A DNA stretch of 64,000 bases, taken from assembly GCA_034439615.1 (NCBI GenBank), contig JAWXAT010000051.1, positions 1-64,000 of the forward strand. The letters run 5' to 3'. Both the position numbers and the translations under genes were made by a program. This document shows, piece by piece, positions 1 through 64,000 of the stretch. The notes under the pieces are model-generated. The model was not told the DNA's origin, searched no databases, and worked only from the letters and a program-made list of their open reading frames with translations. This stretch comes from Oligoflexia bacterium (GTDB lineage: Bacteria; Bdellovibrionota; Bdellovibrionia; JABDDW01). Position 1 is the stretch's first letter. Every line of letters begins with the position of its first letter.

Positions 1-633
1 GATGGAAGTTTTCTATTACTAAACCAAGATTTTTTTGAATCAGCAACGGGCGTTGATTCAAATCTTAGTCAAATTCAATCAAATAAAAAGAGATTTCATG
101 ATCTTCCCAAAATGTCATTTACAACGACCAATGATCTTATCGATGGGCACTTAAACGCAAAATTTGATGTAGTAACTTGCATGGAAGTTATAGAGCATTG
201 TGCCCTGCCTGAAAGAGAACTCGTACTTAAAAACTTAAACGCACTTCTAAAACCAGGCGGACATGTTGTGATTTCAGTTCCAATTGAAATCGGACCCACA
301 TTACTTTTTAAGCAATTGTTTCGCCGCATAGCTGGATGGCGCGGCATTGGAGATTATAAATACATTGAACCCTATTCTATGAGTGAACTTATCAAAATGG
401 TGATGGCAACCCAAAATACTGAGATAAATCGCCCGGTACATGAGCACGTTAACCCACCTGCTCCACCACTAAAACTTCATTCCCATAAAGGGTTTAACTG
501 GCGCGCTTTAAAGAAGCGTCTCAACCAAGATTTCATCATCGATCAGACGTATTTCTCGCCTATTCCGATTAACCAAGGTCTTGTTAACAGTCAGGTTTTT
601 TTCGTTTGCCGAAAACCTGACTCGACTCAGTAA
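1..633 (+). CDS. class I SAM-dependent methyltransferase, 5'-truncated by window edge
   Basis: The reading frame is open from base 1, so the gene begins outside the window; about 210 codons are visible. The first visible part holds the end of the SAM-binding fold: a 'GVDSN' strand whose acidic residue would bind the SAM ribose, then the 'FDVVTCMEVIEHC' strand typical of methyltransferase family 11/23 proteins, then 'LKPGGHVVISVP'. These are classic post-I and motif II/III features of small-molecule or sugar methyltransferases. It lies directly upstream of polysaccharide genes, so modification of a glycan or lipid carrier is a reasonable guess, but no substrate can be read from the sequence. 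An internal ATG at 112 exists but would discard the SAM motif, so it is not the real start. Confidence 0.8.
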   Translation, partial: DGSFLLLNQDFFESATGVDSNLSQIQSNKKRFHDLPKMSFTTTNDLIDGHLNAKFDVVTCMEVIEHCALPERELVLKNLNALLKPGGHVVISVPIEIGPTLLFKQLFRRIAGWRGIGDYKYIEPYSMSELIKMVMATQNTEINRPVHEHVNPPAPPLKLHSHKGFNWRALKKRLNQDFIIDQTYFSPIPINQGLVNSQVFFVCRKPDSTQ

Positions 634-818
634 GACTTCTGACAATCTCTGTTTTTTTCAAAATGCCAAAATCTGTGTAAAATGTTGATATTAAAGAGGA
701 AAAGCAACATTTCGGCAACAATTTGGATGCTCGCCTAAAGCCTTGTATTCTTTGCGAAAGTTGCCGTAAGTATACAGAAAGTAAAGTAAATTGTTGGTTG
801 AACCGATAGTAGAGAGGT

Positions 819-2258
819 ATGGTTCAACAACATTTTATTCATTTTTTCATAGCATTCACATTAACCACGTTGGTTTGCCCAATAGTCATCATGGCGGCTC
901 ACCGCTTTATGGCATTGTCTCATATTGACGCAAGGCGACGTTCTACATCAAGAACCCCGCTACTTGGTGGCATTGCAATTGTTATCGCAAGTGCAGCAAG
1001 TATGAGTTTGTCGCAATCATCCCTTGGTTTTCACCTACTTTTAGTAAGCATCCCCGTACTTCTCATTGGCATCATAGATGACTTTAAAGAACTCTCAGCA
1101 CGCCCTAAGTTTTTTGTACAAGTTTTAGCAGCTTCACTTTGGGTAACAACAATACCCAGAGGTGATTTGTTACTTGAACAAATAGGTCTTCCCCCATCAA
1201 TTGCAATGTTGCTCTCAGCAGCTTGGATCATTGGAATTATTAACGCCATTAACTTCATTGATGGAATGGATGGCCTTGTTGCTGGAACTTTAACAATTGT
1301 TTTTATAATGCTGGCGATTCTCTTTAACGGAAATAGAGAGATGTCTATTGCCATGATTATTTTCGCAGGAACTTCACTTGGCTTTTTGTTTTTCAATTAT
1401 CCGCCAGCAAAAATTTATCTTGGTGATAGCGGCAGCGGACTATTTGGTTTTGTTCTTGGAAGTGCCACAACGATTTTACAACCAAGCCTCAATGGTTCTT
1501 ATGCCGTTTTGGTTCCGATGCTTTTATTAGCTTACCCACAGATTGATGCTGTTTTAGCAATAATGCGTAGACTCATCAATCAAAGGCCCATCTTTAAGGG
1601 CGATCATAGTCATCTTCATCACAAGCTCCAAAAAATTGGGTTTACAGTTCCTCAGTCGCCTTTCATCATCTACTCAGTTGTTATGTATTGTGCGATTGGT
1701 GCATATACCATTAACTCACTACCAATATTTCCAGCACTTCTAGTACTTGCAATAACTACCGGTGGATTAATTGGAGCACTTGCTTTAGTGTTTCTATGGG
1801 ATAAAATTCTTGGTAGTCGCATCGCCCTTTATAATCACTCTGTAATTAATCAACAACTCTCACTTCAAAATAAAAGAACGGGAACGCTTAGATCGTTTCC
1901 AGGATTACTCATAAATTTAGCAAAAATTAGTAGTGAATTTCAGCGCTTCACCCCAACCATGACTCATAAATTTGCTGCAGATTTTTCAGCATTAGTGAAA
2001 CAACATTTTCCAGAAGGATTATTTAAATCTGTAAATAACAATGGGATCATCATTTATTTTGAGCAACCTTTAGAAATAACTGAATCTTTTTTAAATGAAT
2101 TTAAGAGTGCTCTAAAAACAATGTTTCGAGAATATCAAGTACTTGAGAGCGAAGAAGAAACTCTCAGTGATACAGTTGTATGCTTATCAAATAATATCAC
2201 ACGAGGAACTGGCGAATTAGATGAAGTTGCCAAGCTTCCAGTTAAGCGAGCTGCATAA
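819..2258 (+). CDS. WecA/TagO-type polyprenyl-phosphate GlcNAc-1-phosphate transferase with C-terminal extension
   Basis: Integral membrane enzyme of the MraY/WecA family (479 aa), expected to load a sugar-1-phosphate from a UDP-sugar onto undecaprenyl phosphate and so start O-antigen or other envelope glycan synthesis. Visible family motifs: 'GIIDDF' (D87-D88, Mg binding), 'NAINFIDGMDGL' (about 142-153), 'IYLGDSGSG' (D203) and the HxHH-type 'GDHSHLHHKL' (about 261-270) that separates WecA/TagO from MraY. About ten hydrophobic segments fill residues 1-340. The last 130 or so residues are soluble and unusual for the family, which normally ends near 350 aa. The start at 819 follows a GAGAGG ribosome site. 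The stop overlaps the next ATG by one base, so the two genes are probably cotranscribed. Confidence 0.85.
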   Translation: MVQQHFIHFFIAFTLTTLVCPIVIMAAHRFMALSHIDARRRSTSRTPLLGGIAIVIASAASMSLSQSSLGFHLLLVSIPVLLIGIIDDFKELSARPKFFVQVLAASLWVTTIPRGDLLLEQIGLPPSIAMLLSAAWIIGIINAINFIDGMDGLVAGTLTIVFIMLAILFNGNREMSIAMIIFAGTSLGFLFFNYPPAKIYLGDSGSGLFGFVLGSATTILQPSLNGSYAVLVPMLLLAYPQIDAVLAIMRRLINQRPIFKGDHSHLHHKLQKIGFTVPQSPFIIYSVVMYCAIGAYTINSLPIFPALLVLAITTGGLIGALALVFLWDKILGSRIALYNHSVINQQLSLQNKRTGTLRSFPGLLINLAKISSEFQRFTPTMTHKFAADFSALVKQHFPEGLFKSVNNNGIIIYFEQPLEITESFLNEFKSALKTMFREYQVLESEEETLSDTVVCLSNNITRGTGELDEVAKLPVKRAA

Positions 2259-3484
2259 TGAAAACTGTCGCCCTTAACTCTTCTTCATATTTTAATAAAA
2301 GCATTTTACAAATTTCAATTTTCAATATTCTTGTTATTACCGGAACGATTTTTTTATTTTCGCTGGTATCACTACCGGCAATTTTATTTATTCCATTTTG
2401 CGTATCAGCATTAACACTTTTTTTAGGGCCTTTTAAAGCAGCACCCGCGATCATTTTAACTTATGTTGGATTTGATGGAATGCTTAAAATTCTATCTGGA
2501 TACAACCCAGTAATCCACGTTGCCTCAGATCTACTCGTGGTTTTATTATGCATACGCTGGCTGATATTCGTCGCTTTTTCACGCTCCTCATTAAATTTCA
2601 AGCTTCCACCATTTTGGGTGTTTTTTCTTATACACGCAATGTGGGTTTCACTTGAAATTTTAAATCCATACGGAATAGGTCTCGTACCAGGTATCGCTGC
2701 TTATAAAATATATGCATCATTTTTAACACTCTACTTTTTTACTTACTCATTTTTTGATAAAGTTTCAGACCTCAGAAGTATGTTTGTATTAGCCATTATT
2801 ATTCTCACCGTAGAGTCAATACTTTCGATCTACCAATTTAACTTAGGTGCAAGCTCAGTCTTAGCACTAAGCCCTAATTATGCAAAACCTATGAACGATA
2901 TTTTTGTTGGTAAACAGTTCCGCCCTTTCGGTACAGCTGCTACTCCAGGCGGAGCCTCTACTTGGTTATTTCTAAGCACTCCGCTTGTAGTGGCTTTTAC
3001 AAGTATGGATAAAAAAATGTTTAAAAAAATAGTGCTTATTGCACTTATTATCGTAGTAATTTACGCCCTTTTTGTATGTCAAATTAGATCTGCGATGCTT
3101 AAAGCCGTAGCTGGTAGTATTGCAGCTTATATTGTGATCTTTTGGAGAAAACCCGTTCGATTATTTGCTGGAGCACTCGTTGGCGGACTTTTTTATTTAT
3201 CATTTCAATTAATACTTACTATCGATGACCCGCAGATGAAAACTGCTCAAGCGCGGTATGAGGCTATCAACAGTATCAGGTCTATTACTTCTTCGCGTGG
3301 ACATGGAGTTGTAGAGAATATTCTCTATATTTGGGAAAATGCTCCATTTGGAATTGGACTATCTCGAACAGGTGCAGCGGCAAAAGTATTTGAAGAAAAA
3401 ATTTCATCAAACCCCTATTTTGGTGTTGAGTGGATGTTCGCCGATAATTTATACAAGGCCTTCCGAGAATACTGCGGTTTTTAA
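2258..3484 (+). CDS. O-antigen ligase/polymerase (Wzy/WaaL)-like membrane protein, probably C-terminally truncated
   Basis: Polytopic membrane protein (408 aa) with about ten hydrophobic segments and the layout of the O-antigen ligase/Wzy_C family. A large loop begins after 'FRPFGTAATPGG', an 'RSA' motif starts the next helix (about 275), and a second loop carries 'FGIGLSRTGAAAKVFE'. Such proteins join or polymerise undecaprenyl-linked glycans on the outer face of the inner membrane, fitting the upstream WecA-like gene. Family members normally continue after the 'ADNLYK' segment with two or more further helices; here the frame stops 14 codons later. No reading frame downstream encodes missing helices, so a deletion or rearrangement looks more likely than a simple frameshift. 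Function may be lost. Confidence 0.65.
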   Translation: MKTVALNSSSYFNKSILQISIFNILVITGTIFLFSLVSLPAILFIPFCVSALTLFLGPFKAAPAIILTYVGFDGMLKILSGYNPVIHVASDLLVVLLCIRWLIFVAFSRSSLNFKLPPFWVFFLIHAMWVSLEILNPYGIGLVPGIAAYKIYASFLTLYFFTYSFFDKVSDLRSMFVLAIIILTVESILSIYQFNLGASSVLALSPNYAKPMNDIFVGKQFRPFGTAATPGGASTWLFLSTPLVVAFTSMDKKMFKKIVLIALIIVVIYALFVCQIRSAMLKAVAGSIAAYIVIFWRKPVRLFAGALVGGLFYLSFQLILTIDDPQMKTAQARYEAINSIRSITSSRGHGVVENILYIWENAPFGIGLSRTGAAAKVFEEKISSNPYFGVEWMFADNLYKAFREYCGF

Positions 3485-3521
3485 AACCAGGCACGCCAAA
3501 GAAAACGGAATAAAAACATCT

Positions 3522-4151
3522 ATGAATATGCTAAAAATACGTAGAAAAATTGCAAAATTAAAATTTTATATTCTTGATAATTTATTAGATTTTTATTTTC
3601 AAATTGATACTAGTTCAAACAAAGAACTTATCGAATCAGCTGGCGAGCGTAATGGTTATGACCCCACTGATTGGCAGACATTTCCCAAGTTATTAAGACT
3701 TATAAATCCTGGCCCACATGATGTCTTATTAGATCTTGGTTGCGGTAAAGGCCGAATACTTTTGATGGCTTCTCGATTTTCATTTAAGAGAATTATTGGA
3801 GTAGATTACAATTCTGAGCTTTGTTTGATTGCTGAAAAAAATGTTAAATCTTATTCTAAACGATCAACTTGTAAAAATATTTCTGTGATTACAGAAGACA
3901 TGATGAAATATTTAATCCCCGATGATGCTACAATTATGTATATTTATAATCCCCTTGAACAAAACCAGTTAAAAGGTGTGATGCAAAAAATAATGACTTC
4001 CATTCAGAAAAGTCCAAGGCCTTTTAAAATTATATTTGGCGCACCACCAGAATTTTCAGAAGAAATTTTTAAATACTCCAATGCAAAAAAAGAATTTTAC
4101 GATATTGGCCGAAACTCAAAAACATACACGGTATTTTCAATAAATTCCTAA
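3522..4151 (+). CDS. class I SAM-dependent methyltransferase (DOT1/protein-lysine methyltransferase-like fold)
   Basis: Predicted soluble methyltransferase of 209 aa from ATG 3522. Motif I is clear ('VLLDLGCGKGRILLMAS'), followed by an acidic ribose-binding strand ('IIGVDYNSELCLIAEKN') and a motif IV region 'MYIYNPLEQNQLKGVM'. The N-P-x-x motif and the overall order resemble methyltransferases acting on amino groups rather than sugars, but the target is not known. The frame stays open upstream to 3339, yet that part is antisense-like noise inside the membrane protein gene and no good ribosome site is seen, so 3522 (or 3528) is preferred. The gene lies 37 bp after the truncated Wzy-like frame, so the rearrangement there may have shortened its original leader. 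Confidence 0.7.
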   Translation: MNMLKIRRKIAKLKFYILDNLLDFYFQIDTSSNKELIESAGERNGYDPTDWQTFPKLLRLINPGPHDVLLDLGCGKGRILLMASRFSFKRIIGVDYNSELCLIAEKNVKSYSKRSTCKNISVITEDMMKYLIPDDATIMYIYNPLEQNQLKGVMQKIMTSIQKSPRPFKIIFGAPPEFSEEIFKYSNAKKEFYDIGRNSKTYTVFSINS

Positions 4152-4170
4152 TTAGGAAGGCAAGATAAAA

Positions 4171-4674
4171 ATGAAAGTTTCATTTCGAAGAACTCTTAGA
4201 GCAATTTGGCGGCGTGTTTATTTCTTGATTCATCAACCTCTCTTTTGGGCACTTACAGTTTTTGGCCACGGCATTACACTCCTTAGCTCCATTCTTTTTT
4301 ATTACCTAGAGAAAAATTATAACCCCGAGGTTCAATCATTTCTGGATTGCCTTTCTTGGAGCACCGGGCTCATGACAACAATTGGATATGGGGTGGTTGT
4401 CCCTGTGACGACACCTGGGAAGATTTTAAGTATTGGTATGATGCTCATTGGTTCACTTTTTCTTTGGTCTTATATGGCACTTTTTGTAAGAGCTCTTTTG
4501 ACTCCTGATTTAGGTCACTTGGAGAAAGAAATGGATGAATTGGAAAGTGGACTTACCAAAATCAATAAAGCAATTCATCTCGATAATGAAACTGCGAATA
4601 AATTAATCCATTCAATTGAGAAACTTAATTCTAATTTGCATAAATTTAAGGACTATGAAGTCACAAGAAAATAA
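4171..4674 (+). CDS. two-helix potassium channel-like protein with C-terminal coiled coil
   Basis: Small membrane protein (167 aa) of the ion channel family Ion_trans_2. A basic N-terminus (about 1-20) leads into a first membrane helix (24-46), a pore helix, the selectivity filter T70-I-G-Y-G74, and a second helix (about 84-110). TxGYG is the K+ selectivity signature, so a tetrameric K+ channel is expected in the inner membrane. After the pore there is no RCK/TrkA domain; residues 115-165 are charged, heptad-like and probably form a coiled coil that may hold the tetramer together. A good AGGAAGG ribosome site precedes ATG 4171. The neighbours give no functional clue. Confidence 0.8.
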   Translation: MKVSFRRTLRAIWRRVYFLIHQPLFWALTVFGHGITLLSSILFYYLEKNYNPEVQSFLDCLSWSTGLMTTIGYGVVVPVTTPGKILSIGMMLIGSLFLWSYMALFVRALLTPDLGHLEKEMDELESGLTKINKAIHLDNETANKLIHSIEKLNSNLHKFKDYEVTRK

Positions 4675-4694
4675 AGTAGCTGAAGTAGTCTTTA

Positions 4695-5222
4695 TTAATG
4701 CTTCAGTTTAGTAGAGCTACTTTCAGATGCATGAAGCATTTTCTCGGTGTATGCAAGCGCTAGAGTTGAAAATAAAAACACGAGATGAATAATAACCTGC
4801 CACTTAATATGATCAGGATCCTTCTTAGTGATATCGATAAAGGATTTTAACAAATGAATACCAGAGATACCGACTAAGGCTCCTGCCAACTTTACCTTTA
4901 GAGTACCAGCGTTAATTTTTTCAAGCCAATCGGGTCGATCTTCATGTTTATCCAAATGAATGCGACTTACAAATGTTGCGTATCCACCGATGATAACCAT
5001 AATGAGGAGGTTTAAGACCATCGTTATATCAACTAAAGTCAAAATACCTAACATTAGAACTTCTTCAGTGATTGAATTAACAGTTGCGCAGAGATGCACC
5101 AGCTCAGCCAAAAATTTGTAGGTGTAAAGTAGTGCTCCTACAATAAGGCCACCATAAATGGGCGCTTGTATCCAACGGCTTGCAAAAATCACTTGTTCAA
5201 AAATATTCTCAATGCGTTTCAT
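4695..5222 (-). CDS. UPF0114/YqhA-family inner membrane protein
   Basis: The 175-residue protein starting at ATG 5222 begins 'MKRIENIFEQVIFASRWIQA' and has three to four hydrophobic segments, matching the YqhA/TIGR00645 family of inner membrane proteins. A conserved family stretch '(F)ASRWIQAPIYGGLI' is visible near the N-terminus, and 'HLDKHEDRPDWLEKINAGTL' lies in the central polar loop, also typical. The function of the family is not established. The open frame extends upstream to 5492, but that region is low-quality antisense to the next gene, so the 5222 start is chosen by family length (about 160-180 aa). It is convergent with the channel gene, with 20 bp between stops. Confidence 0.85.
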   Translation of the reverse strand: MKRIENIFEQVIFASRWIQAPIYGGLIVGALLYTYKFLAELVHLCATVNSITEEVLMLGILTLVDITMVLNLLIMVIIGGYATFVSRIHLDKHEDRPDWLEKINAGTLKVKLAGALVGISGIHLLKSFIDITKKDPDHIKWQVIIHLVFLFSTLALAYTEKMLHASESSSTKLKH

Positions 5223-5301
5223 AGTACCTCGACCTAAAATACTTTGAATGAAACTGATTTGTCTACTTGATTCACGCGGGTTAAGTACTAGGTATGTGCA
5301 T

Positions 5302-5994
5302 TTAGGCAGATTGGTATATTGAAAAATAAATATAAGATTTGGGTAATGCTCTCTTTGTAAGCCAAAGATGATGTTCCTCAATGAAATCTCTCGAATCTCG
5401 GCCTCGAGCAACAACGGTGATGGGTTTTTCTTGAGCAATCTTTTTAAGATCAACGAGAGTCTTCTTAATGGCCTCTGATGTCCCGTAATCATATATAAAA
5501 TAATAGTCTGCAGTGGCGGGTTGAAATTCCATGGAACTCAAATCTGCATGTTTAAATTTTACAAGGGGATGGCCAAGGCGATTTAGGCATCGCTTACTTT
5601 CTTTGACTCGTTCGCCAACATATTCGTATCCGATAAATTTAACTTTCGGATAGTGCCTCCCGACGACAAAACCCATGCGCCCGTAACCCGCGCCTAAATC
5701 AACAATTGTAGTACTTTGTTCGGGCTTAAGTAATGAAAGGATAGTTCTAATTTCGGTATACGGAGTAAGAAACCGCTTCGCTGCCAATCCAATCCATAAT
5801 TCTTGTGTTTTTTCGTGAAAACCCGAAGCCTTTAACCGGCACCCGTCGCTGCGAAGTTTCTTTTCAACTTCTTCTATCTGCATGCCGAGATAGGCATCTA
5901 CTTGGTCGGAATGAGCACGTACCCTTGCTTCAGTAATACTCTTGTCATCGCATCGCACGAGCGGAAAAGGATTTTTTGAACTAAATTTCAGCAT
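5302..5994 (-). CDS. class I SAM-dependent methyltransferase
   Basis: A 230-residue soluble protein. Motif I 'TIVDLGAGYGRMGFVVG' (about residues 95-111) and the following 'VKFIGYEYVGERVKESKRC' with an acidic ribose-binding Glu are typical of class I methyltransferases. Then come 'FKHADLSSMEF' (adenine-binding Asp) and 'YYFIYDYGTSEAIKKTLVDL'. The N-terminal 90 residues are charged and carry no recognisable domain. No substrate can be assigned; G-A-G-Y-G-R proteins include several families acting on proteins or rRNA. It lies upstream of the UPF0114 gene on the same strand, separated by 79 bp. Confidence 0.75.
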   Translation of the reverse strand: MLKFSSKNPFPLVRCDDKSITEARVRAHSDQVDAYLGMQIEEVEKKLRSDGCRLKASGFHEKTQELWIGLAAKRFLTPYTEIRTILSLLKPEQSTTIVDLGAGYGRMGFVVGRHYPKVKFIGYEYVGERVKESKRCLNRLGHPLVKFKHADLSSMEFQPATADYYFIYDYGTSEAIKKTLVDLKKIAQEKPITVVARGRDSRDFIEEHHLWLTKRALPKSYIYFSIYQSA

Positions 5995-6139
5995 TTAAAA
6001 TCGTACTGCTCCCCGCGATAAGTTGCAAGACTTGAAGACTCCTGTATAGAGGTCCAAATATTTTGAGTCATTATAAATCTGGCATACTTTCTGCTCTACT
6101 AGGAGTGACTTTAAAATAAAAACGATCAAGGAGTTTTAA

Positions 6140-6436
6140 ATGAGAAGTTTGTTACTTTTTTTCGTGGCTTTGTCGATTAATTCTACAGCCCAGGCTGTGG
6201 AGATTCAGGTTCCCAGTAATAACACCAGCATTATGAGTTTTTTAATGGCAAATCCTGCTGCTCAAAATATCCCACTGTCTATCCAATTAACCTACGGTGT
6301 AGTTGTAAAAGTAATCTCGATATCATATTCGCAGTGTGCACAGGGCTCTGAGACGTCCATGAGTATTCAAGCTGTTGATTCTCAGGAAAAGAAAATTATT
6401 AACGTGAAAAATATTTCAATTCCTTGCCCAAAGTAA
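6140..6436 (+). CDS. small secreted protein of unknown function
   Basis: A 98-residue protein with a clear Sec signal peptide (basic MRS, hydrophobic LLLFFVALSI, probable cleavage after 'STAQA' near residue 19), so the mature form of about 79 aa should be periplasmic or exported. Two cysteines in the mature part ('SQCAQG' and 'IPCPK') could make a disulfide. The start is well supported by an AAGGAG ribosome site at the right spacing. I do not recognise the family. It lies 40 bp upstream of the broken histidine kinase and could be cotranscribed with it. Confidence 0.6.
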   Translation: MRSLLLFFVALSINSTAQAVEIQVPSNNTSIMSFLMANPAAQNIPLSIQLTYGVVVKVISISYSQCAQGSETSMSIQAVDSQEKKIINVKNISIPCPK

Positions 6437-6476
6437 GTCCGAACTAAAACACCAGTAATCAAGGAAAAAGGTAACT

Positions 6477-7688
6477 GTGGAAAATGACGATACACCTAAA
6501 ATGCAATCAACAGCCATCTTACTTGATCGAAATAAAAAAGTAATTGTTGATCTTTGGGCGTCAATAGCAAAAGAACAATTTCCCGCAGCTCAAAGTCAAA
6601 GTAAACCAGCCCTCCTGAATGCTCTTCCTCAATTGATAGATCAAATAATTAATGCCCTTTCTCTAGTTGGTTTTTCCACAGACGAACGAAAAGATATCTC
6701 CAAAGAACATGGTCAACAGCGAGCGGCACTAGGCGATTACACTCTCAAGCAAGTATTAGCCGAAATGAGAATTTTACGAGAAACAATGTTTGAGATTTTA
6801 GAAAAAGTCGGAGGCCCACTAAATCAGCGTGATCGGGATATAATTCTAGATTCCATTGAAAGAGGGATTGTCATAACTGGTGCTGAGTTTATGAAAATTC
6901 AGATTAATGAAAAAGATCAGGAACTTGCTGAGAAAACCGAAGTCGTCAAACAAGTTGAATCTGATCTTTATGAATCACTCACCACAATCGAGAAACTTGA
7001 ATCTGAACAACGGTTAAGAGATTTATTTGTGGCAACACTTACACACGATTTAAAAAATCCGCTGACAGCCGCAAAAATGAGTTCTCAGATTTTACTCCGC
7101 AATTTAGGAAATACAGATGACGTAAATAAATTGGCATCGAGAATTTTGAGTAATATTGTGCGAGTAGATACCATGATAGATTCTTTACTAGATACAAATC
7201 AAATAAGGGCGGGCAAAAGCCTAACCATTGAGACGAAAGAATATGATCTTAGAAAACAGGTAACAGAACTTTTAGAATAATTTTCTCAAACTCAAACTGA
7301 AAAAAGATTTATTTTTAATCCTCCAGATCTTCCAATCAACTGCAAATTGGCTTACGGCAAAATTGGCAGGGCTTTGGAGAACTTACTAACCAACGCTGTT
7401 AAGCATGGAGAAGTGGGTCGCCCTATAACTGTGGCGGTCCAAGAATTAATGAATGAAATAAAAATTTCTGTTCATAATGAGGGAAAGCCTATACCAGTAG
7501 AAGAACAGAGTGCAGTTTTTGAGCCGTTTTTTAGATCAAAAACCGTCCGATTCGGAAAGCAAAAAGGTTGGGGATTAGGACTAACATTAGTTCAGGGAAT
7601 TGTTGAAGCGCATGGTGGGAAAATTGAGTTAGTGAGTAATGCTGACTATGGAACGACCTTTTCAATTATATTTCCCAAGACGCCATAG
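6477..7688 (+). pseudogene. soluble histidine kinase with RsbRD-like N-terminus, interrupted by in-frame TAA
   Basis: One continuous frame of about 403 codons encodes a cytoplasmic histidine kinase, but codon 268 (7278-7280) is TAA. Part one (GTG start at 6477, AAGGAAAAAG ribosome site) has an RsbRD/N-like sensor region (about 15-140, with 'EHGQQRAALGDYTLKQVLAE'), a coiled coil (143-180), and the H-box 'ATLTHDLKNPLTAAK' with phospho-accepting H190. After the stop, the same frame continues with 'NPPDLPINCKLAYGKIGRAL', the N-box 'NLLTNAVKHGE' and G-boxes 'GWGLGLTLV' and 'HGGKIELVS'. The break lies between the DHp and ATP-binding domains, so the first product would have no ATPase domain. A reinitiation ATG is not obvious near 7347 (TTG only). 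This could be recent decay, readthrough or a sequencing error. No response regulator is adjacent. Confidence 0.8.
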
Positions 7689-7829
7689 GTTGAGAGCAGA
7701 ATTAATTCTTTAGCACGATCATTTTCTATTTCATCCAACGCAGAAGAAAAATAGGCAGAAATTCTAAAGTTAAGATGAGGTGCCTCGCCGAAAGCTGTAT
7801 AATTTAAATTACTTTCTAAAAATTTTCTT

Positions 7830-7868
7830 TACTTATTAAATATAATAACTTATTATATTTAATAAGTA
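7830..7868. promoter_or_regulatory. 19-bp-arm near-perfect palindrome, probable toxin-antitoxin operator
   Basis: Two 19-base arms (7830-7848 and 7850-7868) are exact reverse complements around a single central base. The palindrome is all A/T except for a few positions and contains TATAAT (7841-7846), a good -10 hexamer for the downstream pair. It ends 12 bases before the toxin ATG. HigA/XRE antitoxins usually bind such inverted repeats to repress their own operon, so this is the likely autoregulatory operator. Confidence 0.65.
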
Positions 7869-7880
7869 TGGAGCATCTTG

Positions 7881-8180
7881 ATGTGGCAGGTTAAAATTCA
7901 GGATAAAGCTGCTCAAATATTTGAAAGCAGCGATTTAACAGAAGATGACAGGCTCGTAATTCAAACTTGGGCCCAAATAGTGGCCGAACACGGCCCTGAT
8001 GAGCTTAAAAAGAAACCTTCTGTTTGGGCTGACCACCCTCTTTATGGAGAATGGGCAGAGCATCGGGCCTCTAGTTTTAGTTATAGCGGTCGAATCATCT
8101 ACACGGTGAAAGACAGTATTATAACAGTGATTGTGGTGAGAATTACTACTGACCATGATTATAAAAAGAAAAAGGAGTAA
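7881..8180 (+). CDS. HigB/RelE-superfamily toxin
   Basis: A 99-residue basic protein of the RelE/HigB toxin fold, expected to cleave mRNA on the ribosome. The typical end of such toxins is visible: 'SSFSYSGRIIYTVKDSIITV' (the R-I-I/V-Y-x-V strand pair) followed by 'ITTDHDYKKK', which resembles the YafQ/RelE C-terminal 'HDxY/HKxY' element that holds catalytic residues. ATG 7881 is chosen over the preceding TTG (7878) because GGAG lies at a good distance. Toxin-first order and the 3-bp gap to the XRE gene match higBA-type modules rather than relBE. Confidence 0.75.
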   Translation: MWQVKIQDKAAQIFESSDLTEDDRLVIQTWAQIVAEHGPDELKKKPSVWADHPLYGEWAEHRASSFSYSGRIIYTVKDSIITVIVVRITTDHDYKKKKE

Positions 8181-8183
8181 AAT

Positions 8184-8501
8184 ATGGCAACACGTCACTT
8201 TTTTAACCTTAAGTTACCCAAGGCAACACCTGGAAAAGTGATCAAAGCTTTTCGTACAAATTTTAATATCACTCAACAAGAGTTAGCTAAAGTCACCGGC
8301 ATTGCTGAAACCAACTTAAGTGCCATTGAAAATGATAAAGTTGAAATCGGAGTTAAAAGAGCAGTCCTCATTGCAACTGCTTTAGGCATTAGCCCCTCAG
8401 GTCTTTTATTTCCAAACGGTTATGTGTCTTCATATGGAAAAGATATAAAAACTGTTCAAGCAGCTGCTGCCAAGATGATGGCGAAGAAAAAAGTAGGCTG
8501 A
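8184..8501 (+). CDS. HigA-type XRE antitoxin
   Basis: A 105-residue protein with an XRE helix-turn-helix at about residues 22-75: 'VIKAFRTNFNITQQELAKVT' followed by 'GIAETNLSAIENDKVEIGVK', with the Q-Q-E-L-A turn and the second-helix 'NLSAIEN' recognition segment. The short basic tail may contact the toxin. It starts three bases after the toxin stop behind a strong AAGGAG site, so the pair is translated together with antitoxin expected in excess. It should neutralise the upstream RelE-like protein and repress the operon through the 7830-7868 palindrome (inferred from family behaviour). Confidence 0.8.
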   Translation: MATRHFFNLKLPKATPGKVIKAFRTNFNITQQELAKVTGIAETNLSAIENDKVEIGVKRAVLIATALGISPSGLLFPNGYVSSYGKDIKTVQAAAAKMMAKKKVG

Positions 8502-8657
8502 TCAAAACAGCTATAGACTTATGTTGAGTGAATAACCATCCCCTTTCTCGACTCATGACGATCAGAATGAGATTTCGAAAAACGTCTCATCCTGGACTCA
8601 AGTAATAATCTCAAGACCCGATAAACTTAGGTAGGATAATAACGTAAGGTGGCTTTT

Positions 8658-9665
8658 ATGAAGGTAGCAAACAGTATGCGTTCTTTGCTTGCTCTAATGC
8701 TTTTGGTATCTGTGAGTGTAGCTTGTACAGGCAAAGGTAAGGCTCTAGGTGCTTCGTCGAAACCAACTCCGCTCGCAACTGCGACGCCGAGCCCTTCGGC
8801 CACAGCTACTCCGGTTCCTACAATTGAGCCAGAGCCAACCGGTTGTCTTAAAGAAATTCCATCTGAACCAGTTCCGATAGTAAACAACGCAAGCTGCACT
8901 CAAGGTTATGTTCGGGCCGAGTACAATGATGGGCGTAAAACCTACAAGCTCTGTGTTGCGAAATCGGCATGCGAAGTGGCTAAGCACGAGAACTTTCGCT
9001 GTCTCCCAGGCGACTATCCTGAAATTACCAAAGACTGTCACCCCTTGCCTGAGATGGTCGACTATGAAAATCGTTATCGTCACTGGGTAATCGATGAAGC
9101 TTCAGGTTTGGTCGACGACGGCGCTCGTGGCATGTACGATGCTCTCGGCCGCCGGGTCCTCAATGGGCGAGTGACAAATGACTGGGGTTGGACAGGAACT
9201 TGTGCTCCTAAAATTTGTCCTCCCAAACAAACGAACAAGCAGTGTGTGAATCCTGCTCCGCCACCTCTCCATCATATGCGCGTGGAAGCAAGTGGTCAGG
9301 GATCTGATGGCAAGTATCGTTTCGATTCTACGCCAATTGTTTGCGATGGACCTGTTGGAAGTCCGACGGCCAACTATTGCTCGACGGTTTGGAATGGAGA
9401 AAAAACTGGCTGCTGCCCCGTTCGTCGTAACAGTGATCCCCTTCGCAAAACATGCGATCTTGAGTTGACGGGTTCCAATACGCTTAATGGTGATGTTGGT
9501 CCTGTATGGAGCACCACATACGGTGGCGAAATCTTCCCGACTAGTAGCCCTTTCATGATTTATGTGGATTGGTTTAATCCCAACTACCCAGTTGATGTGT
9601 ACTCTTGCGGAAACCGCATCGGCACAAAACCTGGCGTCTGTAACGGCATCCGACTGGGTCAGTAA
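8658..9665 (+). CDS. cysteine-rich lipoprotein with Thr/Pro linker, unknown function
   Basis: A lipoprotein of 335 aa from ATG 8658 (ribosome site AAGGTGG; an upstream in-frame GTG at 8649 overlaps that site and is rejected). The signal sequence ends in the lipobox 'VSVSVAC'. It is followed by a low-complexity Thr/Pro/Ala stalk ('PLATATPSPSATATPVPTIE'). The rest holds some 20 cysteines, often in C-x(5-15)-C spacing, suggesting many disulfides and an extracytoplasmic domain. I recognise no family. Base composition is clearly richer in G+C than both neighbours, and codons such as GCC, CCG and GGC are frequent, which hints at foreign origin. Confidence 0.65.
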   Translation: MKVANSMRSLLALMLLVSVSVACTGKGKALGASSKPTPLATATPSPSATATPVPTIEPEPTGCLKEIPSEPVPIVNNASCTQGYVRAEYNDGRKTYKLCVAKSACEVAKHENFRCLPGDYPEITKDCHPLPEMVDYENRYRHWVIDEASGLVDDGARGMYDALGRRVLNGRVTNDWGWTGTCAPKICPPKQTNKQCVNPAPPPLHHMRVEASGQGSDGKYRFDSTPIVCDGPVGSPTANYCSTVWNGEKTGCCPVRRNSDPLRKTCDLELTGSNTLNGDVGPVWSTTYGGEIFPTSSPFMIYVDWFNPNYPVDVYSCGNRIGTKPGVCNGIRLGQ

Positions 9666-9845
9666 TCTTAAACGTTGATACCATTTTTGGTGTAAATTGA
9701 TAATGCGGCACTGGGAGGTGGTCTTAGGAAAAAACACCTTATCTGATTCAGGAGAACCTTCTGTGGCTTTAAGAGCCTGATGCAATCGACGATTGAATGT
9801 CTTCAATGCCCTTGCAGCTAAAGTAGATAATCAGTAAAATTATTC

Positions 9846-10520
9846 ATGCCAAAAAAGCCTCGAAAGAAAATTACAACGGTGAGGGAGCACCCCTTGCACG
9901 TTTCGGTGAGCGAAAAAAATCCAACGGGCTTAACTATAAGAGATCAACACTTACGGCGTCTTCAAGGCACTTATCTTGGTACCGATGAAATTGAATCTAT
10001 TTTCAATAAATATGACCGAAAAGCTTTGATCTACCCAACTCCGAATAAATTAAATGAATATAAAAACGCTGATATGCATGATGAGCAGATCGCTGTATGG
10101 ACAGATTATTTCAATAAAAAATTTAATATCAATCCGCCCCTAGATCCAAATGTAGTCAAAGCGTTGATAGCAAGTGAGTCTGGATTTCACAAAGATCCTC
10201 CGAACAATCCTGTAGCCATAGGCATAGCACAAATAACTAAACCTACATTAAAAATTCTTCAAGACCCTAAAGGTGAAACAAAAGATTTCATTTTCACTAA
10301 AATCCGGCAAAAAGATTTAAAAGATCCAAACATTGCCATCCCAATGGGAATTCGCTGGCTCTTTAGAAAAAGACAAACTGCAGAAAGTAAGTTGAAGCGC
10401 ACGCCAAATGCAGAAGAAATTATTTTAGAATACAAAGGCCTGCTGAAAAGCACAACCACATATAAAGACAGTGCGCTTAAAAAGTTTAGGAACGAATATG
10501 CAAAACTCAAAAAGAAATAG
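9846..10520 (+). CDS. SLT-domain lytic transglycosylase-like protein
   Basis: A 224-residue protein whose middle matches the transglycosylase SLT (goose-lysozyme-like) domain. 'VVKALIASESGFHKDPPN' holds the catalytic Glu in S-E-S-G-F, 'PVAIGIAQITKPTLKILQD' is the G-x-x-Q-I/V motif, and 'DPNIAIPMGIRWL' is the motif near the third helix. Such enzymes cleave the MurNAc-GlcNAc bond to give 1,6-anhydro ends. There is no recognisable signal peptide: the N-terminus is basic and polar (MPKKPRKK...). It may therefore act in the cytoplasm, be exported without Sec, or derive from a phage or secretion apparatus. It overlaps the following lipoprotein gene by 23 bp, implying coupled expression. Confidence 0.75.
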   Translation: MPKKPRKKITTVREHPLHVSVSEKNPTGLTIRDQHLRRLQGTYLGTDEIESIFNKYDRKALIYPTPNKLNEYKNADMHDEQIAVWTDYFNKKFNINPPLDPNVVKALIASESGFHKDPPNNPVAIGIAQITKPTLKILQDPKGETKDFIFTKIRQKDLKDPNIAIPMGIRWLFRKRQTAESKLKRTPNAEEIILEYKGLLKSTTTYKDSALKKFRNEYAKLKKK

Positions 10521-11004
10521 ATTTATATGCTTTTTTCTAGTTTCAATCTTGAGTGGGTGTACCACGCCTCCCTATAGAATTACAAAACAACAGGGTCGCA
10601 AAGTTGAGTTTAATGTTGCACCTGAAAGAATATTAATGGAGTGCGAAGAAATCAAGACTCATGAGGTGCTTTACGGATTTATGATCCATGTTCTAGATGA
10701 AGAAAACACAGTTTTGACCATGTCGCAGGGCAATCGACTCGGAAAAAAAACTTGTTTCGATGGGATTAAGAAAATAGAGAGAATCTTAAAAAGAGGGAAA
10801 CACATCTATATCGGTGCTATCGGAGATTTTGAAGTTCCCCGTGTAAAAGAGGAATATAAATATACTTATCCAAAACTGGGAACATTTCATGGTAATGGAA
10901 GAGCTTTTGGATTTATGGCCATCGCAAATGAACATGGCGACTGTTACGATGCCTACTATGGCGATAAAATGCCGTGTCCACAAAGTGAATTTCCGATTAA
11001 GTGA
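10498..11004 (+). CDS. lipoprotein of unknown function, overlapping the transglycosylase gene
   Basis: Starting at ATG 10498 (AGGAACG ribosome site) the product is 168 aa with a basic N-terminus, a hydrophobic run 'FICFFLVSIL' and the lipobox 'LSGC', so a lipid-anchored envelope protein is predicted. Mature features include 'MECEEIKTHEVLYGFMIHVL' and a C-terminal pair of cysteines ('DCYDAYYGDKMPC'), but no known domain. An upstream in-frame GTG at 10471 would bury the signal peptide and is not used. The overlap with the SLT-domain gene suggests that the two work on the same envelope task. Confidence 0.6.
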   Translation: MQNSKRNRFICFFLVSILSGCTTPPYRITKQQGRKVEFNVAPERILMECEEIKTHEVLYGFMIHVLDEENTVLTMSQGNRLGKKTCFDGIKKIERILKRGKHIYIGAIGDFEVPRVKEEYKYTYPKLGTFHGNGRAFGFMAIANEHGDCYDAYYGDKMPCPQSEFPIK

Positions 11005-11019
11005 GGCTAGTCCCATTTA

Positions 11020-11340
11020 TTACCGTGCGATCTTAAACGCTACCTTTGGATTGATCTTCTCATTGTAAATAATGAGCTTATCAGTAGAGACCTTGTCAAT
11101 TCGGTGGTTAACGATCTCGCTGACACGCGCTTGATCAATTTCTAGTAAATCCGCAAATTCAACCTGAGATAAATCTTTCTCAGACATATAGCGCACAAGG
11201 TTTTGGCAGAGATCCCAACGAAATTTTTCAACCGGAGATGAGCTAGGCCCTACCATCAAAGTGCCTTCAGCATTTTTAAGCTTTCGCTCCATCTCTTTTA
11301 ATTTCTTCGCATTAGGGTAACGATAAACTCTTCGACTCAT
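11020..11340 (-). CDS. XRE-family helix-turn-helix regulator (HigA/antitoxin-like), without adjacent toxin
   Basis: A 106-residue protein from ATG 11340; a further upstream start would run through the palindromic operator and is rejected. A helix-turn-helix occupies about residues 50-100: 'YMSEKDLSQVEFADLLEIDQ' then 'ARVSEIVNHRIDKVSTDKLI', which resembles the XRE antitoxins of HigA/MqsA-like or phage-type modules. No toxin-sized gene is next to it on either side (a tRNA lies upstream, a convergent lipoprotein downstream), so it is either an orphan antitoxin or a stand-alone autoregulated repressor. The perfect 24-bp palindrome 16 bases upstream is its likely binding site. Confidence 0.75.
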   Translation of the reverse strand: MSRRVYRYPNAKKLKEMERKLKNAEGTLMVGPSSSPVEKFRWDLCQNLVRYMSEKDLSQVEFADLLEIDQARVSEIVNHRIDKVSTDKLIIYNEKINPKVAFKIAR

Positions 11341-11355
11341 GATAATCAAATACCT

Positions 11356-11379
11356 AATCTTGCAATATATTGCAAGATT
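11356..11379. promoter_or_regulatory. perfect 24-bp palindrome, probable XRE operator
   Basis: The 24 bases form an uninterrupted perfect palindrome with the core TTGCAATATATTGCAA. It lies 15 bases upstream of the minus-strand ATG at 11340, where a repressor would block promoter clearance or ribosome access. Autoregulation by the adjacent XRE protein is the simplest reading (inference). Confidence 0.65.
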
Positions 11380-11526
11380 CAATATTTGATAACAAAACTA
11401 CTCGCAGTATAGTGATTGAAAATCACATTCCTACATTTGAACATGCAAGCGTAATTTTTTTAAGGATTTTTAAGGTCGAATTTGAATGATTTCAATCTCT
11501 TGGAGCATTTCTGCGTGTTCAAAAAT

Positions 11527-11603
<77 letters not shown>

Positions 11604-11675
11604 ACAAGTTCGAATGAACCATTGAACCATTCCTTGTAGTTCAGCCCAGCCCTCTTCGTCAAGTGACTTTAGGTT

Positions 11676-12524
11676 CTAATGGCAAACTTTGGATGCTTTA
11701 AAGCGTCTTTTTCCATTTAATGCAGTCAAACAATGCTCATCCCTACCACAACCGATGACTGTTAAAGGCTGAGCCCCTTGTAATTTTTCAATGGCAGCGG
11801 GGTTTGAAACCACACTCCACTCCCCTTTTACTGCGATTTTTAACCACAGGCCTTCCATATCTGTTTGATAAAATAATTCTTTTCCACGCACATACCAGGG
11901 GCCGTCAATCATCGGGGTGCGCCATGTTTGAAACGGAACACCTTTTGAATCAAGCTCATCAATAGTAGCAAGTTCGATTCCGGAATCATCAATGGGAAGT
12001 TGCTTAAACTTACCCGAGGCTGTGTAGGCCTCAATAAATTGTTGTTTTTTAACCTGGGAAACAAAAACTAGATGCACCGAACCTGGGCACGCTTGTTTAC
12101 AAGAATAAACCAGATCAAACGATTTAAATTTATCAAGGTTTATCCCAACAGGTAAGGGCAAGCCCTTATGATTTCTAAACTCTTCAATGGCATTCACAAA
12201 CATTTTTGGTCGATCACGTAAGTACCGTGTATTAACAATGGCCCCTAATTCTTCTCGCAATGTTTTATATAAATCAGGCTCTTTACACCGACTAGCAAAT
12301 GGTTTTTGCGCTTCTGATGTAATCACATTGCCAGATATTGCCCCAGCTCCAGCATCAACACCTGATTGAGGTGCAATTTCACCTACTGAAGTTGGTGATT
12401 CGACAATCACCGCACGATTTGGGTTTGTCTCTAGTTCTTTTATGCGAATAGATGAATAGATAATAGATGCCACAAGGATTATACATACTAGAGCTAGAAT
12501 CCAAAACAGTTTTCGTGGGTTCAT
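11676..12524 (-). CDS. membrane-anchored or secreted protein of unknown function
   Basis: A 282-residue protein with a basic start (MNPRK) and one strongly hydrophobic helix (residues 6-25, 'LFWILALVCIILVASIIYSS'), which could be a signal anchor. The remainder is soluble and contains four well-spaced cysteines ('SRCKEPDLY', 'VYSCKQACPG', 'IGCGRDEHC', terminal 'KVCH'), suggesting disulfides in the periplasm. I recognise no domain. It follows scpB by 3 bp on the same strand, so it is probably the last gene of the trpS-scpA-scpB run, though no functional tie is evident. Confidence 0.6.
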   Translation of the reverse strand: MNPRKLFWILALVCIILVASIIYSSIRIKELETNPNRAVIVESPTSVGEIAPQSGVDAGAGAISGNVITSEAQKPFASRCKEPDLYKTLREELGAIVNTRYLRDRPKMFVNAIEEFRNHKGLPLPVGINLDKFKSFDLVYSCKQACPGSVHLVFVSQVKKQQFIEAYTASGKFKQLPIDDSGIELATIDELDSKGVPFQTWRTPMIDGPWYVRGKELFYQTDMEGLWLKIAVKGEWSVVSNPAAIEKLQGAQPLTVIGCGRDEHCLTALNGKRRFKASKVCH

Positions 12525-12527
12525 GAA

Positions 12528-13751
12528 TTAGTTGTCTATGTTTTTTTCTGGATCAGCTTCAGAAGGCAGATACTCTTCAAAAATAGAGGCTGCTTCACTT
12601 GCAGTGCTTTCTGTCGTAGTAGCAGCAGCTGGCTTATCAAAAGCTGCAACTCCTGCATAATTTTTAAATGCAGTGAGTGCGTCTTCTTCTTCTACTACCA
12701 CATCGGCGACAACTACCGCCACTTCTGCCTCTGCGGCGATGGCTGCTTTTGCTGCTGCTTCTAATCGAGCATCAAATTTTGCAAGCCACCTTGCATCTGA
12801 ATCAAGAAGTGTTTCACCTATGATTTGTCGTTCGCGTAAATCTTGTGCTCGCTCATTTTCTTTTCGTTCTTTTTCGCGCTTTTTTTCTTGTTCAAAAAAT
12901 TCCGAGCTCGTTGAAATCGTTGAGAGCTCTGTTGTGATGGTGAGAAGCTCACTCTCACTTTCAGAATAACTCTTGCCAATAGACAGAGCCATTTTATCAG
13001 TCAAATCACCAAGTGTTTCTTTTTCAGTTAAGTCTTCAAGTTCTCCAATACCCTCAGGGATGAGTTCATCAATTTCACTCAAAGTTGGAAGCTCTCGAAT
13101 ATTGCGAAGTCCAAAGAGTTCTAAAAAGTCTTTTGTGGTTCCATAGAGCATGGGTTTACCAGGAAGTTCAGATTTCCCAACAAAGCGTACAATGTTTTTT
13201 TCCATGAGTGCGCGCACGAGATGACCTGATTCAACGCCTCGAATTTGATCAACTTCTGACTTCACAACAGGTTGTTTGTAAGCAATGATACTTAATACTT
13301 CAAGTGCAGGACCCGAAAGTTTAAAGGGCCTTGCTTTGACCATTTTTCGCATCCAACCAGCATTATCAACCTTTGTGCGTAATTGATAACCACCCGCTAC
13401 TTCTTCAAGACAAATGCCTCGATCACCACCGGCGTAATCAACTTGAAGTAATGCTAAAAGCTCGCGAATTTTTTGAGAATTAATATTTGTACCATGAAAA
13501 GTTCCTCGTAAATTTGCAACACTTAATGGGTTAGAAGCTGCAAACAACAAGCTTTCAATAACTGATTTGGCTTGTGTATCTTCAAGTTCATTAGGAAGAA
13601 CAGGTAATTCTTCAGTATCACCATCTGTCACAGCTTCAAGTGCCTCAATGGCACCTTCTTTTGTGGCTTCGCCTAATTCAGCTTCCATTGCTCGAGCTGT
13701 TTCTGCAGCGTCAAGAATTTCTGTAATTTCGTTATTTGTTTTTTTAGCCAT
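12528..13751 (-). CDS. scpB: segregation and condensation protein ScpB with long C-terminal extension
   Basis: ScpB forms the tandem winged-helix dimer that binds ScpA in the SMC-ScpAB chromosome condensin. The family core is at about residues 58-225: 'VIESLLFAASNPLSVANLRG' opens the first winged helix, and 'LEVLSIIAYKQPVVKSEVDQ' with 'IRGVESGHLVRALMEKNIV' is the conserved second winged helix, followed by 'GKPMLYGTTKDFLELFGL'. At 407 aa it is about twice the usual size. The N-terminal 55 residues are acidic, and residues 230-407 are acidic, Ala/Glu-rich and probably disordered or coiled-coil. It shares its start with the scpA stop (TAATG), so translation is coupled. Confidence 0.9.
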   Translation of the reverse strand: MAKKTNNEITEILDAAETARAMEAELGEATKEGAIEALEAVTDGDTEELPVLPNELEDTQAKSVIESLLFAASNPLSVANLRGTFHGTNINSQKIRELLALLQVDYAGGDRGICLEEVAGGYQLRTKVDNAGWMRKMVKARPFKLSGPALEVLSIIAYKQPVVKSEVDQIRGVESGHLVRALMEKNIVRFVGKSELPGKPMLYGTTKDFLELFGLRNIRELPTLSEIDELIPEGIGELEDLTEKETLGDLTDKMALSIGKSYSESESELLTITTELSTISTSSEFFEQEKKREKERKENERAQDLRERQIIGETLLDSDARWLAKFDARLEAAAKAAIAAEAEVAVVVADVVVEEEDALTAFKNYAGVAAFDKPAAATTTESTASEAASIFEEYLPSEADPEKNIDN

Positions 13752-14656
13752 TAGATAAGCTCCCCTGCTTCTACAGCTTTTACTTCAGCATCGTTATCAA
13801 GCATCTCTTCTTGAATATGAGAGCTCGCTTCTTCACTCAAGCTTTCAAGTCTTAAGTCTTCTTCTGCTTTAAACATTAATTGATCGGCAGTTTGTGCTGC
13901 ATTTGTAGAATCAAATTCTTGAACGCGATTAACAACATCACTGCTCACAACTTTAATGGTTTCAATGTAAATGGATGAAAACGCCTCTGTTTGGTAAACA
14001 CGGGTAAAACTCATGCGGCAGAGTTCTAAAACACTTAAAAAAGTTATGAGCAATTCTTTTTTCGTAAATGTTTCACTTAATAAACTTCGAAGCTCAATGC
14101 GCTCACCAACTATAAACCGATGTTTAATTTCGATAAGACGTGCACTTATGCTCATGCCGCGACCATATACTTCGTGGGTCGTCTTAACGGCTTCTTTCAT
14201 GAGTTGCCTAAAAGCAGCAATCAGAGCAAAAAGGCCTCGTTCATCTAAAATTATTTCGCTTTCAACTGTTGGCATGGGGTCTTTTGAACCACGAACCCAA
14301 AGATCACGATTCAACAGCGGACGTTTATAGAGTAATTTTCCGGCTTCTTTATACTTTTGATATTCAAGTAATTTTTGAACAAGCTCTTTTCGAGGATCAT
14401 CTATGATTTCTTCACCTTGTTCATTGTATTGAGGAACAAGCATTCGACTCTTGATGTAAATCAGTGTTGCAGCCATGGCCACAAACTCACCGGCCACTTC
14501 AAGATTAAGCTCTTTCATGATCTGGATGTATTCAAGATATTGCTTAGTGATTTCATGAATTGGAATATCGCAAATATCTACTTCATTTTTTTTAATGAGG
14601 AACAACAATAAAGACAAAGGGCCTTCGAATGTTCCAATTTGAACCTGAAGACTCAT
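13751..14656 (-). CDS. scpA: segregation and condensation protein ScpA
   Basis: Kleisin subunit of the SMC condensin complex. The hallmark N-terminus 'FEGPLSLLLFLIKKNEVDIC' followed by 'DIPIHEITKQYLEYI' and 'AATLIYIKSRMLVP' is the SMC-neck binding helix bundle. The C-terminal winged helix that contacts the other SMC head lies near residues 190-245 ('FTKKELLITFLSVLELCRM'). Length (301 aa) is slightly long because of an acidic tail. ATG 14656 overlaps the trpS stop as ATGA, which supports this start over GTG 14662. It is cotranscribed with scpB. Confidence 0.92.
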   Translation of the reverse strand: MSLQVQIGTFEGPLSLLLFLIKKNEVDICDIPIHEITKQYLEYIQIMKELNLEVAGEFVAMAATLIYIKSRMLVPQYNEQGEEIIDDPRKELVQKLLEYQKYKEAGKLLYKRPLLNRDLWVRGSKDPMPTVESEIILDERGLFALIAAFRQLMKEAVKTTHEVYGRGMSISARLIEIKHRFIVGERIELRSLLSETFTKKELLITFLSVLELCRMSFTRVYQTEAFSSIYIETIKVVSSDVVNRVQEFDSTNAAQTADQLMFKAEEDLRLESLSEEASSHIQEEMLDNDAEVKAVEAGELI

Positions 14657-15651
14657 TTCCACCCCAATTGGCTTTTAATTTCGCTCAATGTGTTTTGTCC
14701 TTCACGCTTAGCCTTTTGATTACCATCGCCAATGATTTCATCAACGTGGGACGGATTATTCAAGAGTTCTTTTCGCTTTGCCAGAGGTTCTTTCATGAAT
14801 TCATTGATATGGCCACCAAGCGCCATTTTGCAATCAATGCAGCCGATTCCCGCGGTGCGACAGCCCGAACTGACATCTGACTTGGTTTTATCAGAACTAA
14901 AAAGCTTATGAAGCCCGTACACGGCACAAATTTCGGGGTTTCCTGGGTCAGTGCGTTTAACTCGGGCAGGATCCGTAGGCATAGGTTTTAGGATTTTTAT
15001 AATATTCTCAGGTTCATCTAACAGAGCAATAACATTGCCGTAAGACTTACTCATTTTACGCCCATCAAGCCCTGGAACCGCAGGTGTCGACGTTAAAAGC
15101 GCTTCTGGCTCGGGGAGCTTGATTTTATACATATTATTAAACCGGCGCACAATTTCACGAGATAACTCAAGATGAGGAACCTGATCTTGCCCTACAGGTA
15201 CTTTTGCACCCTTAAATATGGCAATGTCAGCTGTTTGAAGCACTGGATACATAAAACGGCCTAAATTATAGGCATCTTTTTGCTTTAATTCTTCAGCAGC
15301 ATCTTTCCAGGTAGTGACTCGCTCAAGCCATCCCATGGGTGTGACCATGCAAAAGAGCATATGAAGCTCTAATAGTTCTGGAGCCATCTCACTTTGAACA
15401 AAGATAACCGATTTATTAGGATCAATTCCAAAAGCAAGCCAATCGGTAATAATCTCACGATTGAATTTTTTAAAAACTTGAGGATCTTTAAAACCATCAG
15501 TCAGTGCATGCCAATTCATTGCACCATAAAAGCACTGATAATCTTTTTGAAGTTCGACCCAATTACGAAGTGCGCCGAAGTAATTACCGATATGCAAACT
15601 TTGCGTTGTTCGCATCCCACTCATGACACGTGGCTTATTTAAGTAAGACAT
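14653..15651 (-). CDS. trpS: tryptophanyl-tRNA synthetase
   Basis: Class I aminoacyl-tRNA synthetase charging tRNA-Trp (332 aa, usual bacterial size). The HIGH-type motif appears as 'TTQSLHIGNYFGALRNWV', the second signature as 'GRKMSKSYGN' (KMSKS), and the Trp pocket region 'YPVLQTADIAIFKGAKVPVG' with 'GQDQVPHLELSREI' is conserved. The gene lies between the site-2 protease gene and scpA with a zero to 4-bp gap, so it is part of one transcription unit. Confidence 0.95.
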   Translation of the reverse strand: MSYLNKPRVMSGMRTTQSLHIGNYFGALRNWVELQKDYQCFYGAMNWHALTDGFKDPQVFKKFNREIITDWLAFGIDPNKSVIFVQSEMAPELLELHMLFCMVTPMGWLERVTTWKDAAEELKQKDAYNLGRFMYPVLQTADIAIFKGAKVPVGQDQVPHLELSREIVRRFNNMYKIKLPEPEALLTSTPAVPGLDGRKMSKSYGNVIALLDEPENIIKILKPMPTDPARVKRTDPGNPEICAVYGLHKLFSSDKTKSDVSSGCRTAGIGCIDCKMALGGHINEFMKEPLAKRKELLNNPSHVDEIIGDGNQKAKREGQNTLSEIKSQLGWK

Positions 15652-16329
15652 CTAAAGCGCACCAAACACACTCAGTGATCCGCGAAGCATGAACTGAGCT
15701 GTTTGAACAACTGGGGTATAAATAACAGTGGCAAGACCACCGGTCATAAATAATAAAAGTAATAAAATACTAAAAGTTGTTTGATGCTCTTCTAGTTTTT
15801 GGTTCACACGATCAGGTAAAAAGATCGCAAATATTTTACCACCATCTAGGGGGTGAATCGGGAGTAAATTAAAAAATGCTAAAGACAAATTTATTAATAC
15901 AAATGTTTTTGAAAATTCAATGATGGCTTTAGCGAAAGTAGCAGTCTCAAAAAATCTAACTGTAATACCAAATGTAAATGCCGCGATAATCGCTAGAAGA
16001 ATATTTGAACCAGGCCCTGCAAGGGCCACCCAAAACATTCCTACTTTAGGGTTTTTAAGATTATCGGCATTAACAGGTACTGGCTTTGCCCAACCAAAAA
16101 AGGGAGCTCCGGTTGTGATAGCGAGTATTGGTAAAATAATAGTGCCTAGCATATCGGCATGAGCAACTGGATTAAGTGTAAGTCTGCCCAGCATGCGAGC
16201 TGTGGGGTCGCCTAATTTATTTGCAACCCAACCATGCGCGTATTCATGAAAACAAAGTGCTAGGAGAAATGGGATTAAAAACATCCCCACCTTGACCAGC
16301 ATGTCTATCACATTTAGGTTTGAGGCCAC
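15652..16329 (-). CDS. site-2 protease family (M50) membrane metalloprotease
   Basis: Intramembrane zinc protease of 225 aa. The catalytic helix carries H28-E-Y-A-H32 ('LCFHEYAHGWVANKLGDPTA') and the distal ligand motif is 'FNLLPIHPLDGGKI' with the metal-binding Asp. Five or six hydrophobic segments are visible. The compact form without a PDZ domain resembles Rip1/YwhC-like family members that commonly sit beside trpS and scpA/B in bacterial genomes. The substrate is unknown; anti-sigma or membrane protein turnover is the family theme. GTG 16329 follows AAGGTAG at good spacing. Confidence 0.9.
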   Translation of the reverse strand: MASNLNVIDMLVKVGMFLIPFLLALCFHEYAHGWVANKLGDPTARMLGRLTLNPVAHADMLGTIILPILAITTGAPFFGWAKPVPVNADNLKNPKVGMFWVALAGPGSNILLAIIAAFTFGITVRFFETATFAKAIIEFSKTFVLINLSLAFFNLLPIHPLDGGKIFAIFLPDRVNQKLEEHQTTFSILLLLLFMTGGLATVIYTPVVQTAQFMLRGSLSVFGAL

Positions 16330-16439
16330 GTTTTAGCTACCTTATTGGTTGTTTATCGATGTTTCAGGTTTAACATTTGATGCCCCGCCAAAGCAAGTGA
16401 TTGCTTGACTGTTCACTGACAAAGAATTCTAGTTATTTC

Positions 16440-17690
16440 ATGAGCTTATTGAGGCTAGCCGGTATCCTCTCTGGGGTGTTATTTGGCATTCAAACTTTTG
16501 GTGATACGGGGAACTATAATTCCGTTCTCATAGGTGATCGCGCCGCCGGTATGGGTGGGGCGTTCACAGCTATGTCGGGTGATCCGTCTGCGTGCAGTTT
16601 TTATAACCCAGCGACTTTAGCACTCATTCCAGGCTACAGTTTTTCAGCCAGTGCGAGTCTTTACAATAAGTATGATACGTCTTTTTCTGATGCAGGGAAT
16701 CTATCAGAATCAACGCTGAAACTTAATCGCGGATCATTTCAAGGTATTCCCGCCGCAGCAGGTTCAGCACTTGGGTTTAAGAAATTCTCAGTTGGATTAT
16801 CAATTTTAACTCCCGAATATGACACATTCTCTGGTGACATCAGTCTAAACGCTCACCCCAATTCAAACACATTTATAAACTCAAAAGATCAAAGTCTTTG
16901 GGTGGGCGGAAATCTGGCTATTAATTTTACGGACAAGTTTTCAGCTGGAATGACTTTTTATTATACATCTCGGGATTATTTTAGATCTACAATCGACCAA
17001 ACAGTGTCAGGCAATCACACAAAACTTTCTTTTGAAACCAAAGCCTTTACATCTAACAATGTGGTTTATGTTTTAGGCGGGCTTTATAAAATTACCCCAC
17101 AATTTTGGATTGGCTCTAGTATGCGTTTGCCTTCAATTCAATTATCAGGAGATGGAAGTTATTATAAATCCATTCTAGATACCAGCGTAAGCGGAGTCCC
17201 GACAGTTTCAACTCGTAAAAACATTCCAAGCCAAACAACTATTCCCCATAAATTTTCGCTTGGGCTTTCATATTCAATACCTAAAAAATGGTCTATAGAC
17301 GTAGATGCTTCTTTGTATGGAGCAAATACTTACCGAGATTTATTAGATCCTGTCGCTGGTGATCAAATTACTAACCAACAAGTTCTTAATTATGCCATCG
17401 GCGGGGAATATTATTTTGCTTCGTGGATCGCATTAAGAAGTGGGCTTTTTACAAACTTTTCAAGTCATCCCGATATCACCACAGGCCTTATTAGACAGGC
17501 TGATCATATTGATATGCTCGGTTTTTCAAGTAACCTTGCTATTTTTACTGGAAGCACATCTATTACTTTTGGCGGGTATTTCACTGGAGGCCACGGGCAA
17601 TCAACTCAACAAGTAAATCAACAAATAATTGTCACACCCAAAGTTCAATATATTTATTCAATGCTTATTGCTTCTTCTTATGTATTTTGA
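16440..17690 (+). CDS. FadL/OmpP1-family outer-membrane beta-barrel protein
   Basis: Predicted outer-membrane transporter (416 aa). After a signal peptide (residues 1-20 or so) the mature start has the family block 'RAAGMGGAFTAMSGDPSA' followed by 'FYNPATLALIPG', which is the FadL/OmpP1/TodX hatch signature. The rest alternates polar and aromatic residues as expected for barrel strands, and the last residue is Phe after an aromatic strand ('YIYSMLIASSYVF'), the usual assembly signal. FadL proteins import long-chain fatty acids and other hydrophobic compounds; this fits the fatty-acid catabolic genes later in the window, though they are not adjacent. The start at ATG 16440 has only a weak ribosome site. 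Confidence 0.75.
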   Translation: MSLLRLAGILSGVLFGIQTFGDTGNYNSVLIGDRAAGMGGAFTAMSGDPSACSFYNPATLALIPGYSFSASASLYNKYDTSFSDAGNLSESTLKLNRGSFQGIPAAAGSALGFKKFSVGLSILTPEYDTFSGDISLNAHPNSNTFINSKDQSLWVGGNLAINFTDKFSAGMTFYYTSRDYFRSTIDQTVSGNHTKLSFETKAFTSNNVVYVLGGLYKITPQFWIGSSMRLPSIQLSGDGSYYKSILDTSVSGVPTVSTRKNIPSQTTIPHKFSLGLSYSIPKKWSIDVDASLYGANTYRDLLDPVAGDQITNQQVLNYAIGGEYYFASWIALRSGLFTNFSSHPDITTGLIRQADHIDMLGFSSNLAIFTGSTSITFGGYFTGGHGQSTQQVNQQIIVTPKVQYIYSMLIASSYVF

Positions 17691-17697
17691 CTTCAGA

Positions 17698-18630
17698 TTA
17701 ATTTAAAAATTTTGCCACAGATATGAGCTTTGTTTTTTTAAAATAACTCGACACATACGGACACTTTGTTGTGAGTAAACACATCACAGGCTTTTTAATC
17801 ACTTTTTGATAATCTGAAAACAGATAAAAATTCGCCTGACCTTTACTGATAATCAAATCAGAATGAAACAATGCATGATCAAGTTCAGGAGATTTTTCTT
17901 CCCACGAAATACCTAGTGTGTCAGGCCCCGCACAGATAATCATGTTGGCATATTTCTCCATATGCACGTAAGCCCCATCTTCAAGTGTTGCATCGCTGGT
18001 GATAGGGCCACCACGTAAAACACTGGTGACAAACCAACCACGTGTACGCATGTCGGCAATTAAAAGCCTATCAAATGCAATTTCTCCAACGTTATCATGA
18101 ATAAAAAGTGCATGGGGCTGTGATTTTTTTAAACTAGATTTATATTTTTTAGGAACACTATTTAAAAAATTATAAAATTTCTTTGTGTCATTAATCACAA
18201 GCTCTTCTGCAACTTTATCGCGAACATGTTTTTCAATAATTTTTATAGGAACGTCATACCCAGTACCCACCGTTCTAAAATCAAGGTGATTACTAGCTAT
18301 TACCCATTTTACAAGAGTCTCAAATTTAAAATGAGTGTCTTTTTTCTTTGAAAGTTCTTTTTGTAAAAGCCCTGAGAGTTTAAGACCTACGTCATTACAA
18401 TTTTTTCTAAGCTGTTCAAAAGGCAAACGTTGTCCTGTGAGATGCTTAGCAATACGATGTACTTCGGTGATGAAAACACTAGGCAATGTGTTGAGATTGA
18501 AATTTTCAGAAAGATATTTCATACAGGCATTTATGACTTCAAGTTGTTTTTTCTCATCAACACCCATGAGGCGCACCGCACCTCCTATGTCGTCAACAAT
18601 ACATCCAGCGCAACCTTGTTCTGCTTTCAC
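17698..18630 (-). CDS. DUF89/ARMT1-like damage-control phosphatase family protein
   Basis: The protein resembles the DUF89 metal-dependent phosphatase family. It begins with a C-x-x-C pair ('EQGCAGCIVDDIGGAV'), has the helical region 'EVHRIAKHLTGQRLPFEQLR', then the central motif 'ALFIHDNVGEIAFDRLLIAD' (family D-N-x-G-E), and near the end 'DLIISKGQANFYLFSDYQK' (family S-K-G-x-x-N). GTG 18630 preceded by AAAGGAG gives 310 aa and starts just before the Cys pair; the longer ATG at 18693 adds 21 residues not expected in the family. DUF89 enzymes hydrolyse damaged or toxic sugar phosphates in the cytoplasm; the substrate is unknown here. It is divergent from the HD gene. Confidence 0.7.
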   Translation of the reverse strand: MKAEQGCAGCIVDDIGGAVRLMGVDEKKQLEVINACMKYLSENFNLNTLPSVFITEVHRIAKHLTGQRLPFEQLRKNCNDVGLKLSGLLQKELSKKKDTHFKFETLVKWVIASNHLDFRTVGTGYDVPIKIIEKHVRDKVAEELVINDTKKFYNFLNSVPKKYKSSLKKSQPHALFIHDNVGEIAFDRLLIADMRTRGWFVTSVLRGGPITSDATLEDGAYVHMEKYANMIICAGPDTLGISWEEKSPELDHALFHSDLIISKGQANFYLFSDYQKVIKKPVMCLLTTKCPYVSSYFKKTKLISVAKFLN

Positions 18631-18715
18631 CCATGCTCCTTTGAGATAATAGATTCCCCCTAGACCATAGACTTGAATTCTTAATCCTGCCACGAAAAAA
18701 TCCGATAAGTTATCA

Positions 18716-20176
18716 ATGGCTGAGAATTATAAAAAATCTATTTTTGATAGTATCCATGGTTTTATCGGGATGACGCGCACCGAAGATCGGATTGTTGCGA
18801 GCCCCTACTTTCAACGACTACGCTGGATCAAACAACTCGGCTGGAGTCATTATATATTTCCAGGTGCAACACACACCCGCTTTGCCCATGCACTAGGTGC
18901 AATGCACATTATGGATAAAATTTTAAGAAGCATTGGCAAAGGTGTTGATGATGAAAAGCTTTATAATTTAAAAACGCGAGATTCAAAAACGATGTTTCAT
19001 CGTAAAATGAGAATCGCAGCTATGCTTCATGATATTGGAACATTTCCATTTAGCCATTCAATCGAAGCCGGCTATATTAAATATAATCGCAAACAAATAG
19101 CACTTGGCAAAAAAATAACCCCAGCTAATCATGAAGAACTTGGTCGACATATTATCACTAACACCGATTTTGCATCAGGAATCACACACATTTTAAAAGC
19201 AGATGGCTTTGACCCTAATGAAATCGCACAAATTATTAATGGTCATTCAGATGATCCACTAGCGAATCAACTTATTCACTCGGATATTGATGCTGATCGA
19301 ATGGATTATCTCTTAAGAGATTCTCATTATACGGGCGTAAAATATGGCGTGTTTGACGTTGATTACTTAATTGCAAACATGCGTGTGTGCAAACAAGGTA
19401 AAAACGAAGTTTTAGCTGTGAATGAAAGTGCATTGATGGCGGTGGAGTATTTTTTAATCTGTCGTTATTCGTGGTACACGCAGATTATTCATGAAGGCAC
19501 TGCTTATCAATTTGATCTCCTTGCAGAACGCATTGCTGAATTTTTTATTGAAACGGGTCTAGCCTATTCTTTTGAAGAAATAAAAAACTTAGTGAGTAAA
19601 AATCCAAAAGCTTTTTTTGGTTTTAATGACAGTTATTTTACGTCAAAACTTCATGAAGCTCTTGAACACGGCGTAAAAGGTGCTCACAAAATTTCTGCCA
19701 TGATTGAAGAATGGATAGAAATGCTTATGTTTCGCATTCCCATGCAACAAATTAAAGCTGACCCCTTTGAAGCATCACTTATAACAAGCCCAGTTGAGCG
19801 CAGTGATCGTATTGAAAAAATACATAATGCCGTTGAGTGGTTGAGAACAAAATTAGACAAAGTACCAACAGCTTGGGTCGTAGAAGATATCCCAACAAAG
19901 GATGTTATCTTTACGAAAAATAGTGATGCTTTAAAACGATCAAATAAAACCCGACTAGATCAACAATCGTCTGTAAAAATTGTTGATCGTGAGGGTAACG
20001 TAAAATTATTGATTGATGTTTCAAATTCATTAATAAGAATTCTAGCAGGCTATCAGAATTTCACTCCACGAGTTTACGTTGGGAAAAATACTTACAAATA
20101 TCTACAATCAAAAGGATCTCTCAAAGAACTTGAAAAAATGTTCGGACCACAATTAAAAACCAAAAAACCCGCTTAA
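18716..20176 (+). CDS. HD-domain phosphohydrolase (dGTPase/SAMHD1-like)
   Basis: A 486-residue protein of the SAMHD1/YdhJ-type HD family. Metal ligands are visible in order: H58 within 'THTRFAHALGAMHIM', the HD pair in 'AAMLHDIGTFPFSHSIE' (H105-D106), and 'SDIDADRMDYLLRDSHYTGV' with the final conserved Asp. The opening 'DSIHGFIGMTRTEDRIVASP' with 'RLRWIKQLGW' is the standard N-terminal signature. Relatives cleave dNTPs to nucleosides and triphosphate, or act in phage defence or nucleotide balance; activity here is inferred. It is divergent from the DUF89 gene (85 bp) and convergent with the MarR-like gene (6 bp). Confidence 0.85.
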   Translation: MAENYKKSIFDSIHGFIGMTRTEDRIVASPYFQRLRWIKQLGWSHYIFPGATHTRFAHALGAMHIMDKILRSIGKGVDDEKLYNLKTRDSKTMFHRKMRIAAMLHDIGTFPFSHSIEAGYIKYNRKQIALGKKITPANHEELGRHIITNTDFASGITHILKADGFDPNEIAQIINGHSDDPLANQLIHSDIDADRMDYLLRDSHYTGVKYGVFDVDYLIANMRVCKQGKNEVLAVNESALMAVEYFLICRYSWYTQIIHEGTAYQFDLLAERIAEFFIETGLAYSFEEIKNLVSKNPKAFFGFNDSYFTSKLHEALEHGVKGAHKISAMIEEWIEMLMFRIPMQQIKADPFEASLITSPVERSDRIEKIHNAVEWLRTKLDKVPTAWVVEDIPTKDVIFTKNSDALKRSNKTRLDQQSSVKIVDREGNVKLLIDVSNSLIRILAGYQNFTPRVYVGKNTYKYLQSKGSLKELEKMFGPQLKTKKPA

Positions 20177-20182
20177 TTTACA

Positions 20183-20581
20183 TCACCTCCAAGAATTATT
20201 CATAAATTCCAAACTGCGCATTATATTTGCCAAATCCTCAACTCTCACAGGGGAGGTATAAGACATAGCAAATTTTGCAAAGCTTAAAGTCTCAGTTTTC
20301 CAAATTTTTCGCCCTTTTGAAGTAAGTCTTAATATTTTTGATCTGCTATGAAAATAATTATCCGTATACTCACAAACACCGTCAGCAACGAGTTCATTAG
20401 CTATTCTTTGAACATTTTGTCGATTTGATTTCAACACCCTGGCAATTTGCGAAACTGTCATCTGACCGTCATCAAGAATCCCCAACACAAGATTCGCCAA
20501 CGAATCCGACCGATTTATAAGCTTATGAGCTTCTACTAAAAGTTTCCTAAAAATTCCAACTTTCAACTCATTATTATTCAT
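20183..20581 (-). CDS. MarR-like winged-helix transcription regulator
   Basis: A 132-residue DNA-binding protein. The winged helix shows helices 'LANLVLGILDDGQMTVSQIA' and 'RVLKSNRQNVQRIANELVAD', the latter being the recognition helix, then the wing 'RSKILRLTSKGRKIWK' with the L-T-x-x-G motif typical of MarR proteins. It likely binds the tandem TGACAA-N4-TTGTCA sites 160 bp upstream, which also overlap a sigma70-like promoter reading towards this gene, so autoregulation is plausible. The effector ligand and other targets are unknown. Nearby acyl-CoA genes make fatty-acyl sensing possible, but nothing in the sequence proves it. Confidence 0.8.
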   Translation of the reverse strand: MNNNELKVGIFRKLLVEAHKLINRSDSLANLVLGILDDGQMTVSQIARVLKSNRQNVQRIANELVADGVCEYTDNYFHSRSKILRLTSKGRKIWKTETLSFAKFAMSYTSPVRVEDLANIMRSLEFMNNSWR

Positions 20582-20742
20582 TCAAAACCACCTTCAAAAA
20601 AACATCATTACAACTAAGAAAACTTGTCGCAGCAAATATCTTATAACTTGCGCAACAGAAATCTCAAAACTAGCCCACCAAGAATTGCGGTTTTTTTAAC
20701 AACCACCACGGAGGTCCACACCACGGAGCTCAATACAAAATA

Positions 20743-20777
20743 TGACAATTTTTTGTCATATTGACAATTAATTGTCA
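20743..20777 (-). promoter_or_regulatory. tandem TGACAA-N4-TTGTCA operators over a sigma70-like promoter
   Basis: Two inverted repeats with the same geometry, TGACAA-N4-TTGTCA, occupy 20743-20758 and 20762-20777, offset by 19 bp. The first extends to 10-base arms (20739-20762) and the second to a perfect 20-bp palindrome (20760-20779). On the minus strand TTGTCA, a 17-base spacer and CATATT make a reasonable -35/-10 pair covering both sites and reading towards the MarR-like gene. Binding by that regulator is inferred. Confidence 0.65.
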
Positions 20778-20830
20778 ATTTCGAAAGACAGGTGTTTCAG
20801 ACTTATCAGTTTACGATGGCTTAAATATGG

Positions 20831-20872
20831 TTTATTGTTTGTTTGTTTATTTGTTATTTGTTTGTTTGTTTT
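20831..20872. repeat. GTTT/ATTT tetranucleotide-rich tract
   Basis: The stretch is composed of imperfect GTTT and ATTT units with two runs of three consecutive GTTT copies. It lies just downstream of the minus-strand B12-binding gene stop (20894) and contains no gene. On the minus strand it reads as AAAC repeats. It may be slippage-prone; no function is evident. Confidence 0.6.
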
Positions 20873-20893
20873 GGGCTAAAAGAGTTTCAGAAT

Positions 20894-21280
20894 TTAATTT
20901 TTTTCAAAAGTTGCAATGACATTAGCTAGAGGAGTTCCTGGAGTGAAAACCCCTTTGACTCCAAGTTTTTTGAGTTTTGAAATATCACCTTCAGGAATAA
21001 TTCCACCTACAAAGAGTTTCACATGCTTAAGCTTTGCTTTTTGCAATCGAGATTGAACATCTTTGACCAATGTTAAATGCGCACCTGATAAAATACTAAG
21101 ACCGATCATATCGACATCTTCTTGAAGGGCTGCTGAGACGATCATATCCGGCGTTTGATGAAGGCCCGTATAGATAACCTCATGACCAGCATCACGCAGG
21201 GCGCGGGCGATGATTTTTGCACCTCTGTCGTGGCCATCAAGGCCGGGCTTAGCTATAAGTATGCGTTTTTGACTTGCCAT
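20894..21280 (-). CDS. stand-alone cobalamin (B12)-binding domain protein, mutase small-subunit type
   Basis: A 128-residue Rossmann-like domain matching the C-terminal B12-binding domain of methylmalonyl-CoA mutase and relatives. The base-off/His-on signature D-x-H-x-x-G is seen as 'GLDGHDRGAKIIARAL', followed by 'IGLSILSGAHLTLV' (S-x-L) and 'VGGIIPEGDISKLKKLGV' (G-G). It would carry coenzyme B12 for a separate catalytic subunit. No large mutase subunit is adjacent; the IcmF protein 2.5 kb downstream has its own B12 domain. A partner elsewhere in the genome, or an accessory role, must be assumed. It is divergent from the acyl-CoA dehydrogenase gene with 70 bp between starts. Confidence 0.9.
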   Translation of the reverse strand: MASQKRILIAKPGLDGHDRGAKIIARALRDAGHEVIYTGLHQTPDMIVSAALQEDVDMIGLSILSGAHLTLVKDVQSRLQKAKLKHVKLFVGGIIPEGDISKLKKLGVKGVFTPGTPLANVIATFEKN

Positions 21281-21350
21281 AAGATGGTTCTATTATAAAA
21301 CAGTGAAGTCACAAGAACCAACTACAAAAAGTACTTAAACGGAGTCAAAA

Positions 21351-22490
21351 ATGATCCATTTCCTTAGCGACGATGAAAAAGCATTCCAAACAGCTGTCAG
21401 GCAGTTTGCCGAAAGCTCAATTAAGCCCCTGGTTTCAAAAATGGACCATGAGGCTGAAATGGATAAAAACCTCGTTAAGCAATTCTTTGAAATGGGCATC
21501 ATGGGCATTGAATCCCCCGAAAAATACGGAGGTGCGGGAGCTAGCTTCTTTATGGCCTGTCTCGCGGTTGAAGAACTCTCACGAGTTGATGGTTCATGCG
21601 GAGTCTTAGTAGACGTACAAAATACTCTCGTCTCAAATGCAATGATTCGTTGGGGTACCGAGGCACAAAAAGCAAAATATCTTCCTAAATTAGCCGGTCA
21701 ATGGGTTGGCTCTTATTGCCTTTCAGAATCCATTAGCGGTTCAGACGCCTTTGCACTTCAATGCCGTGCTGAAAAAAAAGGTGATAAGTATGTTCTAAAC
21801 GGTCACAAGCTTTGGATTACTAATGCCAAAGAAGCCGAATTTTTCATCGTTTTCGCCACCGTTGATAAAACACTAGGCTATAAAGGTATCTCTGCATTTC
21901 TCGTTGAGAAGTCATTCCCTGGTTTTACTATTGGCAAAAAAGAAGACAAAATGGGAATCAGAGCTTCGTCTACATGTGAACTACTATTTGAAAACTGCGA
22001 AGTACCTGCCGAAAACGTATTAGGCGAAATTGGAAAAGGTTATAAAACTGCAATTGAAACTCTCAATGAAGGTCGTATCGGCATTGGAGCGCAGATGATC
22101 GGTGTTGCCCAAGGTGCCCTTGAAGCGGCCATTAAGTACTCACAAGGTCGTCAACAATTTGGAAAACCAATCTCAAGTTTTCAAGGAATTCAATTTCAAT
22201 TGGCCCAAGCAGCTACACAATTAGAATCAGCACGTTTGATGGTCTATCATGCGGCTAGACTTAAAGATGCAAAACAACCATTTCTTCAAGAAGCTGCTAT
22301 GGCAAAATATCATTCAAGTAAAGTGGCTGAATTTGTTTGTTCAACAGCAATTGATGTTTTCGGTGGTAATGGATTTACAAAAGAATACCCTGTTGAGAAA
22401 TTTTATCGAGATGCAAAAATTGGTCAGATCTATGAAGGCACGAGCAATATGCAGCTTCAAACAATCGCTAAGACTTTACTGACGAATTAA
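21351..22490 (+). CDS. short-chain acyl-CoA dehydrogenase
   Basis: FAD-dependent dehydrogenase (379 aa, normal length) catalysing the first step of acyl-CoA beta-oxidation or branched-chain acid breakdown. Visible motifs: 'YCLSESISGSDAFALQCRAE' (flavin-binding S-E-x-x-x-G-S-D), 'WITNAKEAEFFIVFA', 'MGIRASSTCELLFENCEVP', 'QFGKPISSFQGIQFQLA', and the C-terminal 'QIYEGTSNMQLQTIAK', where the Glu is the catalytic base in short/medium-chain members. The ribosome site ACGGAG is near. It fits a unit with IcmF, enoyl-CoA hydratase and hydroxyacyl-CoA dehydrogenase; butyryl- or isobutyryl-CoA are likely substrates given the IcmF context. Confidence 0.93.
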   Translation: MIHFLSDDEKAFQTAVRQFAESSIKPLVSKMDHEAEMDKNLVKQFFEMGIMGIESPEKYGGAGASFFMACLAVEELSRVDGSCGVLVDVQNTLVSNAMIRWGTEAQKAKYLPKLAGQWVGSYCLSESISGSDAFALQCRAEKKGDKYVLNGHKLWITNAKEAEFFIVFATVDKTLGYKGISAFLVEKSFPGFTIGKKEDKMGIRASSTCELLFENCEVPAENVLGEIGKGYKTAIETLNEGRIGIGAQMIGVAQGALEAAIKYSQGRQQFGKPISSFQGIQFQLAQAATQLESARLMVYHAARLKDAKQPFLQEAAMAKYHSSKVAEFVCSTAIDVFGGNGFTKEYPVEKFYRDAKIGQIYEGTSNMQLQTIAKTLLTN

Positions 22491-23089
22491 TCTACCGATT
22501 CAACTAATAAATTATCCGTTTCTTGACCGGCTTCAAAACTTTTTAAAATTTCTACAGCTAAAGTAATGCCATTATCTTTTGATGTGAGATCATTCGCGAT
22601 TCGAATAACCACTTTTGAATCTGTCAGTACAAACGTATCTGCAATTTGATGATCTTTTTCATTAAGCATAAAAAAACTTAAAGCCTGATATTTCCCGATG
22701 ATTACTTTTTCAAACTTCCTATCAGGAAACTTAGATTTTAAATATTCAGTTAATTTTTCAAATGTAATGATTTTAAGTTTTTCATCTTCTATTTTTTTGA
22801 AAATAAAAAGTGAGCCACCTGGCCCCATGAGTGTAAGGCAACTTATGACTTTACAGTTAGGAGATGTTCCATTGTCAATGCCCGTAGTCCATCCCTTAGG
22901 GTAAGTGATCTGCGCTCTTGTTTCTGGAACGACTGCATTTAGTACGTTTGTTTTTTCTAATTCTTGAGGATTTATATTAGGATTACCACCTCTTTTAGTC
23001 ACGCTATCTTTTAAGTTCTTGTTAGCAGCGGGGCATGCCGTAAGCATAAGTCCTGTTAAAACTAGAGTGATTTGAAGGGTTGATTTCAT
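22487..23089 (-). CDS. lipoprotein of unknown function
   Basis: A lipoprotein of 200 aa from ATG 23089 (GAGGAC ribosome site; the ATG/other start at 23101 lies upstream of it). The signal sequence ends at the lipobox 'LTGLMLTAC'. The mature part has alternating strands such as 'ITYPKGWTTGIDN' and 'SLFIFKKIEDEKLKIITFEK', which resemble PsbP/MOG1-like folds found in bacterial lipoproteins, but this is a weak impression. It is convergent with the acyl-CoA dehydrogenase gene, overlapping by four bases at the stops. Confidence 0.65.
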   Translation of the reverse strand: MKSTLQITLVLTGLMLTACPAANKNLKDSVTKRGGNPNINPQELEKTNVLNAVVPETRAQITYPKGWTTGIDNGTSPNCKVISCLTLMGPGGSLFIFKKIEDEKLKIITFEKLTEYLKSKFPDRKFEKVIIGKYQALSFFMLNEKDHQIADTFVLTDSKVVIRIANDLTSKDNGITLAVEILKSFEAGQETDNLLVESVD

Positions 23090-23217
23090 ACACGTCCTCA
23101 TAAAGATCCATCAGACTTCAGAGCAAGGACTATGCCCAAACAAGATCAACTACAACGCGTAACCATCGGTAATTTAAAGGATTTTTATGTCACCCAAAGC
23201 CATTTTTCGGCACTTTT

Positions 23218-23757
23218 TCAGCTATGTGCGGCAAACTGCTTTACGCGGCCCCAAGAAATATTATCATCAATCGTTTTTCCGTAATGAGCTGTGTGAATAA
23301 TGCCACCAGGATTAATAAGAAAATGTGCAGTTAACTGGGTGAGCTGACCATCAGGCACACCTTGTGGGTGACCGGCCGCAACCGCTTTTACGAGTGACCC
23401 CAAAACCTTAGGGTGTAAAACACCGCCTAAGCTTTTACCGACTCTGTACAGGTCATATAAGTTTTTTTCAGGATTTGAAATCATTGGTAACGTCGAAAGA
23501 ATGCCCTGCTTCATTTTAGGAGGAAATTTACTTTCTTCTGATTCAAAAATGGCTACGACATCGACTCCTCGCTTTTTTAATTGCGCATATTCTTGCATGA
23601 CAGTTGCAAGATGAAAATTGCATAGCGGGCAAGAAGCATAACGATAAAACATTAACCAAAACTTCTGTCTAGGATTAGCTCCCAAATCTATATTTCTACC
23701 ATCTATAGTGGTCTCTCTGAAATCAGGACACTGCATCCCCGCTTCTAAAATTTTCAT
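23218..23757 (-). CDS. peroxiredoxin-like (AhpC/TSA, PRXL2-type) thioredoxin-fold protein
   Basis: A 179-residue thioredoxin-fold protein starting at ATG 23757 behind AGGAGA, overlapping the icmF stop as ATGA. After '[13 protein letters not shown]' the active-site region is '[17 protein letters not shown]', where CPLC replaces the usual peroxiredoxin PxxxTxxC motif; this matches the peroxiredoxin-like 2 / redoxin group. '[20 protein letters not shown]' near the end is the conserved strand-turn of AhpC/TSA proteins. It may reduce peroxides or thiols in the cytoplasm. Coupling to icmF suggests protection of the B12 enzyme, which is an inference. Confidence 0.8.
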
Positions 23758-26700
23758 AATGATCTCCTGTATTGCCCGCCTACTTGATAAAGTGCGTGTG
23801 TGATTTGACCAAGTGAACAAACGCGAGATGCAGACATAAGTTCTTCAAAAATATTTCCACCATCGAGGGCTACTTTTTTAAGTTTCTCAAGGGCTGAGGG
23901 AGCTTGCGTGATATGTCTTTTTTGAAAATCTCTAAGGGAATTAATCTGCAATTGTTTTTCAGCAGCAGATGCTCTAATCATTGAAATAGGCTCAGGGGTG
24001 AAGCCCTCGGCTAAAGTTTTAGGATCCACGAATGTATTTACACCGATGATGGGCAATTCGCCTGTATGTTTTAGGGTTTCATAAAACATACTTTCTTCTT
24101 GAATTTTACCACGTTGATATTGAGATTCCATGGCACCCAGCACCCCACCACGTTCTGCGATTCGACTAAACTCACTTAAAACGGCCTCTTCGACAAGCTC
24201 TGTGAGTTCTTCCATAAAATAACTACCTTGATTAGGATTTTCATTTCTGGATGTGCCTAATTCTTTTGTGATGATCATTTGAATTGCCATCGCACGCCTC
24301 ACACTTTCTTCAGTGGGAGTAGTAATGGCTTCATCGTATGCATTTGTATGAAGGCTATTACAATTATCATAAATTGCAAAAAGCGCCTGAAGTGTTGTTC
24401 GAATATCGTTAAAATCTATTTCTTGAGCATGGAGTGATCTACCACTGGTTTGAATATGATATTTTAATTTTTGTGAGCGCTCATTAGCACCATATTTTTC
24501 ACGCATACTTACAGCCCAAATCCGTCTTGCAACGCGACCTAACACTGCGTATTCAGGATCAAGTCCGTTACTGAAAAAGAAACTTAAATTGGCCGCAAAA
24601 TCATCAATCTTCATTCCACGACTGAGATAATACTCAACGTAGGTGAAACCATTGGCTAACGTAAATGCCAGTTGGCTAATGGGATTAGCACCTGCTTCCG
24701 CAATATGATAACCGCTGATACTTACAGAATAATAATTTTTGATATCATTTTGAACAAAATATTTTTGAACATCGCCCATGACTTTTAAAGAAAACTCTGT
24801 TGAAAAAATACAAGTATTTTGAGCTTGGTCTTCTTTTAAAATATCAGCCTGAACTGTTCCTCGAACTTGCTTTAAGGTTTCTTTTTTTATTCTCTGACGA
24901 TCTGACTCTGTAGCTTTTTTACCTAATTTTGTTTCAAATTCTTCTACTTTTTGATCAATCGCTGTATTGAGATAAAAAGCTAATATCGTTGGAGCAGGGC
25001 CATTGATCGTCATACTTACACTTGTAGCAGGGTCGCAAAGATCAAAACCCTTATAGAGTTTTTTCATGTCTTCTAAAGTGCAAATACTCACACCACTCTC
25101 GCCGACTTTCCCGTAGATATCTAATCGCTCATGGGGGTCTTCACCATATAAAGTGACACTGTCAAATGCTGTAGAGAGTCTTTTTGCCTGATCATTACGA
25201 CAAAGATAATGAAACCGTTTATTGGTTCGCTCAGGTGTTCCTTCACCCGCAAATTGCCTACGTGGGTCTTCACCTTCACGCTTTAACGGGAACACACCTG
25301 CTGTAAATGGAAATCTCCCTGGAACATTTTCTTTTCTTAAAAATTCAAGCCTATCACCCCAATCTCGAAGCTTGGGAACAGAAACCTTTGGAATTCTTGT
25401 TTGAGATAAGCTTTTTACAGTGAGTGGAATTTTAATTTCTCGATCTCGCACTTTATAAACGAGTTCGTCTTTTGAATATTCTGAAATAAGATTTTGCCAG
25501 TTTTCAAGTTGAGTTAATACTTCGGGCTCAATTTTACTTTTTAAGTCTTTTAACTTATCAAGCGCAAAATTGCCAGGCATCTGATCTTTTAAAGCCTCTT
25601 GGGTTTGACTGATAGCTCCAACTAACGACGCAGCTTTTGCCATTTCAGCAGAATTTTTTTTATATTCTTTTACAGATTTCACAATTTCAGCAAGGTAACT
25701 TTGATTTTCCATAGGAATAATAACTTGGCGATGACTGGTCAAAAGCTCTTTATTATTTGTTTTAGCTTCAAAACCTTTAGCTTTTAAAAGCCCACATAAC
25801 TTTGTAAACAACTTATTAACACCACCATCATTAAATTGTGATGAAATGGTTCCAAAAATCGGAAGATCGTCATCGGGATTTTTATCAAATAATTTATGCG
25901 AACGTCGATATTGCTTTCGAACATCACGTAATGCATCGGGAGAGCCTCGACGATCAAATTTATTTATGGCAATGATGTCTGCAAAATCGATCATATCGAT
26001 TTTTTCTAATTGTGAAGGAGCTCCATATTCGCTGGTCATCACATATAAAGACAAATCTACAAACTCAGTAACACCCACATCACCTTGACCAATTCCGATA
26101 GTTTCAACAAAAACCAAATCAAAATCACTATGCTGAGTCACACCAATGACATCACTTAGAGATTTTGAAACTTCACTTAAACTTCCACGAGTGGCAAGGG
26201 AGCGCATAAAAACACCGGGCCTTGAAAGTGAATTCATGCGTATGCGATCACCTAAAAGGGCACCTCCAGTTTTTTTCTTGGTGGGGTCTACACAGATGAC
26301 TGCTATTTTCATATCAGGATATGTATTTAAATATCTTTGAATGAGTTCATCAGTGAGAGAACTTTTACCCGCACCACCGGTGCCTGTGATTCCGACAACG
26401 AGAGGTTTTTTTTCACGCTTTGTGAGTGCAGTGATCCAATCAGGTTTTTCTTTATTATCTACGTTTTCAATTGAAGTGATTACTCTGGATAATTCTTGTG
26501 GCCACGACAGTTTTAGCTTTTTCTTTTCAAAAAAATCTTTTTTTACTTTAAGAACATCAAAGTCACATTCGTTAAGAATATCATTGATCATCCCCTCTAA
26601 ACCCATACGTCTTCCGTCATCAGGATGATAAATGCGAGTAACACCATATTGTTCTAATTCTTTTTTCTCGCTATGAACAATAACCCCACCTCCACCACCA

Positions 26701-26969
26701 AATATTTTGATGTGGGAAGAATCATTTTCTTTAAGGAGATCCACCATGTACTTGAAAAACTCAATATGCCCACCTTGATACGAACTAATGGCAATTCCTT
26801 GGGCATCTTCTTGAATAGCAGCATTGACGATATCTACAACAGAGCGATTATGCCCGAGATGAATGACCTCAGCACCCCCTGCTTGTAAGATGCGTCTCAT
26901 AATATTGATGCTCGCATCATGACCGTCAAAAAGACTAGCGGCTGTAATGATACGCACATTGTTTTTCAT
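23754..26969 (-). CDS. icmF: fused isobutyryl-CoA mutase IcmF
   Basis: A 1071-residue coenzyme-B12 enzyme with the full IcmF order: N-terminal B12-binding domain with D15-G-H-D18 ('[20 protein letters not shown]'), a MeaB-like G-protein chaperone (Walker A '[17 protein letters not shown]' near 195-210, base-recognition '[10 protein letters not shown]'), and a C-terminal mutase barrel ('[18 protein letters not shown]', '[14 protein letters not shown]', '[20 protein letters not shown]'). IcmF interconverts isobutyryl-CoA and n-butyryl-CoA by radical carbon-skeleton rearrangement; the G domain proofreads cofactor loading. Some homologues also accept pivalyl- or isovaleryl-CoA. It is 3 bp downstream of the enoyl-CoA hydratase gene and overlaps the redoxin gene, so one operon is likely. 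Confidence 0.93.
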
Positions 26970-26972
26970 TTT

Positions 26973-27755
26973 TTATTCACCAGTAAATTTTGGTTCACGT
27001 TTTTCAGTAAAAGCTTTTGTGCCTTCTTTAACGTCTTGTGAATCAAATAACTCTCCAAAGAGATCTAGTTCAAAGCCTAAACCTTTATCAATAGCCACAT
27101 CAAAACCATCATTAATGGCTTCTTTACTTGCAGTCACTGCAAGAGGGGCTCGCTTTGAAATAATTTTAGCTGTTTTAAGGGCTTCATCTAAAAGAGTTTC
27201 TTTAGAAAATACTTTATTAACTAAACCCATTTCCAATGCTTGTTGAACATTTATTTGCTCACCCGTGTAAATCAATTCACGAGCACGGGGTAAACCTACA
27301 AAACGTGCAAGTCGTTGTGTGCCGCCAAAACCTGGCATCAAACCTAAAAGTACTTCAGGTTGACCAAATTTGGCATTCTCAGAGGCATAGATAAAATCGC
27401 AACTACAAGCAAGCTCTGTTCCACCACCTAAGGCAAAACCATTGACGGCAGCAATCACAGGAATTCTTAATATTTCAAGACGTCTAAAAACACTTTGTCC
27501 AAGTTTTGAAAAAGCTGCAGCTTGTTCAGAATTCATTTCAGACATGGCTACAATGTCAGCTCCTGCTACAAATGCTTTTTCACCGGCTCCTGTAATAACA
27601 AGGGCACGTAAATCGCGATCTGTGTCGATTTCATCAAGTTGAGTATCAAGTTCTTTTAGTACTTGTTCATTTAAAGCATTAAGCGCTTTAGGACGATTGA
27701 TTTTTAAAACGCCAACACCATCTACTTTTTCATAAGAAATTGTTTCAAAAGCCAT
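26973..27755 (-). CDS. enoyl-CoA hydratase/isomerase (crotonase family)
   Basis: A 260-residue crotonase-fold enzyme hydrating trans-2-enoyl-CoA, probably crotonyl-CoA. The oxyanion-hole and active-site blocks are present: 'AFVAGADIVAMSEMNSEQAA', 'AVNGFALGGGTELACSCDFI' (catalytic Glu in G-G-G-x-E), and 'EVLLGLMPGFGGTQRLARFV' with the second Glu position. The C-terminal 'GTKAFTEKREPKFTGE' is the typical ending. The gene abuts the 3-hydroxybutyryl-CoA dehydrogenase gene with a one-base overlap and leads into icmF, consistent with a butyrate-type beta-oxidation operon. Confidence 0.93.
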   Translation of the reverse strand: MAFETISYEKVDGVGVLKINRPKALNALNEQVLKELDTQLDEIDTDRDLRALVITGAGEKAFVAGADIVAMSEMNSEQAAAFSKLGQSVFRRLEILRIPVIAAVNGFALGGGTELACSCDFIYASENAKFGQPEVLLGLMPGFGGTQRLARFVGLPRARELIYTGEQINVQQALEMGLVNKVFSKETLLDEALKTAKIISKRAPLAVTASKEAINDGFDVAIDKGLGFELDLFGELFDSQDVKEGTKAFTEKREPKFTGE

Positions 27756-28612
27756 TATTTTGCACCCTCATATTTGTAAAATCCACGACCTGTTTTTTTC
27801 CCAAGCCAACCAGCTTCAACATATTTAATTAAAAGTGGGCAAGCTCGGTACTTACTATCTCCAAGCCCATCATGGAGAACATTCATAATTGCTAAGCAAG
27901 TATCAAGGCCAATAAAATCAGCCAATGCGAGTGGCCCCATAGGCTGGTTGGTTCCTAGTTTCATGGCATTATCAATGGCCAAAGGTTCAGCCACACCTTC
28001 AAAAAATGTATAAACAGCTTCATTAATCATGGGCATTAAAATTCGATTAACTATAAAACCAGGAAAGTCTCTCGCCTCAACAAATGTTTTACCCATTTTT
28101 TCTGCCAAAGATTTAGTTACAGCAAATGTTTCATCAGAAGTCGCTAGCCCTCGAATTCCCTCAACAAGTTTCATTACGGGTACTGGGTTCATAAAATGCA
28201 TCCCCACAACCTTGTCAGGTCGTTTGGTCACTGAACCAATTTTTGTAATGCTAATTGAACTCGTGTTACTTGCTAAAATCGCACCTGGTTTTACAGTGGC
28301 ATCTAGATTTTTAAAAATTTCAAGCTTCAGACTTTCTTTTTCTGTCACAGCTTCAATAGCGATATCGCATGGCTTTAATGCCGAAAAGTCATCTGACGTT
28401 TTGATGCGTTTTAAGAGTTCATCTTTTTGCGCTAAAGTTAAGGCTTCTTTTTTAATTAAACGATCACAACTTGATGAAATAGTGTTTATGGCTCGACTCA
28501 GAGCCTCAGGATAAAGATCAAAGAGAATTACATCATGCCCAGTACCTGCGAGCACTTGCGCTATTCCACTCCCCATTTGCCCCGCACCCAATACGCCAAC
28601 TATTTGCCCCAT
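27755..28612 (-). CDS. 3-hydroxybutyryl-CoA dehydrogenase
   Basis: An NAD(P)-dependent dehydrogenase of 285 aa for short-chain 3-hydroxyacyl-CoA. The N-terminal Rossmann fold begins with 'VLGAGQMGSGIAQVLAGTGH'; the catalytic His is in 'VVGMHFMNPVPVMKLVEGI' paired with Glu in 'AIEAVTEKESLK'; 'FVEARDFPGFIVNRILMPMI' and the terminal 'GWLGKKTGRGFYKYEG' are family hallmarks. It is the first gene of the minus-strand operon that continues with enoyl-CoA hydratase, icmF and the redoxin gene. The promoter should lie in the 28613-28702 gap. Confidence 0.93.
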   Translation of the reverse strand: MGQIVGVLGAGQMGSGIAQVLAGTGHDVILFDLYPEALSRAINTISSSCDRLIKKEALTLAQKDELLKRIKTSDDFSALKPCDIAIEAVTEKESLKLEIFKNLDATVKPGAILASNTSSISITKIGSVTKRPDKVVGMHFMNPVPVMKLVEGIRGLATSDETFAVTKSLAEKMGKTFVEARDFPGFIVNRILMPMINEAVYTFFEGVAEPLAIDNAMKLGTNQPMGPLALADFIGLDTCLAIMNVLHDGLGDSKYRACPLLIKYVEAGWLGKKTGRGFYKYEGAK

Positions 28613-28702
28613 GAAGGACTCCTTTTTGACAAACTTATTTTTGAATTTCCGCTTAAATTACTTTCACTTAGAACTATATCTTTATGTTCAGCGTGTCAAA
28701 TT

Positions 28703-29707
28703 CTATTGAGCTGCTGGAGCCAATCGCCAGATGAGTAAAAACATGTCATTGGGATTCTCTCTAATACTTTCATTATTTTTCACAAAGAATAGAAACAGGC
28801 GCGAGACGTTATCTTTGCTGTGATATTCCCCGCCCAAATATCCACGGCCCATGACATTAGAAACCACTTTAGTATTTGGATTTAACTGCTCATAACGACC
28901 AATTAAATTAATATTCTCAAATATTGGATGCTCTAAATCGGCATGCCAAATTAAAGAATCTGTGTTTTCAATTTGGCTAAAAGTTTGAAAAATCGAGCCT
29001 TCTAATTGAAGGCCTAAACCAAAAATATTAAATCCAAAAAATGCGTTTAAACCTCTGATGCGTGTTTCATAAGGCGTTCCTATAGCTATAAACCTACCCG
29101 ATGTTGCACTCAAACCTAAGTTACTATGTGCCGGGCCTTTGAGCCCCCATTGTCCTGTGACAAAAACACGATTGTCTTGATTTGAAGTGAGATTTGCACC
29201 TTCACCGTTGTGTACAGCGAGATCCATGTAGTGCCCATCAAGATCAACATGAAAACCCACACCTGTATCTCTTAGCGGAAAAAAACCACGCTCATAAAGT
29301 AAAGTTCGAGGGAGCCATAATTCTGTTTCATCTTGAGATTGCAATCCCCAGGGAATTCGAAACTGACCTGCGTAAATGTCTCCAAAATAGGTATGAATTG
29401 TACCCGTAACATCTGTCATGCTCACTGACTCAGCGTTTGGCGCTGCCCAATATGGCCGATAAAGCAATTGACTCGCCCCTACAGAGGCCTTGATGTGAGC
29501 CCATTGCACAAATCGACTCGTGAAACCCACACGCCATAAAAGCGGATCTATACCACCTAACGAAGGTTCTTGGACGTGCACTTGAGATTGAAAAAACATG
29601 TCATCAAATTCAACTTTTAGAGCTTCAGCAGCTTGAATTAGCTGTGTAGAAAAAAATAAGCAAAAAACAAATAAAACACTTACGGATTTTTGAAACACTT
29701 TGATCAT
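28703..29707 (-). CDS. secreted protein, probable outer-membrane beta-barrel (porin-like)
   Basis: A 334-residue protein with a Sec signal peptide ('VSVLFVFCLFFSTQLIQAAEA', cleavage after AEA near residue 30 or slightly earlier). The mature sequence is rich in short amphipathic strands ending in aromatic or Gly turns, for example 'IHTYFGDIYAGQFRIPWGLQ' and 'FFGFNIFGLGLQLEGSIF', resembling phosphate-selective or DUF-type porins. The C-terminus 'FLLIWRLAPAAQ' lacks a final aromatic, so barrel assembly is not certain. Function unknown. Confidence 0.55.
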   Translation of the reverse strand: MIKVFQKSVSVLFVFCLFFSTQLIQAAEALKVEFDDMFFQSQVHVQEPSLGGIDPLLWRVGFTSRFVQWAHIKASVGASQLLYRPYWAAPNAESVSMTDVTGTIHTYFGDIYAGQFRIPWGLQSQDETELWLPRTLLYERGFFPLRDTGVGFHVDLDGHYMDLAVHNGEGANLTSNQDNRVFVTGQWGLKGPAHSNLGLSATSGRFIAIGTPYETRIRGLNAFFGFNIFGLGLQLEGSIFQTFSQIENTDSLIWHADLEHPIFENINLIGRYEQLNPNTKVVSNVMGRGYLGGEYHSKDNVSRLFLFFVKNNESIRENPNDMFLLIWRLAPAAQ

Positions 29708-29833
29708 GACCTTATTATTTGCGGCAATATATGCCGAGGCAAGGGCAAAACTTGCCTAACTGCAATGTTTAAAGCCATTTAATCACACTACCCTAGGCCT
29801 TGTTTATGCATTCCTCATCTAAGAGGAAGAATT

Positions 29834-31222
29834 GTGAGAAAAACTAAAGAGTTTGATATCAACTCATGCATGCTTTTGACTCTCGGCGCCATACTTTTAT
29901 GGACAAGCCTCGCAAGTGCAGTACCCGTTTATCGATTCCATGACTCGCCTTTTCCGTCAGGGGAAAGCAGTCCAAAAAACCTGGATATGACAGGTCTTAC
30001 CATTTCAAAAACTTGGCTTAAAATTCGTTGGAGTAACCACGAGGGTTTGGTACCAAGACAGGCCATCTACAATGCCATTGATTTAAGTAAACGCGCTCTA
30101 CTTTTAGAAACAACGCCCTATAGAAAAATACCTCAAGAAAACAGATTGCCCGCAGGTGTGTTTCAGAAGAATACTGACGTAGAAATCATTTCACAACAAG
30201 ATCATTGGGTATTGATAAAAAATAAAAAAATCTCAGGCTGGGTGAGTGAAAATTTCTTGAAAGCACATCCCCATGATTTAGGCTTTATGCTTACAAATAA
30301 AAAAACGCACTTTAAACTTTCGCCAGATATAAAATCTAAAACACTTTATGAAATTCCTGAAAAAAGAAAAGTAACTTGTTTAGAAAAAAATAATTCGTGG
30401 GTCAAAATAAAGTATAGAAATAAAATAGGCTGGGTGAGTGTTCATCACGTTTTTTCAAAATTAGATACTGATTTTGCAATTATCAAAATAAAAACTAAAC
30501 CTCAAAACTCAACATCAACTGACAATTTAGAATTTGGTCAAAAAGTTCAAATTACAGATCATCACACAACACAATGGGTGAAATCAAAAACTCCTGAGCA
30601 TGGCCACGTTTGGTGGCTATTTAATCAACACCCAACGCAACTACAAGTTGCCAAATCTACTCTAGAAACGAAAGAACTTTTTGATAGAGGTCTTTATGAT
30701 ATGGCAGCACATCCACAAATGCCGCTTATTAAATTCGCCTCAGCCCAAGGAGTTTTTCTAACTACTGATGATAAAAATTGGCAAATAATTTCTGAATTCG
30801 GACATCAAAACTTTCCAGTGGCCATCGCAAATAATGGCGATATTTATGTCGGGCATTATCGAAGCCAAAACCAGGGCGAAAGTTTTCAACCCTATTTGCG
30901 CTGGGATAAAATTATTTCTAAAATAACTGAAATTAAAGGTTATACCCCTCAAAATCTAAGACTAACTGATATAGATTTAAATGATAATTCTAATGCGATA
31001 GTCATTACTTTAAGTTCAGCGAAAAATTCAAATAAAGATGAAATCAGACTTATGTCAACTAATGGCGGAAAGTTTTGGAAGCTTGCAAATGAGAAAACTC
31101 CTTCACAATGGCCTCTCTTACGAAATCTCGCAAACCGTAACGCCCGTCTATCCCCTGTTTTTCTGCGTCCACAGGAGTTAGAATATGAACATAAACGTCC
31201 TGCTTCCAAACTCCCCAATTAG
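29834..31222 (+). CDS. secreted protein with bacterial SH3-like repeats
   Basis: A 462-residue protein with a signal sequence (about 14-34, ending 'SLASA'). Two or three SH3b-type modules follow: one at about 90-145 ('VFQKNTDVEIISQQDHWVLI', 'KISGWVSENFLKAHP') and one at 155-210 ('KRKVTCLEKNNSWVKIKYRN', 'IGWVSVHHVFSK'). A C-terminal region (280-430) has repeats like a sortilin/BNR propeller ('GVFLTTDDKNWQIISEFG', 'STNGGKFWKLAN'). SH3b modules commonly bind peptidoglycan, so a cell-wall-associated protein is likely. The last 54 codons run antisense through the convergent plsC-like gene. Confidence 0.65.
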   Translation: MRKTKEFDINSCMLLTLGAILLWTSLASAVPVYRFHDSPFPSGESSPKNLDMTGLTISKTWLKIRWSNHEGLVPRQAIYNAIDLSKRALLLETTPYRKIPQENRLPAGVFQKNTDVEIISQQDHWVLIKNKKISGWVSENFLKAHPHDLGFMLTNKKTHFKLSPDIKSKTLYEIPEKRKVTCLEKNNSWVKIKYRNKIGWVSVHHVFSKLDTDFAIIKIKTKPQNSTSTDNLEFGQKVQITDHHTTQWVKSKTPEHGHVWWLFNQHPTQLQVAKSTLETKELFDRGLYDMAAHPQMPLIKFASAQGVFLTTDDKNWQIISEFGHQNFPVAIANNGDIYVGHYRSQNQGESFQPYLRWDKIISKITEIKGYTPQNLRLTDIDLNDNSNAIVITLSSAKNSNKDEIRLMSTNGGKFWKLANEKTPSQWPLLRNLANRNARLSPVFLRPQELEYEHKRPASKLPN

Positions 31223-31817
31223 TGAAGGCTGAGTTCTTAGGTAAAACAAACTGAGTACCATAAATACAAATTGGAACAATCGGCTGTTTTGCTTCAATGG
31301 CTAGATAAAAAGCACCAAGTTTAAAATTTTCGACCGTACCGGTTTTAGAACGTGTTCCTTCAGGAGCCATCCAAAAGCTTTCTTTACGATTAAATTTCTC
31401 TAAAGTTTGTTTTAAAACAGCATGTGCCGCTTGCGGGTTACCCCTCGCAATGGGAAGCATCCCTGAGGCCCGAAGAGCTGCGCCAAAAAGTGGAATTTTA
31501 AAAAGCTCAGCTTTTGCAGCCATACGAAATGAAATTGGAAGCGCTAAAAATAAAACAGGAATATCAAGAAGGGCTAAATGGTTACTGACTAATATCATGG
31601 AAGGATATTTTTTAAGATTCTCTTTACCTTTAACATGGAGCTTAATGCCCGAAAGATAACAAATAACTTTTGCCCATTTACGTGAAAGATTCTCAAAATC
31701 TTTACGCGTTTTAAATGAAACAATGTATAAAGCATAAAGTGAGCAAATTAATGTAAAAGCTGGCATAAAGAATAGATTAAAAAGTGCACGCGGGTAACTT
31801 AATAATTTAAAAATCAC
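31059..31817 (-). CDS. PlsC-type 1-acyl-sn-glycerol-3-phosphate acyltransferase
   Basis: A 252-residue membrane-associated acyltransferase. The four family blocks are visible: block I 'ILVSNHLALLDIPVLFLALP' (NH-x4-D), block II 'SGMLPIARGNPQAAHAVL' (G/P-I-x-R), block III 'SFWMAPEGTRSKTGTVENF' (PEGTRS), block IV 'KQPIVPICIYGTQFVLP'. An N-terminal hydrophobic segment (about 8-35) anchors it to the inner membrane. It makes phosphatidic acid or a related lipid. Its 3' end overlaps the convergent SH3-repeat gene by 164 bp, and it follows the phosphorylase-family gene by 3 bp. Confidence 0.9.
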   Translation of the reverse strand: MIFKLLSYPRALFNLFFMPAFTLICSLYALYIVSFKTRKDFENLSRKWAKVICYLSGIKLHVKGKENLKKYPSMILVSNHLALLDIPVLFLALPISFRMAAKAELFKIPLFGAALRASGMLPIARGNPQAAHAVLKQTLEKFNRKESFWMAPEGTRSKTGTVENFKLGAFYLAIEAKQPIVPICIYGTQFVLPKNSAFTNWGVWKQDVYVHILTPVDAEKQGIDGRYGLRDFVREAIVKEFSHLQASKTFRH

Positions 31818-31820
31818 TTT

Positions 31821-32579
31821 TTAATCCTGGTTAATCTTCCAATGCCGACAAATTACTTTTACAAGCCCTGGAACGCTGTTTTGTAAAACCGCTGCCCCAT
31901 GTTTCATATTTTGAGAAAGTTTTAAACTTAGAGTGGGCTGTCTAAGTAATACTTGAGTCACATTTAGCTGAGTCATTTTTCCGGTTTTTTTAAAATACTC
32001 GTTAAAATGTGGAAGCTCTTGCCCAACATCATCTATGACTATTTTCATAACCGCTGTTTTAAGACCAAGTTTTCTACCAACACGAATAATCTCAGCGGTT
32101 TCCATATCCACAGCTTCAGCGCCAGATTCTTTAAAAAGCTTTTCCTTATCATTAGGTGTTTCTAACACCAACGGCTGAGTGGTGAGACTCGTTGCACGAT
32201 ACTTTAGGCCCTCTTGAATCATGGATTTTCCCATATCTTCTACAAGTGTTAAATCCATATTAAAAACAAATTGATCAAGAGAAGAGATAACCTTATTTGG
32301 AATTACTGCATCACCAACTTGTAAATTAAGCGAAAGCCCACCGCAATAACCAAGCACAAGAACTCCGACATAAGCATCACTATTCATGACAGCCAATGCT
32401 GCGGTTGCTGAGGCTTGCATACCCATAGAAGTCATTACAACATCGACTGGGTAACCGCTCAGTAGACCTGAGCACATGGGGTGTTTATAACCTTTTGGAG
32501 TTTTTTTATCGGTCATTAATTTTTTAAGAGTTTTGAATTCTTCATTAATTGCTACAGCAATAAGTAATTTTTTACTCAT
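31821..32579 (-). CDS. nucleoside phosphorylase/nucleosidase superfamily protein
   Basis: A 252-residue protein of the PNP/UDP phosphorylase superfamily that includes MTA/SAH nucleosidases and hopanoid-associated phosphorylases. 'YVGVLVLGYCGGLSLNLQVG' followed by 'DAVIPNKVIS' is the phosphate/ribose site region, and 'GAEAVDMETAEIIRVGRKLG' holds the conserved M-E-T that contacts ribose. 'AVMKIVIDDVGQELPHFNEY' provides the Asp near the base. The substrate is not clear from sequence. It lies between the RelA/SpoT-like gene and plsC-like gene, with short gaps (6 and 3 bp), so cotranscription is likely. Confidence 0.8.
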   Translation of the reverse strand: MSKKLLIAVAINEEFKTLKKLMTDKKTPKGYKHPMCSGLLSGYPVDVVMTSMGMQASATAALAVMNSDAYVGVLVLGYCGGLSLNLQVGDAVIPNKVISSLDQFVFNMDLTLVEDMGKSMIQEGLKYRATSLTTQPLVLETPNDKEKLFKESGAEAVDMETAEIIRVGRKLGLKTAVMKIVIDDVGQELPHFNEYFKKTGKMTQLNVTQVLLRQPTLSLKLSQNMKHGAAVLQNSVPGLVKVICRHWKINQD

Positions 32580-32585
32580 AGTATT

Positions 32586-33725
32586 TTAGGTTCCAGAATT
32601 TTCTGGTGAAAAATAGATTTCACCCAGAACACGATCTCTAGCAGCTTTTCGTTGACGACGTTTGTACTCACCATGGGCGGCAGTACCAGAGAGATTACTA
32701 ACGTATGTTTGATAATCCATGATTTGAATTTCATAAGGGTAAAAAAACCGTAGCATTCCGGTATTTGTTTTTATTTTTATAAGTTGTCGACAAATAAATT
32801 TTACTACCCGATAACCTTCATCACTAAACGGATTAAATTTTTCTCTAAATTTCCCTCGATGAGCCTCTGAACTCATAAGAGCTTTTAGCTTTGCCTCAAC
32901 TTCTTCTGCTTCAATTGGTTTTTTAGTTTCAATAAGCTCATCAATAGTTTCTAAAAACAGATTCGTCGGGAACAAAGTATTTCGCGATTGATTTGGCACC
33001 ACGTTAGCAAAACAAATAGCGTTGTGAAGTCTTAAATACTTAATGACGCGAAATGCATCAAAAACTGAACCCGTAACAAAACGCAAACCCATCTTATCAA
33101 AAATATCAATAGCCACAGTCTCAGGTTTACTTAAAGTTTTAATAACCATGCTGTGTTTTTCTTTAAATGCTTTAACTTCAAATTTCATCAACGGAATTTG
33201 ATCTACGTCATCTTTACTTCCCAAATAGAGTTCACCGTGGGGCAGCGAAACAACGCGGGATTGTACGGGTTTAAGAATCTGGTCTTGAATTTCTGATGTG
33301 TAATTAAAAAATAAATCGTTTTCAACGTGAGCCACACAATGCATTACTCTTAAAATAGCGCATGACCAAAGTTGCATAATATTTTGAGCATGATCTCGTG
33401 TGCTGGCATATAACAAAAGGCGTCTGATATCTTGAACCTTATCTTTTGATGCTAAAACATCAGGAATTTTTTCATCAGGTTCGAGAATAAACTTCTGCAT
33501 CATTTCTATGGTTTGATCAAAAACTTTCCAGATGGCATCGTCTTCTTCAGGTTTTGAAAGATCATATCCGTATGATTTTAAAAATTCTCCAGCCTCTTCA
33601 AGTGAATGAAAATCAAGACTTGGAATATCAATGGTACTAAAACCACCGATAACCGTTTTCATAAGTTGTTTAGGAAAATCTAAATTGACCGCCACACCAA
33701 GACTGTACTTAAAACCATAGCTCAA
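32586..33725 (-). CDS. probable divergent RelA/SpoT-fold nucleotidyltransferase-like protein
   Basis: A 379-residue protein not matching a named family with certainty. The second half resembles (p)ppGpp synthetase domains: 'ETVAIDIFDKMGLRFVTGSV' (about 202-221) aligns with the RelA D-L-x-x-x-R-x-I strand; 'FSDEGYRVVKFICRQLI' (about 300-316) aligns with the N-G-Y-x-S-L-H segment; 'YPYEIQIMDYQTYVSNLSGT' then 'AAHGEYKRRQRKA' (329-361) aligns well with the VEIQIRT...AEYGIAAHWKYKE block. The invariant R of EIQIR is M here and the H of SLH is not obvious, so the activity may differ. Start codon is uncertain (TTG 33725, or ATG 33662). It may correspond to the myxobacterial/Bdellovibrio TIGR04552-like family; this is recollection, not verified. 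Confidence 0.55.
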   Translation of the reverse strand: MSYGFKYSLGVAVNLDFPKQLMKTVIGGFSTIDIPSLDFHSLEEAGEFLKSYGYDLSKPEEDDAIWKVFDQTIEMMQKFILEPDEKIPDVLASKDKVQDIRRLLLYASTRDHAQNIMQLWSCAILRVMHCVAHVENDLFFNYTSEIQDQILKPVQSRVVSLPHGELYLGSKDDVDQIPLMKFEVKAFKEKHSMVIKTLSKPETVAIDIFDKMGLRFVTGSVFDAFRVIKYLRLHNAICFANVVPNQSRNTLFPTNLFLETIDELIETKKPIEAEEVEAKLKALMSSEAHRGKFREKFNPFSDEGYRVVKFICRQLIKIKTNTGMLRFFYPYEIQIMDYQTYVSNLSGTAAHGEYKRRQRKAARDRVLGEIYFSPENSGT

Positions 33726-33738
33726 TTCAACAAAGAGA

Positions 33739-34584
33739 TTAGCGGCAGCGCATCAGTTTGCAGGCGTTAATTTTACCCGTTCCTAACTTACCAATTGCTC
33801 CACCGAGAGTTGGATTTGGCTTATTCACTGTGTTCTCAAATGTAACTATAGCATTGAGTTGATTACCGATGATTTCACCATTAATCTCGACTTTTCCGAA
33901 ATTATCTTTAAGTAGTAAATAGACTGACGACTGCCCTTGCAAACATGTGTCTTGTTGACAATTTCCCTTAACGAGCCCTTGAACAACTGGCATTGTAATA
34001 GGAATGGCCGTGTTGCCATTGATTCCACTAAGACTATCCCAAAACACAATCGAGACTTTACCCGATTGAATTGCGATACCTTGAGGTGTGGCCACTGCGT
34101 CATTAAGGGTTTTATTACCAGCAAAAATAATGGTCGATTGATTATCACTACCAGCTGCACTAAAGCCAATGGCGCAATTTGCATTAAGCATTCCGTATGT
34201 TGAATTTTGCGTACCACATCCAAGTCCTTTTGCATCAGGAACTGCAGGGGTAGCTGAAGTACTCCCCACTTTTTCAGGGGCTAAATCTGTACTTAAAAAC
34301 CATCGAACAATTTCATGCTCATCAGCAATGCCTGCTTGTCCGCTGGTAAATCTTATTCCCGTTGGTCCAAGAGAAGGTTTTATCTCACCCCAAACTGCTT
34401 CAGTCATAGAGGCCGTCACAGGTGGTCTTTGACCACTGACGATTCCATTGTCTACGCCCGTTGCTCGATCAGGGCCTGAATCACCCACTCGGCCAGTAAA
34501 ATCAGGTGCCGCTTTTTTGGGGCTCGGGCAGGCGGTTTGAAATAATGCTAATCCTATGGCAAATACAAGTACGAGTTGTCTCAT
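33739..34584 (-). CDS. lipoprotein of unknown function
   Basis: A 281-residue lipoprotein: signal sequence 'LVLVFAIGLALFQTAC' with the lipid-attached Cys at position 19, then a Pro/Lys-rich linker. The mature part is Gly/Asn/Thr-rich with predicted beta strands and four cysteines in the second half ('GCGTQNSTYGMLNANC', 'GNCQQDTCLQ') plus 'NACKLMRCR' at the end, implying disulfide bonds. No known domain is recognised. A GAGGAGAAAG ribosome site precedes ATG 34584. Confidence 0.65.
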   Translation of the reverse strand: MRQLVLVFAIGLALFQTACPSPKKAAPDFTGRVGDSGPDRATGVDNGIVSGQRPPVTASMTEAVWGEIKPSLGPTGIRFTSGQAGIADEHEIVRWFLSTDLAPEKVGSTSATPAVPDAKGLGCGTQNSTYGMLNANCAIGFSAAGSDNQSTIIFAGNKTLNDAVATPQGIAIQSGKVSIVFWDSLSGINGNTAIPITMPVVQGLVKGNCQQDTCLQGQSSVYLLLKDNFGKVEINGEIIGNQLNAIVTFENTVNKPNPTLGGAIGKLGTGKINACKLMRCR

Positions 34585-34743
34585 AACTTTCTCCTCTTAC
34601 GTATAAAGACTATCGCAAGGGATGGGCCATGATTTTATGTGTTTAAATGGGTTATATTAGATTTGAAGGCTCAAAATCATCATTCTAAAGCTTACGCGCT
34701 TAATGTCGTTAGTCAGGTGTCAAAGCGTTTGATAGCGAAGTTT

Positions 34744-37700
34744 TTATAAAGTCAAACCTTTTGCGAGCCCCTGGAGCTTTGCCTTACAGCTATTTTTGCC
34801 CGATAAAGCTACAAGTGCTTTTTCTCTAGCAGAGTTAAGATCCATCATTTTTCCGTTTTGAAGTGGAATATTCTCAGGAAACACAACTTGGTTTACGAGA
34901 TCATCACGCCTTTTATCTGTGATTTCTTTAATGCGCGCAACACCCAAAGGTAATGGCACCCCAGCTTTAAATTCAGGATCAAGGCTACGTCTTGGGTTTA
35001 ACGAGAAGTTACGTAACTCGCTCATCTTTAGTTGAGCCATCGCGTACCAGCGATTACTTAGCTTCATATGGCTTTTGTAATCAATTTTAGAATCATACTC
35101 TTGATAGAATTTTTCAATACGTTCTTGATTTAGATCACCCTCTTTAGCAATGGTGAGTGCAAGTGGCGCAAGTACTGAGTCAAAATTATTTAACAATACC
35201 TGTCTTGCCAAGAGCTCTGATTCAACAAAAAGTTTTCGAATTTCAGTTTGATAGAGTTTGCGATCAGCGTCAGATAATGTTTGAAGAAATTCATTTACTG
35301 ATTTTCCATGAGGCAATGCAGTTTTACCCCAAGCTTCTGACAAACCTGAACGTAAAACAGTATCTACTGCTAACTCCATAGATTGTTCCATGTCATTACT
35401 TTTACCTGCGTCATGACCACCGTGTTTGTCAATCAGCATTTGAGCCACATAACCACCTGCATTCACAGCCATGTCACGAATAACGGCTTCAAGGCCTTGT
35501 TTGAAATATTCTTTCTTCTCGTGTTGAGCAAGCCCCAGATAAACAATCCATTGCCCCATGATCTCAGCAACACCTGGCATTATTGTTAGACGCTGAGATT
35601 GAAATTTTTTGCCAAAAAGAACACGCCTTACTAATTCATGTCCCGCTTCATGATAGGCCGTCATGATATGCACGGAATCTGTCATTTTCACATGCTCTTG
35701 CAATGTTCTCATTCCAAGAGAGAGAACATACACACCAGATGGTGTCTGAATTTTGTATTTAAATTTATTGTCTTTTGGAATGATAGGAAGTGCTGTAAGC
35801 ACAACTTTTGACCCTAATGGAACATTCTTACTCAACAAGAATACTCTTAATTCATCTCTGATTTTTTTAACAAAATGATCAATTGATGCGCCCTGATCTT
35901 TGATAACAAAACCTTCAGTTTCAATTAATTTAACCGTGGCTAAATAATCATTGGGGCTAGCAAAAAGCACTTCCCAACCACGTCGCCCCTCTGTAATTTT
36001 TAAATCTTCAAGGGCAAGTGATAATTTTAACTGTGAAAGTTCACGAATAGTTTTGTAATTTATTGGTGAGTAAAAAAACATATTCTCAAAACCAATTCGC
36101 GCAGCCATTGGCTCTGACAAACTTTTATATATCGTAGCTCTTCTAATAGATTCAGACTTAACTGATTCTTTATAGATAGTTTCACGCGCAGCTTGCTGTT
36201 GTTCTTGAGGTATATGTGTTGGAATTTGTGAATACCACTCTTGCCCGATGTTTGCAGTCATGATGAGGGTCACATTACCCATGGATCGTGGTTTGCCGTC
36301 AGCAAAAGTTCTTACCGTGGGTTCTCGAAGAATATCAAATAGAGCACTTAACACCCAAGGTGGTGCATTTCCGATTTCGTCTAAAGTCGCCATGAAATTA
36401 CCTTCAGTACGATCATAGATTTTCATGAACTCAGACTTAATTACTTTATCACCAACTTTTTGGCCTAATATTTTAACTTTTAAATCGTCTTTGTTAGTGA
36501 CAGAACCGAAGTCAAAAGCGTGCATAGCCTTTTCATTGCCATAAAGTTCAATAGCGAGAGATCTTGCAGTTTCAGTTTTTCCGGTTGAAGTTGGGCCAAA
36601 TAATCCAAAAACTTTTACTGCCTCTTTATTATCATTAACTGTATTTTTGTTATTACCGCGACGCTCTTGAGTTAAAACTACAGCTTTTGCGATCTCATCT
36701 ATTACAACTTCAGCACCAAAAACGCGTTTTTTTAGACGCTCACCTAAAGTAAGTATTTTTCGCAATTGTGCATCAGTTAATCGCACAGCTTCTCGCTCAT
36801 GCAATGTACCTTCAAGCACTAGCTCAGTCTTAATATTGTCTCGCTTAATTACGAGTGAGTAGGTGCGATCTGGATTTTGAGTGATATCTAATTCAATTGG
36901 ATATCTAGCTGTAGGCATTTCAATTTTACCTTCAGAAAATGCCTCAAAGAGTGGGTCTTCAACAAAAGATGTGATGCGATCAATAACAGGTCTTGCATTA
37001 TCTTCTGCGACATATTGATACTCTTGTAAAAATGCGACAAGTTTATTTGACCAAGAAAGAACAGGTGCTTTTGCACCACCTAAACGCACGTTTAAACTCT
37101 CTAATTTTTGTCTCGTGATAGTTTGTAAATCTTTAACTGAAAGTGGTCTAAACAAAAGCATTTGCCAATTTTGAAAGCGATTAACCAGATCTTGTGAAAT
37201 ACCAGGCGCATGCTCTGCTTTTCCACCAGTATTTTCAATGTGATTAGTTTCCATCAAACTATCGCGAAGGCGGCCGTAGTTCTTACTAACATTTGGCCAT
37301 TTAACCATCATCTCGTCATAATTAAGGGGGGCGCCATAGCGTCTGCCGTCGGGTTCTCGAGCGGTCAAAAGCTCTGAACCTTCATTGGTAGCGATGATGT
37401 ATAAAACAGGGACATACATTTTATCTACGCCACCTTTAACCGAATTGCTAACTCGCACAAAACCTTGATCAAGAGTTTCTTTTAAAAATGAATCTTTCAT
37501 AGATTTTGACCAACGCTCAAATCCAGAAATATAAATAACTGCACGCTCAGGTCGTTGACCTTCAAGTACTTTTTCTGAGCCCTGCCATTCAGGATTCTCG
37601 GCAATAGATTCTTCTGTTTTACCGTGAGGATTCTTCTCAACTTTTATTTGATAACGCCCTCCAGAATGAGCTGCTAAGAATCTCTGAAGAGAGGTAACAC

Positions 37701-39003
37701 CGTCTGAACCAATATGCCCCGTAGATGAGCCCGTTAATGAAGTCATATCTTCTTTTCCAGTGACTACGGGCAATCTAAACAAATGTGTTTTGTACGCCTT
37801 ATCGCGTTTATACATGGCATCGGTAATTGCTTCAGTGGCTGTGTCTTTTCCAGTACCAGGTAATCCCATAAATAAAAGAAGCTCTGGCAACTCTCGATTG
37901 AAACGAGTGATATAATTTCTAATTTCAATTTTTTTTGCAGCCGCTATAACTTCAGGCTGCCCGATAATTCGTTTATTTAAAATCGCAGTAAAAGCATCTA
38001 ACTCTTTTTTAAGAAGTTCTTTATTGTCTCTTGTATTTGGAACTGCATCTTGAATAACGTCCTGATCACCATTCTTATTAGCATCAGCATTCTTATCAGC
38101 TGACTTTAAGCGAGATCCATCAGATTCGTCCTTAAAAGGCTCTTCAGGATTAACGCCTAATTCTTTAGCTACATAGGACAAACGATTATCAAGATTAAGC
38201 TGTCCACGTACTTTTGACTGATAGTTTGGTGAGGCCTTTCGAATTCTTACCACCTCAGGTGTGAAAGGTAAGTCTTCAGTGAATTTTAGAATATCTAGTG
38301 TTGGCGCGTTTTGCCCGTGGCCATCTTGGTAAGTAATGTATGTACCTGTTTGTTCGTGATATCGTAAAAATGTGAGTTGACGATCATTACTAAGAGTAGC
38401 GATGTAATTTATTTTAAATCGACTCTTCTCACTACTCACGGCCATTTCAAATGTTTCAACACGCTGAGTACGATTGTTGATAGCAGCAAAATATATTTTT
38501 TCTTTAGTTTGGTGAGAGATTACCGTAACACTTTCGCTAGTACCTCTGGCAATTTGAACATTCCATATGCCTTCAGGTTTTACATTTCGACTAAAAGGAA
38601 CTGGATAAACTGAACCATCTAAACTCACAACATAATATTGATCATTGACTGCAACTTGGATGTACTCACCACTATTACGTACACCAAAAATAATATCATT
38701 ACCATTTACCTTCTGTAAGGCATTATGCTCAGGATCAGGGTAATTCACATTTACAGTTGCCGTATTTATTTGACCTTTAAAAATCGTATAAACTAATTTA
38801 GTACGCGGGTCCAAAAAACTTACTTCATCTAACTCAGCCCCTGCGTTGAAGTTATAAATAAGTTGTGCACCATTAATAAATTCGTAAACGACAGGTATAT
38901 TTCCGTTCACGTCGTTTGAGTTATCTCCTGCCTGCGCACTCTTTTGAACTGTAAGAAATATTGTAAGAACTAGAATGGCAATAATCAGTTTTTTAATGGT
39001 CAT
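34744..39003 (-). CDS. signal-peptide-bearing double AAA+ (Clp-like) ATPase fused to FtsH-type M41 zinc peptidase
   Basis: A 1419-residue chimera. Residues 1-25 form a Sec signal ('IIAILVLTIFLTV', cleavage site AQA-GD). Residues 30-290 are beta-rich with no named domain. AAA+ module 1 (about 335-640) has Walker A 'GLPGTGKD' (380-387), but its Walker B position reads 'VIYISGFERW' (489-498) without the D-E pair. AAA+ module 2 (about 745-1000) has Walker A 'GPTSTGKT' (803-810), Walker B 'MATLDEIGNA' (871-880) and sensor 'TANIG'. Residues about 1105-1300 match M41: H1118-E-A-G-H1122 in 'MTAYHEAGHELVRRVLFGKK', then 'AGKSNDMEQSMELAVDTVLR' with the third ligand D1204, and 'GLSEAWG'. A periplasmic ATP-dependent protease would be paradoxical; topology needs testing. 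It lies 147 bp after the second AAA+ gene on the same strand. Confidence 0.85.
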   Translation of the reverse strand: MTIKKLIIAILVLTIFLTVQKSAQAGDNSNDVNGNIPVVYEFINGAQLIYNFNAGAELDEVSFLDPRTKLVYTIFKGQINTATVNVNYPDPEHNALQKVNGNDIIFGVRNSGEYIQVAVNDQYYVVSLDGSVYPVPFSRNVKPEGIWNVQIARGTSESVTVISHQTKEKIYFAAINNRTQRVETFEMAVSSEKSRFKINYIATLSNDRQLTFLRYHEQTGTYITYQDGHGQNAPTLDILKFTEDLPFTPEVVRIRKASPNYQSKVRGQLNLDNRLSYVAKELGVNPEEPFKDESDGSRLKSADKNADANKNGDQDVIQDAVPNTRDNKELLKKELDAFTAILNKRIIGQPEVIAAAKKIEIRNYITRFNRELPELLLFMGLPGTGKDTATEAITDAMYKRDKAYKTHLFRLPVVTGKEDMTSLTGSSTGHIGSDGVTSLQRFLAAHSGGRYQIKVEKNPHGKTEESIAENPEWQGSEKVLEGQRPERAVIYISGFERWSKSMKDSFLKETLDQGFVRVSNSVKGGVDKMYVPVLYIIATNEGSELLTAREPDGRRYGAPLNYDEMMVKWPNVSKNYGRLRDSLMETNHIENTGGKAEHAPGISQDLVNRFQNWQMLLFRPLSVKDLQTITRQKLESLNVRLGGAKAPVLSWSNKLVAFLQEYQYVAEDNARPVIDRITSFVEDPLFEAFSEGKIEMPTARYPIELDITQNPDRTYSLVIKRDNIKTELVLEGTLHEREAVRLTDAQLRKILTLGERLKKRVFGAEVVIDEIAKAVVLTQERRGNNKNTVNDNKEAVKVFGLFGPTSTGKTETARSLAIELYGNEKAMHAFDFGSVTNKDDLKVKILGQKVGDKVIKSEFMKIYDRTEGNFMATLDEIGNAPPWVLSALFDILREPTVRTFADGKPRSMGNVTLIMTANIGQEWYSQIPTHIPQEQQQAARETIYKESVKSESIRRATIYKSLSEPMAARIGFENMFFYSPINYKTIRELSQLKLSLALEDLKITEGRRGWEVLFASPNDYLATVKLIETEGFVIKDQGASIDHFVKKIRDELRVFLLSKNVPLGSKVVLTALPIIPKDNKFKYKIQTPSGVYVLSLGMRTLQEHVKMTDSVHIMTAYHEAGHELVRRVLFGKKFQSQRLTIMPGVAEIMGQWIVYLGLAQHEKKEYFKQGLEAVIRDMAVNAGGYVAQMLIDKHGGHDAGKSNDMEQSMELAVDTVLRSGLSEAWGKTALPHGKSVNEFLQTLSDADRKLYQTEIRKLFVESELLARQVLLNNFDSVLAPLALTIAKEGDLNQERIEKFYQEYDSKIDYKSHMKLSNRWYAMAQLKMSELRNFSLNPRRSLDPEFKAGVPLPLGVARIKEITDKRRDDLVNQVVFPENIPLQNGKMMDLNSAREKALVALSGKNSCKAKLQGLAKGLTL

Positions 39004-39150
39004 TCTTTCTCCCGCACTTTTGCGTCCCAGTATGAATGCTTAGCCAAATACAAGACCTATGCCACTTAAAGCCCTTTAAATTTCCGCCACTTACGCAAAG
39101 TTTAGAAATTAACGATGACGAAGTTTTTGGCAAAAATGCCAATTACAAGC

Positions 39151-41895
39151 TTAAGGGCGGCTTGCAGCGTCAAGTAGAGTAATACAACTAGGCAGTGCAC
39201 CCCCCACATGAGGGAGAATTCTTTTAGCAATATCAAGTCTCACTTCGCGCTCAAAATTATCTATAAGAACTCTTAAAGATATCTGTTCAGAAAAATATTT
39301 CGCCGCAAACTTACTTAAAAGGCTTTTGGCATCTGCAACTAAAAATTTGATACCCTTAGCCTTTGCCTGAGATTCAATTAAAAGATTAAGTTTAAGCTCT
39401 AAAATATCACGCACTTCTTTAGTATTTTTGGGTGGAAAAAATGCATGTACTCCTGTCATTCGATCAACAAGAAATTCAGAAACACCTTCTTCAATTACAG
39501 CTTTTCGAATTTGCCCTTCAGTTGGTAATGCGATTTCTTTATCTACTAGCTCTTTTGTTTTTTTGTTTGCAGCCGAAAAGCCAATTGTACTTTGAGTTGA
39601 AGGTTGAGATTTTTTGATCCAGTCATTAATAAATTTTTGCCCAGCATTTGAAGCAAAAGTGATAGTCACACGACGAATATCAACTCTTACTGACACTTGA
39701 TTAACTCTACTTTGCGAACCATCTAGTGAAGCCTTTGTATAAAAATGATCGCTATCCATCATCGTGAGTAAAGTGTTTTGCACTGATGTGTGTGCTTTTT
39801 CAATTTCATCAAAAAATAAATGTGCGTAAGGATTTTTCAGCACTGCTTCATAAATTGTATTGAGTAAATCATCTGACGTTTTACCGGCACCATATTCGCT
39901 CATATTGATACGTACAAAACCATCAGTCATATGTGTTGCAAACCAAGTCTTTGCCACTCCCTTAGGCCCAACAAACATGCGCCTGCCACGAGGTTTTGAG
40001 GCATCTTGAGAACCTGTTAACGCCAATATAAGATCGTCAATAACAGCGTCTTTTACGTCAGTATAATTTTTAACATAATGATCTAGGTTTTCACGTGTAG
40101 TTTTAACTTTGTTGATTCTAAATTGAGGGTCAAATTCATCTGCATTGACTTGTTTTACCTTGGTAGCAATGGTTTCTATATATTTTTTAGTGATTTGATT
40201 AACTGGCACTGATTCTAGCTGTGCATATGCGTAAACGGCCTCTAAGTGCCTACTTGCACGCTCTAAAACTGTACCGATGGCATCGATTTCACCTGCGACA
40301 TAAATGACATGTTGATTTAATTCATTTGAAAGTGGTTGATACCCCACTTTTTCTGCCCACATATGAAGTGCTTCAAGCATTTTTTCTTGTGGAATTTCTT
40401 TTTTAATAATTTGTCTCATCCGGCGATTAAGACTTCTATCACCAGCAAGACTTTTCTTAAAGCCATCATGATTTGTTGTACCGATAAAACGAACTTTGCC
40501 GTTTGCTAATTCTGCACTTATTTGCGCAAAAAAGTCATTAGCCTGACCTGAGTGAGTGCCGCCACCTCTAAGTGAATGCATGTCATCAAAAATAAAAATA
40601 ACATCGTTTACTTTTGCATATGCAATAAGGGCTTTAACACGTAACTCAGTTACGCCCTTCCATTTTGAGCCCGCATCAAAATCAGTGGCATTGATCTGAA
40701 TAAATTTTGTGTCTTTTGAAATTTCAGGAAACTTACCATCCAAAACCATTTTTATAAAACTTCGAACTAGTTCAGTTTTGCCTGAACCAGGTTCTCCGAT
40801 TACAATTGCACTTCCTGCTTGCTTGTAGAGAAGCACACTGCGTAGGGCTTGAATTTCTTGGGGTTCATAGATATCAAATATTTTATTACTTGTACTGATT
40901 TCTTTTGATAAATTAATAAATGATTCATTGATTATGACCGAAGATTTGATCCATTTATTATCTTCCGTCTTAATATATGGGTCTTTTGGATCATCCGTTG
41001 GTTTTTCAGAACCCACATCCATTGATTCTTCTAGAGGTAATACATCCTGAGGTCTTTGTACAACTCCAGCATCTTTAAAAGTTTTTTGAATTTCACTTTT
41101 TCGTTCATCTAATTCACTTTTGGTATAACCGACTTGACTAGGGACATGCTTCTGTGGGTTCCACGCGTCTAAATTAAAAACTTCTGCTAAACCTTCAACA
41201 CTCAAACCTTCACTTGTGGTTACTGATTTTTTGCCGTCGGTAATTTTTAGTGTCCCAAGTGGTATAATAGTAGATTTTGGGCTTTTTATTGATTTGACTG
41301 TACCCAACTGAATACTCGCTCCATCATCTCTAACTAAAAAAACATCACTTTGGTTTTTACCTGCAACGATACTTATAATTTTATAACTAACATTACCTAC
41401 TTGTTTGTACTCAACATGTGTTTTCATTCCGACTTTATGCCCACCTACGATTTCATGGGGATATGTCGCTTGAGAAATCGGCAGTGTTACATGATTTCCA
41501 TTTTGGTTTACAAAATGAAGTTCATCTCCTACTTGAAAAAATACAAAAGTACCGCGTTGTTTAATAGCCAGTGCCTGGTAATTTGATATTTCTGAAACTT
41601 GATTTGATACAATCTTAGAGGCAATCCAACTATCAAAAAGCAGTTGTGATTCTACCTGCTCATTTACTGCGACTCGTAGAATTTTTCCATGCACGATGAG
41701 TGCACTTGGATCAAGAGGAACAGCGTTTGTTGGAGCAGATCTTGGCAAAAAATAAACACCATAGCCAGGTACACTTACCAGTTTATTCTCATTAGGAAAT
41801 TTATAAACAAATCTTCGAACAGGAGGCTCAAGTATTGCGAGTGCATTGATTGAAAATACTGTGATTAAGAGAATGAGTAATTTTTGAGCCTTCAT
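39151..41895 (-). CDS. signal-peptide-bearing ClpB/ClpA-like double AAA+ ATPase
   Basis: A 914-residue Hsp100-like protein with an N-terminal signal ('LLILLITVFSINALA', cleavage near residue 20). Residues 25-290 are beta-rich with a linker, of no known family. AAA+ module 1: Walker A 'GEPGSGKT' (367-374), Walker B 'VIFIFDDMHSL' (432-442), sensor 'IGTTNHDGF'. Module 2: Walker A 'GPKGVAKT' (643-650), Walker B 'AHLFFDEIEKAHTSVQNTLL' (691-710), sensor 'TFASNAGQ', arginine-finger region 'SEFLVDRMTGVHAFFPP', and a Clp small domain at the end. Both modules look catalytically complete, unlike module 1 of the neighbour. Hsp100 proteins unfold or remodel client proteins in the cytoplasm; a secreted version is not a family I know. 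It probably works with the M41 fusion encoded next to it. Confidence 0.85.
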   Translation of the reverse strand: MKAQKLLILLITVFSINALAILEPPVRRFVYKFPNENKLVSVPGYGVYFLPRSAPTNAVPLDPSALIVHGKILRVAVNEQVESQLLFDSWIASKIVSNQVSEISNYQALAIKQRGTFVFFQVGDELHFVNQNGNHVTLPISQATYPHEIVGGHKVGMKTHVEYKQVGNVSYKIISIVAGKNQSDVFLVRDDGASIQLGTVKSIKSPKSTIIPLGTLKITDGKKSVTTSEGLSVEGLAEVFNLDAWNPQKHVPSQVGYTKSELDERKSEIQKTFKDAGVVQRPQDVLPLEESMDVGSEKPTDDPKDPYIKTEDNKWIKSSVIINESFINLSKEISTSNKIFDIYEPQEIQALRSVLLYKQAGSAIVIGEPGSGKTELVRSFIKMVLDGKFPEISKDTKFIQINATDFDAGSKWKGVTELRVKALIAYAKVNDVIFIFDDMHSLRGGGTHSGQANDFFAQISAELANGKVRFIGTTNHDGFKKSLAGDRSLNRRMRQIIKKEIPQEKMLEALHMWAEKVGYQPLSNELNQHVIYVAGEIDAIGTVLERASRHLEAVYAYAQLESVPVNQITKKYIETIATKVKQVNADEFDPQFRINKVKTTRENLDHYVKNYTDVKDAVIDDLILALTGSQDASKPRGRRMFVGPKGVAKTWFATHMTDGFVRINMSEYGAGKTSDDLLNTIYEAVLKNPYAHLFFDEIEKAHTSVQNTLLTMMDSDHFYTKASLDGSQSRVNQVSVRVDIRRVTITFASNAGQKFINDWIKKSQPSTQSTIGFSAANKKTKELVDKEIALPTEGQIRKAVIEEGVSEFLVDRMTGVHAFFPPKNTKEVRDILELKLNLLIESQAKAKGIKFLVADAKSLLSKFAAKYFSEQISLRVLIDNFEREVRLDIAKRILPHVGGALPSCITLLDAASRP

Positions 41896-42059
41896 TAAAC
41901 TCCCCGAATAAATTATGTGTCACAAGAATCTGCAGAAAAACCAATGCAATACACATGCTCACTCAAAGTTTTTAAACAGTCATTTAAGTCGCTAAATTCG
42001 ATTTTTAAAGTAGATTTTTCAGAAGTGTCAATTGTTAAGGCATCATTAAAATTCGCTGG

Positions 42060-42830
42060 TTACTGTAGGCGCGAGATACGGGATTTGTATTGCTGTTCAA
42101 GTTTTTTATTACGCTCATCCCCTCCTGGTAAATTTGCAGAAAGATACACAGGGGCCACTTTACCACTCTCAGAAAAATACTCACAAACTCTCACAGATAA
42201 ATAATTTACCGTGATTGACCCTAAAATAGTTGAGAGTGGCCCCACAGGAACATCTAGACCTTGAATTTTTACAACTGCATCACCTGGTATGCCACCTGAA
42301 TCAATAACATGGTCACAAAGTTCATAGAGTTTTTTGCCACTGACATGTCGGCTGGAAGTTTTTTTAGAATGCTCGATATTCGTGATTGCCACAGTAATAA
42401 GGCCAGCTTTTTTAGCATGTTCTGCCATTTCAACGCTCGTGGCATTGATTCCTGAATTTGAAATGATAGTAATCACTTCACCTGCTTGTGGCTTATAAAA
42501 ATCAAAAATTACTTTAGCAAGACCTGAAAGTCTTTCAAGTGGCCCATTACGCGAAGGACCTGCATGGGGCATGAGATACTCTTCAAGCCATGGGTTAATT
42601 GGTATTAGCCCACCCGCACGATGAAATGCTTCTTCAACCACCATGTGCGAATGCCCAGCACCAAAGAGATGCCAAACGTTTGGAGTACACTTTAAAGAAT
42701 TGGCATCATCACCAGAAGTTAGACTTTTAAAAATCGCAAGTGCCACACTTTCGAGCACAGGTTTTTGTGTAGCTAAAAGATTTTCAATCTTTTCTGTTAC
42801 GGTTTTTACGTATCCATCAGCTGCTGACAT
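42060..42830 (-). CDS. SIS-domain sugar isomerase-like protein (UPF0309 type)
   Basis: A 256-residue SIS-fold protein. 'NVWHLFGAGHSHMVVEEAFH' and 'AGEVITIISNSGINATSVEM' are the two SIS substrate-phosphate-binding segments (the second with the S-N-S-G loop), and 'GLITVAITNIEHSKKTSSRH' continues the Rossmann-like core. These, with 'SRNGPLERLSGLAKVIFD', match the UPF0309 sugar isomerase-like family, usually linked to amino-sugar (MurNAc/GlcNAc-6-P) handling. The exact substrate is unknown. It lies downstream of the FadB-like gene (32 bp) on the same strand, an odd pairing functionally. Confidence 0.85.
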   Translation of the reverse strand: MSAADGYVKTVTEKIENLLATQKPVLESVALAIFKSLTSGDDANSLKCTPNVWHLFGAGHSHMVVEEAFHRAGGLIPINPWLEEYLMPHAGPSRNGPLERLSGLAKVIFDFYKPQAGEVITIISNSGINATSVEMAEHAKKAGLITVAITNIEHSKKTSSRHVSGKKLYELCDHVIDSGGIPGDAVVKIQGLDVPVGPLSTILGSITVNYLSVRVCEYFSESGKVAPVYLSANLPGGDERNKKLEQQYKSRISRLQ

Positions 42831-42862
42831 AGTTCTCGCTTACAAAGAGTAGCTCTATTTTA

Positions 42863-45061
42863 TTATTTATAAAATTTTCGCTCGGTTTTTGCCATGCTTC
42901 TTAAAGGTGCTGAGGGTTTAAATCTTGGACCCCATTTTGTAGATAAAAGTTCAAGTTCATCTACGATCTTTGCTGTGCCTATAGAATCTGCCCATCTTAA
43001 AAGCCCGCCTCTAAACGGAGGAAAGCCCGTACCCATGATCATACCTAAATCTACTGCGTCAGGTGTTGTTACGATTCCCTCTTCCAAACAAAGAGCTGCT
43101 TCATTAATCATCGGGAACAAAACCCTATAAACAATTTCTTGCTCGGTAAATGGATTTTTTGGATTTGAAAGACCTAGAATTTCATAGATTTTTTGATCTA
43201 CCTCTTTTTTGCCAGCACTATCATAAATGTAAAACCCTGAGTTGTTTTTTCGCCCCAGTTTTTTTGCATCAACAACTTTACCCATAAGTGGACAAGCTTC
43301 AGCTCTAACGCCAAACTCATGACCCAATACTTTTGCAACTTTTGCAGAAGTATCTAACCCAACTTCATCAATAAGATGTAGTGGACCCATGGGCATTCCA
43401 AATTTTAAAAGGGCTTTATCGATAAACTCAACACTTGCCCCATCGCCTAAAACATAACAAGCTTCATTTAAATACGGCATTAGTAAACGGTTTACTAAAA
43501 ACCCCGGACCATCTTTTACAACGATAGGTGTTTTGCCCATTTTTTTACATAATGCAAAAATAGTAGCTGTTGCTTCGTCACTTGTTTTTTCGCCACGAAT
43601 AACTTCGATTAAGGGCATTTTATTTACTGGATTAAAAAAGTGCATTCCCACAAAGTTTTCAGGCTTCGTAAGTGCCACAGCCATATCGTTAATTCGCAGG
43701 CTTGAAGTGTTACTTGCAATGATCACATCGTCTTTACAATATTTTACAAGATCACCTAAAACTTTTTTCTTCACATTAAGATCTTCAACAATAGCCTCAA
43801 CAACTACATCTAAAGTTTTAAACCCAGCAAAGTCTGTACCCCCACTAATTAAACCCATTTTCCTTTTATAGTCATAGCGTGTGAGTTTCTTACGTTTCAT
43901 GGCTTTTGAAAAAATCTCATTTGCAGCCTTAAGCCCTTTTCCAATTGCTTCAAAAGTAATGTCTTTTAGTCTTACGATCATTTCTTTTTCTGCAGCCAGT
44001 TGAGCGATACCACCACCCATGATTCCAGCACCTAAAACGCCAATGCTTTTCACTTCTTTTGACTTCACATCTGTTGAAATTCCTGTTTGTTTTTTGACGG
44101 CTTCTGTGAGGTAAAAAAGGCTAATAAGGTTTTTACTCACATCTGTTGTGGCGACTTCGCCAAACGCGTGTGCTTCAATGGCTAAACCTTTTTTAAAGTT
44201 ACCTTTGTATGTTCTCTTAATTACTTCAATGGCCTTTAGAGGTGCTGGGTAATGCCCCTTGGATTGAGAGAGCACCATCTTTTTTGCTTGAGAAAATACA
44301 ATAGGCCTTCCTAGAGCACTTTCTAAAAAAGAATTTCCCATACCTTGTGCATTAAAATATTTTGTCCTCTTTTTCGCCCCACCTTTAATAACTTCAAGTG
44401 CATGAAGTCTTGCTTGCTGAGCTAAAACTTCTTTGGGCACACTTTTATCTACAAGACCTATCTTTAAAGCTTTTCTACCATCAACTGATTTTCCAGCTAA
44501 AATAATATCAAGTGACGCTTGTAACCCCACTGTTCGAGGCAATCTTTGGGTTCCGCCAAAGCCGGGAATCACACCTAATAAAACTTCAGGTAATCCAATT
44601 TTTGTGGCTGGGTCATCACTGCAAATTCGATAATCACAAGCCAAAACCATTTCACATCCACCACCCAGACAAGCGCCATGAATAGCAGCAATCGTCGGGA
44701 TTTTTAATTCTTCAAGTGCTAAGAAAATACTTTGCCCTAGGTGACAAGCAGTCTCTGCATCATCGGGTGTTTTTAAAGCTTTTATTTCTTCAATATCAGC
44801 ACCTGCAATAAAAATGCTGGGCTTTCGTGAAATCAAGATAGCAACTTTGAACGTTGATTTTGAGAGCTCTTCGATAATTTCATGAAGCCTCATCAAAACA
44901 CCGCTTGAAAGTTTATTTACCTTTTCGTTTGGCATGTCAAATTCCACCCAAGCGATTTCACCTTCAGCTTTTAGCCTGATGGCGTCGGACTGAGTCTGAA
45001 TATTTTTTGTTACTGCCTTAAGCTTCTCGTTCGACAATGATAGCTCCACCTTGGCCTCCAC
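42863..45061 (-). CDS. FadB/FadJ-like enoyl-CoA hydratase/3-hydroxyacyl-CoA dehydrogenase fusion
   Basis: A 732-residue bifunctional beta-oxidation enzyme. The N-terminal crotonase half shows 'FIAGADIEEIKALKTPDDAE', 'AAIHGACLGGGCEMVLACDY' and 'EVLLGVIPGFGGTQRLPRTV'. The dehydrogenase half starts at 'IGVLGAGIMGGGIAQLAAEK' (near 340) and has 'FVGMHFFNPVNKMPLIEVIR' with the catalytic His, 'VKDGPGFLVNRLLMPYLNEA', and a second C-terminal helical domain. It should form the FadBA/FadJI-type complex with the thiolase encoded immediately upstream. The frame overlaps that thiolase gene by 44 bp; the true start may be a later TTG in the overlap, since the first 12-25 residues are not conserved. Confidence 0.92.
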   Translation of the reverse strand: MEAKVELSLSNEKLKAVTKNIQTQSDAIRLKAEGEIAWVEFDMPNEKVNKLSSGVLMRLHEIIEELSKSTFKVAILISRKPSIFIAGADIEEIKALKTPDDAETACHLGQSIFLALEELKIPTIAAIHGACLGGGCEMVLACDYRICSDDPATKIGLPEVLLGVIPGFGGTQRLPRTVGLQASLDIILAGKSVDGRKALKIGLVDKSVPKEVLAQQARLHALEVIKGGAKKRTKYFNAQGMGNSFLESALGRPIVFSQAKKMVLSQSKGHYPAPLKAIEVIKRTYKGNFKKGLAIEAHAFGEVATTDVSKNLISLFYLTEAVKKQTGISTDVKSKEVKSIGVLGAGIMGGGIAQLAAEKEMIVRLKDITFEAIGKGLKAANEIFSKAMKRKKLTRYDYKRKMGLISGGTDFAGFKTLDVVVEAIVEDLNVKKKVLGDLVKYCKDDVIIASNTSSLRINDMAVALTKPENFVGMHFFNPVNKMPLIEVIRGEKTSDEATATIFALCKKMGKTPIVVKDGPGFLVNRLLMPYLNEACYVLGDGASVEFIDKALLKFGMPMGPLHLIDEVGLDTSAKVAKVLGHEFGVRAEACPLMGKVVDAKKLGRKNNSGFYIYDSAGKKEVDQKIYEILGLSNPKNPFTEQEIVYRVLFPMINEAALCLEEGIVTTPDAVDLGMIMGTGFPPFRGGLLRWADSIGTAKIVDELELLSTKWGPRFKPSAPLRSMAKTERKFYK

Positions 45062-46316
45062 CGATACACAATGTCGCTAGTCCGAATTGAACATTGCGAT
45101 GTTTCATTTCTTTTAATAGGGTTAATACGATTCGTGAGCCAGTGGCTCCTACCGGATGCCCCAGAGCGATTGCTCCCCCATTGACATTTAATATTTTAGG
45201 ATCAATCTCCCCTGTAGCTTCACTCACACCAAGTCTATCTTGGCTGAATTTTTTAGAAGCCATAGCTTTTTGACAGGCAATAACTTGCGCGGCGAAAGCT
45301 TCATTGAGTTCAATAAGACCCATATCTTTTAATTTTAAACCTGCACGTTTAAGTGCAAGTGGGGTAGCTAACGCTGGACCCAAACCCATACGCTCAGGTT
45401 CTAAACCCGCAAATCCGTAAGAGCGAACAATACCCAGTGGCTTGTAGCCTAAGCTTTGCGCTTTTTCTCGCGACATCATTAAGACCATTGCCGCACCATC
45501 AGTAATCGGACACGCATTGCCAACAGTTATGGTTCCGTATTTTCTATCAAAAAATGGTTTAAGTTTTGCGAGTTGCTCTAAACTTTGACCTTTACGAGGA
45601 CCAATATCTTCTTTCACTACAGCTTCATATTTAGGTGGCAAAAACACAGGTGCAATTTCTTCACCCAGCCGACCATTTTCTGTGGCGGCAATGGCTTTAT
45701 TATGACTCTCTAAAGCATACTTATCTTGTTCATCTCGAGAGATTTCAAATTCACGAGCTAAAATTTCTGCAGTTTGACCCATGTTGATCCCAACAAATGG
45801 ATCCGTTAACCCAACCATTATTGAAATCACAGGTTTTAAATATTCTAATTTCATATCACTTAATGCACTTAATTTTGCAGGCATCGTTTTAGCTGCCATC
45901 ACTTTTGCAAACACGTCGGTGAATTCTTTGGAAAATAAAAGTGGCATATTTGACATGCTCTCGGTACCACCGGCCACAACCACATCGACAATGCCTGATT
46001 TAATTTTATCAAAGCCTTGGGAAATACTCTCCAGTGCAGATGCGCAATTGCGGTGAACTGAATAGGCAGAAACCTCTTTTGGAATTCCAGAATGAAGTGC
46101 CACGACGCGCGAAATATTAACGGCGTCCGCAGGAGTACCGGTGTTTCCGATAATAACTTCTTCAACTATTTTCACGTCGAGATTGGTGCGAGCAATTAGT
46201 TCTTTGAGCGCTACTTTTCCAAGTTCAGCAGCATGCACATCTTTAAAAAGTGATCCTGCTTTTGCAAAAGGGGTACGCACTCCGTCAACAATAACGACAT
46301 CACGTGGTGATGACAT
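45018..46316 (-). CDS. acetyl-CoA acyltransferase (3-ketoacyl-CoA thiolase, FadI/FadA type)
   Basis: Thiolase of 432 aa cleaving 3-ketoacyl-CoA to acetyl-CoA and shortened acyl-CoA. The nucleophilic Cys is in 'YSVHRNCASALESISQGFDK', with 'VVAGGTESMSNMPLLFSKEF' after it, the His motif 'ALGHPVGATGSRIVLTLLKE' and the second active Cys in 'GLATLCIGGGQGGAIIVERE'. The long insert after the Cys block is more like FadI than FadA. It is first in the pair with the FadB-like gene and presumably is transcribed from the 46317-46508 divergent intergenic region. Confidence 0.93.
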   Translation of the reverse strand: MSSPRDVVIVDGVRTPFAKAGSLFKDVHAAELGKVALKELIARTNLDVKIVEEVIIGNTGTPADAVNISRVVALHSGIPKEVSAYSVHRNCASALESISQGFDKIKSGIVDVVVAGGTESMSNMPLLFSKEFTDVFAKVMAAKTMPAKLSALSDMKLEYLKPVISIMVGLTDPFVGINMGQTAEILAREFEISRDEQDKYALESHNKAIAATENGRLGEEIAPVFLPPKYEAVVKEDIGPRKGQSLEQLAKLKPFFDRKYGTITVGNACPITDGAAMVLMMSREKAQSLGYKPLGIVRSYGFAGLEPERMGLGPALATPLALKRAGLKLKDMGLIELNEAFAAQVIACQKAMASKKFSQDRLGVSEATGEIDPKILNVNGGAIALGHPVGATGSRIVLTLLKEMKHRNVQFGLATLCIGGGQGGAIIVEREA

Positions 46317-46445
46317 ATATTAAAACCTCATTGGTATAGGTTGATTCAAACCCTATTACCTCAGGTGAGTGGAAAAGAGTCAAGAAACACCAAGCTTACT
46401 CTTCACATTGCTGTGACGCATTACATAAGTACTCCACACGTGTTA

Positions 46446-46474
46446 TTGACTAAGCTTAAGTCTAGCCCTATCTT
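46446..46474 (+). promoter_or_regulatory. predicted sigma70-like promoter for the malic enzyme gene
   Basis: TTGACT (46446-46451) and TATCTT (46469-46474) are separated by 17 bases, a good match to the -35/-10 consensus. The expected start would give a leader of about 30 bases before ATG 46509, which has GAAAGGAAC as ribosome site. Based on pattern only. Confidence 0.4.
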
Positions 46475-46508
46475 TATCTAAGAATATGGCAATTGTGAAA
46501 GGAACATC

Positions 46509-48794
46509 ATGAGTTTTGAAGATGACGCATTGACGTATCACAGCTCGGGGCGCAAAGGTAAAGTTGAAGTTGTTTCTACCAAGCCCTGCTACACACAACG
46601 AGATCTAGCTCTTGCTTACACTCCCGGAGTAGCTGAACCTTGCAAACGTATCGCGCAAAATCCTGACCTGGTTTACGAATATACAGCAAAAGGAAATCTT
46701 GTCGGCGTCATCACCAATGGAACAGCTGTTTTAGGGTTAGGCAACATCGGCCCTGCTGCTGGAAAACCTGTCATGGAAGGTAAAGGTGTTCTCTTTAAAC
46801 GTTTTGCCGACATTGACGTCTTTGACATCGAAGTAAACACTCAAGATCCCGAAGAATTTGTACGAGCCATTAAGCTTTTAGAGCCCACTTTTGGCGGTAT
46901 TAATCTTGAAGACATCAAAGCTCCAGAATGTTTTTACATCGAAGAAGAATTAAAAAAGACAATGAACATCCCCGTCTTTCATGACGATCAACATGGAACC
47001 GCCATCATTAGTGGTGCAGCTTTTATCAACGCACTCATTGTTACAAACAAAAAAGCAGAAGATGTACACGTTGTTTTTTCTGGCGGAGGAGCAGCTGCAA
47101 TTGCATGTGCTAAACTTTTTTTAAGTTTAGGAGTACAAAAGAAAAATCTTTTAATGTGTGATTCCAAAGGTGTTATTTATAAAGGGCGTACTGAAGGAAT
47201 AAATAAATATAAAGAAGAATTCATTGTCGATACCAAAGCAAGAACCCTTAAAGATGCCATGGTTGATGCTGATGTTTTTGTTGGTGTAAGTGTTAAAGGG
47301 GCCGTCACAAAAGATATGCTCAAAGGCATGGCAAAAAATCCGATTGTTTTTGCCATGGCAAATCCTGATCCAGAAATCACTTATGAAGATGCTTTAAGTG
47401 TTCGTAAAGATGTTTTAATGGCCACAGGCCGCAGTGATTATCCAAATCAAGTTAACAACGTTTTGGGGTTTCCATTTATTTTTAGAGGGGCTCTTGATGT
47501 CAGGGCCACTGCCATTAATGAAGAGATGAAAATTGCTGCCGTTCATGCGCTTGCAAAATTAGCCAGAGAAGATGTTCCTGACTCAGTTTCACGTGCGTAC
47601 GGAAATAAAAAATTCAAATTTGGGCCTGAGTATATTATTCCAAAACCATTTGATCACCGCGTTTTGTTGTGGGTAGCCCCAGCTGTGGCAGAAGCCGCCA
47701 TGAAAAGTGGTGTGGCTCGCCTACCCATTAAAAATATGTCTGATTATCGAGAACAGTTAGAAAGACTTCAAGGTAACTCTCGCGGAATTATTCGTAACGT
47801 TATTAATAAAGTAAAACATTATTCACCTGAAGTTTCACATCTTCCTTCAATTGTATTTACTGAAGGCTACAACGAAAAAGTTCTCCGTGCTTGCCAGATT
47901 ATTTTAGAAGAAGGTGTGGCAAGACCCATCATTCTTGGGCCCGAAACAACAGTGCGTAATAAAATTAAAGAATTAGATCTGTCACACTTAAAAGACATAG
48001 AAATTATTCAACCCATTAGATCTGATAAATTTGGACTCTACTCACAACGTTTTCATGAAATGCGAAAACGTCGAGGTGTTACACTTTTAGAATCAGAGCG
48101 ACTCATGTATGACCCCAATTATTTTGGTGCCATGATGGTTCACATGGGCCATGCAGACGGTCTTATTAACGGTGTAACCCAAAGTTATGCTGAAAGTGTA
48201 AGACCCCTCTTAAGAGTTCTGGGCACTAATCCAGGAGATGTGGCAGCGGGTCTTTACATTATTATTCAAAAAAATCGAATGCTCTTTTTTGCTGATACCA
48301 CAGTGAATATCGACCCGACCGCAGAAGAATTAGCAACCATCGCGATTAACAGTGCTGATGTTGCGAAATTTTTTGACGTCAGTCCACGCATAGCAATGTT
48401 GAGTTTTTCAAATTTTGGAAGCACACGCCATCCTCAATCAAGTAAGATGCGCGAAGCTGCAGATCTTGTACGTCGTAGACGCCCTGATCTTATCGTTGAT
48501 GGTGAAATGCAAGCTGATACAGCCGTTGATCCTAATATCGTAAAAGAACTCTTTCCATTTTGTGAAATAAAAGATGGGGCTAATGTTTTAATATTTCCTG
48601 ATCTTAATAGCGGAAATATTGCCTATAAGCTTATGCATAAAATTGGCAATGCAGAAGCAGTAGGCCCAATTCTTATGGGTATTACAAAACCTGCAAACGT
48701 TATGCAAAGATCAATTGATGTAAATGATCTCCTTAATATGGCAGCGATCACAGCCATCCAGTGTCAGAGCATGAAACAACAGACGAATGCTTGA
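46509..48794 (+). CDS. maeB: NADP-dependent malic enzyme with phosphotransacetylase-like C-terminal domain (MaeB type)
   Basis: A 761-residue oxidative decarboxylase turning malate into pyruvate with NAD(P)H and CO2. The N-terminal half has '[20 protein letters not shown]', '[20 protein letters not shown]', '[20 protein letters not shown]' (metal-binding DDQHGT) and '[20 protein letters not shown]'. The C-terminal half from about 430 ('[20 protein letters not shown]') is the phosphate acetyltransferase-like domain found in MaeB, where it acts as a regulatory acetyl-CoA-binding module. It feeds pyruvate/NADPH and complements acetyl-CoA-producing beta-oxidation. The next gene, hflX, overlaps by eight bases. 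Confidence 0.93.
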
Positions 48795-50046
48795 TCTCAC
48801 ACGCCATCCTGAAAAAGTTTTACTCATAGGGGTGGGCCTTAAAAGTGATACAGCGGCAAATTTAGAAAACAGCCTTGACGAATTAGCCCTTCTCGCAGAA
48901 AGCGCAGGGGCTGTTGTGGTTGGTATTCTTAAACAACGGCTTGAAAAAATTATTCCAGCTACTTATATCGGTTCAGGAAAAATTCAAGAAATTGCAAAAC
49001 TCAGAGAAGAAATATCAGCAAACATTGTAATTATTGACGCCAAACTCTCAGGTGTTCAGCAAAGAAATATTGAGACACTCATCGGCGCTAAAGTATTAGA
49101 TCGTCATCAATTGATTTTAGATATTTTTGCACAACGCGCCCAAACTCGAGAGGGTAAACTTCAAGTAGAACTAGCTCAACTCAAAGATCAAATGCCAAGA
49201 CTCATTGGAGAATCAATAGCGGGGCTTTCAAAACAAGGCGGGGGCATCGGGACAAGAGGTCCTGGTGAAACAAAACTTGAGATGGATAGACGTCGAATTC
49301 GAACTCGTATTGAGCAAGTCACTAAAGCCTTAGAGGCTGTTAGAAAATCTAGAGAACTCCATCGAAAGCGTCGTCAAGCAAGTCATATTCCTGTCCTTGC
49401 ACTTGCAGGGTATACAAACGCAGGAAAATCCACACTCTTAAATTACCTCACTCACTCAGACGTATTAGCTGAAGACAAACTCTTTGCAACACTTGACCCC
49501 ACTACACGAAAATTAAGACTCCCCTCAGGTAAACAGGCCGTTGTCACTGACACCGTAGGTTTTATTGATAATTTGCCCCATCATCTCATCGAGGCTTTTA
49601 AGGCAACATTTGAAGAAATCACCCAAGCCGATGTGATTTTACATATTCATGATGCTTCTCACCCTTTTGGGCCACAACAAACACATGTTGTGAGTGAGCT
49701 CTTAAAAGAAATTGGTGTGCACGATAAACCCATTATTCATGTTTACAATAAAATTGATAAAGTCCAAACCATGAGCGAAAGAACCACACAACGTGAAAGC
49801 CCCTTCGTAAATGTTTCATCAATTGATGGCAATGGTATGGATCAACTCTTAGAATTAATTGAACGTGTTCTAAATGAAATGTCTGTATCTGTTGATTTGT
49901 ATCTACCTACCAGTGACCCGTCACTGGTTTTTAATCTAGCTCGTGATGGCAAGATTCTTTCACAAGAATCAGGCCCTCACGTCATTCACTGTCGGGTGAA
50001 ACTCACCGAAGAAGCCCTTCAACGTTGGTCGCGCTACCTTACTTAA
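48787..50046 (+). CDS. hflX: ribosome-associated GTPase HflX
   Basis: A 419-residue GTPase that splits or rescues stalled ribosomes, especially under heat or antibiotic stress. The HflX N-terminal domain has '[20 protein letters not shown]', '[19 protein letters not shown]' and '[20 protein letters not shown]'. The glycine-rich linker is '[20 protein letters not shown]'. G motifs: G1 '[16 protein letters not shown]', G3 '[20 protein letters not shown]', G4 'HVYNKIDKV'. Length is normal. It starts within the 3' end of maeB, so the two are cotranscribed despite unrelated roles. Confidence 0.95.
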
Positions 50047-50060
50047 ATGCTAATTTATTT

Positions 50061-51308
50061 TTACCCGTCATCATGGCGCAAAGCCTCAATGGGGCTAGAA
50101 TCTGCAATTCGCCATGCTGGAATCACAGCACCTGCTAAAGTGAGAATCATCCCTAAAAATATTATTCCTAAAATTACAGGCACTTCTACTTGCACAGGAA
50201 TTGTCGTGTCATAATAAATTTCTGGTAATTTGATAATAGGAAATCGATCTAATAATCCGCAAATAATTAAACCAAATACCACTCCACCCACAATTCCTAC
50301 AAGACCTAAACAAGCACCAATTGCCATAAAGATTCTTCGAATTTGTTGTTTTGTAGCACCAATGCTTTTTAATATACCCACGTCAGCACGTTTTTCAGTC
50401 ACAAGTAATACAAGTACTGAAACAACAGAAAAACTACTGACTAAAACCGTGAGGCCCAAAAATAAACCCATTAATGTTTTTTCCATATTCAATGAATAAA
50501 ACAGTGCTGAATGAAGTTCTTGCCATGTTTTTACTTTTTTAACACCAAGCTTAACTAATGATTCTTTTACTTTTACCGAGTCATCAGGATTATTAAGCCT
50601 TACTTCAAAACCTGACTCTAAACTTGCTGAATGTTTTAATTTTTTAAGACCTGTATTCACATCATAAAAAACAGCATGGGTGTCGACATCGGGGACATCC
50701 GTTCTCAGAAGGGCTCTTACACGCACTTTCTCATAAATGGGCATTTCACCAGCGGGCAATAAAAGACTTTCAGGTGCGACTATATTGATTTCATCACCAT
50801 CAAAAATGCCAAGACTACGAGCTAGTTCAACTCCTAATGCAACTTCTTTAGGTGCAAGTTCAAAATTAACTTTTGCAATTTGTTTTTTGCCAACAATGAC
50901 AGAACTTCCGCTCTCACTCACTTCAATCTTATTTTTGACCTGTTGAGCAATTTTCTTAAGTGCTTGCGAATCTACACCTCGAGCTACACCACCAGAAAAT
51001 ATTCCATCAAGTGTACGAATGATGACGTCTTGATTTGAATAGGGGTCAACAGTTCCATTTTTTCCGACAACTTCAGTTATTTTACGAAATGTTTCAGCCG
51101 ATGCATCGCTGATTACAAGATGGGGTTGAACACCCAAGAGTCGTTTTTTAATAGCTTCATCAAACCCTTGCATTACAGACAAAACTACAACCATTGCTAA
51201 AACACCCAAACAAATACCCCCGACAGAGAGCATAGCAATTGTTCGTACAACAGACCCCCGCGTACGATTGAGCATATAACGTTTTATAAAAAGACGTTCC
51301 AGAAGCAT
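50061..51308 (-). CDS. LolC/LolE-family lipoprotein-releasing ABC transporter permease
   Basis: A 415-residue inner membrane permease with four hydrophobic helices (about 20-45, 270-295, 320-350, 375-400) and a large periplasmic domain between the first two. The N-terminus 'LFIKRYMLNRTRGSVVRTIA' with 'VVVLSVMQGFDEAIKKRLLG' is the LolC/E hallmark, and 'DVGILKSIGATKQQIRRIFM' is the cytoplasmic coupling segment. It should extract mature lipoproteins to LolA with a LolD ATPase, which is not in this window. The abundance of lipoproteins here fits. It is convergent with hflX. Confidence 0.93.
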   Translation of the reverse strand: MLLERLFIKRYMLNRTRGSVVRTIAMLSVGGICLGVLAMVVVLSVMQGFDEAIKKRLLGVQPHLVISDASAETFRKITEVVGKNGTVDPYSNQDVIIRTLDGIFSGGVARGVDSQALKKIAQQVKNKIEVSESGSSVIVGKKQIAKVNFELAPKEVALGVELARSLGIFDGDEINIVAPESLLLPAGEMPIYEKVRVRALLRTDVPDVDTHAVFYDVNTGLKKLKHSASLESGFEVRLNNPDDSVKVKESLVKLGVKKVKTWQELHSALFYSLNMEKTLMGLFLGLTVLVSSFSVVSVLVLLVTEKRADVGILKSIGATKQQIRRIFMAIGACLGLVGIVGGVVFGLIICGLLDRFPIIKLPEIYYDTTIPVQVEVPVILGIIFLGMILTLAGAVIPAWRIADSSPIEALRHDDG

Positions 51309-51356
51309 AAAAACATTCTATGCTTTGAAAACTCTGACATCAACGTGTTTATCGAA

Positions 51357-51941
51357 TTAAAATTTAAGGAGATCCTGCATGTAGCGCTTCCAAAAAGACC
51401 AAAAACTCTCTTTTTTGCGCTGTTTTTTAAGGGCATTGCCAAATCGGCTGATAAAATCTTCTGGCTTCATAGTTTTAATATTCTGTGGATTTTCAAAATT
51501 ACCAATGATTTGACCTAAAAGCTGAGAATCACCTTCCATATATCGAAGAATTTCTAACGCAAGCCCTACTGACCGCTTTTGGGGATTCTCATCAAACTGA
51601 ATCGTTTCAGATTTGGCATTCTCTTTTGCTATTTGATTTTCATTGTTTTGCTCTTCTAAGCCTTGATCACCAGATATTTGAAGATCTGATTCAATGACCA
51701 CCCCTGTTTTTATTCCATCGAGGCAATTCCATTCTACAACTTGGCCATTAAAACTAATTTGTTGTTTGATAATATTATGTTGTTGATCAGTCCAAGTAAA
51801 AAGATCAGTACCAGGCTCGCTATGAAACCAACGACTCATAATATCTTTGTTTTCATTTTTAACTAGATCGGCTGAAACTTCTTTAAGATTTCGCCCGATG
51901 CCTCGGCCGTTAAAAAAGGAGTGGGTTTGTTTCTCATTCAT
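51357..51941 (-). CDS. protein of unknown function at the end of the Mla-like operon
   Basis: A 194-residue soluble protein with no signal peptide or known domain. The N-terminal half has predicted strands ('MSRWFHSEPGTDLFTWTDQQ', 'QQISFNGQVVEWNCLDGIKT'), and the C-terminal part is helical and basic ('SRFGNALKKQRKKESFWSFW'). The middle is acidic and Gln/Asn-rich, so perhaps a linker. It overlaps the MlaD-like gene by eight bases and so is the last gene of the transporter operon; a role linked to lipid transport is possible from context alone. Confidence 0.55.
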   Translation of the reverse strand: MNEKQTHSFFNGRGIGRNLKEVSADLVKNENKDIMSRWFHSEPGTDLFTWTDQQHNIIKQQISFNGQVVEWNCLDGIKTGVVIESDLQISGDQGLEEQNNENQIAKENAKSETIQFDENPQKRSVGLALEILRYMEGDSQLLGQIIGNFENPQNIKTMKPEDFISRFGNALKKQRKKESFWSFWKRYMQDLLKF

Positions 51942-52917
51942 TTGCAGGCAACCTCTCGCCTTCTTTATCCTTTATTTCTTGATTTTTCTTACGTGCAATG
52001 TCTTCTTCTTTTACATCTTCAACTGCGCCCTTTAACAAAAATGATTTTTGCATTGCCCTTAAAACAACCACAGCCTCTTGAAGTGCTTCAACACTCTTTT
52101 TACTCGCGTCAGGAAGCAGAGGTGCTATTTCGGCAATAATAGGTAAAAATTTATTAATCTCTTCTGTCAAATTCGCAAGCTGTTCCATTGTTTTCTCACT
52201 TGTTTTTCCAAGTGAGGGCAAATGCTCAGAAAATTGAGCAAGAGCTGGTAGCATTTTATTCACGTCGTGGGTGAGACGGTTAAGATTTGAAAGTGCTAAT
52301 TGAAGATTTTTATTTTTTGTTGCTTGCTGAGTAAGTTCACGGAGACTTCGCATAGTGGGAAGTGCTTCGTCGAATATTCCAATAAGTGCTTGTGAACGTT
52401 TAGGATCAGTAAATGCTTCAGCAACAGTTTTTAAATTTTTAAGCAAATTATCAATGGTCGCCAAATAGGGTCCAAGCTTTCCACCACCTAAGAGATCCAT
52501 AATGTCCATTGTCTCTTCACTTGCAATAATTGAATTATCAACCAATGCAGGGGCGTCTTTTGTACCGACTGTGATCTCAACAACTTTATCACCTATGATA
52601 AATGGCCTAATGACTCTTGCGATTGAATCTTTTCTAAGTTGTTTATCAAATTGGCTTGATACTTTAAGCTGAACTTCGATTTCATTATTATCGTTGAGAA
52701 TAACACTTTCTACAGTACCGGCTCGAAGACCTGAAATTTGTACGAGGGTACCAGGATGCAAACCATTTCCATGAGTAAATGTAGTCTTAATATGACGACG
52801 CGCTGAGAACCAACCCTGTTTGATGGCTACAATGACTGTAAATGCACAAAAACCAGCAGCTGCAATAATAACAAAGAGCCCAGCCATGCGTTCAAATTTG
52901 GAAAAATGAACTTTCAT
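51934..52917 (-). CDS. MCE-domain (MlaD-like) substrate-binding subunit of a lipid ABC transporter
   Basis: A 327-residue protein with one N-terminal membrane helix (about 10-33) followed by the MCE domain (35-120: 'FTHGNGLHPGTLVQISGLRA', 'GTVESVILNDNNEIEVQLKV'). A helical tail (130-300) of repeats such as 'MLPALAQFSEHLPSLGKTSE' probably forms the needle-like extension seen in MCE proteins, and the end is charged. It holds phospholipids for transport between inner and outer membrane. It overlaps the ATPase gene by four bases. Confidence 0.9.
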   Translation of the reverse strand: MKVHFSKFERMAGLFVIIAAAGFCAFTVIVAIKQGWFSARRHIKTTFTHGNGLHPGTLVQISGLRAGTVESVILNDNNEIEVQLKVSSQFDKQLRKDSIARVIRPFIIGDKVVEITVGTKDAPALVDNSIIASEETMDIMDLLGGGKLGPYLATIDNLLKNLKTVAEAFTDPKRSQALIGIFDEALPTMRSLRELTQQATKNKNLQLALSNLNRLTHDVNKMLPALAQFSEHLPSLGKTSEKTMEQLANLTEEINKFLPIIAEIAPLLPDASKKSVEALQEAVVVLRAMQKSFLLKGAVEDVKEEDIARKKNQEIKDKEGERLPANE

Positions 52918-53633
52918 GCTGCCCCAATTTCAATAGAATTTTGATTTTCAAAAATCAATTTGCTGTCCTTAATTTGAATGCGTTCGCAATCAAACCTTTC
53001 GATAAACCGCCTGTCACTGCAAGCCATTACAATAAGTTCATCTTGCTTACCTTCACTTCGGTATTCATCGATACAATGTTTAAGGGCTTCTACTGCGTTT
53101 TCACCGATTCCCAGGTTAGGCTCATCAAAAAACAAGACTTGTGGTGTGCAAACTAACGATCTTACAAGACCCGCAATTTTACGAACACCGGCTGAAACTG
53201 CAGCTGGCCTATGATCAAGGAAATCTTTGATATTAAAATTTGAAATAAGTTTATCGAGATATATCCCTCCACGTTCAGCGCGCCATTGCTGATTGTAGAG
53301 TAATGGTAGTTTGATATTTTCAATCAGTGATTTATTCATTAAAAGTCCACCATTTTCAAAACATATGGAAGTACTTGTTCTAAGTGGAGCAAATTGTTCA
53401 AAACTCATTTCCCTTAATGAGCGTCCGTTGTAAATTACATCACCTTGAGTTGGCTCAACGAGACCCGCGAGCATTCTTAGAAAAATAGATTTACCGCACC
53501 CAGGTTGACCCTCAAGTACAATAATTTTTCCGAGAGGAAATTTTAAATTTACATCATTAAAAAGGGGCGCACCAATATCAAATTTCAAGCTTAAGTTCTT
53601 AATTTCAATATCAGTAATCCGCTCTCTTCTCAT
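52914..53633 (-). CDS. MlaF-like ABC transporter ATPase with degenerate signature and H-loop
   Basis: A 239-residue ABC ATPase paired with MlaE- and MlaD-like genes. Walker A is 'LEGQPGCGKSIFLRMLAGLV' and Walker B is 'PQVLFFDEPNLGIG', both intact. The signature normally L-S-G-G-x is 'AVSAGVRKIAGLVRSL', and the H-loop, normally containing His, reads 'VMACSDRRFI'. The Q-loop region 'STSICFENGGLLMNKSLIEN' has E in place of Q. These changes could slow or alter ATP hydrolysis. The gene overlaps both neighbours by four bases, a tightly coupled operon. Confidence 0.88.
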   Translation of the reverse strand: MRRERITDIEIKNLSLKFDIGAPLFNDVNLKFPLGKIIVLEGQPGCGKSIFLRMLAGLVEPTQGDVIYNGRSLREMSFEQFAPLRTSTSICFENGGLLMNKSLIENIKLPLLYNQQWRAERGGIYLDKLISNFNIKDFLDHRPAAVSAGVRKIAGLVRSLVCTPQVLFFDEPNLGIGENAVEALKHCIDEYRSEGKQDELIVMACSDRRFIERFDCERIQIKDSKLIFENQNSIEIGAA

Positions 53634-54454
53634 ATGAGCCCCAATTGTCTGAGATTTTGTAAATAGACACTCAAGCTCACAAGACTATTAAAGCCGACTG
53701 TATACATAATGCTATTCACTACTGCTTTTGTAGTAACTTGTGGCACTTCCGTAAAAGATTGCTTCACGAGTAACCCTTGGTAACAGCAAATAATAAAAAT
53801 CATGCCGCCACTAAAAAGATTCTTGAGCAAAAAGAGCCAAACATCCGCACTACTAATGGCATATGCAATGCTATCAATATAAAAACTAAATGAAATTGGT
53901 TGCACAAATTGACCGATAAAATAACCACCAAAGAGGGCAACAATACAAAAATAGAGTGCTAAGCAGACAACACTAATAATGCCCCCAAGAAGTCTTGGAA
54001 ACACAATGTAGCTCAATGGATTTATTCCCATACTCTCAAGTGCGTCGATTTCACCATTGACCTTCATATTCCCCAACTCACTGGCGATTGCAGTACCCGA
54101 TCGAGCAATAACGACTAACGCTGTCATTAATGGACCCAACTCGCGAATGATCAACACAACGACGAGATTTCCTAACATGTCACCGCCGCCAACCTTTGAA
54201 AGCTGGGAGCTACTTTGAATAATAATTAATGTGCCGGCAATCAACGCCAACATACTTATGAGTGGCAAAGCTTGAAAACCTGTAAAATAAATTTGCGTAG
54301 AAATAACTTTAAATATTTCTCTAAAACTATTGTGTTTTCGATTGATAATGACTGATCGAAAACTTACATAGACCATTGTCCAGGTTTGCAGAGTATACCT
54401 GACTACACTTCCTATGCGATTACCTATATTGTCTGCCAAATCTAGAATAAACAT
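53630..54454 (-). CDS. MlaE-family ABC transporter permease
   Basis: A 274-residue inner membrane permease with five to six helices. The MlaE family core is clear: 'AGTLIIIQSSSQLSKVGGGD', 'VVLIIRELGPLMTALVVIAR', 'SGTAIASELGNMKVNGEIDA' and 'LESMGINPLSYIVFPRLLGG', where E-L-G-x-M-x-V-x-x-E-I-D-A-L is the coupling motif. A long N-terminal amphipathic helix precedes the core. It is the first gene of the operon mlaE-mlaF-mlaD-like plus one unknown. No MlaB (STAS) or MlaC gene is next to it, so those parts are either elsewhere or absent. The promoter should lie in the 45-bp gap to the divergent HD-GYP gene. Confidence 0.92.
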   Translation of the reverse strand: MFILDLADNIGNRIGSVVRYTLQTWTMVYVSFRSVIINRKHNSFREIFKVISTQIYFTGFQALPLISMLALIAGTLIIIQSSSQLSKVGGGDMLGNLVVVLIIRELGPLMTALVVIARSGTAIASELGNMKVNGEIDALESMGINPLSYIVFPRLLGGIISVVCLALYFCIVALFGGYFIGQFVQPISFSFYIDSIAYAISSADVWLFLLKNLFSGGMIFIICCYQGLLVKQSFTEVPQVTTKAVVNSIMYTVGFNSLVSLSVYLQNLRQLGLI

Positions 54455-54499
54455 ACACCTCCGCCTGCATCTTACATTTCGGAATTACTCAAATTTTTC

Positions 54500-55510
54500 T
54501 TGAGAATTGAATATGCAATTCCGATAGATAAAGTGATGAGTGCTATTGAATATTGTGAGATCACAATTGAAGTCTTCTTGAACATGCAAGGTCAAATTCC
54601 TTTTGACGTCTATATTCAATTGAGCCCAGGTAAATATACAAAGATATTTAATCGCAATGACATGGCCGATCGCACACGCTTTGAAAAATACTTGAAAAAA
54701 GGTGCTATCAGTCTTTTCATCAGCCGAAAAGATCGTCGCGAATATATTGCCGCAACAGAGCGTTTTATCAGAAAAATCATCACTCAAAGCGTTGATAAAA
54801 TATCACCACAAGATGCAAGTCGCGCTATTGAAGAATTAGCTGAACAAACTTTGTTTGAAATTTTTGAAGACAAATTATTTGATGAAAATTCACTACGTAT
54901 TGCTCAAGATATTGCCAAATCTTATATTCAGTTTCTAAAAAGCGATCCAAAAATTTTAACGCAATTTTTGCAACTCTGCAAAAACGAAACATACATGGTG
55001 AGACATTCCATCACCACAACTGTAATCGCTGTACTCATTGCTAAATCAGCATCAAACGAAAATGATCGCACATTACAGATTATTGGATTAGGCGCACTTC
55101 TCCATGACATCGGCATGGCTCAAATCAGCGATGAAATTAACGAGCTTGAAAGAAAATTATCTGCCGAAGAATGGACCATTATAAAAGCCCATACTCAAAC
55201 AGGTAGCGACACACTTAGAGGTGTAAAAAACTTTCCAGAAGAACTAGCAAATGTTATTGAGCAACATCATGAGTCTTACGATGGCACTGGTTATCCCAAA
55301 GGGCTCAAGGGTGAAGAAATATACTACCCAGCACGTATCGTCGCAATTGCTGATTGTTTTAGTGCATTGACAACTCGTCGAGGCGGACGATCACTTTTTA
55401 CACCTGAAGAAGCCATCGCCCTTTTACTTACTGAAAAAAGAAAATATGATCCAAAACTATTAGTAGCTTTTGAAGATTTATTAGCACCTAAAAAGAAAAA
55501 AGTTGCCTAG
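54500..55510 (+). CDS. HD-GYP domain protein (cyclic di-GMP phosphodiesterase-like)
   Basis: A 336-residue protein (TTG 54500; ATG 54536 is an alternative start). The N-terminal 130 residues have a small beta domain ('FDVYIQLSPGKYTKIFNRND') often found before HD-GYP in Bdellovibrio-like bacteria. The HD-GYP core runs from about 165: 'VRHSITTTVIAVLIAKSASN', 'IGLGALLHDIGMAQISDEIN' (HD pair), 'VIEQHHESYDGTGYPKGLKG' (HH and GYP), then 'RIVAIADCFSALTTRRGGRS'. Metal ligands appear complete, so cyclic di-GMP hydrolysis is plausible. It has no membrane helix. It is divergent from the Mla-like operon and convergent with the following lipoprotein gene by 3 bp. Confidence 0.9.
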   Translation: MRIEYAIPIDKVMSAIEYCEITIEVFLNMQGQIPFDVYIQLSPGKYTKIFNRNDMADRTRFEKYLKKGAISLFISRKDRREYIAATERFIRKIITQSVDKISPQDASRAIEELAEQTLFEIFEDKLFDENSLRIAQDIAKSYIQFLKSDPKILTQFLQLCKNETYMVRHSITTTVIAVLIAKSASNENDRTLQIIGLGALLHDIGMAQISDEINELERKLSAEEWTIIKAHTQTGSDTLRGVKNFPEELANVIEQHHESYDGTGYPKGLKGEEIYYPARIVAIADCFSALTTRRGGRSLFTPEEAIALLLTEKRKYDPKLLVAFEDLLAPKKKKVA

Positions 55511-55513
55511 GTA

Positions 55514-57850
55514 TTACCGGGGTATTTGCTCAGCTTGATTTAATTCAAATTCCAATTGTTTCATAAATTCTTGTTCTTCTGAAAGCCTTCGAGTAACCCA
55601 AGTGAAAGTTGGATTACCAATGGCATTGCTAAAAAGATTCCAACCAAATGCAGAAAATCCAATAAGATAACTTCTCGTTTTCATCTGCTTCACATCTAAA
55701 GGCGAGAGTGGCCCGATACCAGTAAAAAACGGTGTTCGAGCCTTAATAAAATCATCACTTTTAGTTGCAAGTGGCCTGATAATCTTACGCATTCTAAACA
55801 TTGAAAATGTTGCAACATAGGCTCCGTCATAAAGTACGCGGTCCCAGCGGATATCTTGCCCCATGTAAAGTTGAGCTATCATTGATGAACTTGAAGTTGC
55901 TACTGCTAATATCCACATAACGTCAAAATATTTACCATCACCAGAATAAAATCCAAGTAGGCCATCACAAATAATTGCAGTTAAAAAATTAAGTTTGTAA
56001 TTGGGATCATTCCACATTTCTTTCACAGCGTCTCGAGTTGCAACTGGATTGAAAATGATTTGACTAAATGAAAGCCCACTTCTTTGCATTAACTCACCAA
56101 TTGTGAGTGAAGTTATTGAGCCACCCGCTCCAGCGCCTGCCCATAACAGTCGAGATGATTTTTCACTAAAAAATTTCATCACCTCAGGCTTTGTCAATGT
56201 TGTGGGGGCTTTTAATAAACTCAAAGATGTTTTCTGTAAATTTTTGAGTGATTGTAAACCACGCTGAGGAGCTGAAAATATCGAGCCGAATTTCTTTGAT
56301 GCCATGGCATACCAGAGAGCATCGATTAACCCCCGAGCATAAACATGAGCACCAGGTTGTGATTCTAAAAACCGAGAAAATTCATAACTATTTAACCCTA
56401 TATAAGGACCATACTGAATATGCTGCTTGTTTCCCGCTGCTTGTAGCCCCCCACTTAGAGCTAGAATAACATTCGTACTTGCTGCGAGTGGGAATGCCAC
56501 TGTATGAGCTGTCCATTGAGCTATAGCTTTACCAAAACCTATAGATATTTTTTCAGCTTTAGAAGTATAAGATTCATCAAATCCAAACGCAATTCCATAT
56601 TCTTTATCTATGGGTTCAATTAAATTTCTATAATTTTGAGGTAATTGGGCAAGGGTTTTATTTCTTAGGTCTGAATGTTTCATAAAGTACTTCGGACTAC
56701 CAATCCACTCTGTACCTCGAAGCCACGCCGAAACAGCTAGCACTCTTGCATTATTAATCACTTGATGGGCCATTGATTTAATAAGTGGAATATTAGCAAC
56801 GACGACTTTACCTAAAACGCCATGGTCTTTATTTATTTCTTCTAATTTTGCAGCATTAAGCACGGGCTCAGAGCCTTGATTTTGCGTTTTTATTAACGAT
56901 CGATAGCTCAGTGCTAAATGTTCATAGAGTTTTGGGGCATCTTTGGCCGTAGAAATAGGAGTAAGAAGAAGCATGAGCTGAGGAACTTGATCAACCATTT
57001 GATTGACTAAGAAAAAACCCATTTGAATTTTTTCAGTAGATTCATCAATCATCTTTTTCTGAATCTCTACTGACAAAAGTTTATCTTTTTTAAAGGTATC
57101 GATTTTTGCGCGTTCTTGAAGTTGTTCGTAATTGATTTTTTCTATCCAAAGCGAAAGTAATACAAATTGATTTAAATACTCTCGCAATTCAAACTTTTGA
57201 GTTCTTAAGTCATGGTTATATTGATTTATTTTTTTACGTAATCCACCAAATATTGGACTATCCTGAACCAAATCGCTAACACGAAATATTTGTTTTCCAC
57301 CTGCAATAGCTTCATAACGAAATTCATTTTCAATTATTGAATTAAGATATTCCCTAAGCAGCAATAATCTGTATTGCCTTTTATGATCACTTGGAAACTT
57401 AGTAACAATAGCAATAAAATCTTGCCGATAAGTTTCGTTATCAAATTGATCTTGAACAAGTTCATCGGCATGAAGAACTTCTTTCACAACCTGAAGATCT
57501 TTTGGATCAATATTTGGCTTTACCACAGGTGCTACTGGAGCTGACAAAACTGCTGGTGTGCCGGGAGTACCACTTTGCAATTTCACTTCGGGCTTTTTAG
57601 AACCGACATTTACTTCTTCGATTGGTAAAGGTTTTTTTACTTCAGTATCAGTAACAACTGGTGGCGTCGTTGATTCACGACTAGGCTTTTCTAAAATTGT
57701 AGGTTCAATTTCTTGAGGTTGTTGGATTGTAGGTTTTGCTTTTTCTTGCTCAGGCTCTTGAGGACGTATTTTAGGCGTGCAGCCTGATACTAGTAGTACT
57801 ACTAAATTTGCGGTGATTAGATTAAGAAAACTTTTGTTACTTCTTATCAT
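55514..57850 (-). CDS. large lipoprotein of unknown function
   Basis: A 778-residue protein with the lipobox 'VVLLVSGC' near residue 24, then a Pro/Glu/Lys-rich linker to about 115. The remaining part is mostly helical. Three hydrophobic stretches near residues 575-650 ('LLWAGAGAGGSITSLTIGEL', 'FLTAIICDGLLGFYSG', 'VMWILAVATSSSSMIAQLYM') may be membrane-inserted or packed helices. I do not recognise a family. No nuclease, peptidase or binding motif is visible. Stands alone between convergent HD-GYP and the DUF218 gene. Confidence 0.6.
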   Translation of the reverse strand: MIRSNKSFLNLITANLVVLLVSGCTPKIRPQEPEQEKAKPTIQQPQEIEPTILEKPSRESTTPPVVTDTEVKKPLPIEEVNVGSKKPEVKLQSGTPGTPAVLSAPVAPVVKPNIDPKDLQVVKEVLHADELVQDQFDNETYRQDFIAIVTKFPSDHKRQYRLLLLREYLNSIIENEFRYEAIAGGKQIFRVSDLVQDSPIFGGLRKKINQYNHDLRTQKFELREYLNQFVLLSLWIEKINYEQLQERAKIDTFKKDKLLSVEIQKKMIDESTEKIQMGFFLVNQMVDQVPQLMLLLTPISTAKDAPKLYEHLALSYRSLIKTQNQGSEPVLNAAKLEEINKDHGVLGKVVVANIPLIKSMAHQVINNARVLAVSAWLRGTEWIGSPKYFMKHSDLRNKTLAQLPQNYRNLIEPIDKEYGIAFGFDESYTSKAEKISIGFGKAIAQWTAHTVAFPLAASTNVILALSGGLQAAGNKQHIQYGPYIGLNSYEFSRFLESQPGAHVYARGLIDALWYAMASKKFGSIFSAPQRGLQSLKNLQKTSLSLLKAPTTLTKPEVMKFFSEKSSRLLWAGAGAGGSITSLTIGELMQRSGLSFSQIIFNPVATRDAVKEMWNDPNYKLNFLTAIICDGLLGFYSGDGKYFDVMWILAVATSSSSMIAQLYMGQDIRWDRVLYDGAYVATFSMFRMRKIIRPLATKSDDFIKARTPFFTGIGPLSPLDVKQMKTRSYLIGFSAFGWNLFSNAIGNPTFTWVTRRLSEEQEFMKQLEFELNQAEQIPR

Positions 57851-58011
57851 ATTGATACAACTTGCAATCCAAACGCCATGAAATCCCCCCGCTCAAATGC
57901 AATACACATTAACTGCTGAATGGACGCTCTAATTTGATGACAAAAATCGTCAACAAAAGATGTACGACTGACAGTAATTGTCGTCAAGAATTCTTTTGTA
58001 ACTTTGAGTAC

Positions 58012-58650
58012 TTAGTAAACAAAAATAAGGTAAAAAATACACTTCAACCACTCATCAAAAACAGTGCTCCAAAACCGTGTATCAAACCACAGTTTCGCAC
58101 GCTTTCTCATACGATCACTTTGCAGCGGATAAGGCTTAATAGTAAGAGTGGCTGGGAATATTTGTGTAAACGTATTTAGAGTGCGGTGCATATGAAAGTC
58201 AGAGGTTACGAGTAAAACAGATTGGCACTGAAGAGCTTCAACGATAATAAGACTTTGCTGGGCGTTTCCGGCAGTAGAACTCGATCTTCTTTCTAAAATA
58301 ACGTTTTCAAGTTCAATCTCAGGATAAAAAAGAATTTCAGGAAACATTTCACTTAAAGTCGAATATTGGTGAACTCCTGAAATAATAAGCTTTTTCACCT
58401 GCTTATGGCTGAGCAGCGTGATCCCTTCACGCACCCTTCCTGGTGCACCCGTAAGCACCACAGCACAATCAGCTTTAGAATTAATGATTGCAGATGGGGT
58501 TGAAACCAAGATTTCTGCATATTTTCGTAAAGAATAGATGGCAAGTGAGATAAAAAGAGCCGTGAATAATACCACCAAGCGCCACAAATACCTGATTTTT
58601 CTTGTGGGTTTAGCAAACTCTGTGCTACCTGTATGACCTTCGTTAATCAT
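58012..58650 (-). CDS. DUF218/YdcF-family envelope protein (ElyC/SanA-like)
   Basis: A 212-residue protein with one N-terminal membrane helix (about 25-46) and a DUF218 domain. 'ADCAVVLTGAPGRVREGITL' (G-x-x-x-R-x-x-x-G), 'VKKLIISGVHQYSTLSEMFP', 'ILERRSSSTAGNAQQSLIIV' (E-x-x-S-x-x-T-x-x-N) and 'VLLVTSDFHMHRTLNTFTQI' (T-S-x-x-H-x-x-R) follow the family pattern. Family members affect envelope assembly or undecaprenyl-carrier use and vancomycin resistance (ElyC/SanA); the reaction is not established. It is divergent from the bL28 gene by 22 bp. Confidence 0.88.
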   Translation of the reverse strand: MINEGHTGSTEFAKPTRKIRYLWRLVVLFTALFISLAIYSLRKYAEILVSTPSAIINSKADCAVVLTGAPGRVREGITLLSHKQVKKLIISGVHQYSTLSEMFPEILFYPEIELENVILERRSSSTAGNAQQSLIIVEALQCQSVLLVTSDFHMHRTLNTFTQIFPATLTIKPYPLQSDRMRKRAKLWFDTRFWSTVFDEWLKCIFYLIFVY

Positions 58651-58672
58651 GTTCGCCTTCGAGGAGCTAGTT

Positions 58673-58900
58673 ATGGCAAAGTGTGTTTATTGTTGCAAAC
58701 AACAAGTGAGTGGCAACAAAGTCAGTCACTCAAATATTAAAACTCGTACTAAAAACAATCCAAATGTACAGCGTCTTAAAGCTGTCCTCGGTGGAAAAAC
58801 CCAGCGCATTTGGGTTTGCACACGTTGCATTCGCTCTGGAAAAGTAACTCGCCCTACACCTCGTAGCGCGCAAAAAAGAACCGGCGAAGCGAGCGCTTAA
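58673..58900 (+). CDS. rpmB: large ribosomal subunit protein bL28, zinc-ribbon (C+) form
   Basis: A 75-residue ribosomal protein from ATG 58673 (GAGGAG ribosome site; the ORF start at 58649 is rejected). 'GNKVSHSNIKTRTKNNPNVQ' is the bL28 hallmark (S-H-S/A-N-x-x-T/K-x-R). Two C-x-x-C pairs ('MAKCVYCCKQ' and 'WVCTRCIRSGKV') make the zinc-binding form, suggesting a zinc-replete paralogue or the only copy. The partner gene for bL33 is not adjacent. Stop overlaps convergent ridA by four bases. Confidence 0.93.
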   Translation: MAKCVYCCKQQVSGNKVSHSNIKTRTKNNPNVQRLKAVLGGKTQRIWVCTRCIRSGKVTRPTPRSAQKRTGEASA

Positions 58901-59280
58901 ACAACCGCTATCACTTCTATTTCTACATCCACACCTTTTGGTAAAGCTGACACTTCAACAGTGCTTCTAGCTGGTGGATTTTGCTTAAAGTAACCTCCGT
59001 AAACCTCATTAACTGCTACAAAATCACCCATTCTTTTCAAAAAAATTGTGGTTTTAACGATATTCTCAAAGTTTGCATCTGCGGCTTCTAAAATGGCTTT
59101 GATGTTTTCTAAGACCAACTTTGTTTGCTCTTTTACTGGACCACCCATTACGTTATTCGTCTTCGGATCAATTGCAATTTGCCCACTGCAAAAGAGGAAT
59201 TGACCGACTTGAACAGCCTGACTATATGGGCCAACTGGCTTAGGTGCATTTGGCGTTTCAATTATTTTTTTGTTCAACAT
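58897..59280 (-). CDS. ridA: RidA-family reactive intermediate/imine deaminase
   Basis: A 127-residue RidA/YjgF/UK114 protein hydrolysing reactive enamines/imines such as 2-aminoacrylate released by PLP enzymes. The signature 'PKPVGPYSQAVQVGQFLFCS' opens the fold, followed by 'GQIAIDPKTNNVMGGPVKEQ', and the active-site Arg appears in 'PPARSTVEVSALPKGVDVEI'. Length is typical for the trimer-forming family. The gene stands alone on the minus strand. Confidence 0.95.
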   Translation of the reverse strand: MLNKKIIETPNAPKPVGPYSQAVQVGQFLFCSGQIAIDPKTNNVMGGPVKEQTKLVLENIKAILEAADANFENIVKTTIFLKRMGDFVAVNEVYGGYFKQNPPARSTVEVSALPKGVDVEIEVIAVV

Positions 59281-59397
59281 AACTTAATGACTCCTTTATG
59301 CGATCTGTATGTGTTTTTACGGCATGCCTTTTGTACACCATCATATGCACTGGACCCATCTAAACACAATGCCATTTTGAATGGCTAAGGGCTATAC

Positions 59398-60711
59398 ATG
59401 ACTGCCAAATTGCGGCTCCTAATATTTAGCATTCTTGTTATGGCTTACATGCCAAATACATATGCCGACAATAATGCAGGAACCACGACCCCACCAGTTT
59501 TAAACCTTTCTTCGTGCTCACAGAAATTAGACAAAATTCTTGAATTGCAACGCATCTCACTATCAAGCAAGGTGTTTAAATTAAGAGAAATATTACTTAA
59601 ATCCGATAAAAACCCTGATAACGGTTTAACTAAAATTTCTACCGTAGCTTATAGTCGTACTACTCCTGAAGGAGATATCGTTTTAAATAAACTTAAATCC
59701 CCCCTTAATAACACCTGGGATTCACTTTATTCTTATTACAATCGATTTTCATTACAAGGTGATCCACGAAATATTTTTTATCTCTTAGGCCCAGAGTTAG
59801 CTTTAAAATTTGGCTTTAAAATTAACATTCACAGAGATGGAACTACTGAGCTGATAGCCCCAAATGCTGAAAAGTTTGGAAAATTAATATACGGCATTAA
59901 TGTGATCCTGAAAAAAAATGGATTCGAACCAATCACGTATTTACCGATTAAGGCAGAATACATAGCCCCTACTGATGGAGTTAGGTTTTCGTTACAAAGC
60001 AAAGGTGATTTTGAAATATATTTTCCATTTGCTGACTCTGATCCCCGCATTACAGTTCACGAAGTAAGTTATCACTTAGGCTCAATTTTACTTCCGCAAA
60101 GTATCACCCATCGAGCTCATGAGATTACACGCTACACACAAAATTTTACAGATTATCTCAAAACACGAGCTCATGAGCTAGGCGAATTAAAATCAGAAAT
60201 TATCGATCAGTTACTTTTAGAAAGAAGTATTGAAATAGATGTGGGCACAGGAAACACTTCCCACGGCCTTGCACTCCTTCGTCAACAGTCAGGGCTTAAA
60301 GATTACAAATTTTTATTGGGTAGATCAGTTCATCATTATGCCCATGACGGCTTAAATTATCTAATAAGGCCAAATGTTCACCCAGTAGATGCTGTACTCT
60401 TACGCTTGTACAATATGACAAACCCACTGCGGTCTGAGGTTCAGAAATTATTATTGGTTAATGATTTTAATTTCGAATACAAAGAAAACTCTGAAGCCTT
60501 AATGGGTCGTAAAATATATTTAACTCCGAAGCAAAATAATATTTTACTAAAAATTTACAAAGATTTTATTAATTCTCATGAACCCTCTGAATTTACCAAA
60601 CAATTCTCAATAACAACTGAAGAAAAAATAATGTCTGACTTAATTAAATCTATGGATGAGCGTTTACGCCAGATAGATAAGGCACTCACAGAATTACAAT
60701 TGGTTTACTAA
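59398..60711 (+). CDS. secreted protein of unknown function with H-E-x-x-x-H motif
   Basis: A 437-residue protein with a signal peptide (hydrophobic LLIFSILVMAYMP, cleavage near 'TYA-DN'). The mature part is mostly alpha/beta mixed without a named domain. At about 220 the segment 'RITVHEVSYHLGSILLPQSI' carries H-E-V-S-Y-H, near but not equal to the HEXXH zinc motif, followed by another His-Glu pair in 'THRAHEITRYTQ' and 'TRAHELGELKSEIIDQ'. These clustered His/Glu residues could bind metal. It heads a run of secreted-protein genes reaching 63814, but 128 bp separate it from the next. Confidence 0.6.
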   Translation: MTAKLRLLIFSILVMAYMPNTYADNNAGTTTPPVLNLSSCSQKLDKILELQRISLSSKVFKLREILLKSDKNPDNGLTKISTVAYSRTTPEGDIVLNKLKSPLNNTWDSLYSYYNRFSLQGDPRNIFYLLGPELALKFGFKINIHRDGTTELIAPNAEKFGKLIYGINVILKKNGFEPITYLPIKAEYIAPTDGVRFSLQSKGDFEIYFPFADSDPRITVHEVSYHLGSILLPQSITHRAHEITRYTQNFTDYLKTRAHELGELKSEIIDQLLLERSIEIDVGTGNTSHGLALLRQQSGLKDYKFLLGRSVHHYAHDGLNYLIRPNVHPVDAVLLRLYNMTNPLRSEVQKLLLVNDFNFEYKENSEALMGRKIYLTPKQNNILLKIYKDFINSHEPSEFTKQFSITTEEKIMSDLIKSMDERLRQIDKALTELQLVY

Positions 60712-60839
60712 TTTCCACACTAATTGACTGATCAAAAACTATGCAAAGTGCCGCCAATATTGAGCATATCGCGATTTTTCGATCATTAAATCAAAACTAA
60801 AGCGCCTGGGCAGGCACGGGCACTGCTAATGTATAAGTC

Positions 60840-61598
60840 ATGAATAAAACTACGTCAAAAATTAAAAGCGGGACAACCCATTTTGCAAACGTGGTCGCCA
60901 CCTTAAGCTTAATCTCACTTTTAATCCCACTTACAGGTCATGCGGGACAACTACTTAATAATCTTCAATATGATTCATGTACTAAAGAGTCTTCATCGTA
61001 TGCAGGAGAAATTTGTCGCCTTGTTGTTGACGAGCGCCTTTTTAACGACATAAGTGAAAATGCAACTGCACAGCCACAAATGCCACATATGGAAGTAACC
61101 CATAAATCCCTTGCACAACTTGAGTTAGAAATTGATTTAAGCATTAAAGATCTGGGCAAATTTAGTATCACAGGAAAAAATATTAAAAACATTGATTCAG
61201 AGCTAGAACCACTTTTTATCCGTGCTAATAATAAAGCGGCCAATACCTATGAAAAAACACAACGACTTGAATTTATTTCAACATACTACTCTGCCCTTCA
61301 ACGTAGCAAAGACAGTTTAGAAGCTGCCATTGAAGTTCTTTTAGAGTTATCAGCAAAACAACGAAAATCTGCAATACGTGAAGGTAATCTCGATGCAAAA
61401 ATCTGGCTATTTGAAGTACAACTTGCTATTGCACTAAAAAATATCATGGAGCCCAAACAATCATTTAGTGAGTTTGTGAAACTATTCATGAATACCTCAA
61501 CAGTGAGTGACCCAAAGGGTTTAGAACATTTTTTAAAATATTACGGTGACTATCGAGGCGCTAAGCCCGAATCAGCAAGAACACAGACAAACGATTAA
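60840..61598 (+). CDS. secreted helical protein of unknown function
   Basis: A 252-residue protein with a signal peptide (hydrophobic 'VVATLSLISLLIPLTGHA', cleavage near residue 35). Two cysteines occur early in the mature region ('YDSCTKESSSYAGEICRLVV'), likely a disulfide. The remainder is strongly helical and charged ('LELEIDLSIKDLGKFSITGK', 'KDSLEAAIEVLLELSAKQRK'). No known domain. It lies 11 bp upstream of the split phospholipase D-like gene, so the two are likely cotranscribed and may function together. Confidence 0.6.
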   Translation: MNKTTSKIKSGTTHFANVVATLSLISLLIPLTGHAGQLLNNLQYDSCTKESSSYAGEICRLVVDERLFNDISENATAQPQMPHMEVTHKSLAQLELEIDLSIKDLGKFSITGKNIKNIDSELEPLFIRANNKAANTYEKTQRLEFISTYYSALQRSKDSLEAAIEVLLELSAKQRKSAIREGNLDAKIWLFEVQLAIALKNIMEPKQSFSEFVKLFMNTSTVSDPKGLEHFLKYYGDYRGAKPESARTQTND

Positions 61599-61609
61599 CA
61601 GGTACTTTC

Positions 61610-63814
61610 ATGATTTTCAAAAAACAACTCTACTTTGCACTTTCACTTCTTCTCAGTACTACTTTGCATGCAGATTCAGCAAAAAAACCAACTCGTGCAG
61701 AATCTTACGCCAAACCAACAATTGTGAAATCACCCTTAAAGACAGTCGAAGATTCCATTTTAGAATTAGATGTGAGTAATAAATTTCCAAACAGTGGTGA
61801 AAATCCTAAAGTCAAAGCAGGCGTTGACGTGAGTGATCTAGACCTTGAAGATTTAAGTAATCTCGCAAAAAGAAAAACATTTAAAGAGTTTAAAGTTGAA
61901 GATATTGAACTTCACTATCAAAGATATAATATCGATCGCCCTGATTTTTTTGCAGTTTTTGGTGAATTAGCGGACATCGGCATTGGTCAAATCCATCTTT
62001 TAGTTGATCTCAATGGTCGAATGACAGCTGATTTCAAAGAAGGTGAAACCACCAGCACTGATTTTAAAGTAGAAAATCTAATAAAAGGTGACCCTATGGC
62101 TGAAGGGATTAGATTTCTAATCGAGAAGAAGGGTTATAAATTCGCAACACTAAGTGATATCGAAAATGGAAAAGTTAAAAATGGTAAATATATCTATAGC
62201 CCACTTTACAAAAGCGAAACTCCCCTAATGAGATGATTGATATCATGCACTTAAAAACCATGCAGGCCGTAGGTAAGATTCAAGATAAAATCGTACAAAT
62301 TTATGCATCACATGGCTCAAACAACAACACTAGAGCGGCTAGAATAAATTGGCGCATTATCGACAACGACCCCCTTGTAGCAGCACATCGACTCCTTTTA
62401 TCAACAGATTATGAAGCTGCTTTTAGACGATCTGATGTGAAGGGTATTTTTGAAGTTCTTGATAGACCACCTATGACATTCGTATATCAAGACGGAACAT
62501 CCCAAACTATCTATGCTAGTAATGGCCGTCATAATCCTCACGATGCAACCACTGTTGCTGACCTCATCGGTGCAACTAATAACGAAATTAAGTTTGATCA
62601 TCTTACAATTGCCAACTTTGCCTTCACTAAGGGTGAGGTAACAAAACATCTTAAAGGATGGACAATTAAGAAAAAAGACAATACACGCGAAGTGCATAAA
62701 GGTTTATTAGAAATTCAACCTGAATTTCCGATTTTTCTATTTGTAGACGGAAAATTTGCTGGGCTCTACGGCTACGAAGAACCTGCCCTTTTTAAAGGTT
62801 TTGATGTACAAGCTCCCGATTTCAAAACACCTGATGGAAAATTAATCCGTGGAAAATACATGGAAGGTTTTTCAAAAGATCAGGTAAAAAGAGTTGAAGG
62901 ATATGTATTTCAAAAACGTGATCCCCATGGAATTTCTGAAATTGACCCTAACGGCCCCCCCCACACAATACGTAATGCACGGTAAAATTGTAAAACGAGA
63001 TGTTACTGACCCTAAACCAAAATTTGATGGTCCGAAAGAACAATCACAAATATCAGTAGATACACCAAATCTAAGCAATCATTATCAAAACTTAGAATTA
63101 TTAACTGATTATACATTTCCACGTAATGCCCCAACAGCCGTGAGTATAGAAAAAAGTATTCAAGAAATTGCTCGTGCAGAAGGCACAGAATTAAGCTTAG
63201 GGGTATTACGCACATCAACTGCAAAATTATTTGGAAAATCTAAATTTGAACTTGAAATTAATGACATTGAGAAACTTAAAAATGCTTATGAACAAAAAGA
63301 TTGGATAAGTGCTACTAAAATTTTAAACAAAATCAACGAGCAAGAAACTTCATTAGAAAAAGAAACAATTACTAAAACAGAGGGAATACGTCGTATTAAA
63401 GTACTGATGGCCGTTATTGATTGGTATACAAAACTACCGAGCTACCCAGGTGTTACTCGAGAATTATCTGTTGAACAAATTTCTGGTATCGCTACTACAA
63501 TTTCAATTCACCAAAGTTCAGATATTTTACGTTCAAAATTTATGCTCATGCGTATTCTAAAAAGATCTGATTCAGAAATTCCATTTTCAAAATTAGAACA
63601 TCAAGTCAATGAGGCTTGGAAACTTATGGGTCTTGAGGGCGAAATGCCATTCTACAAGCCTAACGATTCCACAGATCTTCCTACTATAGACAAAAAAGAT
63701 AAAAAACCCAAAGCGCCAGTTAAATTAAAAACACCTAAAAAGCCAAAGAGCAGCACAAAAAAATGCACCGATAAACTTAGCGACCTTTCGAAGAAGAAAA
63801 AGAAAAGCGCTTAG
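61610..63814 (+). pseudogene. secreted phospholipase D-like protein split over three reading frames
   Basis: Three abutting open stretches (61610-62236, 62233-about 62962, about 62963-63814) make one plausible protein of about 730 aa. The first has a signal peptide ('LYFALSLLLSTTLHA') and a PLD-like strand 'LADIGIGQIHLLVDLNGRM'; the second begins 'MIDIMHLKTMQAV' (H-x-K) with 'YASHGSNNNTRAARINW' (G-S-x-N) and has no signal of its own; the third begins with 'TQYVMHGKIVKRDV', a full H-x-K-x4-D, and 'DTPNLSNHYQNLELL'. Both breaks coincide with C runs: one extra C at 62222-62225 (four C) and one less C at 62955-62962 (eight C) would give a single frame. The tail (about 640-730) is Lys-rich. It may be a real pseudogene, a phase-variable gene or a sequencing error. 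The first motif lacks the usual Asp, so PLD assignment is moderate. Confidence 0.6.
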
Positions 63815-64000
63815 ATTTAGAGCCTGCGCGATCCAAAAGTGTTGCCACAATCATATCACTTGTAACATTAGTTGCGGCTCGAAGACGTCCTAAAAACCAA
63901 TCTACAGGCAATAAAAGCGGCACAGTTGAAAGGGGTAAACCAACTGCACCAACAACGAGTGATAAGGTAATAAACCCAGCTTCTGGAATACCCGCAATCC
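63777..64000 (-). CDS. dicarboxylate/amino acid:cation symporter (DAACS/SDF family), C-terminal fragment
   Basis: The last 73 codons of a gene that continues beyond the right edge. 'AGIPEAGFITLSLVVGAVGL' and 'DWFLGRLRAATNVTSDMIVA' match the HP2 and final helix of GltP/SdcS-type Na+- or H+-coupled glutamate/dicarboxylate transporters, where N-V-T-x-D binds substrate and cation. A polar tail rich in Ser/Lys follows. The stop (63777-63779) lies within the convergent phospholipase D-like gene, overlapping it by 38 bp. Confidence 0.85.
   Translation of the reverse strand, partial: IAGIPEAGFITLSLVVGAVGLPLSTVPLLLPVDWFLGRLRAATNVTSDMIVATLLDRAGSKSKRFSFSSSKGR

What the first reader, a model, noticed from the sequence alone, without database searches (positions are those of the whole stretch)
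34744..41895. Tandem AAA+ machines with signal peptides: a possible envelope-located protein remodelling/proteolysis system
Two neighbouring large genes encode Clp/Hsp100-like double AAA+ ATPases (914 and 1419 aa), each starting with a clean Sec-type signal (cleavage near ALA and AQA) and a beta-rich 250-residue N-terminal region. One of them also carries an FtsH-type peptidase. AAA+ unfoldases need ATP, which is not normally available in the periplasm, so export would be paradoxical. Possible explanations: the signal acts as an uncleaved anchor with the ATPase in the cytoplasm; the proteins are delivered to another compartment with ATP (for example a prey or host cell, if the organism is predatory); or the region has another nucleotide source. 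I know of no described system of this composition.
Basis: partly seen in the sequence, partly recalled or inferred. Interest (0 to 1): 0.85.

Follow-up and report, generated by a model that had tools for sequence, protein, structure and literature searches.

The report
Exported AAA+ unfoldases with cysteine tails
In relatives of the predatory bacterium Bdellovibrio, ATP-driven protein-unfolding machines that normally work inside the cell carry an export signal at the front and a lone cysteine tag at the very end, so they appear to work outside the inner membrane, where ATP is not supposed to be.

Summary
Window 34744-39003 (1419 aa) is a double-AAA+ protein with an FtsH-type M41 peptidase. Window 39151-41895 (914 aa) is a ClpA-like double AAA+ protein. 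Both begin with Sec-type signals behind good ribosome sites.

The pair itself is not conserved. Each gene belongs to its own exported AAA+ family in class Bdellovibrionia, and the families occur separately. They are almost free of cysteine, yet all 37 sequences compared end in a cysteine within the last 15 residues, usually in C-x-x-[L/F/Y]-[L/F/Y]. Of 32 cytosolic ClpA/ClpB from the same class, none has a C-terminal cysteine or a signal. Three intact family members found later carry both features. In unrelated sampled exported proteins of these lineages a single cysteine also sits at one end of the mature chain (22 of 25, P=3e-16).

My reading is ATP-dependent unfoldase/protease machines exported by Sec, with the cysteine tail as a sorting or attachment tag. 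Catalytic motifs are largely conserved, so an external nucleotide source (prey or host) is inferred, not shown. The closest working analogues are Plasmodium HSP101 and mitochondrial intermembrane-space SKD3 and Yme1.

The parts
34744..39003 (-). P0001: exported double-AAA+ protein with C-terminal M41 peptidase, 1419 aa
   Evidence: Pfam/NCBIfam matches; AlphaFold model of residues 331-1419, mean pLDDT 82.5; Foldseek to ClpC/ClpB; profile matches to ClpB D2 and FtsH peptidase
38929..39003 (-). Sec-type signal peptide of P0001 (residues 1-25, AQA|G)
   Evidence: sequence; RBS GGGAGA upstream; signals in the full-length homologues
38014..38928 (-). N-terminal domain of P0001 (residues 26-330), not conserved in homologues
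   Evidence: alignment A1
37840..37866 (-). D1 Walker A GLPGTGKDT (residues 380-388); D1 Walker B Glu is lost in this protein (SGFERW against NEFHNW)
36571..36597 (-). D2 Walker A GPTSTGKTE (residues 803-811); Walker B LDE conserved
35113..35676 (-). M41 peptidase domain (residues 1110-1297) with HEAGH 1118-1122 and Asp1204
34774..34788 (-). C-terminal cysteine tag of P0001: Cys1406 (its only cysteine), CKAKL
   Evidence: invariant column in 13 of 13; 32 of 32 M41-type homologues have a terminal Cys
39151..41895 (-). P0002: exported ClpA-like double-AAA+ protein, 914 aa
   Evidence: exported clade separate from ClpA and ClpB, support 100/100
41836..41895 (-). Sec-type signal peptide of P0002 (residues 1-20, ALA|I)
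   Evidence: sequence; RBS GGGGAG upstream; signals in relatives L064, L065, L067, L287, L289, L290
40774..40797 (-). P0002 D1 Walker A GEPGSGKT (residues 367-374)
39946..39969 (-). P0002 D2 Walker A, variant GPKGVAKT (residues 643-650); an IGF tripeptide follows at 771-773, where ClpA has its ClpP-docking loop
   Evidence: alignment A3
39172..39186 (-). C-terminal cysteine tag of P0002: Cys904 (its only cysteine), CITLL
   Evidence: C904 and L907 invariant in alignment A3

Best explanation
Both proteins are Hsp100-type unfoldases exported across the inner membrane by the Sec route. Their near-terminal single cysteine, with hydrophobic residues at +3 and +4, is a sorting or attachment tag, through lipidation, a disulfide to a partner, or docking to a secretion or anchoring factor. 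Outside the inner membrane P0001 would unfold proteins with its AAA+ ring and feed them to its own M41 metalloprotease; P0002 would unfold or remodel proteins. The machines would run on nucleotide that comes from outside, such as the invaded prey or host cell, reaching the predator's periplasm, the bdelloplast or the prey itself, much as ATP reaches the mitochondrial intermembrane space. Shown: intact ORFs, signals, catalytic motifs, cysteine depletion, terminal cysteine, family-wide conservation. Inferred: export itself, the chemistry of the tag, the place of action, the ATP source, the substrates.
For: 1) N-terminal signals in nearly every full-length homologue of both families, 28 of 33 by a strict rule and the rest by eye, against 0 of 32 cytosolic ClpA/ClpB of the class. 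2) No second membrane segment. 3) Interior cysteines: 13 in 39,394 aa against 255 expected at the rate of cytosolic ClpA/ClpB. 4) A cysteine in the last 15 residues in 32 of 32 M41-type and 5 of 5 P0002-type proteins, and 0 of 32 controls with one in the last 20. 5) Out-of-sample check: three intact P0002-type members found later with a profile all have both signal and tail (SCEDLLF, QCRKVFR, DCEKLL); the ClpA genes in the same list have neither. 6) The tag is general. In an unbiased sample of non-Bdellovibrio members of the class, 22 of 25 exported single-cysteine proteins have it at one end of the mature chain (P=2.8e-16; a few are ordinary lipoprotein cysteines), with no such excess in cytosolic proteins or other phyla. 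7) Walker motifs, HEXXH and the Asp ligand are conserved across proteins about 30% identical, so ATP binding and proteolysis are selected.
Against: No localisation data and no SignalP. No extracytoplasmic ATP source was identified; no nucleotide transporter (PF03219) was found in 60 genomes, but the control also rang nowhere, so this is uninformative. Some ATPase sites are degraded: P0001 D1 Walker B and P0002 D2 Walker A. The AAA+-M41 family is absent from the well-studied predator genus (g10, inferred to be Bdellovibrio), so a link to predation is indirect. The class has a high background of predicted signals (33-47% by the strict rule).
Confidence: 0.6

Rival explanations
1. Effectors: the signal and the cysteine tag deliver these machines into the cytoplasm of prey or host cells, where ATP is available.
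For: Explains the retained ATPase sites. Other tagged exported proteins resemble cytoplasmic enzymes, e.g. an isochorismatase with signal and tail 'KTCQMLF' and a SpoVR+DUF444 fusion.
Against: No secretion apparatus or injection signal was identified. Absent from the well-studied predator genus. Sec export plus a terminal cysteine fits an envelope or surface location equally well.
Confidence: 0.2
2. Signal anchor: the N-terminal segment is an uncleaved membrane anchor and the AAA+/M41 part stays in the cytoplasm, as in FtsH.
For: M41 proteases such as FtsH are membrane-anchored; it removes the ATP paradox.
Against: The basic n-region predicts N-in, so one segment leaves the rest outside. FtsH uses two segments and no second one exists here. 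Many homologues have an AxA-type site just after the h-region. Cysteine depletion about 20-fold below cytosolic Clp proteins fits an exported protein.
Confidence: 0.1
3. Exported but not ATP-driven: the AAA+ folds serve as ATP-independent chaperone, scaffold or peptidase carrier.
For: P0001 D1 has lost the Walker B Glu and P0002 D2 has an altered P-loop; the periplasm is believed to lack ATP (established knowledge).
Against: P0001 D2 and P0002 D1 keep canonical motifs, and Walker A, Walker B, sensor and Arg positions of D2 are conserved in nearly all 20 aligned homologues.
Confidence: 0.1

Closest known systems
ClpA / ClpB (Hsp100) unfoldases
   Same: Two AAA+ rings, ClpB D2-small lid, IGF-like loop in P0002; best profile and fold matches.
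   Different: Own exported clade, signal peptide, unrelated N-domain, almost no cysteine, cysteine tail.
FtsH and mitochondrial Yme1 (M41 AAA+ proteases)
   Same: M41 peptidase with HEXXH and Asp ligand on the same chain as AAA+.
   Different: FtsH is held by membrane segments and has one AAA domain; here no second segment, Clp-type AAA domains, lone cysteine tail.
Plasmodium HSP101 (PTEX)
   Same: Works like: an Hsp100 unfoldase at a parasite vacuole driving protein transport into the host (PMC7355975); that it is secreted is from my own knowledge.
   Different: Eukaryotic, part of a translocon with EXP2; no peptidase, no cysteine tail.
SKD3/CLPB of the mitochondrial intermembrane space
   Same: Works like: an Hsp100 disaggregase in a periplasm-like space (PMC9934407, PMC7343390).
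   Different: One AAA ring with ankyrin repeats; organelle targeting; no tail tag.
MYXO-CTERM / myxosortase sorting tag
   Same: C-terminal invariant cysteine on Sec-exported proteins, proposed to be lipidated (PMC11980579).
   Different: MYXO-CTERM continues with a membrane helix and Arg-rich end; the tag here ends 4-14 residues after the cysteine and can also sit just behind the signal peptide.

Membership tests
Hsp100/Clp AAA+ unfoldases | Two Clp-type AAA+ domains with Walker motifs | tested here: met
   P0001 D1 and P0002 D2 are degraded in part
Hsp100/Clp AAA+ unfoldases | Score above the ClpA or ClpB equivalog cut-off | tested here: not met
   P0002 to ClpA 149 bits against 993; P0001 to ClpB 72 against 1232
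FtsH (M41) proteases | M41 domain with HEXXH and Asp ligand | tested here: met
   Pfam M41 above its cut-off; motifs
FtsH (M41) proteases | Two N-terminal membrane segments, AAA+ in the cytoplasm | tested here: not met
   one N-terminal segment only
MYXO-CTERM | Cysteine motif followed by a membrane helix and an Arg-rich end | tested here: not met
   only 4-14 residues follow the cysteine; no CTERM family hit
Bacterial lipoprotein (Lgt/LspA) | Lipobox with Cys at +1 of the mature protein | tested here: not met
   no lipobox in P0001 or P0002; sole cysteine is C-terminal
Exported AAA+ machine (HSP101/SKD3-like location) | Located outside the cytoplasm with ATP access | not testable with these tools
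   needs fractionation and an ATP assay

The most novel reading that the evidence does not exclude
Class Bdellovibrionia has an extracytoplasmic, ATP-powered proteostasis or remodelling system: families of Clp-, FtsH- and SpoVR/vWA-like machines exported by Sec and sorted by a new tag, a lone terminal C-x-x-[LF]-[LF] that works at either end of the chain, running on nucleotide from prey or host.
Probability: 0.4. Interest if true: 0.93.

Novelty: new variant of a known kind. Interest (0 to 1): 0.8.

Why it matters
Bacterial periplasms are taught to lack ATP. A conserved set of exported, catalytically preserved AAA+ machines would mean either an extracytoplasmic nucleotide supply or delivery into another cell, both testable. 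The terminal cysteine tag would be a new protein-sorting signal with a searchable consensus, which gives a direct handle on the secretome of a poorly studied group related to bacterial predators.

Tried and rejected
Start-site artefact: rejected (ribosome sites; signals in homologues). Joint two-gene system: not supported. FtsH-like second membrane segment: absent. Nucleotide transporter PF03219 as ATP source: no hit, but the control also failed, so no conclusion. Dedicated exported ClpP partner for P0002: none in this genome; in G318 two weak ClpP-like lipoproteins lie together. Homology between the N-domains of P0001 and P0002: none by BLAST (E 0.27 at best). Structure of P0002: poor model (pLDDT 54), so no fold search was made with it. 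Papers: no description of exported AAA+ proteins or of this tag in Bdellovibrionota was found; the library is open-access only.

Full report
What is there. The window lies on contig C51 of a 3.0-Mb draft genome in 70 contigs. On the minus strand, P0002 (914 aa) is followed after 147 bp by P0001 (1419 aa). The neighbours are ordinary metabolic genes and a lipoprotein-like gene.

Domains. P0001 has D1 (Walker A 380-388), a ClpB-type small lid (621-695), D2 (799-940) and an M41 peptidase (1110-1297). The model of residues 331-1419 is good (pLDDT 82.5) and Foldseek finds ClpC, ClpB and ClpA complexes. A profile search finds the ClpB second ring and the FtsH peptidase among solved structures. P0002 matches ClpA best and keeps an IGF tripeptide at 771-773, where ClpA docks ClpP (alignment A3; the comparison with ClpA is from my own knowledge).

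Export signals. Both proteins start with a basic n-region, a hydrophobic core and an AxA-type site, behind good ribosome sites. Homologues of P0001 at about 30% identity, found in about a dozen of 60 related genomes and more in a 291-genome phylum sample, nearly all have their own signal although the following N-domain is not conserved. Cytosolic ClpA and ClpB of the same class never have one (0 of 32). No later segment is hydrophobic enough to return the chain to the cytoplasm. My signal rule is home-made and permissive: 47% of sampled proteins of the non-Bdellovibrio lineages pass even its strict form. The argument therefore rests on conservation and on the controls, not on any single prediction.

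The cysteine tail. This is the main new result. Across 32 AAA+-M41 proteins (two- and three-ring types) and 5 P0002-type proteins, every one has a cysteine within the last 15 residues, typically followed at +3 and +4 by Leu, Phe or Tyr: SCKSLF, TCARLFQ, SCKKLFN, RCEALFN, GTCKTLF, SCTELLKGAK. In the M41 set only 13 other cysteines occur in 39,394 residues, where the rate of cytosolic ClpA/ClpB would give 255. In P0001 and P0002 it is the only cysteine. In the P0002 alignment, C904 and L907 are among only 36 invariant columns although the surrounding C-terminus is not conserved. A profile search then found four more P0002-type genes. Three are complete and all three carry signal and tail; the fourth runs off its contig before the end. 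The exported P0002 group is one clade apart from ClpA and ClpB (100/100), with the caution that its branches are very long.

The tag is not limited to AAA+ proteins. In an unbiased 740-kb sample of the non-Bdellovibrio families, 25 predicted exported proteins have exactly one cysteine in the mature chain. In 22 of them it lies within about 25 residues of the mature start or 15 of the end (3.5 expected, P=2.8e-16), 13 times as C-x-x-hydrophobic-hydrophobic, e.g. QTCSQLFNK, STCEALFR, QQCSQLFS behind the signal and KTCRSLF, VSCRSLF at the end. A few of these are ordinary lipoprotein cysteines. Cytosolic proteins and other phyla show no excess; Bdellovibrio and the window's own genome show a weak one, partly lipoproteins. 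In G024 the AAA+-M41 protein ends in ANRCADLLSGK while its downstream neighbour begins, after its signal, with SNRCADLLSGR: the same tag at opposite ends of two adjacent proteins.

Wider system. Several genomes have clusters of such genes. In G007 four giant exported genes stand in a row: AAA, AAA with a DUF815-like domain and single cysteine at the tail, a SpoVR+DUF444 fusion, and AAA+-M41. In G024, G059 and G208 the three-ring AAA+-M41 protein sits next to a ~1050-aa exported protein ending in an FGE-sulfatase-like domain (G208 by its similar C-terminus). In the distant relative G071 one 2327-aa ORF carries AAA+, HEXXH and a C-terminus of the same FGE-like kind, a fusion that links the two.

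How it may work. Established biochemistry says AAA+ rings need ATP and the periplasm is not supplied with it. The conserved D2 motifs and peptidase residues argue against dead relics, although P0001 has lost the D1 Walker B glutamate and P0002 has an unusual D2 P-loop. I favour action outside the inner membrane with nucleotide from an invaded cell, by analogy with Plasmodium HSP101 at the parasite vacuole (PMC7355975) and SKD3 in the mitochondrial intermembrane space (PMC9934407). This step is inference. The absence of the AAA+-M41 family from genus g10 means that it cannot be a core part of classical Bdellovibrio predation.

Comparison with known tags. The nearest described signal is MYXO-CTERM, in which an invariant cysteine is proposed to be lipidated before myxosortase cleavage (PMC11980579). 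The tail here lacks the membrane helix and Arg-rich end and can be at either terminus, so it is not a member. Whether its cysteine is lipidated, disulfide-linked or simply recognised is open.

Noticed in passing
L260:3761-11685 and L053:72-11983: G007: four consecutive giant exported genes (AAA 835 aa; AAA/DUF815 1779 aa with a single Cys at 1770; SpoVR+DUF444 1053 aa; AAA+-M41 1276 aa).
   Followed up: partly
L262:4751-11734: G071: one 2327-aa ORF with AAA+, HEXXH and an FGE-sulfatase-like C-terminus, apparently a fusion of the gene pair seen in G024 and G059.
   Followed up: partly
L069:7153-14628: Adjacent genes carry nearly the same tag at opposite ends: ANRCADLLSGK (C-terminus) and SNRCADLLSGR (after the signal peptide).
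   Followed up: yes
L178:7351-8121: Isochorismatase-family enzyme with a signal peptide and a C-terminal cysteine tag (KTCQMLFAF).
   Followed up: no
L326 and L334 (G318:C107): Two neighbouring ClpP-like proteins with lipoprotein signals; weak CLP_protease matches, a possible exported peptidase partner in a genome with a P0002-type gene.
   Followed up: no
L179:8331-11076, L177:3509-4918, L245:6183-7568, L176:7096-8385, L184:9532-10866: Exported proteins of about 430-470 aa, some with a weak alpha/beta-hydrolase match, each with one cysteine in the tag at either end; function unknown.
   Followed up: partly
L062:7577-10674 and L063:14138-16810: Two AAA+-M41 relatives lack D1; in G008 a separate 181-aa exported ORF precedes the truncated gene, and in G042 a D1-like domain lies on another contig.
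   Followed up: no
window 33739-34584 (-): The gene downstream of P0001 encodes a 281-aa protein with a lipoprotein-like signal that also ends in cysteines (NACKLMRCR).
   Followed up: no
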